DNA from: Adineta ricciae
Lineage: Eukaryota > Rotifera > Eurotatoria > Adinetida > Adinetidae
Direction of reading: 5' to 3'
Assembly: GCA_905250025.1 (NCBI GenBank)
Contig: CAJNOJ010000178.1
Span: 156,564 to 220,563 of the forward strand
DNA length: 64,000 nucleotides
Shown piece by piece: positions 1 through 64,000 of the stretch; the stretch's first letter is position 1, and each line of letters starts with the position of its first letter. The position numbers were made by a program, and so were the translations under genes. Below the pieces are notes generated by a model, which was given only the letters and a program-made list of their open reading frames with translations, was not told the origin of the DNA and made no database searches.

Positions 1-143
1 TGTTTTAGGTGTATTTTACAATGAATTGGAACACTTATTAGATTATCTTGAGAATGACAAAATGGTTATCGTTTGGTGCTATTGTTTATTTATTAAAATA
101 TACTTGAAAGTAGAGAATCGGAGTTACAAAAGAAAATACTGAA
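1..143. other. 3' flank, no gene seen
   Basis: AT-rich sequence downstream of the alkaline phosphatase stop codon. No coding signal or RNA gene is visible. Confidence 0.6.
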
Positions 144-1930
144 TTAATCATTGATTATTTTCAGAAGAAAGAACAAAATACTAATTTGTATTAATGTTAT
201 TTTATGATTTGTTTGTGTTCCAGTGGATGTTGTTGAAGAAGATGCTCGTGTGGCAGTAGTTGTTGTTGAAGGATTTATTTGTGTTCCATTGGAAACACAT
301 CCATCTCGATTGACATATTCTCCCCAACATGCTGCATAGGCCATCTTATGTGCAATTGTATGTTGTTCCATTGTTCCAGTAAATAAATGACTCCAAGGTC
401 CTTCCGCATACACCGGTACGTCTTCACCGCCATGTGTTTCAGCTTTCATTGGTAAAGCTGTTGGTGATAAATATTTCGTTGAATTTGTGTCTAATGAATA
501 TAAATAAGTTGCATTTCGTGCAGATGCATAATTAGGTCCATTTCCATAGGCAATGATATTAATCGGTAATCGATCGACATCACTTACATTCAACTGTTCT
601 AATGATCCAAAACCTAAGATATTTGAACCACGGGATGCATATGCACCGAATGAAAAGACATGTGAATGATCAGCTGTGACTACCATAAGTGTTTCATTGA
701 GAACACCACGATCTTTTAAGAATTGCTTCGCATGTCCGATAGCATCATCTAATTGAACATATTCATCTAAAGCGTATCTTGCACGTGTTTCGTGATGTCC
801 ATGATCGATTCTTCCACCTTCAACTAAAAGAAAGAATCCCTGATTTGTTGCCAACAAGTGTTCTAAAGCAAATCTTGTCATTTCTGTTAAACTTGGTTCG
901 TCATTTCCATAGGCCAATCGATCACTTTCATACTGCATATGATCGTATTCAAATAAACCTAGGATAGGTTCGGGTGATCCAAATGGAATTTTATTCATTT
1001 CAGTTTTATTCCAAATGAAACGTCCTTTCCAATAATCATCAACAAGTGATTTTTGATCTGTACGTGAATTGAATATAGATGCATTTTCGACATCACGTAC
1101 CGTATTTGGATAAAAATATCGACGACCTCCGCCGAATAGAACATCGATCGGTGGAGAATGAAGAACAAGTTGCTCAGCAATATCTACACAACCTTGCTGA
1201 GCTTGAGTCGCGCCAAAATATCGTGTATCGTAACCTTCCCAATTCCGTTCGGGAATGTGTGCGTAAGCTGCTGATGGTGTTGCATGAGTGATACGAGCAG
1301 TAGTGACAATACCGACTTTGTGACCTTAATTGAAATTCGAAAGTGAAAAGATCCATCAATTATGAAAGAAATTGTACCGAGATCCTGGGCCCAATTGAGA
1401 ATACTTGATACATTTGTTCCAAGAGAGCTCAAACAGTCACTTCGTTTTGCTCGTCCATCGACACCAATCGTTCCTAACTGAGCTTTAACACCACATAAAT
1501 ACGCAGTTGCTGTAGCAGCTGAATCAGGCGTTTGATGATCGATATTATAACTGAAGAAAAAAACATCAATATTGAAAGTCTTCTCTATCAAAAGAATCAC
1601 TCACGTTTTTGATAAACCCAAGTGGCTGAACTGTTCCATTTCTGTGACAAGATCTTCACCTAATTGTCCATTAACTTGTCCTTTCCGAATTCGTCCAGCT
1701 GTGACCGTTGATACTCCCATTCCATCGCCCAGAAACATAATAACATTCTTTGCTATTCGTGTATTATCACGTTTTTTCAGAATCTCATCAATAGACAAAC
1801 GAGCTTCTTCTCTCCAAAACGATGCATTCTTCTCAATTGACCAATCTGTTCGGCCAGCATGAGCAAATTTCGCAAACGATTGAATCAACAACACAGTTAG
1901 TAAGACAGATCCTAAGCGAACATGCAGCAT
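144..1930 (-). CDS. Secreted or GPI-anchored alkaline phosphatase, 3 exons
   Basis: Metal-dependent phosphomonoesterase of the alkaline phosphatase family, predicted at the outer cell surface or secreted. Exons at 1605-1930, 1378-1550 and 144-1324 join in frame to 559 residues; the two introns (1551-1604 and 1325-1377) are 54 and 53 bases with GT-AG ends. I chose the ATG at 1930 because it begins a signal peptide (MLHVRLGSVLLTVLLIQSFA); the frame stays open upstream to 2113. Family residues are present: metal-binding Asp69 in FLGDGMG, nucleophile Ser119 in TPDSAATATAYLCG, then EGGRIDHGHHE, TADHSH and THGGEDVPVYA, so the enzyme should be active. The C-terminus is Ser/Thr-rich and ends in a hydrophobic stretch (ITLIQISILFFLLKII), which suggests a GPI signal. 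The family call is firm; the anchor is inferred. Confidence 0.93.
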
Positions 1931-2636
1931 GTTATTTAGATCGAATAACAAAAAGAAAGTGTTAAGTAGAAACAAGGTTATCTTACGTAGCCATACTCTA
2001 TTATCAGCCATCGATAGTATCGGATCAATTGTCTTTAATGACATATAACAGAGATTATATGCACGCTCATGGGGAAGAGAAAGATATCGATATATAAACA
2101 GAGGAAACAGCAAAACTAATGATGGGAGAAGAACGATGAGAAACAGATTGTTGAATTAAGGAAAACAAATTCTCATTCGAAGAACTTTCTTTTCACTAAT
2201 TATCCGAAGCATTGTATATCTCATCTAGTATATGATTCTTCAAAACAATCTGACCTTGATATCGTATGAATATACTGGATCAAACTTACTTTGACTTTGC
2301 ATTTCGATTGAATCAAACGTCTGTTCGACATAAATCAAAGATTTATATGCTAATAATCAACTCATCAAAAAAGATTAATGTTTAATTGCTCTCAAAGTAA
2401 TAGATACTTTATTTTGAAAAACTCTCTTGGAGGCAAGGACAACGACTTTTATTCTTGGATATTCGATGATAACAGCGTGATAATGCGATAAAAGATTGTT
2501 TTATTATTTCATTTTTGTGACTTTTTTTATTAGTTTGCACTCAAGTTTTTTCACATTCGAATCGTACGAGTTAACAAATTGTCTCGAGTTGCAGAAAAAG
2601 AAAAACTCGATGTGATAAGAGAACTACAACTTATTG
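1931..2636. other. Intergenic, no gene seen
   Basis: About 700 AT-rich bases between the alkaline phosphatase start and the lyase stop, both on minus. It should hold the phosphatase promoter and the lyase 3' UTR. Short open frames here lack any recognisable feature. Confidence 0.5.
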
Positions 2637-4892
2637 TTATATTGATTGATGTTTTTCTTCCTTCTTGGAACATGTTACTGTTATTGATGAACCCAAGAAT
2701 TGTCCAGATGATGGTAAATCTATTGAAACATCTGTTGTATTATCCGATTGACAGATACAATTCGGTCCATAGCCAATACGATCGAGATTTATTGTTATTG
2801 AACTGTTGACATGTATTGGATGAGAAACAGTGATGGAAAAATCAGTTGAAGTTTCATTGAATAGATAAACACCAGAAGAAGAATTTAATCGAATGTTTAA
2901 TGTAAACAAAGAATTTTGACAGGAAAACTTTGTTGGAAGATCATTCCAGACGACAAACGATGCACGATGAAGTGTTGACCAGGCAATTCCATGAACAAGA
3001 GGATTTGTCGAAATACAAGTAAAGATTTGATCAGTTTTATAAAGTTCTATTCGAGTTAGTACAGATTCAAGATCAATATTTGGTAAAATCATATAATTAT
3101 AATCACGTATATATGGTCCCATTCCATGATCAATCCATACAGTCGCTGTACGTTTGGTCACTGTACCGTTATAAGGCCCAATTGTACTGTACGGTGCAGT
3201 TTTTGTACTAATCTCTGCGCCTATATGGGAATATAGACCTTGATTTTGAAATACATACGCGATTTGGCTTTCACCAATATGTATCCATTGAACATTAGTT
3301 GATTGATTTGAAGTATAGGGAAACGAATAATTCACTCCATCCATCAGAGTAACAATTCGTCCATCAAAAAATCCAACATTGACTTTTCCTGTTGAAACTG
3401 TTCGACTAGCTAATGTTGTCCATACAGTATTCGATGTTGTAAGAGTCAAATTACTTGCCAATGCAATGATCGCATCATCGTAAAAGTGCCACGATCTTTG
3501 TGCTGTAAGATTATGTGTCGCTGTATCCATCATTGTTAAACCATAACTTCCATCGCTGACTCCACCGACAAAACTTAATTTAATCCAGTTAAAACTTCCT
3601 TTTATACAAGGTTCAATGGGAATGTCGTGTTCAACTGTAATACCATTGATGGCTTGCCAATCAAATACAGGAAATATATGACGATAGACTATAGAGTCTG
3701 TTGTATAGAGATTTAAAACACCTTGGCCAAGATGTTCACCTTTTTGATTCTCCATATTTATGCATTCAGTTGGTGTTGTTCGGATTGATTGCATTTTAAT
3801 TGCACAGGTCCAATTTAAACGACGATGAACTTGATAATCAGATGTATAGAAGTGTTTATTACCGATTAGAGGAACAGCAGAAGGTTTCTTTTCAAGACGA
3901 TCGGCAAAATCAGTTAAATCTTTTTTTAAACTATCTATTTCAATTAAATCTCCTAATGATCGAATCCAATCGGGTTGCAATTCAAATTCAAACGTTTCAA
4001 AGTTATTTCCCGTTCGATCGATTGCACGTCCCTCTACTTGCCAATCCCAAACGTTGTCCATTATCATCCAAGCATCGCCTTCTATCAAAAATCTTGCGAA
4101 TATAATCATCTGTTCCTGATTGACTTCATACTTCGTATCTTTTGTACACAAAATAAATATTGTCATAGCTAATGCCCAATCTTGTCCATAAGATGCTGAT
4201 ACTAATTGTATACCATGAAAATGATATGACCAATCGTGTTGAATTCCTTGTCCACCTAATGGTAGAACAACAATATCTTTCCACATACGTGTAAAACCTT
4301 GTTCAAGACCAGTTCGATTGTTTGTTGCCAATGAGCGATATAATTCAATTTGAACCATCCAAATGAGATTTGCACCTGTACCTGGATCATGTTCCCACCA
4401 ATCCGAACGAAATGATATTTGAGTCATTTTTTCGATTTCATACGCAGTTGCATTCGAGCCTAACATTAATAATTGACCAGTGACTAACAATGGGATACCG
4501 ATTTGATTAAACCACCAGTTTGGATTTAAAAAATCGCGTGTTAGCCAAACATTTAAAGCGCAATGAGCACCACGGGATAGTCGAGGATCATTTTGTACAG
4601 TGGAACCAGGTACAGTCAACGCTTGAATCATAATATTTACTCGATTTAGATGCTCTTCAGTTGCCCAGACTGCTAAGGTTTTATCAGCATAATTGATATC
4701 TTCCCAATAACAAGAACTATTCATTTTTTCGTTGAAACTTATAGCAGATTGAACAACAGATGGAATTGTTTTATTCATTGGCCACAAAGTCAATTCCAGG
4801 ATACGCTGACGAATTATGGATATATCATCATTGTCAGATTGACATATTATCATCGAAAAACATAAGAACAAAGCAACTATTCTACAAAACAT
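2637..4892 (-). CDS. Secreted polysaccharide lyase family 8 (hyaluronate/chondroitin lyase-like)
   Basis: A single uninterrupted 751-residue frame for a glycosaminoglycan lyase that cleaves by beta-elimination. The N-terminus is a signal peptide (MFCRIVALFLCFSMIICQS). The PL8 alpha-toroid catalytic residues are recognisable: Asn175 in GTGANLIW, His226 in DWSYHFHG and Tyr235 in SASYG. The His-to-Tyr spacing is nine residues, as in streptococcal hyaluronate lyase. WWFNQIGIP (about 126-134) is the usual aromatic substrate-cleft segment, and GRAIDRTGN gives a conserved Arg. The second half (about 400-750) fits the beta-sandwich domains of PL8. PL8 is mainly bacterial and fungal; an intronless copy among intron-bearing animal genes suggests horizontal origin, which is an inference. 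The exact substrate (hyaluronan, chondroitin, xanthan) cannot be read from sequence. Confidence 0.9.
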   Translation of the reverse strand: MFCRIVALFLCFSMIICQSDNDDISIIRQRILELTLWPMNKTIPSVVQSAISFNEKMNSSCYWEDINYADKTLAVWATEEHLNRVNIMIQALTVPGSTVQNDPRLSRGAHCALNVWLTRDFLNPNWWFNQIGIPLLVTGQLLMLGSNATAYEIEKMTQISFRSDWWEHDPGTGANLIWMVQIELYRSLATNNRTGLEQGFTRMWKDIVVLPLGGQGIQHDWSYHFHGIQLVSASYGQDWALAMTIFILCTKDTKYEVNQEQMIIFARFLIEGDAWMIMDNVWDWQVEGRAIDRTGNNFETFEFELQPDWIRSLGDLIEIDSLKKDLTDFADRLEKKPSAVPLIGNKHFYTSDYQVHRRLNWTCAIKMQSIRTTPTECINMENQKGEHLGQGVLNLYTTDSIVYRHIFPVFDWQAINGITVEHDIPIEPCIKGSFNWIKLSFVGGVSDGSYGLTMMDTATHNLTAQRSWHFYDDAIIALASNLTLTTSNTVWTTLASRTVSTGKVNVGFFDGRIVTLMDGVNYSFPYTSNQSTNVQWIHIGESQIAYVFQNQGLYSHIGAEISTKTAPYSTIGPYNGTVTKRTATVWIDHGMGPYIRDYNYMILPNIDLESVLTRIELYKTDQIFTCISTNPLVHGIAWSTLHRASFVVWNDLPTKFSCQNSLFTLNIRLNSSSGVYLFNETSTDFSITVSHPIHVNSSITINLDRIGYGPNCICQSDNTTDVSIDLPSSGQFLGSSITVTCSKKEEKHQSI

Positions 4893-5684
4893 CGTACCTA
4901 GTAGAGTTGCGAATTTGTTAATCTAATTCACACAACATATTCTATTTATTCTTCTTTTTATCATTTAAGCAAACAAAGAATTTAAAGATAAAATTTAGAG
5001 ATTAAATCAGCACAAATAGTTTTCCTATTCTAGACTTGCATAAATATACGTGCCATTTCATGACTGATGCTGAGTAATTACAATCAGTTTTAAATCATAT
5101 AGAACTGTCAGGAGTGAGATCCAGATGTCGAGATAATTGACTTTATTTAGTAAGATTTGAGTTTAATATTTATTGGTATTTTATGAAATTTAGTGATCTT
5201 ATTGCATCGTTGTAATCATTTGACATAACATCGACTAGTAGTTCCACGTGTTACGAAATATCTTGAATCGAATTTCAGAAGTTTGATATTGACATTAAAA
5301 ATTGAAGACAATTAATGATTCTGTTTCATTATTACAGATAACTAAAAGTTTCCGTGTAATTACACGAAATCAATTAAAGAAAAATTATAAACAAACCCAT
5401 CCAAGAACAATTTTATACTTAAAATCTCTCTATTTGTTTCTCGATATTTTATCTTCTTTCTTTACATAAGACAAAACCAACCACATGAGATTGTGTTTGT
5501 TTTCAATCAATAGAATTAGAACATATGATAACAAAATATCACACCTTCTCCAATTACTTCGTTCTGTATTAGTTTTTTTTCTCTCTATCTCATCGTTTTT
5601 CAATTCTTATCTAGAAGTTAAACAGTAGAGATAAATTGTAGAGTGCTTCTAACCTTTTCTTCATTCGAACATTAATCTAAGACA
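4893..5684. other. Divergent intergenic region, no gene seen
   Basis: AT-rich spacer between the minus-strand lyase and the plus-strand Dabb gene. It probably contains both promoters. I see no repeat or RNA gene. Confidence 0.5.
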
Positions 5685-6017
5685 ATGCTTCGTCGTGCTG
5701 CAAACGGTGCTCAACTTCTTCGTCACGTTGTTCTTTTTAAATTCCACGATACAGCTAGTCAAACAGATATTAGTAAAATCGAACGTGAATTCCGCGCATT
5801 AGCAACAACTAAAGTTCCTCAAGTTCGTGCATTTGAAAGTGGAACACATATTGGAAAAGAAAATTTAAATCAAGGATTTACTCATGGATTTCTCTTAAGT
5901 TTTGATAATGAACAAGATCGAGATACGTATATGGCTCATGATGATCATAAAGCATTTGTTAAACTTCAACAAGGAATTGTTGAAAAGAAGATTGTGATGG
6001 CATTTTGGGGCAAATAG
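5685..6017 (+). CDS. Dabb-domain (stress-responsive A/B barrel) protein
   Basis: Intronless 110-residue protein, the usual length for a single-domain dimeric alpha+beta barrel of the Dabb family. The typical opening LLRHVVLFKFHD (about 12-23) leads into a charged helix, and the closing part has HGFLLSFDNEQDRDTYMAHDDHK and a final beta strand (KIVMAFWGK). The His in RHVVLFKF and the D-x-Y-x-x-H-xx-H-x-x-F segment are the family hallmarks. Members in plants, fungi and bacteria are stress-induced, and some are cyclases or decarboxylases in small-molecule pathways; the role here is unknown. There is no signal peptide, so it should be cytosolic. TAAG lies three bases before the ATG (possible trans-splice acceptor). 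Confidence 0.88.
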   Translation: MLRRAANGAQLLRHVVLFKFHDTASQTDISKIEREFRALATTKVPQVRAFESGTHIGKENLNQGFTHGFLLSFDNEQDRDTYMAHDDHKAFVKLQQGIVEKKIVMAFWGK

Positions 6018-6360
6018 AGATTGTTTTTGTATTTCTTTTTTCTAATCGAGTTTTTTTTTTGTTTAACATATATTTAGAAAATCAATAAATAGGAAGAGAA
6101 CTTCTGCATAGAAAGTCGATAAATAATTTGAATGTCATTTGTTGTAAAATTCAAAATGAGACAAAGGCGACCTCTTTTTCCTTTTTTTCATCTTAATAGC
6201 AGGAGGTTATTGCATAGATTCTGTCATCGGTAATGTTGTATCGTTTTTTTGTATTTTGACAACTATGACGTTATATTTGGGAGCGAAATTTTAATACATA
6301 TATGTTTTTAATTCATTGAATTACTATACATAGAATAATTTTCTTCTGTTAGGTTAAACT
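6018..6360. other. 3' UTR and intergenic spacer
   Basis: AT-rich spacer that includes the Dabb poly(A) signal and the TRPM 5' region. No coding signal. Confidence 0.5.
6084..6089 (+). terminator. Poly(A) signal AATAAA of the Dabb gene
   Basis: AATAAA about 65 bases after the stop codon, following a T-rich run. Confidence 0.5.
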
Positions 6361-9300
6361 ATGGCAACAATCTGTTGCAAACCGAAACGAACCTCTAACA
6401 AAGTTCAAAATAAGGAATCAACTTATCGTCTAGTAATTAATTGATTCATTTTAATTGAAAGATTTTTCATTTTTTTCCAAATTAGACTAATTTATCAAAC
6501 GACGGAGATTGGTCTCGAGCAATTCACCATGATCTTAACATCAAACGACGAACTTGCACAACATTTATCCCTAAAGACAAAACTAAATTCGATCGGTAGG
6601 TCATTTCAATTACTTTCGTCTATTTCATCTCTCTTTTCAGAAGTCGAAGTCGAAGTGATGTTCAATGTTGTTGTAATCGTCTTCATCGTGAACATTCATG
6701 GAGTGTTTACGAAGATCCTGATATCAAATGGGATGCTAAACTTCACACCACATCAGCTTATAACAATGCATACGGATATACACCGAATAGCCATGCAAAT
6801 TACATTCGCTGTGATATGGAAACTGATCCGAAAATTCTCACGAGATTAATGATCGAAGTTTGGAAGGTACAACCACCACGTTTAATCATGTGTATTATTG
6901 GTGGTGCAAAATATTTCAAATTGAATGAAAGATTGGAGAGAGAATTTATGAAAGGTATTATTCAAGCAGCGTTAAAAGCAGGTTTGACCAGTTTGATTGG
7001 ATTTAATGAGAAAAGAAAATAAGTTCGGTTTGCTTTAGATGGATGGATTGTTACAACAGGATTTAAGACAGGTGTTGTGCAACTTGTCGGTGAAGCGATT
7101 CATGATCATAAAGTGACGAATCCGAGAAGTAAAATTACAGCAATTGGTTGTTCGAAATGGGGTGCGACGAAAAATCGAGAATCACTCGTCTCTGTAAGAA
7201 GTAAATGTTGAATTTTTATGATATCTTATGAATTTCTGTTTAGTCAAAACCAACATCTAAGGAAAGTGGAAATCCGTCAACTACTAATGGATCAAAAACT
7301 GAGAAGAAAAGTGAACAAGAGTTAGACCCAAATCATACACATTTTCTTCTACTTGACGATGGAACTTATTATAAATATGACACAGGAGATTATCGTTCAA
7401 GATTTGTCCTTGATGCTGCTCGTTATCGGTACAATGCTGATCCAAACAGTGAACAACAAGATGGTATTTTGAAAAACAATTTTTACAATTACTTTTGTAC
7501 TTCATTTTCTTTTCATTCAAGTTCCTGTGGTCACAATTGTTGTCGAAGGTGGACCGGATACTTTGTTAACGATTTACAAAGATCTTCGTCAAGATATTCC
7601 AATTGTTTTGATTGATGTAAATCAATTATCTGAATCTTCTTTCATCTGATTGAATTGAACTTTTAGGGAAGTGGTCGAGTGCCGAATCTTTTGACAAATT
7701 TTCTCATTCGTACAGAAACAATGATAAATCGAATGGGAAAAGAAGAAATGTCCACTTGGAAACAAGCAGTTGACATCAAAACTACGAAAGATATTGAAAG
7801 GTAAATAATAAATCAACGTTGATTTGATCAAACTTGATTTTTTTAAGATTAAAAAGCCAATTTTATTCTTATGGTGATGAAATCTGTGATGGATTAAAAG
7901 ATATCTCAAAAGGATCGAAGAAGAACGAAAATTTCGATGAATTATTTCATTGTATTCTTTATTGTTTACAACCAGCTGTTCGATCAAGAATTCGAATATA
8001 TAGTCTTGACAATGATCGAGATTTAGATGATACGATTTTCGAAGCGATCATTCATGGTAAAGAAACATTTTCCATGGTGATTTTCTTTAAGTTGGATTTT
8101 TTAGCGAAACAAGAGAAAAGTTCAGATGTTTCCAGTCGAAAACAATTATTGAGATTAGCTTTGGCTTGGGACGCGATTGAAGTTGCGAAAGAACTAATTA
8201 TTAAAGATGATTTGAGCGATTTTGATGTAAGTTGTGAGAAGTTTATTTAAGAAAAATGAAGATTTCTTCTCGAATAGGAACAATCGAAAAGTCAATTATT
8301 CATCGAAGCACTTAAACGTGATCGTTCACAATTTATCAACGTATTTATAAAACTGAATTTCGATGTGACAAAGATTTTTTACGAAAGTCAAACAAATAAA
8401 CCTTGGAAACTGAAATGGAAACAATTGGCTGATATTTACAAAGAAGAATATACAAAAGATGTAAAAAACAAACATACGAAATAATTGTTTTCCTTAAACT
8501 AAACTTTACTTCTTTGATTTTAGAAAGAACGTCTTTATCTCTTAGAAAAATGTAATCGAGGTCGACCAATCGAAGCTCGAGATGATCTTGATCGAATTTT
8601 GAAAACAGTTGTTGGTGATTACATGAAATCGACCTATGCTCCAACAGCTAGTGGATTTTGGGGGCGATTATTAATCTGTTGTCGATGTCCACAGCGAAGT
8701 CGTGTGTCGGATAGTCGTACTATTTTATATACAAATGATGATCTCGACGAGACAGAAGTACCCAATCCAGAAGAAGCGAAGAAAGAAGCACGAGAACTTG
8801 CCCTACGAGATTTATTTTTTTGGGCAGTGCTTACCAATCGATTGGATATGGCCAAAGTATTTTTAGGCCATATGCAGACGCGTATTTGTGCGGCTTTGAT
8901 TGCATCGAAAATCTTGAAGTGTTATATTGAATATGCACGAGATAATGATTCGAAAGATGCGTTGAGTTCGGAGGCAGAGCAATTCGAAGATTATGCAATT
9001 AAATGTTTGAGATTTTGTTATAATTATGATGAATCAATTGCGTGTGAAATTGCTATTCGACGAATTAACATTTTCGGAGGTGTTTCTTGTCTTCAGGTAA
9101 GAATCTTTTGTGAAGAAAAACTCAATGAAATTTCTTTTCTTTCGATCTATTCAGGTCGCAGTTGATGCTGATGACAAAAATTTTGTTGGACAGCCATGTT
9201 GTGATCAGTTATTAAATAATGTTTGGTATGACAAATTGGATCCTTATAAAACGACATTGATTCGTCGTGTTCTCGTACTTATAAGCGTTTGTTCATTTGG

Positions 9301-11307
9301 TTTGTTGGCACCGTTGTTAGTTGCGTATCGTAAACCACCATTGGATTCGGAAAACGATGGTTTTCAGTCATTTGAAAAGACAAAACAGTCAATGACTGTT
9401 AACGAAACACAGGATGAAACTGATGCATTGATTCCCAAAAGAAAACAAAGGTAAATCCAAGGGTAAAAAGCATTAAGAACAATTTTTTTTCGTGTTATTT
9501 TTTAAGATTAAATGATCATGGAATCCATTATTCGGATAATATCATTTCTTCATCAAATTTAACTTGTTCGAAGAAGATTAAATTATATTTCCGCCGTTTA
9601 AAACAATTTCATGAGTCGCCTTATATTAAATTCTTATACAATTCTGCCAGTTACATCTTTTTCTTGTTACTCTTTTCGTACTATCTGTTATTTAATTTTA
9701 ATCCACCAACAGATGATATTCCCAGTATTAATTGGACAGAGATTTTGGTTATTATCATGGTTACAACGATGTTACTGGAAGATTTTCGAAAAGTAAAATG
9801 ATTTTGGCTCCTTTGTTGTTCATTTCCATTTGTTTGTAGTTCCTCTGTCAAGAGAATCGATCATTTATGGGCAAAATGCAAAATTATTTCATCAAAGACG
9901 CATTTTTCAGTTCAATTCGTGTTGCATCTTATCTTCTCTTTTACATTGGTTTAATCCTTCGTTTTGCCAATGCATCAACTCCCGAAGAGTTCTCCTCTGC
10001 AAAAATCGTCCTTGCTTATGATTTAGAGATTTGGTATATTCGATCATTAGCTTTTCTCGGCATCGCAAAAAACCTCGGACCTAAACTTGTTATGATCCGA
10101 AGAATGGTAAATTTTCCGAAAGCAAACTTTATTTCGCAAGAAAATCTTTCATTTAGGTTATCGATTTGTCCTTCTTTATCTATATTATCATAGTCGCAAT
10201 GGTTGCATATGGTGTGGCTTCACGTGCGATGTATAATTTTAATGCTGATGCAGATAGTGATGATTTGACATTTGACGGTCGATCGATCTTTCGACACATT
10301 ATCTATCCGAGTTATTATCTTATGTATGGAGAAGTTGATGGAGATAAGCAAGCACTTGATCGTATGGATTTCATTTTTTGATTGATAGTTTTCGAGATAT
10401 TTTTCGTTTTAGAAAATCCGAATGATTCTACATCTATTGCTACACATGTTTTATTAGCCTTTCATATGTTATTCGTGAATATTTTACTTATTAATCTTCT
10501 CATTGCTATGTTTAGGTAAGTTTCGTGAAAGTTCAGATGTGGAAAACTTTTTGAGCTTTTTAGTTTTACATTTGAATCAGTTCAAACTCAAACAGATCTT
10601 GTGTGGCGTTATGAACGATATTCATTTGTTCGGGAATATTTCGATCGTCCACCACTTTTTCCTCCATTTATTTTGATAACACATTTTTTTGAATTATGCA
10701 AATTAATTCTTCGACATTTACCGTGTACAAAACATCCTTCATCGACAATACGACCAGCGAAGACATTCAGTAAGTTAAATTGTTTTTCGAACCGATTTTT
10801 CATTCGTTTTTTTTTTTAGAAATGGTCGCTGCCACTGGACAAATTGAGAAAGAATGGTCGGAATTTGAAAGTTATTCAACGAATTCATATGCTCAATCAA
10901 TTATAAGTGGTCAGTCGACATCTGCTGTAGCTCTTGTCTCATCGGCTGCACGACAAGACGCTTCGTCTATCACATTAGATGCTCTCAATTTCCCTCAAAT
11001 ATCGCCGAATTTCGACATTAAATCAATTACTGAAGAAATTTCATCAATCAAAAAAGCTGTTGGAGATCTTCGAACTTATGCCGAAGAAGTAAGATGAGTA
11101 AAATATGTGTGATTTGTTTTATGCGAGTTACTCTTCGAAGATGAATCGATGTATGCAATGGATGATGGACGCAATGGAACGTGTAAGGATGTCGAAAGAT
11201 CCAAAACCACGATTACGATCAGCGATAACAACGAGTGGTACGATTTTTCTACAACTTTGATTTCATAGAATTGCTTTTCTTTAGATATTCAATTTACCGA
11301 TGAATGA
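6361..11307 (+). CDS. TRPM-family cation channel, many short introns
   Basis: Multi-exon gene for a melastatin-type TRP channel of very roughly 1,300 residues in the plasma membrane. I placed the start at ATG 6361, with a first exon 6361-6432 and introns of about 50 bases thereafter. N-terminal melastatin homology regions are clear: MCIIGGAKYF, GWIVTTGFKTGVVQLVGEAI (split by the intron ending near 7032), VPVVTIVVEGGPDTL and VLIDGSGRVPNLL. Then come the usual RLALAWDAIEVAKELI and EALKRDRSQFINVFI repeats, the pre-S1 region, and S1-S6. The pore loop reads SYYLMYGEVDGD, and S6 (LLINLLIAMF) is followed by a TRP box (VWRYERYSFVREYFDRPP). The last exons add a short tail ending DIQFTDE. There is no C-terminal kinase or NUDT9 domain, so it is not of TRPM2/6/7 type. 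Gating stimulus unknown. Confidence 0.92.
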
Positions 11308-11389
11308 GCATTTCTGTGATTAATATCTATGCATTTGTATCGTTTATTATTCGTGATTTATTGAAACTAACTTTTTGATTTGAAAATTT

Positions 11390-11395
11390 AATAAA
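11390..11395 (+). terminator. Poly(A) signal of the TRPM gene
   Basis: AATAAA 83 bases after the TRPM stop. The next gene is convergent, with its stop at 11453, so the two 3' ends nearly abut. Confidence 0.5.
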
Positions 11396-11452
11396 TCAAT
11401 CTTTTACATTAAACGAATCTCAACATCAATGTAAGAAATTCATTTATTGATC

Positions 11453-11964
11453 TTAGACAAGAGAATAACCTGCAGCATACAATTCTACAAGAACATTATT
11501 TGCATGATTGTCTGTAGTGAGATGTAGTGTCGGTTTCGATGAACAATATGAAAACTCGAGTAATTCAGAATCGAATGCATAAGCAACTTGATTGTATCGA
11601 TAACCACGCTTGAATTTTGTATCAAAAGTGCCCTTTTCAGGACATTCTGTCCATAACCAAAGATTAACCGAAGCTTCGTAAGAATTCATTCCACTGCGCA
11701 TGAAAACTATCACATCAATTCGACGTGCTGTTGAAGGAAATATAACATCCAGTGGAAAGTCAACAGTTTCCAATGTGTCAAAACGAAATGTACCGAGTAA
11801 AAATGGAACAATCTTAGGTGTGATGAAGCTCACATATGAACTTGCTTCTGATAATAACAAAATTCTTCATAGATTTATGTTTAATTAGATAGTCTATACT
11901 TACGTGTAGAATTGTTCCCCATAGTAAGAGTGACACAACAGATAAGTAAAATAACAACTTTCAT
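11453..11964 (-). CDS. Small secreted protein of unknown function, 2 exons
   Basis: Exon 1 (11904-11964) encodes a signal peptide (MKVVILLICCVTLTMG). It joins in frame through an intron at 11848-11903 to exon 2 (11453-11847), giving 151 residues. The acceptor at the TATTATCAG is preferred because the nearer AAG acceptor breaks the frame. The mature part looks like an all-beta fold: FRFDTLETVDFPLDVIFP, NLWLWTECP and KPTLHLTTDNHANN. Two Cys remain (in WTECPEK and SYCSSK) and could pair. I do not recognise the family. The signal peptide and clean splice support a real gene. Confidence 0.72.
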
Positions 11965-12187
11965 CTTGATGAAAAATCAGAAAATGAATGTTTTTTTTGT
12001 CTTTGCTAACGATCGTCAACGCTTTCTTATCGAATAAATTTCAAAGATATACATTGATAAGATCGTCATAATCCTTTACTTTCTTTTGATTATCAGTTAG
12101 TGTTGAATATAATCTCGCGAATTGAATTTATTGAAGAGAAAAACAAAGAATTTAGAGAAGTCTTGTTTTGATAGAAGAGATTTGCAA

Positions 12188-14973
12188 TCATTGAACTCTG
12201 TAAGTCTTTTTCGTGATTGGCTCGATAAATACTTTACATCGTTTGACTATTTGCCAACAAATATCCATAATAGTTGATCGACTATACCATAAATGAAGGA
12301 TAAAAGCGATAGCAGTGAGGATTAAAAACGAAAGAAACAATCCGGACACGATATCCAATGAAAGCTGTTTGCTTTGGTTATTGGGTTTTCCTGCTGTGTC
12401 GCTTGATGAACATTGCGTTGACTCCAACCAATCGTTTGACAATTGATCCAGTTTTCCTTCTTCACGCATTTTCGAAATACGAAAATCTAAATCCTTTTTA
12501 AATGGCCAATTTTCTGGTATAGCAATTCCTATAGAAGATCTAAAAAATTCACTTCCAACAACACTCAACTGATTACAATACTCCCTATCAATTTTAAATT
12601 TCAGTACCGATGCATCCCATATTGCTGCATCGATTGTACCATCCAACAAACGAGAATAGATTTCGTCCGGCGACGATAAAGGACGATAATCACTAAGAAC
12701 ATTTTGTATATAGTATTCAGGTACAGCAGAGTTAGAAACGATTCCGACACGATCGAATGGCACCCGACCGTTTTTTATATCATCTATACCGGAAATCGGT
12801 CGTCCACGGTTTAATGTGAGAACAGACGAAAGATTTGCTGTATAAGTTGCAATAAGAATAATTCCTAATGCATACAAACCTAAAACAGTTAATCGACTTG
12901 GATTTGTTGTTAAACGGATATCTGTATTCACACTAAACACGCTACACAGTGCGCGGCAAACGCCAAGAAATACTGACTTCACGCACGATCCGTCATTTTC
13001 GATATTTTGATTCGGATATTCGAAGAAATAAATTAGAACGCCAGAATAGACGATCAGCGCTAATATTGTCATCCAAACACTCCAAGTGAACGGATAAAAG
13101 CACGAGAAAAGTGTGATTGGGATTTCCGAATTGTATCGCGTAATAACTTGAAATGGCTCTTCATGAAAAGGTACCGAATAGGCAACGTCTAACAAACGTT
13201 GTGAAGTGATGCGAACATTCGATAAGATCATATCATAATTTCTATTAGAACGTGTTAATAATGACACGACTGTATTATAATCTTGAAAAGGTTCAGCGAT
13301 TTCGATACTGTAGTTAAACCCGCTAATCTCTTGAAGTCGACGAATAAAGTCAGCGACATATCCACTAATGGAAAGATTCGGATTGATTGTCGCCAATGGT
13401 CTCAAACACAAATTGCCATTTAACGATGAATTTCTATCGCATACGATCACAAATGGAGGAGCTTCAATAACCATAATACGTACAAATTCATCTAAATCAA
13501 ATTTTACATCAATTCAATCAGTGAGTCTTTCAAAAAAAAAAGAACAAACAAACTTTTCAGTTGTGGATAATCAACTGGCACCGAACTTGAACTATTAATT
13601 GGCCAGATGATACGACTGCCAGTAAAATTTACCCATTTTGTGTCATTTGAACGCCAAATCGCAATATGCACATATTTCGCGAATTGTAAATTGACTAATT
13701 CATAAGATGCATTGCTTATACGATCATTCGACTCCTTCTTTTGGAATTCAACCATTCCTGAAATACCCCAAAATTTTGTATTTTTCAAATACATTTCATA
13801 TTTGTCTTTATTAATCAATTTATTGTCAAAACAATGTGTTGATATATTCATCGACGGAATTTGACCATCATGTGCCGATTTATTTAATGCAATGTTTAAA
13901 CTCCAAACTGCATCAAATGCGTAAATTGCATAAGGATCGATCAAAGAATTGTCATGTGGAAAATATCCTTTACCTTCCGAAGAATTAAGCCAAATATCAA
14001 ATGCTTCTTTTTGTAAATCTTCATTTATATGACCAGTAGAACTCGAATCTATGATTGGTAAAACAGCGAGAAAACCTTGTAACTTCGGAACATCTTGTGA
14101 ATTAAGCAAATGGGTATGAACCTAAAAAATTTCAAACATCTGCTTTCAGTTTGAAGGGAATTTAAATTGATTTACTTTGTTGGTCATTAACCAAACAAAT
14201 GAACTATCGAGAAGATCTTCATTGATTGCGCGTTGAACAATTTTTCTTGAATGATCCTCATTCGCCCAGACAAGTACAATCTGTGATTGACTCTTTCGCA
14301 ACGTTTCATTCATATTTGCGTGAAATTTATCAAACCGTGGATCGAAAATTAATCGCTCCTTGATCGAAATATCCAAATGATACTTTTCCAAGAGAATTTT
14401 TAATCCACCATAGCCATAATCATCTTTTGTAAAGATTAATGTACATGTCGTCCAATTGAAATTTTTGAATAATTTAACAATTGCTTCAGCGAGGAGAAGA
14501 TCTGATGGAACAATACGATAAAATGTTGGATACAAAATTGGATCGCCAAGTTCAGCGTTTGTTGCAGCGTAGGACATCATCGGTATGCCAATATGTGCAG
14601 CAAATGTTCCAAGAAAACGCGATTTTGTTGATGTAGATGGTCCAACAATACCAACAATATCCGCTTGTTCTGTTTTTTTTGTTTCTCGACAGAGCAAATC
14701 CAATTCAGTGAAACCATTTCCTTCCCCACTTGTTTCGATGAGAGTACCATTGATTGGTTGTTTGTTAATAGTAATTTCATACTGATTAGCAAGAGTTATT
14801 GCTGCACGAAATAGAGCTCGTGCATGGAATGTCCAATCATCGCTCGGATAGTATCTTGAGGTTTGAACGGATGGTTTATCATATCGAGGAAATAGTCCAA
14901 CAATACGAACTGCATTCAATAATTTAATTGAGAGCAGAAAATAGAAAAACAGATGAATGAAACTACGAAACAT
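12188..14973 (-). CDS. Ionotropic glutamate receptor subunit, 3 exons
   Basis: Ligand-gated cation channel subunit of 889 residues, from exons 14176-14973, 13554-14121 and 12188-13491. A signal peptide (MFRSFIHLFFYFLLSIKLLNA) precedes a full amino-terminal periplasmic-binding-type domain (about 25-440; ADIVGIVGPSTSTKSRFLG, FNWTTCTLIFTKDDYG). The S1 half of the ligand domain starts at VRIMVIEAPPF (about 459) with the amino-acid-binding Arg in NVRITSQRLLD (about 554). M1 lies near 595, a re-entrant loop near 621-650, M3 carries TYTANLSSVLT (671-681, the family's SYTANLAAF motif), and S2 contains GTIDAAIWDAS with the ligand amino-group Asp. M4 is near 840. The second intron starts GTTTGT rather than the usual GTAAGT/GTGAGT. 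The pore loop (CSVFSVNTDIRL) lacks the usual Q/R-site context, so ion selectivity is uncertain. Confidence 0.93.
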
Positions 14974-14977
14974 TATT

Positions 14978-14979
14978 CT
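14978..14979 (-). promoter_or_regulatory. Candidate spliced-leader acceptor before the glutamate receptor
   Basis: On the minus strand TTTTCACAG ends four bases before the start ATG, resembling a 3' splice site with no matching upstream exon. Spliced-leader trans-splicing is known in bdelloid rotifers; use of this site is inferred. Confidence 0.4.
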
Positions 14980-15149
14980 GTGAAAATGTAGTCTGTTTGA
15001 TTCTAATTATAAAAGAGTGTATGTCGAAAAAATTTCTGCATCAGATGGTGCGTATGACTTTTTACAAAAACAAATTCAATCGTATAAACATGAACATCAT
15101 GATTATTGAATATTGATCAGTGTTTTTTTTTATTGAGAAAAATATTTTT

Positions 15150-16160
15150 TCAGTTGACTTTATCTGTAATCATCTTGTCAATCATCGTCAAAGCTGTCAA
15201 TGCGTCAAGAGGGATTTCCAAAAGGCGTCCTTTGCTTCTATTTTGATAATAATTATTCATAAACGAACGTTCTTTCAATGGATTAATTCGAATAAAATCT
15301 GCAGATAATTTTGGATCTTCGTACGTTGCTTCACTTTCCATTCGAACCGTCGGGACAGCTGTTCCTGCTCCTAATTCAATAATTAATAATCTTCCTTTTA
15401 TTTCCTTTATATTTGCTCGAAATTTATTATAATTTTCTCTTTGTTCATTTAATCTCCTGTCAACATACGTTCCGTCACCAAACATCAGCACGTTTGGTCG
15501 TGCTAATCTTTTACAAAATGAACATTTTGGTAGAGCATCGATGACGCAATCAGTTTCCGGATCAACTTGAAGATTTAGTGCGTTATCTGTTTTCCATATT
15601 GTCTCACAACATGGTTTAATACATTGCATATAATGAATTGATCCGTGACATTCTAATGTTAATGATTCATCCCAACCAGATTTGATCCAATGACCATCAA
15701 TATTACTGGTAAAACTAAAAGCATGTTTTACGTTATTCAAATGATTCCACTTCTTCGCGATTTTATAACCCATATGAGGAGTTGCTGATGTATAAGCATT
15801 GTATCGATATGCCCAGAATGCATAACCGAAATTCGCTGTATCATGTTCTTTACTGTTTCCTTGTTTTCTCTCAAACCATCCTGGATTGCTCATATCAGAA
15901 AAATCGAGATCTGGATGTTTTAGTAAAGGTGGCCAAACACCGGCTGCAATACCTCGAAACGTTCCAAGTCCACTACCAACACCCATGCCAGCACCACTTG
16001 TAAACAAAATTGCTTCGCAATTAAGGACTAACTCGGCTGCTTGACTAATTAATGACTTCATCTCGGCATCGATAGTCTGCGTGACATCTGTAGATGCTGC
16101 CATTCTTGTATAATATGTGTGTTTTTTTCTGTCTGAAATGAAAGGAAATGTTGGAGCCAT
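15150..16160 (-). CDS. Sir2-like NAD-dependent deacylase/ADP-ribosyltransferase (divergent sirtuin)
   Basis: 336-residue sirtuin. The NAD-binding opening is SGAGMGVGSGLGTFRG (about 55-70), matching the family GAG-x-S-xx-SGIP-x-FRG with several substitutions (Gly for Ser, Leu-Gly for Ile-Pro). TSNIDGHW (151-158) corresponds to TQNIDGL with Ser for the usual Gln. ECHGS holds the catalytic His172. Zinc ligands are likely Cys180, Cys184 or 185, Cys213 and Cys216. ELGAGTAVPT (about 260-270) matches the late Rossmann segment. Two in-frame Met (1 and 20) could start it; there is no signal peptide. The substitutions around the active site suggest weak deacetylase or altered acyl/ADP-ribose chemistry. 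The ADP-ribosylglycohydrolase lies about 630 bases away on the same strand. Confidence 0.87.
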   Translation of the reverse strand: MAPTFPFISDRKKHTYYTRMAASTDVTQTIDAEMKSLISQAAELVLNCEAILFTSGAGMGVGSGLGTFRGIAAGVWPPLLKHPDLDFSDMSNPGWFERKQGNSKEHDTANFGYAFWAYRYNAYTSATPHMGYKIAKKWNHLNNVKHAFSFTSNIDGHWIKSGWDESLTLECHGSIHYMQCIKPCCETIWKTDNALNLQVDPETDCVIDALPKCSFCKRLARPNVLMFGDGTYVDRRLNEQRENYNKFRANIKEIKGRLLIIELGAGTAVPTVRMESEATYEDPKLSADFIRINPLKERSFMNNYYQNRSKGRLLEIPLDALTALTMIDKMITDKVN

Positions 16161-16790
16161 TATGTAGAATGAATAACAGATGTCACCATAAACAGAATAG
16201 CAGATTCTAATAGATCAAACGTTTGTTTTCAGAAATTATACAGCGTTAGGAAGTAGGAATTGAATATAATCATCTGATGTGATGTATACCTATGACAATC
16301 TCTTCGTTATAATCCATGAAAGATTGCAATCTGAGAATGAAACACTACCTTATGTAATGTGAAAATGACGTTGATAGTCAGTAGGAAGAAAAAAAAACGA
16401 AAAATAGACTTTAGGTAACGAATCGAGTTGTGTTAAAATACTCTGATAAAAAATAGCAGATATATAATCTTCGAGTGTTTTTTTTACAGCGCATTGACAA
16501 ACGATGCACGCAAAATATAATCAATATAGAATATCGTTGAGTACTTTCGACAAACAAAATACTTCTAAGAGTTATAAAAGTTCTCTGAAACATATCTAAT
16601 TATATCTTTGAATTCTGTTATATCTATAAAAGGTATGAAGTCAATGTTCATTTGTATATTCGCATTAGAATATCAGGAAAAACATTTTTCGGCTGATTGT
16701 AAATCGAAGATTTGGTACAATATGAAGAAACTTGCGTTAAGTTCGAAAGCACGTAAGATAGGAAGAATAATATCCATGGGACGAATATCA
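16161..16790. other. Intergenic spacer
   Basis: AT-rich DNA between the sirtuin start and the ADP-ribosylglycohydrolase stop. Nothing recognisable. Confidence 0.5.
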
Positions 16791-18492
16791 TTAAAGCGAT
16801 GCATTACTATAGGTTCTCTGTCGTCGTTCAGGTTGAGGACTACGGAACATCTGTGGGTGTTGTGAAGCTTTCGGTTGCCTTCGAACACCAATAAAATTCA
16901 GGAATTTGTATAATTTTGACGATTTTTCTGTTGAAGTTGGTTCACGATCGGAAAATGTCAAATAATTATCAGACAATTCATAATCAGTAGGACTACAGAC
17001 TAGTGATGCAGAACTTGTCGGTTCCCATTTACCACCGTCATGTTCGAGCCATCCACTTATGTTCAATAAAAATTCTCTTGCATATATCTTATTAACCCAT
17101 TCTTGAGGGAGTTTTTTGTAGCCGTAACAGGCACCAGCTAATTGACCATAGATAGCAGCTGTTGTGTCTGTATCGTCGCCTAAATTAATTGCAGCAAGAA
17201 CACCTTTCTTAAAGCTATTGTCGTCCGACCAAAATGCCCATAAAGCAGCTTCAAGAGAACAAACAATATAACCATTTCCTCGTATTCCGTCTATGTAACC
17301 ACCAGGTTTCTTGTAAGATCCTTCGGCAATCATTCTAATTTCATGACAAAGATGTTTATCACGAAAACTTTGCTGAGTTTTATAAAAGTCGTTGGCAAGT
17401 ATTTCTTCTTTTGTGCAACCATTGAGAACAGCACATATCAAAGCTCCATAGTAACGACAGGCATCATAGACTTTTATATCTCCATGAGTGATTTGTCCAC
17501 TTATACCAGAAAATTCTATAGCATGTGCAGGAAACTTATGGAAAAATAACGGAACTGGTGCCAAACGCATAAGAGCGCCATTGCCAGCGGCACCATTTTC
17601 ACTGCAATAGACATTGAAGTTTTGAAGATAACGAGTATCCGTAAGATAATCTAGTTTATCTACAGTGGTTCTAGATTTACTGGCCAATTTACGCTGACGA
17701 TTATGGAACACTTGGAGAGAGTCTCGAGTGCCTGCACCAATATCAAAACAGCGCCCAGTCGATGACATATATCCTTTTTGATACCACCATTTATATCGAA
17801 CTAATTGATCATATGGTACAAAATCACGACGCGTAATCAATGATATTGCCAAACAAAGTGCCATAGAAGTGTCATCAGTAAACTAAAATATAAATGAAAT
17901 TCGAAAAAAATGTTTTTATTTTTAAAATATTTTCACGTTAATGCTATCCGTTGTCTATTATCTTTTAACTCATACCGTATAAAAACAGTCATTTTTCTTA
18001 ATCATTCTTTCATAAACATAATATTTATTTAGTATTCATTGTCTCCGTATTACTATTGAAATCTATAATTCTTTTGAATGAAATCGCACGATATTATCGA
18101 GTTTATGACATTTGATAAAAGAGACTAACAGGAACATTACTTCGTATGATAATCTCTACACAATCACATGTGTTGACGTACATTTGTCTCTTTCTTCTAA
18201 TCTTAAAGACGATAGACGTAAATAAACTTTTCAAGTATTATGTCTTTGCTTTTTGTTTCCTAATAACAATTGCTTACAAAACTTTCTCATATTTGCGATA
18301 ACACCGTACCTGTCCTTCCTTAAGACCCCATGTGCCACCTCCTCTGAGGTCGCTCACTGGATTTTCTTGCAAATATGTATGAGAACGAAACTCGACATGG
18401 GCTCCTAATGCATCGCCTAGAGCCATTCCACACATAGATCCTTGGATTTTATCCAGCATATCTTTGTTGACTGTAACAGGCGCGTATTGCAT
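16791..18492 (-). CDS. ADP-ribosylglycohydrolase (DraG/ARH-type), 2 exons
   Basis: Hydrolase that removes ADP-ribose from proteins or related substrates using two Mg2+. Exons 18310-18492 and 16791-17882 join in phase 0 to 424 residues. The N-terminus has KIQGSMCGMALGDALGA; the splice rebuilds GQFTDDTSMAL, the first metal-binding site (Thr63, Asp64, Asp65, Thr66). Next come GAAGNGALMRLAPVP and RGNGYIVCSLEAALWAFW, and the second metal site is INLGDDTDTTAAIYGQLAGACYG. All key Asp/Thr residues are kept, so it should be active. The intron (17883-18309, 427 bases) is long for this window. The C-terminal 80 residues are a Ser/Pro/Gln-rich tail outside the domain. No signal peptide: cytosolic or nuclear. 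Confidence 0.92.
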
Positions 18493-20792
18493 GTTAAATA
18501 TAAGATCACCAGGCTTTCTTATCTTTTTATAATCATCATATTGAAGATCAAACCAAACTTTCTCTAATAGACAACTAATTTCACATTTATCCTATATAGA
18601 AAAGAAATTCCTACCGGTGGTGAACTGACATTCTATATCATGATTTGGGTGTTCTATTTAACAAAGTTTTTTCTCTAAATTATAGTTCGAAAATCATGTT
18701 ACTTTTTCGAAAACGGCGCATGAACTTTCCTACAGCGTTTGGCTTCTCCTGCATTGTAAATTCTGAAAATGAAACGCATGATTTTTTCCACTGTTCTGCA
18801 CTACCTATCGCATTTTGTTATTGTTCTTTTTCATTCTGCATATTTCTTGACTCATACGTAAAACATCCAAAATCATGCATCTGAAAGCTGAATAGTGTCA
18901 TGAAGAGACAAAAGTTCTGCAAACAAAACATAGAGAACAACATTCAGCTATTTGCAAACTCTGTACACATAGGATTCGAACAAATTTTTTACATACTTTT
19001 TAAAATATATTAATCAGTAAACATTTGCTGTTTTGAATATTTATTCTTATACGTAGATGACCTGCAGCTACCGTGATTTTAATCTTTACTTCTGATAAAA
19101 TCATTTGTTTTCATTTCTATTTCAATTCAAAGTTGTTTTATCAATCAAGGTAACTTTGTTATTATTTGGTTAAAGAAATAAATACCAATGGCATGCAAAT
19201 CAATAAACAAATAGCTTATGTGCACGAAGTTATGTGAAATAGAAGAATTTAGATATTAAGTATAATGATATTCGATTTTATAAAATGTTACGAACAAAAA
19301 CATAGACAGTTGTGTATTTATTGAACATAAAATTGATCGAAAACAACAATATTTCATTAATTAAGTCATCTTCTATGGTTGTACTTCATGTGTCTATAAC
19401 TATCATAATACATTCACTTATCGACAAAGCTTGGAACACAATAGAAAGCGTAAAATAAGTTATATACAAACAAGCAATGCGTAACATATAACAAAAACTA
19501 GTATGAAAGATAAAAAGCAATCGAATCGTATAGTTATGTTAAATACGAAATTTGAATTTAAGTTTTAAATATTACATATATGAATTCCATGCATTTTTAT
19601 TGTAAAAATTCAAATTAATTTCATTCTTTTCTTTGATGAATCGATGGATTGTGAAAATCTTCAGATACCGTTAGAAAAAAAGGTAGCATCAATATTTTCT
19701 CGAAGTATCAGTAACTATTGCATGAAAACTTCATTCTCTCAGCTTCAGTGTCATTATACATTTGTTCGATAGATTGACTTCTTTTATTAGGAAAAATTAA
19801 AGAGAAAATATCTTCATTATTCTGATCTTTTTCAATAATTGATAGTTATAGATGCTACGTACCAATTGACACAATGCACTTGCTACCAACGAACGTCTCA
19901 CCACTTCATTTCAATGAAATATTTCTCTTTAATCATGTTGTTTTTGATAATACATTGAAGATCTAAAGGAAAAGAAATACAAAGATGAATATCAATGTCT
20001 TACGAATAAGTTTTTATTCTTTATCGGTTCATCAAATGTCTTTGCCTTTGCATCAGACATGAGAGACGATGACTTCTTTAAAATCTCATTGGAGTACATA
20101 ATTGATTCACTCTGTTGTATTATGAGAAAGAGGAATCTTCACTGTAAATTATCGACATACACCGAAATTGGTTCCTCTTTGAGAACTTATCAAAACTTAT
20201 TATTATTGATATGGAAACCTATTTCTATCACACACTATCAGCAATCTTTCTAGCAGTAAAATGCAATACATATATCACTGCTCTTGTTCTTAAGTATTTA
20301 AGATATCAATAGCATAGAGCTACTTTTTTTTGATCGTTTTTCTGTTTTCTAATCTTAATTAAAAAAATATTTTTTTTGGGTATATTTTTCATGTTTAAAC
20401 AGTTTTAGTCGAATTCAACATGATGAATCACTTGCCTGAATTTGATCGTACATCAAACAACAAATTTGTTGAAAACCGTTAAGTATCGCGATTCAAAATC
20501 GATTACACACAATTTTTTCGCTGATACTAAATCACATACGTCATCAGAGATGAATATATTCATAATTCCGACACCTTCTTATTTACAAATACACATATTA
20601 TGTATCTTCAAATTCAGATAATCTTTAGTCAAATAAAAAGGAAGTACCTGCAAAATCTATCGCATTTATTACGTCGTATATATAATCAAATATCTTCTCG
20701 ATCACTAAGTCATACATAAACACAAGAAATCTTTTTTCTTAAATTTTCAAACTATAAAAAAGGTTTTATAATAAACGATTCTTTCAATAATT
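18493..20792. other. Intergenic, 2.3 kb, no gene seen
   Basis: Very AT-rich, with only short random-looking open frames. A stretch near 19035-19115 resembles the SLC6 3' flank near 28940-29010 (see that repeat entry). Confidence 0.5.
19035..19115 (+). repeat. Degenerate dispersed repeat (partner 28938-29013)
   Basis: By eye, TTTATTCTTATACGTAGATG and the following bases resemble TTTATTCTTGTATGTAAATG and its flank at 28942, including a shared end, AAA(A/G)TCATT(T/G)GTTT. Similarity is partial and spans roughly 70-80 bases. Confidence 0.35.
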
Positions 20793-23492
20793 ATGCGAAT
20801 TATTGCTGTTTTAACCTTTACAATTTTTGTATATCTATTGCATAAAACTTCGTCAACTGATTATGACAGAATTCAATTAGCAGCAAATGATTATCTTTTT
20901 GTTTTTTATGTAACAAAATATGTTAATTCGGATGGTTTTATTCATTATCAATGCGCAATGTTAGGAAATCGAGTGTTTAAAGTAGATTTTGATTTTCAAT
21001 CTATTCACTCGGTATCCATTGGTCGTCGACAAAACCAATCTCAACTTTATTTTATCGTTTCTGGTAACACCAATAAGTCGAATTTCTATATGACCAAAAT
21101 TACCGTTCAATGTTATCAAGAAAACAGTACAGTGTTGCACAAAGAGACGGTGTTCTTTGAAAATCATTACATGTCATCTATGATTGTCAGTGTTGATCCT
21201 CATGGTCAATTTGCTGTTGGTGTTTCCAATACATCTCTTCTCTATTATAATTTGAATGATTTACAACATTTTTCGTATGATGTAACTTGGCCAGATTTGA
21301 AAGAATTTCTACCTTTATCAATTGATATAAGTGAGAATCGGATTTATATTGCAGGATATATTGAAATGAAACGTTTGGTTGAGAATATACGTGAAGATAT
21401 GATTTATATTCAGACGAGAATATATTTATTATCGATTGATGAAGAAAAACATCAAATTCAATTTTATGATCAATGGAAATTCAATGAATTCACCAGTAAT
21501 CTCATAATGAAATTGTCTCTTCGTGTTAATTTGAATAATGACCGTGTTTTACTTGGCATACCATCGATAAATACTGTCTATTCATTTATTACCAACAAAA
21601 CATCGAATCGTCTTATACCACTTAGTTCTAAAATGAAAAAGAAACTCTTTAGAATAATTACTGGATACGGATGGATTGTTGATTGGTTTCATGACAGTAA
21701 TAAAGCGATTATTGTGACTGTTGATTACGAAAGTAACATTATTAAAAATTCAAATCCTTATATTGAATATTATGATATATATGATGACGAAGTTTTCAAT
21801 GACAAAAGTATTCCATTCGCAGTATTTCCAACCATCGATCAAACCGATCACTACAGTCATGAATTTTCTAAATATCATCTGATTGTTTTAACAACAACAT
21901 CATCTATACTTTATGCAATGAATGACGATGAACATCTTTTGATTATTCCATCATCTAAACCAGGATATTTATCTGTTGATCAGGTTTTTGTAACTGAATA
22001 TATCACACATGGACATCGTCGACATATTTTCTTATCAAATAGTGCTCAATGTCCACTTCATACATACAAAAACGATACTGGACCGTGGCCATGTCGCAAA
22101 TGTCAAATGAATTCATCTCAATATGATGTTGATATGATATGTCCCGAATGTAATAATGAATTATTCTGTCCACTTGAATTTGCAACGTTTTCAGCGAATT
22201 TGTTTGATATTGAACAGTATTATGGTTATCCTGAAACACCAGAAATAGATGTTTTTAGTGATATTCTTATACGTAATATGTTTCGTACTAAATGTCTTCG
22301 AACATCGCCTTTTCTTATTATGATAATTACTTTGTTGATGATATTAATTCTATCAATAATTATCGGCTTTTTAAAATTCAGTAAACGATTAGCATCGAAA
22401 AACGAACCTTTCATAAAAGGTTTTCGATATCTTGATTTGATTAAACAAGGTCAATCATGGTTTGGAGGATTAGTTAGTATTGTATTGCTTGTACTGCTTG
22501 CATTTGCAATTAAATTTAGTTATTCTTATCATTATCTTTATCCAATTGAAAATCAACATTTACTCAATGAAAATTCTTGTTCAACAAATCTTCATTTGAA
22601 TGCAAAATTTGAAAGCAATCTTCAATATTTAACAAAACCATACGGACAATTTGAAGAGATTTTTCGTCTCTTAGATTCGCAAGAATTTTTAATGAACATC
22701 GAATTGATCAACACAACATTTCATTGTGGACAATTATTCATTAATTCTCATAATCCTGTGTTTTGTTATACACGTGAATTTAATCTATATGCATCGACTA
22801 ATTTATCATCACATAAAGTACCAATATCTTTAAAACTTCAAGGAAAAGGAATCATAGAAGCGATGCGTATTGGTTTTATTGGATCAGAAATTCATCAAAT
22901 GAATAATTACGTTCAAAAAGTGAATTTTTCCAAAGTATTTAATTATACAAATCGAACCATATCGATGCAAATGGTTCATTCGATTGATTTACAATTAACA
23001 AAGATAATTAATATCACCGAAGGTTTGACCGATTCAGATTTAACAATTTACAGCGGTTTATGGTCGATGATATTTCATTTTGATCTTGATCGATTATTTG
23101 TCGAAACACATCAAGAATTTGACAAAGATTCAACAAAAATATCATTGAAATTTTTTGAAACGTCATTTTTTATCCAAAATCGACAAAAACCCATTGCACG
23201 AAGTCCAGAGATTATTTTCAGTACAATTTTATTCATTTGTATGTGTTTGGATTTAGTCTGTACGATATTTCTTTTGATTAAATTATGGTTGAAACCAATT
23301 TTAAAACTTATGATTATCAAAGTATCTTCATCGAATTGTTGGTTTTATCAATTTATTGATGGAGATAAGTCAAACATTTCAATAGAAATGGAGAATTTGA
23401 AAACTGAAATCGACATTTTAAAGAAAACAATAAAAACATTAACTACGAATGAACCGGTTATCAGAAGATATAAGAGAAAAGTGTCTGTTTGA
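20793..23492 (+). CDS. Intronless multi-pass membrane protein with large ectodomain, unknown family
   Basis: 899 residues. A signal peptide (MRIIAVLTFTIFVYLLHKTSS) precedes about 400 residues rich in beta-strand-like repeats (for example IVSVDPHGQFAVGVSNTSLL and LSIDISENRIYIAGY), which look like propeller blades. A Cys-rich module follows at about 418-462, with repeated C-xx-C spacing (PCRKC, CPECNNELFCP). Hydrophobic helices sit near 510-530, 556-575 and 806-832, with another extracellular Cys-bearing region between the last two. The tail has a short coiled coil (MENLKTEIDILKKTIKTL). There are many N-glycosylation sequons. I do not recognise the family and propose no function. The long open frame, sequons and membrane segments make it a convincing gene. 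Confidence 0.82.
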   Translation: MRIIAVLTFTIFVYLLHKTSSTDYDRIQLAANDYLFVFYVTKYVNSDGFIHYQCAMLGNRVFKVDFDFQSIHSVSIGRRQNQSQLYFIVSGNTNKSNFYMTKITVQCYQENSTVLHKETVFFENHYMSSMIVSVDPHGQFAVGVSNTSLLYYNLNDLQHFSYDVTWPDLKEFLPLSIDISENRIYIAGYIEMKRLVENIREDMIYIQTRIYLLSIDEEKHQIQFYDQWKFNEFTSNLIMKLSLRVNLNNDRVLLGIPSINTVYSFITNKTSNRLIPLSSKMKKKLFRIITGYGWIVDWFHDSNKAIIVTVDYESNIIKNSNPYIEYYDIYDDEVFNDKSIPFAVFPTIDQTDHYSHEFSKYHLIVLTTTSSILYAMNDDEHLLIIPSSKPGYLSVDQVFVTEYITHGHRRHIFLSNSAQCPLHTYKNDTGPWPCRKCQMNSSQYDVDMICPECNNELFCPLEFATFSANLFDIEQYYGYPETPEIDVFSDILIRNMFRTKCLRTSPFLIMIITLLMILILSIIIGFLKFSKRLASKNEPFIKGFRYLDLIKQGQSWFGGLVSIVLLVLLAFAIKFSYSYHYLYPIENQHLLNENSCSTNLHLNAKFESNLQYLTKPYGQFEEIFRLLDSQEFLMNIELINTTFHCGQLFINSHNPVFCYTREFNLYASTNLSSHKVPISLKLQGKGIIEAMRIGFIGSEIHQMNNYVQKVNFSKVFNYTNRTISMQMVHSIDLQLTKIINITEGLTDSDLTIYSGLWSMIFHFDLDRLFVETHQEFDKDSTKISLKFFETSFFIQNRQKPIARSPEIIFSTILFICMCLDLVCTIFLLIKLWLKPILKLMIIKVSSSNCWFYQFIDGDKSNISIEMENLKTEIDILKKTIKTLTTNEPVIRRYKRKVSV

Positions 23493-23538
23493 CTTTCATC
23501 TTAATTATGTTCATCTTTATTTTAATATTTTCTTCATA

Positions 23539-23544
23539 AATAAA
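23539..23544 (+). terminator. Poly(A) signal of the 899-residue protein gene
   Basis: AATAAA 47 bases after the stop codon. Confidence 0.5.
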
Positions 23545-25614
23545 ACAATATGAATCTTTAGAATAAAGATAATTGAATAAATAAAAGTGTAATCACAACT
23601 TTTGCTACACCTATGTGTAACAATGACTATCCTCATTCTTTATCAGATTGACCTTTGTTTGATCTTTTCATTTGAATTGTATGACGAGTAAAGAGCAATT
23701 TTCATCGATTCTACGAATGTTATTGTTAGTATTTATTTTATTTCGAAATATATTCAAGTCTATAGCGTCATAAATCGCAATTCTCTTCTTGCAGAATGTT
23801 GATGCAATAGACAACATATTAGCAACTGTTTAAAATATTAACATTTTTATTTAACGATTTACTTTAACATATGAAATAGATTGATTATTATAGTGAATAA
23901 TTAACGATAACAAACAATATTGAGAAATGCATACATGTGCGTAGAATATTCAACACACGGGTTCGATTTTTTCCAAGATATACATTTACTTCAATATGTG
24001 CATCAACTTAGAAGATGTCGGTGAGGATGGCTGAACATATGAAAGTGTAATCAAAGATTGTTGGAAGTTCCCTAATAATTGACGAACTTCGGAAATCACT
24101 CAAGTTCAATATCAATTGTTTTTCAGAAAAGATTCTATATTTTAACATAATTCAATTATCTAATCAAACAATTTTTACATCTGAATTTCATCTGAGACAT
24201 CATTGTTTTTCTCAAAAACTGATCTCTGTATAAAGCCATGTGCAGCCTGAGAACAGCATCAGATCTTCGATACAAGGTAAATCTGGTTACATCTAAAAAT
24301 CTTCAATTTTAAGTTATTTGATTTGATTGAATTTCAATAAAAAGTTTATCTTCCATACCGATCTTTGACGTTAATTCATTCTATAAATATATTTGTTATT
24401 TTTAATTCAAAATTAAAGTTAGAATGTACAAATACTTGAATATGTATATTGTCATTTGGATTTGAGTAGTCAGTATTTGATCATTGAACAATTCTTTAAT
24501 TTTCATTTCAAAGAAAAATAATTTATTAATACGATAAAGATATGAGATTTTTTTACTATCGCAATTGCGATTTCACGAAACTTCCAGATCGTCTTATACT
24601 TATAAGTAATTCTTTCTTTTCAAATATCTTCTTATGCACGTTCTCATAAGTTTTTCAATACTCTCTTATCAAAATTCCTAAAAAACTTGTCTATCCATTG
24701 AAAGCAAACAGATTAAAGTACTTTGAACAAAATTTAATCTGGCAGTACGATATTTTGCAAGACGATACTCATATTTTACAATACCATCGGTCTCTGATAG
24801 TGTGACAAATTTGATTAAGATTCACTCTTATGACGACAAATTCTACAAGTTACAAAGAGCAACAATAAAGAGAATTGAAAGGATTGATTTCGTTGTTTCA
24901 TCACCCACGAAAAAATTTTTCGATCGAAGCCGCGGTATATCACAGTGCGAGAGGGAGTTGGTGTCAGCGGTTTAATTGAACCGCGAAAGTCAGACCTTTT
25001 ATTATGTTTTCTCACACTGGCCGAAACCGCGGTTTTTAATGGTTTTTAGAAAAAAAAAACGTAATTTACCATCACGGTAGTATATCATATCTGCCATCTA
25101 TCTCATTATCATCTACTCTCTCTGTATGATCATATCACAGCTCGATCAGTCGATTAGATACCACTTCCTATTTTTTATTCTTATTCATTTAGTTAAATTC
25201 GGACAGCTTACCTTATGATTGTAGTTCACTAATTCTATTGAACTATCTGATAATATTCATACTAAGATTGAATGAGATAGTTTATCTTATCTGTATCAAG
25301 AAACTTTCTGATTTCAATCGATATATATGGGTCTTACGAACGCGAGAGACGTCTAATAACTTCACAATTTCCCAAACTTCTCGAGATACTGACATCGACG
25401 ATAAACTATGTACTATCTAGCTGGAAGACTTCTATTTATCGCCTATACTTATGGTCAGTGATGTTTAAGTAAATAATCTACCTTTATGAATATTACACTT
25501 AGAAGACAAACATTCATTTATTAGAATCACTTAGTTGATTTAACGTGATACTGCGAGTTATTAAATGGCCTAATGAGTTGAAAGTTCATAATTTATTACA
25601 TCTGTAAATCTATA

Positions 25615-25756
25615 TTTTTTCTCTTTATTAGTATCATAAACCTTTTGATATACCTGCTCTCTTGATCTGCTCAAAAAGGTATTTTATACGTTGCAATCTG
25701 ATAAACGTTTATAAAGGTATATCAAAAGATTTATGATGCTCATAAAGGGAAAAAAT
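25615..25756. repeat. Imperfect inverted repeat, about 41-base arms
   Basis: Left arm 25615-25655 contains CATAAACCTTTTGATATACC; right arm 25715-25756 contains its near-exact reverse complement, GGTATATCAAAAGATTTATG. The match extends outward through a T-rich/A-rich end and a CTTTAT/ATAAAG block with a few mismatches. Loop about 60 bases. It could be a miniature inverted-repeat element or its relic. Confidence 0.65.
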
Positions 25757-26325
25757 GAATCTCAAAGAATTGATCAGTTTGATAAATCCTTTTGAAGGGT
25801 TTATTCTCACCACAGATTTTTTGTAGTGAAGGTCTACGTCTAAGTTTCAACAATATCATTAGATTATGATAAGTAGTTGTCTTTTACTGAAATTTGATCA
25901 ATATTTTTAACTATTTTAGAACTGAATTTTTAACAAAATACACGTATGGGATCATATTAACGTTTATCAAGTTTTTATATACCCCTAACGATGAATAGTG
26001 TCTAAATAGGTGAACTTATTTGTACAAAAGTAGTTCTTGCTTGAACTTCTTCAAGTGAAAATGGAAGACAGATAATAATAGAAGGGATGTTGAACTTATT
26101 ATAGTTTGATAAACAAAAACCAATGCGTTTATATCCTCTCGATAACTTTTTTTGATAAACCATGCCGTTTATTAACTAAGAGATGAATCGGTTTGTAATT
26201 AGATTCTTTTTTTATCGTACCGTGATTTCACGTACCGAAGTTGTTGCGATACATTTCCATAACGGAAAAATAGATGAAAAGTCTAAATAAAAACGAGAAC
26301 TAAAGTATTCTGGTAGGCCTACGAC

Positions 26326-26460
26326 AGTTCCAGTTTAGCTCATGGAACTAGAACTTTTAAGCAGTTCTAATTCAAAGGAACTGTAACTCTTCGATGGTTC
26401 TAGTTCAAAAGTACTGTGATGGCGAATAAGTTCCTACTCAAAGAACTCGAAATGAACTTG
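26326..26460. repeat. Degenerate short tandem repeat with palindromic units
   Basis: About four copies of a 30-37 base unit of the form AGTTC(C/T)-A-GTTCA-AAGGAACT, each roughly self-complementary (GTTCC...GGAAC). Divergence between copies is high. Confidence 0.45.
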
Positions 26461-27246
26461 TAGCTTGAAAAGTCTCCGATTGCGATGTTTATATCCTTTA
26501 TTCGTTACTTGATGCGCTTGATATTAAAGAGATATGTATGAGCTAATAAGAATCTTCTAGATCGTCGACTCAAACGTTATTCGATAGTCTCTAGAAAGAC
26601 AAAATTTTGCTATTCAAAAGGTCAACATTGAAATAGACGTCTGCAAATATGCATAACTCGCACGTTTTTTTTTGTTCTTTAGTCAAACAATAAGTATTGG
26701 TATTAAGAGAACTGCGTCTCCTTTTTTCGATGAAACATATCAATTTTCTATTAAAACAATCTTCTTATCGAACAAAAAACGACAGAAAAAGAAAAATCGA
26801 ACAAATTCTACTGACAGAATCTTTCGTTTTTTGTTATTTAAATCTTCTTTAATGAACTGATTTACATATTAAAAATAATTTAAAGTAAGATTGAGAAATA
26901 AAAGCGAGAAGAATTGATTTATCATGGAGAACGTTTGTCAATACTTTAGGATTCCATTTTCAATTAAATGAGAGAAGTGATCTTTTCAAATACTCCACAT
27001 TTTATCTTCTGATATTTTAATCAAATCTTTGTCAGTAATCTATGAAGAGTTTGCAAAAATGGAAACAAATAGAGTTCGATATCAAATACCGCCAAATGAT
27101 TTTGTTTCCTCTTGAACAATTCAGAAAGAAAATATCTTTTGCACTTCTTTTTTTTTGTATAACAACTGGAGAATCACATATTTTCACGTGTACATCATTT
27201 ATTTTTAGATTATTTCATTTTATCAAAATATCCAACATTAGCAGAT

Positions 27247-28260
27247 ATGCGCTTTTATAACAAATTACAAACTCATTTTTTCTCGACTTTCGTACTCAGT
27301 TTATTATTTATGTTTACCCTGGGTTATTTCATAGGATCAAGAATATATTCTTTTGGAATAACTCCCAGAACATTATATTTACCATATCCTTCAAGCATAT
27401 CTGCTTCTCTCTCTCAAAATAATGTTATAATTAGTGTTTCTCTCAACATGCCTTTGAAAATTGTTTATCGATTCGCACGATCAGCTCGCAAAAGTTGTAA
27501 TAATTGTCATATAATCATATTTCTACATAGTAAAATAATTGCAGAAGAAAGTTTTCGTCAACTTGCTCTTTTCTATTCGATTATCTTTATTCCATATGAT
27601 ACATGGATATCTTCAGATTTAAATATTCATTTGTCTTCTATTCCAACTGTTTCATTACGATGGATTATTATAAGTCAATATTTAAAACGTTTAGATGATA
27701 TAAGATCTCCATACAAATATGTTTTCATATGTGATTCACGTGATGTTATTTTTCAACGAAATATTTTTGATTATGTTAATGAATATGAAGATGGTCTCTT
27801 TGTATTTCAAGAAACTACAAAAATGAATATAAGAAAATGTAGTTATAATTCGAAATGGATTAAAGATTGTTATGGTGAAACAGAACTTAATCTTATTGGA
27901 GATCATAAAATTATTTGTGCTGGAACAATTCTTGGTTCATGGAAAGCAATAATGAATTATTTATCAATAGTAGAACAAGTGACAAGTCAAAGATATCAAC
28001 AATGTAATGATCAAGGTATTCATAATCATATTGTTTATAGAGATAAAATCAATAATACGAAAATTCATATTATTTCACATGAACATGGTTTTGTTGGAAC
28101 ATTAGGATATTCAGCAACGTTTAAAAGAAATCAATTTGGACTTATTCTTAATGAAAATGAACAAGTTTATGCTGTTATTCATCAATTTGATCGAAATAAA
28201 CAAATAACTGAGCAATTGGAAATTCAATATCAACTATGGACTGATTATAAACAAGATTAA
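27247..28260 (+). CDS. Type II membrane glycosyltransferase-like protein
   Basis: Intronless 337-residue protein. A single N-terminal membrane anchor (FFSTFVLSLLFMFTLGYFIG, about 11-30) suggests a Golgi lumenal enzyme. YKYVFICDSRDVIFQ (about 156-170) has a D-x-x-D element (Asp163/Asp166) after a hydrophobic strand, as in metal-dependent GT-A glycosyltransferases. Later segments fit the acceptor side of such folds: ICAGTILGSWKAIMNYL, with the small-residue turn typical after the DxD strand, and QCNDQGIHNHIVY. I cannot assign a CAZy family or substrate. ATG 27247 is chosen because it starts directly before the anchor. Confidence 0.66.
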   Translation: MRFYNKLQTHFFSTFVLSLLFMFTLGYFIGSRIYSFGITPRTLYLPYPSSISASLSQNNVIISVSLNMPLKIVYRFARSARKSCNNCHIIIFLHSKIIAEESFRQLALFYSIIFIPYDTWISSDLNIHLSSIPTVSLRWIIISQYLKRLDDIRSPYKYVFICDSRDVIFQRNIFDYVNEYEDGLFVFQETTKMNIRKCSYNSKWIKDCYGETELNLIGDHKIICAGTILGSWKAIMNYLSIVEQVTSQRYQQCNDQGIHNHIVYRDKINNTKIHIISHEHGFVGTLGYSATFKRNQFGLILNENEQVYAVIHQFDRNKQITEQLEIQYQLWTDYKQD

Positions 28261-29017
28261 CTTACACATCATTTCTATCTTATGATTATCGATGACTACT
28301 AAACATATATTATACTAAACATTTCTTAATATAATCATTAATCAATGATTTTATCTTATGTCATCATTACATGTTGCATTCTGTGTTAATATTAAAAGAA
28401 AACTTCATCAGACAATTAGAGTTAGATCGTTTGAAGAGTTTGTAAGCGTAATGTTCGAAGCGGATGAAAGAAACGTAAAGAGTGAATGAATGGAACTGAC
28501 GATTTGTTGAAAATAAGTCATTGGTATAAATACCACACAAAGTAAAGACACAGAGATGATGACATAAGAATAAACAAGGAAAAAAAGTGATAAAATGTAC
28601 GAAGTATGTCATCATATGTTAACAGAACAAATAACAGGTGTTGAACATATGTGAAGAATAAAGAATGAAAGACAAAGTGGATGACAGATGTTATTCTCTC
28701 ACAAAAGTGATACTTTATTTTTATTTTACTTTATATTAAAGAATTAAATATTTAAAATATCCCCTCTTTATTTGTCTAAAAAGATTTATTTTCATCTATT
28801 TGGTAAAAATATTAATAATCAATATGACAATATAGAAAATACTGATCATTATCTTTGTTCTTTTAAATCATAAATGTGATCGAACATATGAAAGTATAAT
28901 CATATCTTTTCGGAACAATGACAATGTTTATGTTTAAAATGTTTATTCTTGTATGTAAATGATCTAGAACTAAAGTGACTTTCATTTTCATCATTGACAA
29001 AGTCATTGGTTTGGCAT
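28261..29017. other. Intergenic, no gene seen
   Basis: Convergent spacer between the glycosyltransferase-like gene and the SLC6 gene. The short minus frame at 28367-28615 has no domain character. TTTATT at 28942-28947 is the likely poly(A) signal of SLC6 on minus. Confidence 0.5.
28938..29013 (+). repeat. Degenerate dispersed repeat (partner 19035-19115)
   Basis: Located in the SLC6 3' flank. See 19035-19115 for the matching words. Confidence 0.35.
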
Positions 29018-31926
29018 TTAGAACCGTGTTCGATGAATATTTTCAGAAGAGAATTCATCGTTTTCATTACTTTTCAAATAATTTGTTTGATCGATGAGAA
29101 TGATTTCGTCAATCTTTGGTTGATAACGTCCCCAACGATTCACATTTTTTGCTGGTCCCCATTGATCATCAGGTTCACTCACATAAGTTAACATTCGTAG
29201 GTAATGGGGCATTGTTCCATCACTCTTAAACAAAAAAATCAAATAAACTTGATTGATGAATTGAAAAAGTTTTACTTTATTGGTCATTTTCCATCCTTTG
29301 TAGAATTCGTAGATCATAATTAAAGGAATAAATATCAATGATGAACAAACCATTAACCATCCAAGTATATTTGCATATGCTGGATATTCATAGTTGCCAG
29401 CAGTTGGTGTTCGAAATCGAACAATCGATGAAAAGAAAACAACCTAAGTATTGAAAATTATAATACAAAATAAACGATAAATTGAAGATTACTAATGTGA
29501 TAATTGGACCAGTAATACACCAAGTGACAAACCAAAATGCTTCTAATGGTCTTTTACCTAACATCATTCGAATATCTTCCATGAAGTTATTAAATCCTAC
29601 AGAAAAGAAAAAGAAATATGATCGTGAAAAAAAGTATTCTTATCAAAATGACCATAAATATAACCAATGAGAATAAATTCAAAAAATCCACAAACATAAA
29701 CCGATAGATTAGCTGCATATTCATTCATTAAAATCTATAATCCATTGAAATTTATCACAAAAAGCGAGGAGTGAATGTTTCTTTAATACATACGAATAAA
29801 TAAATTCCACCCTAAAAAGACAAAAAGTCATCTCTTCTAATGAAAAAAAAGATCCTTTCGATTCTAGTTTTACCGGTGCGCAAATTGGCAACGCTAACAG
29901 AAAACAAAGACCACAATAACCAATTGTAACAAACATCTTATGACGACGAAGACGTTTGAATGTGTCCAATAGACCAGATATAATTACATCAGCAAAAGCG
30001 AACTAGACGAAGTCTTTCATAGAAATCGAAATTCATCAAGAAATCTTTTACTTGAGAATCAAGTCCAAGTGTTAAAAGCATAAAGAAGAAAACAACTGCC
30101 CAGAAAGGTCCACCAGGCATACTTGACAAAGCTTGAGGATAAGCAATAAAAGCTAAACCAGGTCCTGCTTTAGCTACTTGTTCAATCGGTAAACCTGTTT
30201 TAAATGACATGTAACCGATCACAGAAAAGATGGCAAAACCAGCAAAAACCTATTCATCATTATCGAACTACTATTTAAGCTAATAGAAAGTACTTACCGA
30301 AGTGAAACAATCACATGCAGTTACAAAAATACAATCTCTGAAATCGATTTATGAGTAAGAGAAGTTGTTGAATCAGATTAAGTTACCTGAGATAGTTTGC
30401 ATGAAATTTATTGAAACTTGCGTAGCCAAGAAGTGGACCAAATGCAACAGATAGAGAAAATGTTACCTAGAGATCGTTAGAATTGAATACAGTTGATCGT
30501 GTATCGCGATACACACCTGAGATGCAGCAGCAATCCAAACCTAACAAAAAAAAGGATTTTTGTCACATTACAATGTTCAATTGAACTAGTTGCATTCTCT
30601 CACATCAAATTCTTGAATTTTCTTCCAATTGGGTTTCAGATAGAACATTAGACCTGCTCGAGCGCCTAAACACATCTTTTGATATCGATTATTCTCTACA
30701 AATCAACTCAATGGTTAACCTGGTAATGTAACACCACGAATGATCAATGCAAAAATGACAACATATGGAAATAATGCTGTAAAATAAACAACCTACAATA
30801 GTAATTAGATTATTATATGAAAGAGATAAATAATCTTACCTTGCCAGATGATTTAATTCCTTGAATAATACAAAGACCAACGAGAATCCAAGCTAATAAT
30901 AAACATAGAGTCAAAGACCAGCTTGGTACACCTAAATGGTCAAGTGAATCACTCCGCCGTAACACATAATTACTAAACAGAAATTCGAGTAAATAATATT
31001 CAAGAATATTCCATATTATCACACTCGAAATATTCCTCAGGTGGAAGAATTGGAATTGTACAATTAGTCTGACGATAAAGATTGCAGAAAGATGTTGAAT
31101 TCAATAGATTTTCTGTTTCTATATGTAAATAAACAGTAGATAAAAGCTGTAAAAGAAAAAGTATGTTTTCACCTGGATTAACACATCGTTCTGTATTCCA
31201 CCAATTTCCACAATCACTCCATTGCAATTTACGTCGAAATGAAGCGAAAAAATAGAAGAGACACCAAGCAATAATAACATTATAATAGATCGATACGAGA
31301 AACGAATTTATTGCCGTTGCCCAACCGAGTCCTAAAAGAACTTCAGCAGATCTTCGAGAAAAAAAACCTCTTATATTCACCTTTGAACATTCGAGACATT
31401 TTAAAAGCAGCCGCTGATCCACTACTTGTAAATTGACCAAGCGACATTTCAAGAAAGAAAAGCGGTGTACCAATAAGAAAATAAATACAAAAATATGGAA
31501 TAATAAAAGCACCTTATTCCATGAATATTCATCAAAAGAAATGTTTCGAAAGAACAAATTTTACCTCCACCGTTTTTGAACGCTAAAGAAAAAACAAACA
31601 AAACAAGACTTTTCTCTTCTGTAAATAATAACATACCAATATATGGATATCTCCAAACATTACCAAGACCTTTTTAATATCAAAAAATAAAAAATACAAA
31701 GTCTTCTCTTCTCTTCGAAACCTTACCGATAGAACAACCAATTAGTGAAAGGAAAAATTCAATAGGTCGATCCCATTCTTCACGTTCTTCTTCCTTATTT
31801 TCCAGTATGTTCTCCTAGAATATTTCCTTCTCATACGATTGAGAATCTTTCAATTCGATTTACTTCAACCGCTTGTAAAGATTTCGTATTCGATGAAAAG
31901 CGACTTTTCAGACTATTAAACATCAT
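29018..31926 (-). CDS. SLC6-family Na+-coupled transporter (amino-acid type), many short introns
   Basis: Twelve-helix neurotransmitter:sodium symporter. The first exon (31864-31926) encodes [12 protein letters not shown] and joins through short introns to [19 protein letters not shown] and [19 protein letters not shown], the TM1 signature. Then come [16 protein letters not shown], an extracellular loop with the paired cysteines ([12 protein letters not shown]), [20 protein letters not shown] (TM4-5), [20 protein letters not shown] (TM6), and [20 protein letters not shown] with [10 protein letters not shown] (TM7-8). The C-terminal exon ends ENIHRTRF. The TM1 position that is Asp in monoamine transporters is Gly here (SIGLGNVW), so an amino-acid or osmolyte substrate is more likely. 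TM6 [10 protein letters not shown] differs from the usual FGVLIAFASY. Exons are separated by about 50-base introns; I did not resolve every boundary. Confidence 0.92.
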
Positions 31927-32921
31927 TCAATTAATCAATGTATTTTGTTTTTCTTTCAATCTCATCGATACTAACCTTTTCTTTTAATAACAGAATTGAT
32001 AAGGAAGATCAATCTCCGTTCCATGTTGTTTTTTTATACAAACAAATACCAAATATTCATATGCTTTTTTTTATCAGTGACCGTCAGACTTTTCGTCATC
32101 TAATCTCAACTTCAGTTTATTTCGACTAATCAAAATAATCAGCCACACATTCTGTAATGTTTCAATGATCAAATATGTATTTATATCACTTGTTATCAAT
32201 TATGAACAACAGAAGTCAAGGAGATTTCTTTCGTGCAGTTTTTTAAAACCTTCAGAATTTTGCAAAGTCATCTTATACATCGAACGAATATAAGTCAAGT
32301 GCCAAAAATATTCGAAACAAACATGCACATGTCAATCCGTCCCTTCTCTCTCTTTTCTCTACGCGTATATCTTCTATCATCATCAACTGCACTGATAGTG
32401 AGATTACAGGTAAGGCACTTAACTTGGAGAAGAATAAATTGAGTACAAATGTATGACATAACTAGATCAGACGAAAAATAGTTTATACCATTTTATCCCT
32501 TTGATCTTTGAGGTTTCAAATCATACACAAATATGAATCGTTAGTAGATGTATGTCGTATAATCTGTTTCATTTTTAATATGACTATTAGCATACATTCC
32601 ACGATTAATAGTATCTACTTCGTTTGATATATATTTGTTTATCTCGACGGCAGAAAGTATCATTCTATTTTTAACTGTTGTATGTGATAAGTTAGTCATC
32701 AGTTCGTTTGTGATTTATCGTAGACTATTTAAGGTGTAGTTATATAACAAATTTGTTGACTCAAATCTAATTTTTCGACGCATTTCTTGTGGATATCAAC
32801 TGAATTTTGGATACATTTATTTTAGTTAACTATATTCCACTGTGTTTATACATTCTCAAGGTAGCGTGTTATTGAAAAGAAGAGTTTTTTTTACATTTTT
32901 TAAATTTTATTGTAGAGAGAC
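31927..32921. other. Divergent intergenic region
   Basis: AT-rich spacer between SLC6 (minus) and the GH3 gene (plus), likely with both promoters. Short open frames lack domain character. Confidence 0.5.
32914..32915 (+). promoter_or_regulatory. Candidate spliced-leader acceptor before the GH3 gene
   Basis: TTTTATTGTAG ends six bases before the ATG, preceded by a long T-rich tract. No upstream exon with a donor is evident. Confidence 0.45.
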
Positions 32922-35067
32922 ATGGGTTCATTATTGTCAAAATTTCACAGTTACGTTCATCAAGATGTTTTCTTAGTTCCTTCGCATAATAATGTTTTGC
33001 TTATTATTATTTTATTTCTTGGAGTGATCACTTCATTGTTATATTTGAAATTTAATTGGAAGAAATTTATCTACATTCATATCTATAAACGTCTAATGGG
33101 TCCGAAGTGGCTAGCTTCTAATAAAGGTCCATTTGCATCGTACTATCGAAATATTCTATGCAATATGTACGAGATCAATAACAAACAATTAGCAACAATT
33201 CTTCAGAATAATTATTCATCTACTTTCTCACGAGATCATTCGATTTCATATATTCGTTCTCATTGTCCACATTCTCCTTTGCCTGCCGATGAAGGTTATA
33301 CAACAATTGATGAGTTTCGTTCAAAAGTTCCGTTGACAACGTATGATGATTATCGCAACTATATTGATCGAATGGTTGAGGAAGGAGAAAAAAACTTATT
33401 GTCTACTGATAAAATCGTTTATTTTAATACTAGTTCGGGAACTACAGGAAAGATTAAACTGATTCCAATGACAATGACAATGTTAAAAGAAACAACGAAC
33501 GCGTTTAATATTGGACTCTCTTGCATGTGGAGATCATTACCATCCTCATCCTTTCCCTATGCTAAACAACGATATTTTCAGTTATCGAGTGGAAGGAACG
33601 AATCAATGTATGACAAAACGAAAAGTGGCATTCCTCTCGGCCCTTTCAGTCAATGTTTTTCTGCAATTTCAACATTTTCCAAATATAAACCAATAACAGC
33701 TGCTGCCAATGTCATAGGACTCGATCTTGTCGAAGCAATTACAGACTTCGAGACGAATATATTTGTTCAACTTGTTTTCGCCATGACCATTTCCGATATA
33801 TATTCTTATTCAGTAACGTTTCCTCCAGCATTTATTCATACCATAAAAATGATCGAAGATTATTATGAAGAAATCAATCGATGTATCACTTCGATTGACT
33901 TCAACGATAGTTCCCTTGTTCGAAATCATATACACGATGTCAAACTTGTAACTGATTTAAATCAAGCATTGAATGAAATTATCATTGAATATGGAGGACG
34001 AAAGTATCAAACAAAAAGAACATATCATATTCAACAAGAATGTTGTAGAAAAGATGTTCCTGGTCTTCTTCATCGTTTATGGCCATCTCTGTTATTTGCA
34101 TCTACTGCGATCGGCAGTAACTATTCCATGTATAAAGAACAAATACAATTTTATTGTGGAAATAAACTTCTTTTAAGCAACTTTACTTGTTACCTTGCAA
34201 GCGAAGGATGTTTTGGATTCACTGCAAGTAATCATACGGACGAATATTTTCTCTTACCAACCTATGCATTCTTTGAATTCATCAAAGAAGAAGATATACC
34301 TAAAGTATGCCATCCATAACTCCTTCATAATTTCTTTAATATTGTTTATTTTAATGTGTTGTTTTGTTGAGGAACAACCGAAGACTCTTCTTATGTCGGA
34401 AATTGAGCCTGGAAATCGATATGAAATGGTTTGTACAACTCCTGCAGGACTTATTCGATATCGAATGGGTGATGTGATTACTTGTACACGATTTCTTACT
34501 CACAGTAATGATCTAGTCGCATTACCAGCTGAACCAAAGGAAATACCTCGAATTCCTCTTATTTCAATCGCATGTCGTATTGGATGTTTAGACATATATG
34601 GAGAGAAAACTAGTGAACGACATGTACTGAATGCTATAATGAAAGTAATTCAACAATGGAAAGAACAAGGATTTCATGTTGGTCTTCATGATTTTACTTC
34701 ATATACAAAGATTGAAGGTCTTTCGGTCTGTTATGTCGTATTTATCGAACTGATAGACGAAAAATGTCATGATAAAAATTGTACAGTCGTTGATAATCAA
34801 TTTAAAATGCTCCAAGATATTGTTAGTAACGAAGTTGATCGGCAGCTTTGTATAGAAAATCAAGTGTATGAAAGCTATCGACAGATTGGGAAACTTGGTC
34901 CACTTATGTGTATTCTTGTTCAATATGGAACGTTCTCTACTTTTTTAAATAAGGAATTGATCACTGATCAAATTAGTCCTGTTCAAATCAAACCTCGTCG
35001 ATTTCTGAGAAATGATAAACATATTCAATTCTTCTATGAACATCAAATTATAGATTGTACTGTTTAA
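32922..35067 (+). CDS. GH3-family acyl-adenylate amide synthetase, membrane-anchored
   Basis: 692 residues from exons 32922-34304 and 34372-35067 (67-base intron). GH3 enzymes adenylate a carboxylic acid and transfer it to an amino acid or amine (plant auxin/jasmonate conjugation; a divergent GHDC protein in vertebrates). The three nucleotide motifs are recognisable: YFNTSSGTTGKIKLIP (167-182), LASEGCFGF (425-433, in place of the usual Y-x-ASEG), and IRYRMGDV (489-496), with the C-terminal cap after it. RVGCLD-like SIACRIGCLDIYGEKTSE matches the late family segment. A hydrophobic helix at about 23-42 precedes the domain, so it is probably tethered to a membrane. The acyl substrate is unknown. 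It is followed by the fusion gene in the same orientation, 853 bases downstream. Confidence 0.88.
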
Positions 35068-35179
35068 ATGCTGCTTTTTTTTCGTTCAATAACACAATCG
35101 ATGGTATTGGAATCAGAATTCGAGTCATTTATCAATACACCAAATCGTACACTTTTGATTGTATTTGAAATATTTTTTA

Positions 35180-35185
35180 AATAAA
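35180..35185 (+). terminator. Poly(A) signal of the GH3 gene
   Basis: AATAAA about 113 bases after the stop codon. Confidence 0.5.
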
Positions 35186-35915
35186 CCAAATCAATGAAAA
35201 CATTCTTAATAGCTATACAAATTGTAAATTTATTCTTGTTCAGTACAATTCTATCATTGGAGAAACTAAAATATGTAACACTATTGTTCTATACATATAT
35301 GAGAATGAAGGTAAATAATTGACCACGTTAATAAAAGTCTCGTGGTTTCTGTTGAAATATATACGATAGGACAATAATTTATATTTACTCTCATCACAGT
35401 CATTTTCTATCTCAAAGAAATATTCTATTTTAATATACAACAAAACCAATAAATACATCATAAAAAAATTAATTGAGAAGAATCTCTTTGAAAATCTAAT
35501 CTTTCGTAATTGACCTTAAAAGTGCATCAAAGTTTATATATATGCCTGTTTATAGTCCAACTAATACAAATATTTTCCGCGATATACTGTATGAGTCATG
35601 TAACTATTTGTTCTCTTCCCTTTTTATTTGAGACGAATCCATCGAGTATAATATCGCATATGACGATGAAAACATCTTGACTCATTGAGAACCTATGCCA
35701 ACTGGTAATTCCACGTCAGTATACAAATACAGTCTTTATTCTGACTTATTTAAGTATGAAATTTAATTTCGTATATAAATGAATCGATTGGTAGAAAAAA
35801 GAAAAACATGAATGTCGAGTAGATGTCATATTGAGAAAAAGTTTTTATGCGCATTTATCTCACAACAAGATAACATTCTATTGGAACAAATGAAGATATG
35901 TTGATTTTTCTTTGT

Positions 35916-35917
35916 AG
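35916..35917 (+). promoter_or_regulatory. Candidate spliced-leader acceptor before the fusion gene
   Basis: TTTTTCTTTGTAG ends three bases before the start ATG, a strong 3' splice site with no visible partner exon. Confidence 0.5.
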
Positions 35918-35920
35918 ATA

Positions 35921-38900
35921 ATGGATTGTTCCTATAAAAGTTATGATTATCATCCGAAGAGATTATTGGAAATCGAAAAGACAATGGTTGACGATGGTTA
36001 TGTCCGAATTCAATTTTCCGATGAATATCTGCCACATGATGATGATTTTCCAAGAAATATGGAGAAATTCTTCATAAATATCATTGAAAAACTTAGTGGA
36101 AAATGTTTAACTCACAATGCAGAACAAAATTCATTTGTTTGGCATGTTCAACCAATGGAAACGGATTCCATTGATGAAAAGAGACATCTTGCTCGATCTC
36201 AAACTGACGATGAATTCTCATTTCATACAGATTGTTCATATGAAATGAATCCACCGGAATACATGGCACTATTTGTTCTCGAACAGGATCAACTTGGAGG
36301 AGGAAAATTAGAAATTATTCAATTGTCCGATATACTCAAATCTTTGTCAATGAAAACTCAAGAGAAATTATTGAATGAAAACTTTCAGATAAATATTCCG
36401 TTAGAATTTCGTAAATCAATCGATATTGATCATATCAGTGCACCGATTTTATTGGCTGAAGACAAAATTCGATATCGATATGATATTTTATCTGAGAAGA
36501 ATGGTGAAGAATTAAATGAATTGAATTTAATTATTCAACAAATGAAACGATTTCAACCAGAATTGACGAAATTTACAATGATTATTTTGAATAATCAAAA
36601 GTTTCTTCATGGAAGAACGAAAATTCTCGATCATCGACGTCATTTACTTCGCATACGATTCAATCGAACATGTCCATATGATGTTCATTCCGTTTATGAC
36701 AAAGACAAACTATTGCCTGAATATTTATCATTCTCAAACGATTTTTATGATTATTTACAATCTCAACATGAAATTTTATATAAAATTTTGCTCTCAGTTG
36801 TTAAACATTATGATCAACCGACAAATTTAGGTGAAAAAATTCGACAAACATTTCAATTTGACTTGAAAGTCGATCAAATCATCAAACAATTGAATAACTA
36901 TCGACCAAATTATCAAATTGGTTCTTATCGACCTGATTTGATGTTTAGTCAAGGAAATTTATTTGAAATCAATAGCAAATATTCCTTTCAACCAAAAATA
37001 TGCGAAATTAATGCAAGATTTCCATTCAATGGATATTTTCTCTCAGCTGCTCTATGTTCAACTGATCGACAAAATCGATATTCGCAGAAATCTTCGAAAA
37101 TGATTGAAACTATAATCGAATCAGCAAAATTTGATTTGACAAAGCGAATGTTTATTGTGAAATTACAAGAACATGGTTATGATATTCATCTATTTCAACA
37201 ATATTGGACGAATAAATCATCTCAACCATGTTTAGTTGTCGATCCGAATGATTTAAAAATTAAAAATGAGAAATTAATTGATCAAAAATCAAATATTTTC
37301 ATAGAACAATGTATTCTTGAATTACATCAAAATGAAATATTAAATTTATCGGATGAAATTCTCCAATATTTCATTGAGAACAAACAAATCAATTATATCA
37401 ATGATTTGCGAACAATTTTTCTTTTACATGACAAACGTTTATTTTCACTTTTATCAAATCAATCATTTCTTTATGTTTTATTGAACACACAAGTTGAAAA
37501 GTTCGTACAATTCATTCCAAAAACATTCATCATTAACAAATTACCCAATTATCTCAAAGATTCGATTGTTAACAACAAACAACATTGGTGTATTAAACCA
37601 AATTCAGCTGGAAAAGGAGAAAATATCACTATAGGTAAGTAACCATTGTTAAGTTTATCATAAAATAAAGTTTTTTAAATAGGTACTGATGTATCAATTG
37701 ATGAATGGTCGAGACAATTATTGAATTCTAATCATAATCAATGGATTATTCAAGAATATATCGATTATGTTCCATATAAATCAATGAATCTATGTGGAAT
37801 GTTATTTTGTTTTAATGAACATTGTTTTAATATGGGAATTATTCGAATGGCTCAGAAGAAAATTGTAAATATCTCTCGTGGAGGTCATTATATTCGTCCA
37901 TATGTTCATCAACAATCAATTCATTCGATGGAAAACGGAAATATTTTAACAAAAGAAATTTTACATGAACAATTAAACAAAATGAAACTCTTTGATAATC
38001 AATGGAATCGATCAGTTTATATTTCATCATCTGGTGGAAGTGGAGGAAAACAATTATATTTTTCAAGTGATATTCAACAAAATCTTCTTCAACGACAAAT
38101 TCTTGTCAAGATGATGCTTGATGAAGAGATCATTTCTGATCGAGATATTTGTTTAAATATTTTTCAAACAGGTCATGTTTATCGATCGTTGGAAATTTTC
38201 AATGATTTTTGTACAATGGCTAATTGTACATCGATTCCAATGGGTGGAAATACAAGTGATGAAGATATTTTAAAGATAATTGAATATTTTAAACCAAATA
38301 TAATTATGGGTACACCACATCGTCTAATGCAATTGGCATTTTATTTTGAAAAACAAGAAAAGAAAGAAATTTATTTTGAAAAAATTTATTTTGCTTGTGA
38401 AGCAATCGATAAAGTAAAACAAGATTATTTCAAACGAATATTTCATTGTTCGACACTTCTTGGTTTCTATGGTTCAGCTGAAACAGGTGTTTATGCATGT
38501 CAATCACCAAAATATTCTTCAACAAAGATTTATCTTTATCCAAAAGAATTAGTTCAAATTGAAATTTTCAATTCGAAAATTATTGTCACAAATCTTATTC
38601 GTAAACGTAATCAATTGTTTCGCTTTGATTCCGGTGATCTTGGACGAATTCTTCCAACAGATATTAATAGTAAATATGGTTTAATTGAAGTGTTTCGTAG
38701 TCAAAGATTGATTATGATTGGTGAAGATGCACTTTCTAAATCAGATATTGAAGAAACAATGAAACAAATTGATTTGATTGAATGGCAATTAATTATTGAT
38801 TATGTTTCATCGTCGAAAACCGATCAAATCCTTCTTTTATTTCGATATGTTAAATCTGAAACAACTTCGAATGAAAATTCCGAAATGATTTTAAAGAATT

Positions 38901-39040
38901 ATTTGCAAAATTTTTTTGATAAAAAATTAACAAGTCTTTCGGAAAATTTGATTCTACAATTTGAATTAATTCAATTCAATCAATTAATACGAAATAAAAC
39001 ATCAAATAAATTATTGAAAATTATTGATAAACGTTTCTAA
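35921..39040 (+). CDS. Three-domain fusion: 2OG-Fe(II) oxygenase, ATP-grasp ligase, PaaK/LuxE-like adenylase
   Basis: 1,023 residues from exons 35921-37634 and 37683-39040 (48-base intron inside the ATP-grasp loop). Domain 1 (about 1-250) resembles VioC/AsnO-type TauD-family hydroxylases: FHTDCSY supplies Fe ligands His102 and Asp104, NNQKFLHGR supplies His230, and HLLRIRF supplies the 2-oxoglutarate Arg (about 244). Domain 2 (about 310-680) looks ATP-grasp: KICEINARFPFNGY, the phosphate loop WCIKPNSAGKGENITIG (556-572), and WIIQEYIDYVPY (592 onward). Domain 3 (about 680-1023) is an adenylate-forming enzyme of phenylacetate-CoA ligase/LuxE type: VYISSSGGSGGK (683-694), FYGSAETG (833-840), FRFDSGDLGR (884-893). 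No carrier-protein domain is seen. It could hydroxylate an amino acid and join activated acids or amines. Product unknown; the domain calls are from motifs. Confidence 0.82.
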
Positions 39041-39546
39041 ATGATTTCTTTAATAAAGTATTCACTTTTGTTTTGTTTTATTGTGAATAGAATTCGAATA
39101 TGAAGTTTTATTCTTAACAATTTTCATTGTCAGATAAACGTAGTAGTGTCAAAATCGAAAGTTGAATTCGGTTTTTCAATTATCCTAATGGTAGCGTCAA
39201 GGATGAGTTCACCTTGAGTGAAAATTCTTGCACTATCGCTAAATTATCCAGATATACAAGAAATCAGATGTTCTTCTCAACTATAAAACTGCATCATGAT
39301 TTTATCAAAAGAATCATGGAATTGTTTCATTTATCGTTTAAAAACATGTAAACTATATAATCTTGCTTATTGGAAAAGTATATTTTGTGAAGAACTGATC
39401 TATTTCAAAATGTATTTGATGAATTTCACTAAAAATTCTTCAAACGAGAAAAGGTCATATTATAGATGATCATCTTGAGTATATTTAACACTCGTACCTG
39501 CTAAACGATTGAAATATTCTTATATGAATAGCATTTTATTTATTAA
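39041..39546. other. Convergent 3' spacer
   Basis: Between the fusion stop and the PLC stop. Nothing recognisable besides the poly(A) signals. Confidence 0.5.
39052..39057 (+). terminator. Poly(A) signal of the fusion gene
   Basis: AATAAA only 11 bases after the stop codon, implying a very short 3' UTR. The convergent PLC gene has TTTATT at 39535-39540, also close to its stop. Confidence 0.5.
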
Positions 39547-42500
39547 TTAAGATCTATTGTCTATAGTAACATGTACAAATAGAGTTGAATAAGTTTTGTC
39601 GTGATCTTTTGCCCGTAAATGAATATGACGATAACCTGAAAAAAAAACACAGAAGATCGAAAAATTAATTTTAAATATTACGAAAAATGAACTACCAGGT
39701 TGAATAGTGAGTACCGGAAGGCAAAAATAAGCAAGATGATCATCGTGACTATAGATATCATAATCACAAACATCAAAACGAAGTAAACACATTTGAGGAA
39801 ATTGAATATCAAATTGAAATGTTTCATTCCAATTTGGATTAAAACCATTATTTTCAATAAAGTTTGTTTTTTGTGTTTGTTGATCACATGGAATTCCATG
39901 AGTTGAAATAATAACATAAGGATCAGGAATATCATCCGAATCTTCACTTGTTCGATCAAAAAATTGTCCACTGATGATCGTAATTGTTAAACGTACAGGA
40001 CAATCGAATATATCTTTAGAATTCAATGATTTAATTGAATAATTCAATGGATTAAATTTTGATTTTTCAATCTGAAGAAGATAATTTGGTTTAAGTACAT
40101 AACCACATGAACCATTATCGAGAAATTTCCCATAACAAAGTTGCATACTACGATCATCACTTTGATAATTGAGTGCAACCATTTGTAAACCGAAATTCCA
40201 TACAGTGATTGGATTTGGATTACTTGAATCTTGTCGTAAACCATTCGGATACATTCGAAGTAAATATGTATGAGTTTGTTTGATTAAACCCATTGGATCC
40301 GATTGACAAATTTGTTCACATTGATTTTCAGAAAGAGATGATGATTGACAACAATTATCTTTAAGAAATTTCACAACATTGAAAAACTCGATCAAATCTA
40401 TTTGACTTACAATGATCTTTGCTATAATTATATTCACGATATGGAACATTTTCAAGATAAATAAACAAATCTGAAGGATCAATAGTATCAGTATTTTCAA
40501 GTGATTCACATGTTGATTGTTTTGTACTCTAGTATATATAGTGAATTTTATAATAATAAACAAAGAATACAATGACTTACACGAATAAGAACTTTATATT
40601 TGAGATCTTCAGGTGATGGTAATAACCATGAATGTTTTATATAAGGAGATTGGGTTAACAATTGATCTAAATATCAAAGACAATTTTCGAAAAGTATCAA
40701 TAAATAAAACTAGTTGTACTTCCGAGAATTTCACGCAAAATTCGTGCCATTTCTTTCTGTTGTTTTATCGAACAATGATTTTCAATCGAAAGAATAACTG
40801 GATATCTATTTTAATTAAACAAACGAATAACAAAACAAATTCTACAGAATTCGAAACCTACGGCGATGTTTTAAACAAATTCGGTTGAATTAATCGAATA
40901 ATCGATTCAAATGAACACGATCGTACAAATGTATGTCCATGTGTTACAATTGGTTGACCATCATCTCCATCATAACAATCGATTTCCAAAACTCGACAAC
41001 CGGCACGTAATGCTCGATTATATGCTTCGGGATTGCTGTCACCATAAATTTGATTGTTAAATAAATAACTAAACGAAAAACAAAAGAAATCTTTTCACTT
41101 TTGAACGAAAGAAATCTACGTGTTATGTGACGCATTGATGTAATAATCACTTAATGGTCTAGAAGTAATCATATTCATCAAGTTCAATAGAAGTAAATAT
41201 GATTTATTCTGAAAATATTACCGAGTCATATCTTGATACGGATGACAGGAACACCAAGGTTTCATAATGGAAAATTCGTCGGATAACAATAAATTACGAA
41301 ATCCTATAATGAAAATTGTTTGACTTTTGAACAATAAATTTTCATTGAAAACTCCAACCGTCAAGACTAAGAAGTTTTTGTTCTTTTAATTCGACTTCCA
41401 ATTCGTATTCTTCGATTAATTTCAATGCTTGTTCGCGTGTTGCTATTGATTCAATCGTAAAATTATCTTTCGATGAATAGACCATTATCTTTTGCTACAA
41501 AGAAATACAAAATGTATAATCTATTCGTAGAGACATCAATTGACTTTTTGAACGGTTTGAAGAAAATGCAGAAGTTCATTAACATTCATAAAGATCGTAT
41601 CGATGGATTGTTCATCACCATTTTCTACAAATCTATACAATTCATTAGAAATCAAATGAAATTGATCCGTTCGATTTACTTTTGCATAAGTTCGAAAAGA
41701 TCGTCTCGTTGAGTTAAATTTTGAAAAAAATCAAAAAATTCATCCGGAGTTAAATGGCCATCAGCATTTTTATTTGCAGCCTAAGAAATATAAAATTCGT
41801 TCGTATTAAATTCGATTTTACTTCTACATTAAAAAGATTTTCGAAAACATCTTCAGCTAATTGAACATTTAATGAATTGACTAATAATTGTTGACATTCA
41901 GTTCTATCCATCGTACTCGATTTATCTTTATCAGCAAATCGCAGTTGACTAAGAATCCAACTATTCATCAATTGAAAATCATTTACTGATTAAATCAATG
42001 TGTGTTTTGTTTACTTAGTATCGCGAATAGTATGGTGTTGCTGTTGGTTTTGTGCACATCGAACAATTAAATATTGTAGTCCTGATATCCAAACATTTCG
42101 TGTTTCAGCATCATTTGCCATTAGATGAAGTTCATCACGATAGTTATTATAGAATATCGAAAAAGCAAGATTTTCCTAAATAAAACAATTTGTTTGTTTT
42201 TTTGTCACAGAAATACTAATAAAGAAAGAGAGTGTAGGAAATAGCAGTGTGTAAATCATAATGGAGTAGTCTTGGACAATGAATTCTTCATAAGATGGAA
42301 TATTTTAAGTCTGTGATGTTAGTGTGACATCAATAGAAAACTATTAATAACTTACTTTATGCGAATCAACGATTTGTTGTTTAACAAGTCCATCGAATAT
42401 TAATGTATGAAAGCCAATTCGAACTTCATCAATATCTTTGATATAATCTATAGTTTTCGGATATAAGCAAAATAGTCATCCTTTTTTTCGTGTTTTAATT

Positions 42501-42686
42501 GTACTTACAACGATGTGCTTGAGAAAAAAACTTCTCGGATTGATGATACGAAAGAAATTCTTCGTTTTCCTCAAGATAAAAATGTCGTAAATATTGTTCA
42601 CCATTTCGTTTTTGTTTCGTTAAGAATGATCCAGTTTTCAATTCGGTTATTATTCGATTAATATGTTCAGTTTGATTTGAATTCAT
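39547..42686 (-). CDS. Phosphoinositide phospholipase C, delta-like, many short introns
   Basis: Hydrolyses PIP2 to IP3 and diacylglycerol at the membrane, Ca2+-dependent. In order on minus: PH-like start ([17 protein letters not shown]), EF-hands ([39 protein letters not shown]), and the X domain with [39 protein letters not shown] and [10 protein letters not shown]. These supply the two catalytic His and the Asn, Glu, Asp and Glu Ca2+ ligands. Then [14 protein letters not shown], a linker, the Y domain ([44 protein letters not shown]) and a C2 domain ([34 protein letters not shown]). All catalytic residues seen are intact. The start is uncertain: I prefer the Met at 42686, which follows an AG (ATAGAACAG). 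The C2 end is split by a short intron before [10 protein letters not shown]. Confidence 0.9.
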
Positions 42687-43871
42687 CTGTTCTATTGTGA
42701 TGGTTACCTGGTTAAATAATGTTGAGTGAATAAGAAAAGAAACGAGAATAAAACACCCATAGACATATGGCAACGGCACGGAATGTTAGTGATTGACATG
42801 TTTTTACAATTCTTTTAACATTCATGTTTATTTAAGTGAAAAAAGTCTCGTTAAACAAAGGAAACTTTCCGTTCTTTCAATGACAAAGCAACAGAATTTT
42901 CTTACGACTAATATTACGAATAGAAGATATTGTATAATATCAATTATGATGATTCTATTCATTACATTGACGAATTTTTCTTATCGCGTGCACATTTTCG
43001 TGTCCAATAAAGACTAATTGCTGTGATGTGAAGTTAGATTATGCCGATAAAACACATGATTTACTCAAAGGTATTAAATAAGTTGCAAGTTGTCTTCGAT
43101 AACTGAAATAAATCAGAGAGGAAAACCATATTGATAAATATTTCTGTTCGAGATCAATTTGACCCTTCCGATTGATCAGAGGTCATTGAAATATTTACCT
43201 GATACAGACGATAGTATAGTTTTTTTTCTCGATATCGAAGATATTTTCTAAAGATAAATATTGCTTAATGAATAACTTTCGTTTTTTTCCTCCTCTCATA
43301 CGATCAGTGATATAACAATCATAAATAAAAGTATGTCCTTGTCTCTGCAAAGACAACCGATCATTATCTTTTTGATTAGACAAATAAAATTCTTTGAAAT
43401 CGAGTCATTTCGTTTGGGATAAGATTAATATTGCTTCGTATGTTGAAAGACGATTTTATTTAACTTATCGAACTTATTGTTTATAATTAGAATGAGAGAT
43501 GAAAATATCTATTCAGCGTGGGTGTTTTTTCTCTATTTGATCGAATTGATTTATTTTGATGCTTTGTTAATTGATATTCATTAGAAATCAATAATTATCG
43601 TTTGAAAGATGTGATTCTTTTCATTTCGATGTTTCACCTTCGAATGATAATTGCATGCCAAACGCACGTGTGTACCTTTTGTATACTCGATAATAGATGA
43701 CAAATTTTTATTGCTCGATATTGATCTAACATACATCTTCGTTAGGTGACTTTTCAAGGAATCCAATTAATCGAGACAATTTGTTCCTTTTCTTCGCTTT
43801 TATAGATAGGGATGTGCATCACATATTGTTCTTGTTCTTCATTTGAACTTGATAGAAATGTATGAAAACCT
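42687..43871. other. Intergenic, no gene seen
   Basis: AT-rich spacer upstream of PLC. Short open frames (42793-43017, 43195-43383) show no domain or signal peptide. Confidence 0.45.
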
Positions 43872-44128
43872 TCAGTTATTACTAGGAGAAGAAGTTTCTT
43901 TTCTTTTCGTTTTTGTTTCAATCATCCACTCACGTGTTTGATCACCCAAAGACGAAGAATCGCTAATTGTAGAGGCGGATGACGCAAATAGAAGTAAAGA
44001 AGGTAATTTCGATGGCTGCGTAAAAGGTAATATGCCTGCTTTGATCGATTCTCTACCCAAAAAACATGCATATACTTACGGTGTGTATATACGGTAATCA
44101 ATGTGACTAGAGCAATTACTGCGCACAT
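43872..44128 (-). CDS. Possible short secreted or membrane peptide, 2 exons
   Basis: From ATG 44128, a hydrophobic start (MCAVIALVTLITVYTH) runs to a GTAAGT donor and rejoins in frame downstream, giving about 70 residues. The downstream part is Ser/Thr- and Lys-rich (ASSASTISDSSSLGD, ETKTKRKETSS) and ends at a stop at 43872. The acceptor could be either of two adjacent AGs, both in frame. No family recognised. The good donor and hydrophobic start are the only support. Confidence 0.35.
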
Positions 44129-44409
44129 CAACGAAATGACACTTTTCTAGAAAACTTATCTCAGGCTTCACTGATTCTTTCTGTTCTTTAGTTCACACAT
44201 GATTTGTCATCTTTCTTTCTCTTTTTCTTTTCTTTTTTTTTATTTATTTGATGACCTTCTTTTATCACTGCAGACAGATAACCATGAGTTTCGTTGAATA
44301 ACACATTTCGTCCCTTTTCTTTTCCATTTTCATCACAATTGTCCTTTACATTCTCTTTCAGATCAATATGGGATAATATTTAACTAAATCAATTGGATTT
44401 TCTGATAAT

Positions 44410-45994
44410 ATGTTTTTAAATTCAACGGGTGTACCTGCACCTACACCATTCGCTCCGACTCCTGTTCAATTTTCCGATATCAATGCCACCGCTCAACAAC
44501 AACAGCAGCAACAGCAACAGCAACTTCATTACAATTTATTAAACTTTAATGCTGCTGCCGCTGCTGGATTAATCTCACCAACGTCAACAATCAGTACAAA
44601 TAACAATTTAACTTCCAATCCAAATCAACAATCTGCACAATCACCATCTCAAATCAATGAATCTTTATCAACATCCCAACAGCAACAACAGCAACAGCAG
44701 CAGCAGCAGCAGCAGCAACAACAACAACAACAACAACAACAGCAACAGCAACAATCACCATCTCAACCGAATACCTTTACATATTCAACATTGAAACATC
44801 CGCAAGTTCAACAGATTCTTCTTGAAAATCTTTACAATACCGTTGTTCTACGTGAAAAAAATCCCAATCAGTCGTATGATCCACGCAAGAATCGTAAACG
44901 TCTTTCCGATCCTGTTTTTATGAGTCCACCACCCTCGATGGCGCCATTACTGATCAATACTCAACAAGGCAATTCACATTCACTTTTACAGCAACAACAA
45001 CTTGTTCCAATTAATCCAACGCTTCCCAATGAATCAAGTAATTTAACATTAACACGTCGACGATCGTTACGTTTTATTAAACCACCATTTATTCTTCAAA
45101 CAATTCATCAACAATCTTCGCAGCCAGTTCAACGCGAATCGCAAAAGATCTTAGTCGTTCGTCATGCTGAACGTGTCGATTCGACATTCGGCGCCGGATG
45201 GCTCGATCAAGTTTTCGATAAAGCAACAGGCGGCTATCGACGAATTAACTTAAATTTACCGAAAAAAATGGTCACTAGAAGAGATTTGAAAGACTTTTTA
45301 TTTGATCCACCGTTAACTGAATTAGGTTTACACGAATGTAAGATGGTTGGTGAAGAACTTGCTGCACAAGGAATCGAAATTCATCATGTTTATGCTTCAC
45401 CTGCGCTACGTTGCGTTCAAACAGCTGATAAAATTCTTGAAGGTCTTAAATTGCGTGACGAAATACCTATTCGTATTGAACCATGTCTATTTGAATTTCT
45501 GAAATGGTATCCTGTTGTACCGGTGAAATGGCCATTTCTTGATCATGATGAATTAACAAGAAATGGATTTAATGTTGATAAATCATATAAAGCATTTTAT
45601 CCAATGGAAAGTTTAAGAAAAGATGAAGATGAGTTGATGTATTACACGCGAAGTCATTTTATTATGACATCGATTCTGAAAAATCACGATATGGATGCTG
45701 GAAATTTACTCATTGTTGGACATGTAAGACAAAAATGAACCTTTTCTAAAAATTCTGTTTATTTATCTTTTTTTATTATTTTCTCAGGCACCGACTATTG
45801 AAGTTTGTACACGACAATTGACGGGTGGTCAACCACGTGTTAATGATTTGAAATTCCTTGTTTTACGTGTTCCTTTTCTCTCGATGCATTGCATTGCAAA
45901 ACAGATCGATGGATCATGGCGACCAACAAAACCTCCGATATCTCCGATAAAACATGCAGCTGTTGAACCATTTGATTGGCGATTTTTTCGTTAA
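44410..45994 (+). CDS. Poly-Q histidine phosphatase-superfamily protein (UBASH3/STS-like domain)
   Basis: 506 residues from exons 44410-45723 and 45788-45994. The first ~235 residues are low-complexity and Gln-rich, with a run of 26 Gln and others of 5-10. The C-terminal part is a two-histidine phosphatase domain: ILVVRHAERVD (catalytic RHAE), SPALRCVQTADKIL with the second Arg, the FEFLKWY segment typical of the UBASH3/STS subgroup, and LLIVGHAPTIE with the second catalytic His, rebuilt across the 64-base intron. All catalytic residues are present. The UBA and SH3 domains of vertebrate UBASH3 are missing. Substrate unknown (phosphotyrosine or small metabolites). Confidence 0.88.
44677..44754 (+). 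repeat. CAA/CAG tract encoding 26 consecutive Gln
   Basis: Pure Gln coding run of mixed CAG and CAA codons inside the phosphatase N-terminal region; a shorter run lies at about 44494-44523. Codon mixing argues for protein-level selection over recent slippage alone. Confidence 0.85.
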
Positions 45995-47665
45995 GCGAAA
46001 ATCTTCATAAACATTTGTTTTTCTTTTCTCTTTTCAATCTATTTTGAACAAAGAAACAAAAATTCGTTTTCGATTGTAATTTAACGTATAAAGAAAAATA
46101 TCAATGATCAATATTTTCATCTTTTTTTTTTTAAACTTAACTGTTCTAAAATGCGCGGCTACGTAATGAGAACATTATTCCGCATATTAAACACCTTTTC
46201 TCTGACGTACGTTTCAACAAATAGGTAAAATGCGTTCAGTCACGATGAGCATTACATACATAGAGCATAACGTGATTGTTCCTCTTATTTTTCTCACGAT
46301 TTCATTTCCATTCGCGTTCAAAGCTGAGTGAGTTGTTTGGAATGAGAACAACGAGAAAATTATTTGATCATTGATTTTATTTCACCAATGTTGACTAAAA
46401 ATATTATTGTGTGTTTTTTTTTCTAAACAATGATAGTCCAAGTTCAATTTTGTCCAAAATGATTCATCGGACTGGCGATGTCTTTAATTTTCAAGTATTT
46501 CTATTGCAGAGATTTGTAAATAGAATTTTAATGATCAGCTATTAAGAAAAACACCTTCCATATTAGAGCGAAATCTGACTGTAGTTTACTTTTACATTTT
46601 CTCTTGATGAATCAGTGAATTTCTTATTGAAAAAAAAACCGACTTCTTCTGCAAAACACTTACACGAGAAAAATCTTTCAAATCTTAATTCTAATTATCT
46701 CGCCAGGTTCATTTCTTCTACCTTAAGTATCAACTCCTATCTACTCAATTGTAGAAGATAATTAATTTTTACTCTATCATCAATCTTGAAGAAATAATTT
46801 TAGTGCTCTTAAATTCATCAAGTTCGGATGTATGACAGAACGCAAATTTTTCATCCTGTATTAATGTCAAATACACCTTTTCTTTTTATAAAGAACGTTT
46901 TTTAGCAGAGAGTTAGTGATTTAACACGAGTTCATTGAAATGAAGAGAATAAACGCATCGATCATAAAAGTTATAAATACTTCAAATATATGTAGGATTA
47001 ACGTTCGTCTCCAATGAATCGATAAAAATTTCGCTTATAAAAACATTTTTTTTGTCTAAATCAACAGTATTGTTTGTGTTAAAGTTGTTTGCATACGTTT
47101 TGTCACATGTATTTTTTTGCAAGTTACCTGTAATTGGTTCTAAAACACAAGCATCTCTTCTTACCAAATGGTTAAACTAGATTTGACAAGTAGATTATTA
47201 TTTGTCTAACGACATCGTATTTCGTTCTTTGACAAATGTCAATGTATTCTTACAAAGAGTGTTAACATCTGTTCAGAAAATATTTATATTCACTTTTTTG
47301 TGCTCGATTTCTTTTTGATAATGTTTGTAGCGAATAAATTGAGAAAATATTTTCTCAGAAGAAACTAAATCATCGAGTAAAAACAGGAAATTAACGATAA
47401 AAACCATTGTGAAAAATCGATTATTTACTCATTGACAATCAACTTGCAATCAAGTATGTTAATCCATTTTTTTTTCTTATGTATAAAGAATTCTTCTCGG
47501 ACAAATATATCATACAGTAAACGAAGCAACTAATTAAACCTGATCAATCTACAGTTACGCTTTGTATGATCTGTCATTGTCCTGTTTTAAACAAACCGAC
47601 AGAAAGGTAAATAACCGAAGTAGTTAACAGTGATTATTGTAGATGAAAGAATATGTTTAAGTGCA
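45995..47665. other. Intergenic, 1.7 kb, no gene seen
   Basis: AT-rich. The short minus frame at 46982-47167 has no supporting features. Confidence 0.5.
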
Positions 47666-48409
47666 ATGACATCTACGAAAGAGTATTTAAGTGGCTCGGT
47701 ACAAACCTCGCAAACATCATTTATGAGTAGCGCACTTGCAGGTAAGGTTACATTGAGTGGGAAAAGCAACGAAGCATAGGTTGTTTTTTTCTCGTTAGTA
47801 TTTCAAAAAACAACACAGGAAACTCAGGATTTACCAACAATGAGTTTGAACAAAGCAACGAAAGTTTATGTTCGATTGATGTTTTTACGAATCGGTGAAA
47901 TTGATACATTGAATGAGAAATATCAAGCTCAAGCGTCGATTGAATCACGTTGGCCGATTGAATTAGATAAACTTCTTTCAAATCTCTCCACCGATGAACA
48001 AAAACGTTTGATTGATGGCAAATCAGTTTCGTTAGTCAAATACGCGGAAACTCATTGGCATCCACAGTTGTACATCGAAAACGCTCTAGGGGATTTGAAA
48101 GAGCAAATTCGATACAGTGCAAAGAAATCAAAAATTGATTCGCAAGTTTACATTTGTGAACATCGTGATATCAAAGGTCTTTTTTGGGAGAAACTCGAAT
48201 TACATCATTTTCCATCGGATGTTCAAGATTTGTCTATATCAATTGCATCGTTACTCTATGATGATAAGGTTCTGTTAACTACTGATCCTTATCATTCAAG
48301 TGGGGTTAATCGAGAAGCATTTGTTGATCAGCAAGAATGGTCGTTATATGAATATGTTGATACGAAACAAAGGTATATTAAAGAATTTCTTTTTCGAGGT
48401 GGAAATGGC

Positions 48410-48441
<32 letters not shown>

Positions 48442-49212
48442 AAAAAAGACGGATAGTAATAATGAAGATTCAAATGCATTGACAAATAAGGAGCGAAATC
48501 GATCAGTTGTCACGGTGACCTGTCATGCAGGTAAATTTTGTCCTACTTGAAGAAAAATCGATTTTGTAATTTTCAGCTCGATGTTCGAATTATTTCTATT
48601 GGAATGGTTATTGTCTTATAATGTTAATCACAATCGTTTCTTTCTGTGTTTTTGCTATTCCACCGAAGTAAATCGACGAATTAACACTTGAATTTCTCAT
48701 TTGTTCCATTTCATTCTCTAGTCTTTGTCCAAATCGTCTCCAAATCAGTTGTACTCTTCTATTAACATCGATTACATTTCGTTGGACAGTAAACCGATCT
48801 CTTGTAAGCTTCAAGCTTTTCCATTCTTATCTTTCTCCTTGACGAATAATTTCAGCCTACAATATCATATTTAACAACAATGGATAAATACGCTATCATG
48901 TGTTTATTTATCCTTGTTATTCTTTCGATTTGGCATGCTATCATCGGTGCTTTGATATTCCGTGGTACACCTGATTCTCGTCTGACTCCTCAATCGTGGT
49001 ACTTTCGACTAGATCAGTATGTCTTTTATACTTCCGTGACAATTTATCTCCTGATTCATGTGATTATTGGCATTTGGCTGTTCTGTGTTCCATTGAAACT
49101 TCGTCGAGATTTTAAACGAAAAGATATGGAGTATCAGAAGACACTTTCGATAGAAATGAAGAAGAAAAGCAAAAAAAACGGTGATTATGTTCCAATTACG
49201 ATTCAAAGTTAA
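47666..49212 (+). CDS. Pentameric (Cys-loop-like) ligand-gated channel subunit, 5 exons
   Basis: Exons 47666-47741, 47799-48530, 48577-48667, 48722-48803 and 48856-49212 join in frame to 445 residues. The extracellular beta-sandwich begins KVYVRLMFLRIGEIDT, with SIESRW, WHPQLYIENALGD, and HHFPSDVQDLSI in the position of the family's FPFDxQ loop. M1 is NYFYWNGYCLIMLITIVSF; M2-M3 is RLQISCTLLLTSITF through SLPTISYLTTMDKYAI; M4 is YVFYTSVTIYLLIHVI. The Cys pair of the classical Cys-loop is not seen. An acidic run of 11 Glu precedes M1. I preferred the start at 47666 because a 57-base intron links that exon in frame; ATG 47840 is the alternative. Neither gives a clear signal peptide, so an upstream exon may be missing. 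Confidence 0.76.
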
Positions 49213-49324
49213 AATATTTTTTTAAATATAGATGTTTTTTTTTATGAGTAGAAATATGTGATGAATAAAGGGTTTGACAAAAGAAAACAAATGTTGATTA
49301 AAAAATGAAGCGTTCCTTGAAAAT

Positions 49325-50519
49325 CTATTCTTCGTCTTTATGTTCTTTAGCAGATTTCAATTGAACTTGATCGCGAAAGTTAATCTTTTCGTCTTCCTTT
49401 TGTTCTTCTTTGAGAGCAAATTTATTTGTTGCTTGTTTGAGATTTGCCATGTTGATAAAGTTTGGTTCGTCTTCCTTCGCTTTCTTCAATTTATTTAATC
49501 TACAATTGAAAAATTGCAGTGATTTCCAGCTGATCAACAAACAATGTCACTTACTTTTGTTCAGCTTTCGAGACTTTCTTCAACGATGGTTTAACAAATT
49601 TACCTTTGATATCGTTGATTTTGATGTTTAATTCGTTGATCTAAAAGATAAAAATGGACTACAAAGAGAAAACTTTGATTCTCTTACATCATAATCTTGT
49701 TTTCGGACTCGCAATTCTAAGTCATAACGACTTTCTTCCGTTGTTTTCAATTGATTATGAAGTTCTTGACAAAGTGATTTAAGTTGAGCTAAAACAAACG
49801 AAGTTTTCCAAAGATAAAAAGCAAAATCATTTGTATTCACCATCACTCATTGAACTAACATCATCGAGAGGTTTTAAACGTTGTTCAATGTAGTTCTTTC
49901 GCGCCTCCAAACGACGTTGTTGTTCACCTTTAAGATTATCCGTGGCCATTTTCATAATCAAAAGCTGAATTAAGAATCGAGACAATATTCAAAGAAATCA
50001 AACAAGAAGAAATACAAACACGAAGTTTTCGTTTTTTTTCGGGTGTTAAACCAAAACGTTTCTTTTTTTCCGCCGCATCACGAGCCTCTTGACGTTTACG
50101 TTCACGATCGGCTTTCTTGCGAGCCTTCTTCTCATCTTCCGTTAATGATCGATCCTACGAGAAAAAATAACAACAAGTTCGTCAATTTCAACCTGTAAAA
50201 TCAACATTTGATTTCAATAAAACATGCCATGCCAATCTCTTATAACTTCTTTCCTGAAATAATCAACTTATGCATCGTTCATGTTGTCTGATTACATAAT
50301 TATTTTTGTTGTTCGACATAGATAGTTTTCAAGAGAAAATGTAGTTTTATGCGATATCATGCGAATATATTGAGAAATATATTTTGTTCATGCAAAGAAT
50401 CATCATGCAGATTAATTAATTGAATTGATTAAAGATAAATCATGCAAGAAATTCAATTTCGAATGTTTATATCGATGAATTTCTATACTTGGATGGATTT
50501 TGTTTACCTCGTCAGCCAT
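49325..50519 (-). CDS. Troponin I, copy 1
   Basis: Muscle thin-filament inhibitory subunit. The first exon is 12 bases (MADE, 50508-50519), followed after a 353-base intron by exon 50020-50154 (LTEDEKKARKKADRERKRQ, AEKKKRFGLTPEKKRKLR). Later exons give [75 protein letters not shown] (the troponin I signature read in pieces) and a charged C-terminus ending FRDQVQLKSAKEHKDEE. The intron after KKRKLR begins GTTTGT, the same donor and position as in copy 2. Tandem with copy 2 on the same strand, about 870 bases apart. The tiny first exon and the conserved helices are typical of invertebrate troponin I. Confidence 0.9.
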
Positions 50520-51385
50520 ATTTTTTATGTTCTGATTAACTGAGACTGCTGTGGTGTATTTTGTTGATTTTGCAAAGCAGAAAAGAAGAACGAGAGATCA
50601 ATACGGAATAGTTGATGATGTTAGAAACAAACACTTATTTCTTGCTTTTCTTAGTAAGATCAACCTACGTAGAAGCCAGAAAAAGACAGAGATAAAGAAA
50701 AGATAGATCAACAGTAGGAGGAGGATGTGGTCGTGTTCCCAAAATATCTGTACACAGAAGATATATGCCGAATTAATGGTAAAACAGAACGCGAGAGAGA
50801 GAAAGAAAAGAAAAGTCTCCTGGTATATCCACTCGAACGACATAACAGGAAAGCTTGTTATTGTTCTTTCCCCGTCGTACACTTTTTTTGTGTAAAGCAG
50901 TACACATCTAAGAATGTACAGATCGATATGGAATACGACGATGGAAAAAGAAAAGAAATATTCCGTTCTTTTATCTTTCTGTATTCTTACAGAATGATAA
51001 ATGACAACGGAGAACTTCTCCTGAAAACGCAAATATATCTTCGATTACAAAGATTCGATATTTTCATTTGATCCTCACAGCAGCGTCTTAAAAAAGATCT
51101 TTTCAATGATAACCTTGACGATCGATATGATAAATACCTCAACACTTGCGCGTTATCGCCTACGTGGTCAAAGACAAAGTCAACTGACAAAAAAAAGGGA
51201 AATTTAGAAACCTTACATCATGTGTTAAGCATAAACATGTGTTTATGAGTAGACTAAATAAACGGTCAACGATTGGATGTTGTGAACAGAGATGTTTAAT
51301 CAACATAGAAAAGGAAAGATTTGTTCTATAATGGTGAAAACTAGATGAGAAAGAGTTTGGTTGCTGGGACTTGGAGAAATACTGT
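50520..51385. other. Spacer between the two troponin I genes
   Basis: AT-rich with a purine-rich plus-strand stretch at about 50780-50820 (GAGAGAGAAAGAAAAG). No gene seen; short open frames on both strands are not supported. Confidence 0.5.
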
Positions 51386-52160
51386 TTATTCCTCTTCGTG
51401 ATGATGTTCTTTGGACGATTTGAGTTGAACTTGATCGCGAAAATTGACTTTATCTTCATGTTCATCTTTTAAAGCAAATTTATTCGTTGATTGTTTAAGA
51501 TGAGCACGAAAATCGATTTCTTCTTCTTTTGGTTTTTGTAACTTTTGAATTCTAAATCAAGTTCGAACTCATCTTTATCAATCAATCGTTTCTTCTTACT
51601 TTTGCGTTGCTTTGGAAACTTTCTTCAATGTCGGTTTGATAAATTTTCCTTTTGCATCATTGACTTTGATTGTTAATTCATTAATCTAAATAAAATTGTG
51701 AAATTTATCTTCGAAAATCAAAGAAAAGACATTTTTTACATCATAATCTTGTTTACGAATCTTCATTTCCATGTCATATCGTTGCTCTTCGGTATCCGAC
51801 AACTGTTTGTAAAGTTCTTTGACTAATGAGACAAGATGAGCTTCATTGAGCGCATTGTAATCATCCGGAGCGGGTTTAACACGTTCATCGATATACTTTT
51901 TCCGAGCAGTTGAACGCTTATCTGCCGCATCTTTGATATTCTCTGTGGCCATTTTCATAATCAACAGCTAAAACATGAAATCTTCACTGGTTTCCTCGAA
52001 TACTGTGTGAAAGGAGCAAACAAACCCGTAATTTACGTTTCTTTTCAGGTGTTAACGCGAAACGTTTCTTTTTCTCCGCCGCATCTCGAGCTTCTTGACG
52101 TTTTCGTTCACGTTCCGCTTTCTTTCGTGCTTTCTTCTCTTCTTCCGTCAACGGTCGTCC
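51386..52160 (-). CDS. Troponin I, copy 2 (first exon not found)
   Basis: Paralog of copy 1 with the same exon plan. The first exon I can see starts at 52160 (PLTEEEKKARKKAERERKRQ, AEKKKRFALTPEKKRKLR). Then come [67 protein letters not shown] and an acidic/His C-terminus (LKSSKEHHHEEE). The intron after KKRKLR again starts GTTTGT. By analogy a very short first exon (Met plus a few residues) lies several hundred bases upstream, in 52161-53400, but I could not place it with confidence. Slightly different charge pattern from copy 1, so the two are probably expressed in different muscles. Confidence 0.86.
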
Positions 52161-53461
52161 CTAAAAACTTCCGTGAAATCCCATTTAACTAATGTTACCA
52201 ATGTTACTTCATCATTCATTTTGATTGTTCCTTCAACAAGATCGATAAATCGTCTTATCCGAGTATCTCAACAAGTGACAATGATTGTCGATCGCATTTT
52301 TGTATATTCGCCTTTTTTTCTCCTAAAGATCACATATTGTTTTTTCTTGTATCATTAAAAATACACGAGAAAAATTGCTGATTCGTTTTCTTTGTGTTCT
52401 GGTATCTCATCTCACAGCGATAGATATCGCTTACAAAAACAATATACATTTGTTCATGTACATGAGTGTCAATCAACAGATGTTGAAAGCAACTACAAGA
52501 AGATATCCTATTGATTTATATCTCTACTACATCAATCGATGATGTCAATACAAAAGAAAAATACTTCTATCGAAGGTGTTTTTCGTGCATTGCTGTACAA
52601 AAGAAATCGATTTTCGGTGGTTGTAAATGTCTTGATGTTGATTGTTCGACTAAGTAAACCTCCGCCGGGATTGACATAGAAGATACTCTATTCTTCGATG
52701 TAGATCACATTCATTTTCAAGACAAGTTTTTTTATTATTCTTAGTTTTTCGATCAATAAGTGCTCTGAACCATATGTTTATTTCTTAAATGGCTAACACT
52801 TCATCCCCTTTGTCCACTACGATTCAAGCATCGATCTCGAAAGGCTATTTTCGATTGAACAACATGGATTACATGGCAGTTTTTCTTTGATTCTCATCTA
52901 CATGTTAACTGTTTATTCTATCTGAAAATGATTTCGATAGAAATGTTATCAATTCATTGTTAATTACACGAATCTTCACTCAAATCATTAAAGACAATGT
53001 CCGACATGAATTCGGCAGATTGTTTTCTCGGCTCATTTTCTATTTGAACAGACGCAAAGGGAAAATTAATGAATATTTTATATCTTGAAAAGACAGATTG
53101 AGAATATTCACATCGATTTTGTTTCTGTAGAATTGATTGGACACGTGGGAAAAATATTGTCAAATCATGTGGAACGTGACCAGATTTGTTTCATCTATCA
53201 TTTTATGACATAAACTTAATTTTGTTTGTCATTAATTGGCTTCTGTATGAAAGTGTCGTTCACTTTCTTTCGTTCTTCACTGACCGAGAGAAGAGAGAAA
53301 GTGGACGAACAGAAAAGACGACGACGGCAGCATCAGCATTTCTTTTCTTTTCTTTTCTTTCTCTTTGACAACTTCGAATATCTTCATATATCGATGCAGA
53401 AGTAGACAAGTATGTAACAGAATTCAATTCTTTTTGAATTCAACCGATGATTTCGTTTAGA
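52161..53461. other. Long first intron of troponin copy 2 and plexin 5' region
   Basis: Divergent region between minus troponin I and plus plexin. It should hold the missing troponin exon and both promoters. Purine-rich sequence near 53281-53330. Nothing else identified. Confidence 0.45.
53459..53460 (+). promoter_or_regulatory. Candidate spliced-leader acceptor before the plexin
   Basis: TTTCGTTTAG ends one base before the ATG at 53462. An in-frame ATG at 53447 lies upstream of it and would be removed by trans-splicing, so I start the protein at 53462. Confidence 0.5.
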
Positions 53462-56400
53462 ATGTTGATTATTCTCTTGATCAGTTCATATTTTCTTCTA
53501 ATTCATGGTTTAACAGTTGTTCTTAACGAAAAAGATTTAATTAACCCGATCGAGAAAGTCCTTGTAATCGAAAATGATCTCTTTGTTGGCGCAGGCAATG
53601 CACTTCATCATTTATCGATAAACAACTTCACAAAACTTCAATCATCATTAAACTTCCCATCAGATTATCATTTCAAAGTTTTGTCTGTAATTCACGACGG
53701 GAATTTACTTGTATGTGGAACATCAAATCAAGGTTCATGTCAAATTCTTAACAAAGAGTTCCAGTGGATTATCAATTCATCGTTGCCAATTGTCGCCAAT
53801 GATCCAGTCAATAGTACAATCGCTTTGATCATTCCCGAGAAGAATCTCGTTTATTTCGGTGTCACTTACACGAACGAAGGTTTGTATCGGTGGCAGATTC
53901 CGAATCTTTCAGGCCGGTCGCTGAATTTGACGAATTTTATGAAAATTTTATCAGTTAATGATGATGATACAATCTCCCGAGATGATTTATCACTTCGTTT
54001 CATGCCCAGACAGCAAACGACATTTATTGTTCAGTATATTTATTCGTTTTATCATAAGAATTATATTTATTTTCTTACGAATCAACCGACTGATGTTGAT
54101 CAGACGACAATCATAACAAAAATCGTTCGTTTTTGTCGAAATACTTCCACGTCAATTATTCGCTCATATTCTGAAATGCCTCTTGTTTGCTCCGATGCTG
54201 ATTGGATCTTGAAATCAGCGCAAACCATCGTCGACAACAACGATCAATTGATTTTAATCGGACTTTTTCAAAAGCGAGATGGTTCTAGCGGAACGAATGT
54301 TTGTTCATGGAAAATCTCCAATGAAATCGATCAAGCTTTTCAAGACAATTATCGAAATTGTTATTCATTCGGAATCGGACAACGTGGATTAAGTTTTATC
54401 AAACCTAATGAACCTTGTCGAAAAGACGAAGTAAATTGTCTTTCGAAAGAACAAATTCATCATTGAATGTCTTTTTTCTTAGAGTTGGTCAATTGGAATG
54501 ACTGATGATATATGTCCATCGATTATTAGTGACCGTTTACCTTATCCCGTTGGAGGAATAAATCCAATTATCGGTCGATTATTCTACGAGAATACAGCTG
54601 AAAATTCCAACGGTATGCAGCTGTATTCATTCGGTTCATCAATTCTTTTCTTACAAGGATTAACCAATGGGACTTTCAAATTGGTAAGTGTTTCATCAAT
54701 CACATCCAAACACATTCCATTTTTTAATAAAGAGATGCTCAAATGGATATACATACTCATTTCTCCTTAAGGGTGTCTACAATACAATTTGTATTGTCTG
54801 AATATTAAGAGCAGGGAGAAGAGAAAAACGCCTTAGGACATTTTCGTTTCACTTTGAGTAATGGATGGACAGAGAGAGAAACAGACAATGTTATTGACAA
54901 TGGGTCAAATGACGTGATTGGGGACATGACATTTGTCTTAAACAAAGAGAAGAAGGAAAAATTGACACGATGTGTATATTTTTTAGGGAATATTGGACTT
55001 TTTATTGAATATTAAGTGGATTTATTCTTATGATTTACCAACTCAATCAGCAATTTTACCTGAAATGTTATTTGATAATCGCACTGCAAGTTTCATCTTA
55101 TCATCTGAATCAAAGGTAAACGAAGACAACTATTTAACTGGCGTTGAATTTAACCAATGTTTATTTAGATCTATCGTTTATCATTCTCTGCTGATTGTTC
55201 ATCGCGCTTGTCATGTGACGAGTGTTTGTCATCATCAACTAATCTCTTTTGTGGCTGGTGTACATCAACTGAACGGTAAGTTAGCAATTAACACGAGGTG
55301 ATCATGATTATTTTTTCGACACCCGTTGTGACATTGTTCAGCATTAAAAAAGAAACTAAACGATCACATTGAGTGTCAGCAGGAGTGTACCGATCCTAAT
55401 TGCTCAATGGGTTAATTCCGCTTCGGTGTATTTTATATAATCTAAAAAAGCGGGATGAAATGAACCATCTGTTCCTTGATAGATCGATAATTTCGAAGAA
55501 TATAGCTGTCTAGACTGGAAAGAAAAATTTCCGTTTTTATTATATAGATGTACGGTGTTAAATGATTGTCCGAAGAATTCTTGGCAACAAGAGACTAATC
55601 AATGTATACAAATGCTTAATGTTCAACCATTGAAAGCTTCGCTTGATCAAAGTCAATGGGTTTGTTTTGAGTGAAATGAAATTTCTGCGTTTTGATACGT
55701 CTGTTTGTTTAGATTAACATAACTCTATCAAAATTACCGCAATTGGAACATAATGAAATTTATCAATGTATTTTTTCGAATGGATTTTTCTCTGCGAATA
55801 GCCAAGCGATTAAATTAGATGCAAATCGATTATCTTGTCCTACGCCGTTGAATAATATCAAAAGAAATCAACAAATCGGTAAGTAACTTCATCGAGAGAT
55901 TGATGATGTAACAGATAGTTAATTCCGTCTGGAGATTAATTGAGTCTTTTCTTTCTGATAGAGAATGAGTTTCAAGTTCGTTTTTCGGTGATTAAATGGC
56001 CATCGAACACAAGTATCGCGATGATTAATAATTTTACGTTTTATGATTGTGCGTCTTACTTGTCATGTGAAACATGTCGATCGAAATCGAACTGCCAATG
56101 GTGTTCAGATCGATGTTCGTCATTTTGTAATGAAGTTATCTCGAATCAATGTCCGACATTTAGTCTGGTGAATTCTTCTGAGAGATTTATCGAAGCAGGT
56201 CACTCGATTGATATTTCTTTGAAATTTGCAAATACAATTCAAACAAGATTAGATTGTCGTTTGAATGAAACAATTTTGGGCGTGATTAATGAACGACAGG
56301 TGTGTCGAATTCCAAAAATTCCGGAGATAATCGACGAGAAAAATGAGCAGTTGTTATTTTTATCTATTTACGAAAATAATATTCCGATTGGTACTCCAAT

Positions 56401-59400
56401 CAAAATGTTTGCTTATCGTTGCGATCTTTACGAATCGTGTGATCAATGTCAGTCACGTTCAACGTGTTCTTGGTGTCAAGGAAAATGTTTCTCGAACAAA
56501 GAAACTCAATGTTTCCCAGATTCAGCTTGTACATCACTGAAAATCAAGGATTTCTCTCCGAAAATTCTTCCCTTAAATGGCGAAACAATCGTTACGATTG
56601 ATTTAAATGAAGATTTGCATAAGAAAATCCTCGAAATTACACTTGCAGATATTCCGTGCTCAATCACGACGATTTCCAATCGAATTGAATGTCGAGCAAA
56701 CCCGTCGAATTCTTCTCGACAAGGTCTAATTAAAATTCAATTCGAAAGTTCGATTACGATTTTCTCGAAAGAGTCGATCGAATATCGCCGAGCGACGATC
56801 AATTCATTTCATCCGGCGATTGTTTATGAATTCGGTGGACAAATGTTTCAAATTCTTGGAAATAATCTTCTCATCGGCAATTCGCAACAAATCTTCATTG
56901 GAAATTCTCAATGTCTGACAACGAAACAAACAAATTTAAATGCTCTAACATGTCGTTTACCTTCATTATCATCGGGATTTTACAATGTAACGGTTATTAT
57001 CGATAGGAAGACTATTTTAAACAATGGAATTTATTTGAAAATTACACCGAATCCGATCGTACAAGATATCAATCCGATTAATAGTTTTGCAAGGTGAGTG
57101 CAGATAGAGATTCATTGTGGGTTTCTATAAAGATTTGTTTAGTGGAGGTCGATTGGTCACCGTTCGTGGAATGTATTTTGGTTCTGCTCAAACAATTCAA
57201 GTCGAGTTTTCCTACCGAAACTGGAACACAAGGTTGAAAGTATGTTTCGAAATTTTGTTTCTCAAAGAAAAAGTGCTGTTTTTCCTAGATCGATCCAGTA
57301 GATGTCGTCTCATCTGACGATGGATTGATTTCTTCGTTTACTCTTCGTACACCGGGAATCCCTTCGACATCCGATGAATTCAATTCACCTCCTGTTGACG
57401 TGGACTTTACTCTTTACTTTGACAATTCTATAATTTTGCCAAATCTCATTCAATTTCATTACATCGCCGATGTTTTACTAAATATTTCATTAATTCCTCC
57501 GACATTACCTTATACAGGCGAAGAACTTAAGTTACAAGTCGAAAATCTGACTGAAGCTGCATCTATGGATGATATTCAGTTGTTAATCGGTTGTACCGAG
57601 TGTAAACTTAAAACCTTTACATCAAAAGGAATAACTTGTCAACCACCACACCAGTTATTAACAAATATTCCCATACTTCTCAATAATCAACAGCAACAAG
57701 GTAGATTTAAGCGAAGCGTTCATTGGTTTTTCCTGATTTTTCTTGTGTTTTTTTTTAGTGGACTGCTCAATGTTCAATTCTTCCATTGCTCCAATCCGCT
57801 TTCGAATTGGTTTTCGTGAATATTTGATCGGTTATTTGTCCTACAAACATTTCTTATCTTCCTCTCGATATTCCGTTGGAACAATTATCTATTTATCAAT
57901 CGCCAGTTGTTTATTAACCATTGCTTTGTTAACAGTTATTATTTGCTTATATATTAAATATAAGAAATCCCAAGAAAAAACTTTATCTTTATCTCCAATT
58001 CAACCTAATGAACAAAAAGCAGACAAACCATTTTGGTCAACTGCAACCTCAGCCAATGCCGGACCTTATTATCAAGTTTACGAACAGATATCTTCGTCAT
58101 CCTCACATCAAAATACTTTAACGCGTACGCCGTTAATTGTTTGTCCCTATCATCAAAATTATTCGACATTATCGTTGATTCAACAGTTACACAATAAATC
58201 AAGTTTCTTGAAAACCATTTCAGTCGAACATGAACGGTTGAAAAAGTTGATCTACACATCAAATCTTCGATCGAATCCTTATAATCGCCGTCAATCAATG
58301 GAATATTTCTATGATTTACTCGGCATGACACCATTTTCTGAAGCTTTCATTGATCAATTATTACTGAAAAATGATCCCGATCTGTACAAATACTATATTT
58401 ATATATTTCGTTATTCTCCAATAAACTTCCAACGATTTCCTCCAAAACGTGACGTTAACTTCTTGAAATTCATCTCCACATATTTCCTTCAATCGAAAAG
58501 TAACTTAATCGAGATATTTCATCTATTTGATACACTACTTGACAATTTAATCGACTTTCTCGATTCTGCTCCTTGTGACCAACTTCTGGAACGTTCAAGT
58601 AAATCGTTTTCCTACGCAACATTATTATTAAATCCAACAATCGATTATCATCGCTATGAATTATCAATAAATTATGAAAATCAAATCCAGTTCCACCTAT
58701 CTGTTTTGGATTGTGATACCATTGATCAAGTGAAAAAGAAAATTCTTCATTATTTGAACTCGTCGGAATCGATTGAATTGATTCTTCCATCATCGAATGT
58801 TTGTTTATGTTCACAAGAAATGCCTCAAGTGAAACACTATCCAATTAATTCGACAATTCTTTGCCGAAAACGATCAACATGGAATCAATTTTCGGATAAA
58901 TCAAACTCGTATGGTTATCATTTATGCAAAGAAAATCAATCAATTCAAGACGAACATTTTCTTCTTGTACGATTAAAAGAAAATAAAAATGAATTTAATG
59001 AAAGATTTCTACGAAATTTTTACCAAAATCTTCTCGGTGGTATCAAATATCTTTCCATTGATTCATTTGATGATTACATTCAATTGATCAGCGATCTTAT
59101 TCGACATTTACATTTTCTATTAATATCAAGATCAAATTGTCCAATAATTCAATCATGTTTAAATGTTATCGCCGATGGTTTAGAATATATTTTTGATACT
59201 CATGATAAAGTTTTTCCAAGATTGATTCAAGATTTATTCGAAGACGATCGAAAGTATTTTCAAACATTTCAAACAAATTCATTTCAATTATCAGCACCAC
59301 CTTTGAGAAATTCTCTATTATTGTCATCAATGGATGTTCGATCATTGATACTTGCAGATCAAACAGCAATTGATTGCCTTTTTAAACTTTATCAATTTTA

Positions 59401-59590
59401 TGAACTGAATAGTGAAACGGTAAGTGTTTTGTAAAATAGTACAACGAGTTAAGATACGATTTTTATTTAGATAAATCAACATATTGGAGAAAATCATGTC
59501 AGTGTTTTATTACCTGTTCATCATCTCTTAGTACAAATTCGTCAAATAATTAATTCAGATACAATGAAAACGAATACAACGATTATTTGA
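53462..59590 (+). CDS. Divergent plexin (semaphorin receptor), many exons
   Basis: Single-pass receptor. A signal peptide (MLIILLISSYFLLIHGL) precedes a sema domain from about residue 20, spread over several exons (LFVGAGNALHHLS, LLVCGTSNQGSCQIL, TDDICPSIISDRLPYPVGG). PSI modules follow: one split by an intron near 55274-55548 (CSSRLSCDECL, FCGWC), then CASYLSCETCRSKSNCQWC and CDLYESCDQCQSRSTCSWC. IPT domains include KDFSPKILPLNGETIVTI, INSFHPAIVYEFGGQMFQI, and SGGRLVTVRGMYFGS. The membrane helix (TIIYLSIASCLLTIALLTVIIC) is near 57880. The cytoplasmic part matches the plexin GAP fold weakly: LRSNPYNRRQSMEYFYDLLG, NFLKFISTYF, FHLSVLDCDTIDQVKKKIL, and a C-terminal LFKLYQFYELNS. The last exon starts after an intron following SET and ends at 59590. 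The usual LLLRR arginine segment reads PPKRD here, so GAP activity may be reduced. Confidence 0.88.
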
Positions 59591-59720
59591 AGAGTATTTT
59601 TTGTCGCCAAATATTTGTGATTTCATTAGAATGAATACTTTTTCTTTGTTCATGTGTCTTTTTTTTGTATGAAAAAATAAATGTTTATACCATATTGATA
59701 CAGTTGAAATCATCATAGTT
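59591..59720. other. Plexin 3' UTR
   Basis: T-rich 3' region with AATAAA at 59676-59681, about 90 bases after the stop. Confidence 0.5.
59676..59681 (+). terminator. Poly(A) signal of the plexin gene
   Basis: AATAAA in a GAAAAAATAAATG context. Confidence 0.5.
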
Positions 59721-60010
59721 ATATCATAATACTAGCGCGGGAGTAGCTGCCTAATTCAACTTATAATATAAGTGACGAATTCCTAATACACTCCTACACA
59801 TACTTAGGAATAGATAGCGATAGATTTAGCTGTGCCTATTCGCCCATGGCAGTTTAGGAATAGATTTTGTTATACGTAGTCTCAGGAATACTCTCAGCCG
59901 AGTTATATGTCAGCCTATGTCCATCGGTACACACAGGTATAACTAAATCTATTCCTAAACTTGTAGGTTTATATAGATACTAGCGGGCGTACCCGCTGCA
60001 AAATAAGAAA
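59721..60010. mobile_element. Probable non-coding repeat element with hairpins
   Basis: Bounded by TAATACTAGCG at about 59728 and GATACTAGCGGG at about 59974. It contains TTTAGGAATAGATTT (about 59854) and its inverse AAATCTATTCCTAAA (about 59946), plus more TAGGAATAGAT words. The right end has a perfect hairpin, AGCGGG-CGTA-CCCGCT. No coding potential. Looks like a short non-autonomous element or relic. Confidence 0.5.
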
Positions 60011-60059
60011 TATCTATGTCGAATGCCTGACGTGTTGAAAAGCTGCAGCAAATAGAAAA

Positions 60060-60720
60060 ATCAATAGACTCCAAGATTGTATGCTGGCGGTCCTAATTTT
60101 TCCCGCCGTGCATCGCACAAAACGACTACTTCAATTATAGTTCTTTATGCAAAAGAGTTACCGAAGCTGATTTCTGCCTCAGAACTTATTCAAATTTNTG
60201 GAAACCACGAGAAAAGACTCGGAATCCTACTAAAGGAACCGGTAACCGTATCCGACTATCGGTTATGGCGGGTTCTTGCTGGTTCTCGATAAAACCTTTT
60301 AAATCCGATGAAAGGATCCAATCGCCGGAATACTGCTTCCATGAAATCCCCGGAAGGTTCTGGAACAGGTCGGTTCCGGGCCGGATTGTTCGACCTGGGT
60401 AAGATGGCTGACCAAATGAATGCCAATCCCGACAAAGCTAATTTTGTTCTGCAGAATGTTACACTAACTGCCAAAGCACAGTTACCCGGGACGAGTGATC
60501 CGACGATTGGATCTTGCCGAATCCTGGCGGAGCAAGCATCGGACTTCGCCGGATCCTATGAGAATTTCGGGGTTCCAAAAGCAACCCTAACATTCTAATA
60601 CTTTCCGACATCCGCCAAATTCCCATCGGATTCGATGGGGTGCATTCGACCTGGGTAGGTATCATTTCGCCTTGCAACAGAAACATACCAATCATTACAT
60701 TATCAAGTAAAATTTTCTTC
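60060..60720. repeat. GC-rich repeat-like island with one ambiguous base
   Basis: Clearly GC-richer than its flanks and built from recurring words: TTCGACCTGGGTA occurs exactly twice (about 60389 and 60647), and GGTTCC/GGAACC, TCCGAC-AT-GG and CCGGA words recur. CCCATC-GGATTC-GATGGG forms a hairpin near 60624. An N sits at 60198, a sign of assembly difficulty. Open frames on both strands here have no domain; I treat it as repeat-derived or transposon-derived. Confidence 0.5.
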
Positions 60721-62137
60721 CCACCCACACCCTCATGTTTTGGCCTCCTATTTTCATCTGTATTAACGGCTTGAATTAGAACAGATGAAATATTACGGTC
60801 ATAAATTTATTATACTTTTCGAATCTTTGTTGTACAAATGTGTATGCAAAAGCATTATTTTAGCAACAATGAGGCAATACTAAAGTAAGACATTGCCTTG
60901 TGCTTCTAACGACTTTATTTTAGATTTCCCACGGAAGTTCATATTTGATTTATCATAACCATATTCAATCATTTACAATAAATTCAACTAATTGTGCAAC
61001 TGATAACATCATTTATAATAACTATTGTGTATATTTTTTCTAACTGTAAGTAAAGTTCTGTTTCATTATTTATTATTGAATTCAACAAATATCCTATCCT
61101 ACTATCCCAATTGTTCGATGTGAATCAGTTAAACAACTAACAAATGTGACGTTAATTCAAGTTCTTGTGAATATTTTTACCTTTAGAATTTACACAAGTT
61201 TAATCAATAATGCAAGTATTCATTAAAAAATTCCGATTGATTTTAAATATAACTCTGACTATTCATTACATTTCTTTTGGAGTAAGCTACAAACTTTGAG
61301 AAAGATTCGATAACTTGATTTTTCATTCATTAATGTATAGGACAATTAAAGTAACATTATAAATGAAATTAATATTATCAGTTTTATTAAGAACTGTATG
61401 ATGCATCGGTATTTTTGTCCTTCTGAAAAGAACTCGTGCCTACAAGAAACTCCTAGTATTCAGCAAAAATGTGTTTTATTGATGTTCGTTTATTCATTAT
61501 TTTATTTTCTGTTGAAATATAAGATGGATAGCTTTTTGCATGACGTCATTTGTCTATATATAGTGATTACTAGCGTATGTGGAACAGAAAAAGTAATGAA
61601 GCATCAAGACCATCGTTCTCTTCATCTTTGTTCTTTGAATCAATTGTTATCATGCTTTATTATGGATTATAAACTATTCAATCCATCATCGAATTCATAT
61701 GCACAATATTTTCGTATTCGTCAATTTTGCTCTTTCGAAATTACGAAAAGACACGACACATACTCCTAATTGAGAAAAAAGTAAAATAAAAGTGCTATAA
61801 GACGATGAAGAAAATCTATCTTCTTTCTGTACAGATTAATCTGAAATTTCCAGAAATATAGTTCGAAATCTGAATGAGCACCACTCACTGTGTAAGTGAA
61901 AAATATTGAAGAAAACTATACATATGCAATGGAGATTCTTTATTCTTTCTTAGAATAACATAATCTTTCCTGATACCCACAAAAAAATAATGGAAATGAA
62001 TATGAAGAAATGTATTTGTCGATCATAATAGAATTCTTGATCATAAAGCCGATTGCATTAGTTTTTGAACGAGTTAGTGAGCTTAAAGAAGACAATCAAT
62101 ATAGAAAATAAACAACAGTTGGAAATAGTCAACTTAC
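60721..62137. other. AT-rich intergenic or intronic DNA
   Basis: No convincing gene. The plus frame at 61398-61769 (123 codons) has no signal peptide or domain. The 3' exon(s) of the repeat protein on minus must lie in or beyond this stretch but could not be placed. Confidence 0.4.
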
Positions 62138-64000
62138 ATCGACTGAAAGAACAGCTTTTTGTAAAGCATTGCGTACTTGTTGGTTCTTTTGTGGAGCAAC
62201 AACGGCAACAAATTCAACAAGTAAATTGTTTCGCTCGAATGTACTTAAACTTGTTACTTTAACTTTTTTTAAGCTATTTTGTACATCTTCATTAACTTTG
62301 TTCTTTAAACTTCGTTTGAAATGCTGAACGAATCTTTTTACAACAGTTTTTGATAAACGTTCAACTGTAACATCTTCCACAACAAATGAAGAATATATGT
62401 AACGTAATGCATATTGTCTACATTGACTATAATATTTATCACTCTTGGGAGAAACATCTGATGAGCTTGTGACAGTCTAAAATTCGAGCGATACTGTTTA
62501 TTTTTCTTTTCCTGTAAAATACGCATGTATGTTATTCTCAGAAGGTAACTTCAACTTTTCCGTTCAGCACTGTCACACTTTTTCACAATTTCTCACTTCG
62601 GTAATAATAAACTTACTCGTCTGACTCCATTGCCAGATCCGCGTTTCTTAGATGAGCCACGGCCGTATAATTTGCTACCACATGATGCACCTTGATTACC
62701 CTCATCGGACTCACTGGATGCCTTATCGCCATCATTGTTGTTTCCTGTCGATGTCAATGAAAGAAATGTTCCATTTTAGATAGATTTAACACACAAAACA
62801 AAATATCTAATTATTTTTTCCTTCTATCTTCCAACAACTACTCGCTTCTAACTAAGTATTAGAGATACCTATTTTGTTTTGAACCAAAGTTAAGTAACTC
62901 AACGCAAAAGTATGCCTAACTCATTAATTCAAAGATTTGTTGCTAATACAAATCATTTAATTTGGAAAAGATAAGTTAAATTGAGTTGCTCACGTCGAAT
63001 TTACATTGCTAGTAAACAGTTTCCAGCTGTCATCAACATTAGCACTCTCTAATGACAGTAGCAATTTACAAACCAATTGTATGTTAAGAATTCTCTAGAA
63101 AAGTCTACATACTATCAAGGCAAACTACGGACGTTCGCGTGCAGTTCATACAAAAAGGAACTTGAAAATCTATGTAATAATTCTTTTATTCACCAGTTCC
63201 GTCTCTATCCTGCTGGCATTAAGTATTGAAAAGACGTACATATTGTCGAATACCAAACTCTGCAGGTGATGGTGGATTATCCCTACTAGTCACAAAAAGA
63301 TTTCTGCTCGACGCATCCATGCATTCAAGTTCTCATGTCATTGCCCATTGTTTATGACCCTACCTATTTACAGCATCTTCAGCTTTTAAGTAGATTCATA
63401 ACCTTCCACCAATTGCCTGTGTCTATTCTGGCGACCCGTCCTTCTCACTTTTTACACAAAACAACTTTCCCATTTTCTTTTCTCTTGCATGTATTATTCT
63501 TATTCTCCTATCAGCGTCCAAACTCACCTTCGTCTGACTCTTCGCTACTTTCTTGCGGTAACGCACATTCTTCACCGTTCTTCGATTTTTCTCCACCCGT
63601 AGTTCCATTTCCTGTGGTAACACCTCCCTTCGAACCTTTGCCTTCACCGCTACCTTGTCCATTACCTGATTGTCCGGACGAACCATTGGCGCCTTTGCCA
63701 TCGCTTGGTTTTTGTGTTGAGCCGCTGCCCTGTCCACTACCTGATTGTCCGGACGAACCATTAGCGCCTTTGCCATCACTTGGTTTTTGTGTTGAGCCGC
63801 TGCCCTGTCCATTGCCTGATTGTCCAGAAGAACCGCTACCTTGTCCATTACCTGATTGTCCAGATGAACCATTGGCGCCTTTGCCACCACTTGGTTTTTG
63901 TGTTGAGCCACTGCCCTGTCCACTACCTGATTGTCCAGATGAACCGCTACCTGATTGTCCAGAAGAACCACGACCTGATTGCCCAGATGAACCGCGACCG
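62138..64000 (-). CDS. Gly/Ser/Gln tandem-repeat protein, partial (5' end off window)
   Basis: Three exons seen on minus: 63528-64000 (open to the window edge), 62617-62744 and 62138-62476, joined in frame by 783- and 140-base introns. The first encodes repeats built from GSSGQSG, NGQGSGS, TQKPSDGKGAN, then a more acidic stretch (EECALPQESSEESDEG). The middle exon reads NNDGDKASSESDEGNQ and GRGSSKKRGSGNG. The third is non-repetitive (SPKSDKYYSQCRQYALRYIY, FERNNLLVEFVAVVAPQKNQQ) and ends at a GTAAGT donor, so coding continues to the left beyond what I could assign. The repeat composition suggests an extruded or matrix-like protein; that is an inference, and the family is unknown. The long open frame at 63423-63971 on the same strand is a shifted shadow of the repeat. 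Confidence 0.65.
63640..64000 (-). repeat. Coding tandem repeat, 75-base and 111-base units
   Basis: The word GTTGAGCC(G/A)CTGCCCTGTCC recurs with spacings of 75 and then 111 bases, and the 36-base difference is itself one GSSGQSG-containing subunit. The array continues off the right edge. Confidence 0.75.

Follow-up and report, generated by a model that had tools for sequence, protein, structure and literature searches.

Structure and surroundings of the gene

The window, the whole stretch of 64,000 nucleotides of Adineta ricciae DNA that was analysed, harbors on its forward strand a gene with two exons (35921-37634 and 37683-39040) that join in frame, by computed splicing, to give 1,023 codons plus a stop codon (Table 1). 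This agrees with the single spliced frame of 1,023 residues that a sequence-only reading had proposed: the exons join across a 48-nt GT-AG intron and stay open to the stop, whereas without splicing the first frame ends at a stop at 37642, within the intron. It is from this open frame that we infer the splicing of exon 1 to exon 2. That reading had also placed the intron inside the phosphate loop of an ATP-grasp domain; the loop is indeed present, but the intron lies at codon 572, directly 3' of the phosphate-loop segment, and leaves GKG uninterrupted. A second AATAAA is present within the intron, and a pyrimidine-rich stretch terminating in AG at 35916-35917, three bases 5' of the ATG, could contain the acceptor of a leader or of a 5' UTR intron.

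Table 1. Positions in the window of the gene and of its domains and motifs
Feature	Position	Strand	Remark
Whole gene, start to stop codon, 1,023 aa spliced	35921..39040	+	relatives over 98-100% of query
Domain 1, TauD-type Fe(II)/2-oxoglutarate oxygenase, residues 1-250	35921..36670	+	
HTD 102-104	36224..36232	+	invariant in alignment A2
H230 to R244	36608..36652	+	both invariant in alignment A2
Domain 2, Cp1B-like ATP-grasp ligase, residues 264-648, intron-interrupted	36710..37912	+	
R337 and D339, equivalents of Cp1B R139 and D141	36929..36937	+	profile and multiple alignment
E362 and N364, equivalents of Cp1B E163 and N165	37004..37012	+	profile and multiple alignment
Phosphate loop SAGKGENI 562-569	37604..37627	+	aligned with SGKGD of Cp1B
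GT-AG intron, 48 nt	37635..37682	+	13 of 28 aligned records end or carry an insertion here
Domain 3, PaaK-type ANL enzyme, likely amide-bond synthetase, residues 655-1023	37931..39037	+	
SSSGGSGGK 686-694	38024..38050	+	
FYGSAETG 833-840	38465..38488	+	
FDSGDLG 886-892	38624..38644	+	
SNKLLK 1012-1017, near C-terminus	39002..39019	+	
AATAAA, possible polyadenylation signal, 11 bases 3' of stop codon	39052..39057	+	

Since other frames in the window match animal families, namely, a glutamate receptor-type channel, a receptor ligand-binding region, a neurotransmitter-gated channel, a plexin domain, a sodium:neurotransmitter symporter and TRPM2, the gene sits among animal genes; a PI-PLC with C2 lies directly downstream. 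Directly upstream on the same strand (32922-35067) are GH3-family frames, two overlapping ORFs that between them encode the N-terminal, middle and C-terminal parts. GH3 enzymes, too, are amide synthetases that work by adenylation, so a functional link with the three-domain gene is conceivable. A frame of polysaccharide lyase family 8 (751 aa, 2637-4892, reverse strand) might, at a guess, be a candidate for another horizontally acquired gene. Two forward frames at 20793-23492 (899 aa) and 27247-28260 (337 aa) had no Pfam match at 1e-4.

Three enzyme domains in one chain

From the N to the C terminus, the chain consists of a TauD-type Fe(II)/2OG oxygenase, an ATP-grasp ligase and a PaaK-type adenylating enzyme. 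The three enzyme types and their order, as previously read from the letters alone, are borne out by Pfam matches, structure comparison and per-domain profiles, and HTD, H230, R244, SAGKGENI, SSSGGSGGK, FYGSAETG and FDSGDLG all lie where they had been placed, so that the architecture is confirmed. The fold comparison used a model of middling quality covering mainly residues 87-253, 259-636 and 695-1002. In domain 1, HTD, H230 and R244 are invariant across the window protein and 11 bacterial oxygenases (alignment A2); by the roles of these positions in the TauD/clavaminate synthase family, the H and D of HTD would be two iron ligands, H230 the third and R244 the 2OG-binding Arg. Domain 3 has both the ANL fold and the ANL motifs, in which SSSGGSGGK is presumably the ATP-binding loop and SNKLLK the place of the catalytic lysine loop.

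We scored the window protein with profiles built from relatives without labelled bdelloid rows. The bacterial oxygenase model (11 sequences) gave 188 bits over residues 43-249, the non-bdelloid ATP-grasp model 275 bits over residues 281-648, and the bacterial adenylase model (5 sequences) 254 bits over residues 629-1022. For these three models only, 200 shuffles and the reversed sequence were scored as controls, with best values of 4.1, 5.3 and 2.4 bits, respectively. A fused-relative oxygenase model (12 sequences) gave 202 bits, a fungal ATP-grasp model 158 bits, and a triple-fusion adenylase model (3 sequences) 126 bits. Other TauD proteins scored lower than the window domain with the bacterial and the fused-relative oxygenase models, namely, a Tenacibaculum TauD (126 and 118 bits), P0077 (130 and 118 bits) and P0080 (96 and 90 bits). 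PF28486 is listed by the protein database for many of these ATP-grasp proteins, and was not reported by hmmscan against Pfam.

Pfam was searched with the two exon pieces at E up to 10 and with the 28 members of alignment A1 (see below) at E up to 1, for which 20 families were listed; no carrier or condensation family appeared in either case. Because carrier domains are absent from these matches and condensation domains were likewise not found, we rejected an ordinary NRPS.

Relatives in bdelloid rotifers

A full-length search, in which the 7,988 candidates sharing most words were scored, gave 29 matches, 13 of which align over 98-100% of the query with 50-92% identity. The closest full-length relatives are from Adineta ricciae (92%), A. 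vaga (78%) and Rotaria sordida (70%), and all full-length relatives with an organism label are bdelloid (Adineta and Rotaria, 53-92% identity). Sixteen of the 29 matches carry such a label, and these belong to Adineta, Rotaria and Didymodactylos, all Bdelloidea, as checked by one species per genus. Alignment A1 comprises 28 of the matches, P0010 being left out. The intron place is marked in 13 of 28 aligned related records: 11 end 1 to 18 residues past Gly572, and two (P0005 and P0017) have insertions there, as would be expected if a single old intron were common to the relatives. P0015 is an uninterrupted frame of 1,016 aa on a 3,150-nt contig.

The catalytic residues are kept in the bdelloid relatives except in the oxygenase of P0008, several records being partial. 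P0008, a paralogue from Rotaria sp. Silwood1, lacks the HTD residues and has Tyr replacing the distal His, whereas those residues that were checked in its ATP-grasp and adenylase domains are intact; this reflects either a gap in the gene model or a copy lacking the oxygenase step. A quick tree resolves two lineages of the gene in Rotaria, which differ in pocket residues 374, 420, 624 and 635 (LYII and near versus FFPI and near).

Fused and separate relatives in fungi and bacteria

A profile search scored 7,991 candidates, to which the domain models were then applied (P0082-P0166 were tabulated). The bdelloid order was not found elsewhere among the candidates scored in this or the full-length search. 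Other triple fusions have the order ATP-grasp-oxygenase-adenylase, as in P0099 (1,157 aa) of the chytrid Obelidium mucronatum and in P0102 and P0103. Like the bdelloid protein, they hold three domains in one chain, but they occupy other branches, which are long, in the ATP-grasp and adenylase trees. Since domain orders and tree positions differ, the triple fusions of bdelloids and chytrid probably arose independently. ATP-grasp-oxygenase fusions occur in several ascomycete and other proteins, e.g. P0120 of Botrytis galanthina, and P0128 of Penicillium macrosclerotiorum, a record marked partial, has the order oxygenase-ATP-grasp; P0120 and P0128 share these two domains with the bdelloid chain, but no adenylase domain was found in them. 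P0082 is an ATP-grasp-adenylase fusion. That the same enzymes have been fused repeatedly is good evidence for service in one pathway.

Scanning genome contigs with two peptide patterns that both fall within the ATP-grasp domain returned 26 loci, which we divided into L001-L012 and L013-L026 after the locus list was seen. An oxygenase lies beside the ATP-grasp gene in 11 of the first 12, the exception being L009, where the ATP-grasp gene reaches the contig end, and in none of the remaining 14. An adenylase is present in seven of the 12 (L001, L002 and L004-L008); of the other five, two (L009 and L011) are truncated by contig ends, and in L003, L010 and L012 the sequence runs on with no adenylase in it. 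All three types are arranged as ATP-grasp, adenylase, oxygenase in L001, L002, L007 and L008, whereas in L004, L005 and L006 the oxygenase comes first and the gene order equals the bdelloid domain order. Each domain of the rotifer protein has its match in these loci, but as separate genes, or with only ATP-grasp and adenylase fused (L005, L006 and P0082). The adenylase of L005 and L006 is distant from that of bdelloids in the adenylase tree. In the ATP-grasp tree, P0090, a protein from Microcoleus, falls into a group with L001 and others. Locus L010 (Rickettsiella) has an oxygenase and an ATP-grasp gene, with no adenylase found at the locus. Outside the first 12, a weak match to the adenylase lies about 4.7 kb away in L015, and L014 (7734-11571, Ignavibacteriales bin) carries three tandem ATP-grasp genes of the wider family. 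Plasmid records had no match to exon 1.

Origin of the gene

In a careful ATP-grasp tree of 46 of the 55 rows (L012, L013, L014, L015, P0108, P0109, P0091, P0083 and P0087 were dropped), the bdelloids group together (100/100) beside a proteobacterial set of Vibrio, Aquarickettsia and Rickettsiella, with a support of 91/77, below the tool's 95/80 mark. Within this sister set, wherever an oxygenase gene was found, it is the first of the genes. Constraining bdelloids and ascomycetes together was not rejected (p-AU 0.069). The adenylase tree places the bdelloids beside a Vibrio gene (92) on a long branch. The oxygenase tree, made by a quick method, puts them by P0076/P0077 at 68, next to the Tenacibaculum TauD; the link to proteobacteria is not recovered there, nor is any bacterial sister group supported, and P0065, P0073 and P0074 fall inside the bdelloid branch. 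From these relationships we infer that the gene was acquired horizontally, probably from bacteria, the likeliest history being a bacterial operon whose genes were fused later; a fungal origin is disfavoured.

Comparison with the fungal E-64 cassette

It was only in 2025 that the enzymes making E-64, a small molecule that inactivates cysteine proteases, were described, and this was in fungi (PMC12568646). According to the text of that report, in the Aspergillus cp1/cp2 clusters Cp1A epoxidises fumarate, the ATP-grasp ligase Cp1B couples epoxysuccinate to an L-amino acid, and Cp1D, an ANL amide-bond synthetase, adds an amine; the three genes are sufficient, and the decarboxylase Cp1C is dispensable. 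The rotifer protein has the same three enzyme types, its ANL domain being a likely amide-bond synthetase, likewise without carrier domains, and the three predicted E-64-type functions are encoded together, as one open spliced frame holds all three domains; in contrast, the fungus uses separate proteins plus Cp1C. Among solved structures, Cp1B is the best match to the middle domain (25% identity in the structural alignment), and its four tested catalytic residues R139, D141, E163 and N165 align with R337, D339, E362 and N364. All four are kept in 54 of 56 alignment rows, Cp1B itself counted; the two exceptions, L013 and L015, both from Lachnospiraceae, have T in place of N165. For domain 1, cassette and fused relatives stood in for Cp1A and MfaA, a cyanobacterial oxygenase, and for domain 3 they stood in for Cp1D. 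Each domain is observed to be kin to cassette or fused relatives.

The suggestion that the chain embodies a new assembly logic does not hold, because the route from oxygenase to ATP-grasp ligase to ANL synthetase without carriers has already been published as the fungal E-64 pathway (PMC12568646). As far as the searches go, what is new is that an animal has the three domains on one chain and that this chain is spread among bdelloids; a literature search whose scope lay largely outside subscription papers and preprints found no bdelloid or animal E-64-type pathway. As for the proposed hydroxylation, by analogy with the E-64 pathway domain 1 is more likely a fumarate epoxidase than a plain hydroxylase.

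Proposed function and alternatives

We propose, with a probability of roughly 60%, that the protein is a trifunctional carrier-free synthase equivalent to the Cp1A-Cp1B-Cp1D cassette and probably makes an epoxysuccinyl-amino acid-amine inhibitor of cysteine proteases. By this analogy, from which its substrates, product and use are all drawn, domain 1 with Fe(II), O2 and 2-oxoglutarate would convert fumarate to trans-epoxysuccinate, domain 2 with ATP would phosphorylate one carboxylate and couple it to a hydrophobic L-amino acid, and domain 3 would adenylate the amino acid carboxylate and link it with an amine, for instance a polyamine, the domain order being the reaction order. The final product would block cysteine proteases covalently and might serve, for example, in defence against parasites, predators or microbes. 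We give about even odds to a wider picture taken as a whole, in which bdelloids make an E-64-like irreversible inhibitor on a single polypeptide whose three active sites handle the intermediate in reaction order, the bdelloid and chytrid trios were fused independently, and the related gene sets of intracellular bacteria (Aquarickettsia and Rickettsiella) may act on host cathepsins.

The same carrier-free logic could instead yield another product, if the oxygenase acts on a different acid, by hydroxylation or desaturation, and a pseudotripeptide without the epoxysuccinyl warhead results. TauD-type enzymes have many substrates, and there are weak matches to clavaminate synthase (E 4e-4), glutarate dioxygenase (7e-4) and asparagine oxygenase (0.0025); moreover, the amino acid pocket varies between bdelloid paralogues, the bdelloids do not fall with the proteobacterial cassettes in the oxygenase tree, and malic and fumaric acid versions of the fungal product are reported to form without Cp1A (PMC12568646). 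However, related oxygenases accompany a Cp1B-like ATP-grasp enzyme in both bacteria and fungi, the window domain outscores three other TauD proteins with the cassette-oxygenase models, and Cp1A and MfaA, both cassette oxygenases, are reported to make the same trans-epoxysuccinate (PMC12568646), so we consider a different product unlikely, though a serious contender.

A chain ending in an acyl-CoA or thioester rather than the final amide, with domain 3 acting as a CoA ligase or on some other acceptor, would suit the closest solved structures of this domain, which are PaaK-type acyl-CoA ligases. We find it improbable, as this adenylase family is encoded with the Cp1B-like gene in seven of 12 bacterial loci and lies within triple fusions, and the ANL enzyme of the E-64 pathway, Cp1D, forms amide bonds (PMC12568646). 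Finally, P0008, the partial records and the AATAAA within the intron might point to a relic or a gene-prediction artefact, that is, to separate transcripts or a decaying copy; the 13 relatives spanning nearly the whole query, the kept catalytic residues, the uninterrupted frame of P0015 and the shared intron place make this very improbable.

If the preferred reading, an epoxysuccinyl inhibitor synthase, is true, bdelloids would be the first animals shown to make an inhibitor like E-64, which serves as a standard inhibitor in research and as the basis of drug candidates; the protein would be a ready-made single-chain biocatalyst. The reading makes a specific chemical prediction that is testable with one protein. 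It would also extend the acquired small-molecule genes of bdelloids beyond NRPS/PKS. Nowell et al. (PMC11258130) report that acquired biosynthetic genes are upregulated when bdelloids face a fungal pathogen, and a defence role of the present protein is a hypothesis in that setting. Both are non-animal-type biosynthetic genes in the same animal group, but the NRPS/PKS genes of that report are carrier-based. As its three-domain NRPS/PKS screen required PP-binding and condensation domains, the trifunctional protein would not pass it, and the main text of PMC11258130 does not mention ATP-grasp, TauD, E-64 or a protease inhibitor. Repeated fusion in different orders offers a natural experiment in how metabolic pathways turn into single proteins.

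In two bacterial loci, MatE-type transporter genes lie next to the cassette, following the fused gene, at 3800-5119 of L005 (gammaproteobacterial bin) and 9545-10471 of L006 (Candidatus Aquarickettsia rohweri), which suggests export of the product.
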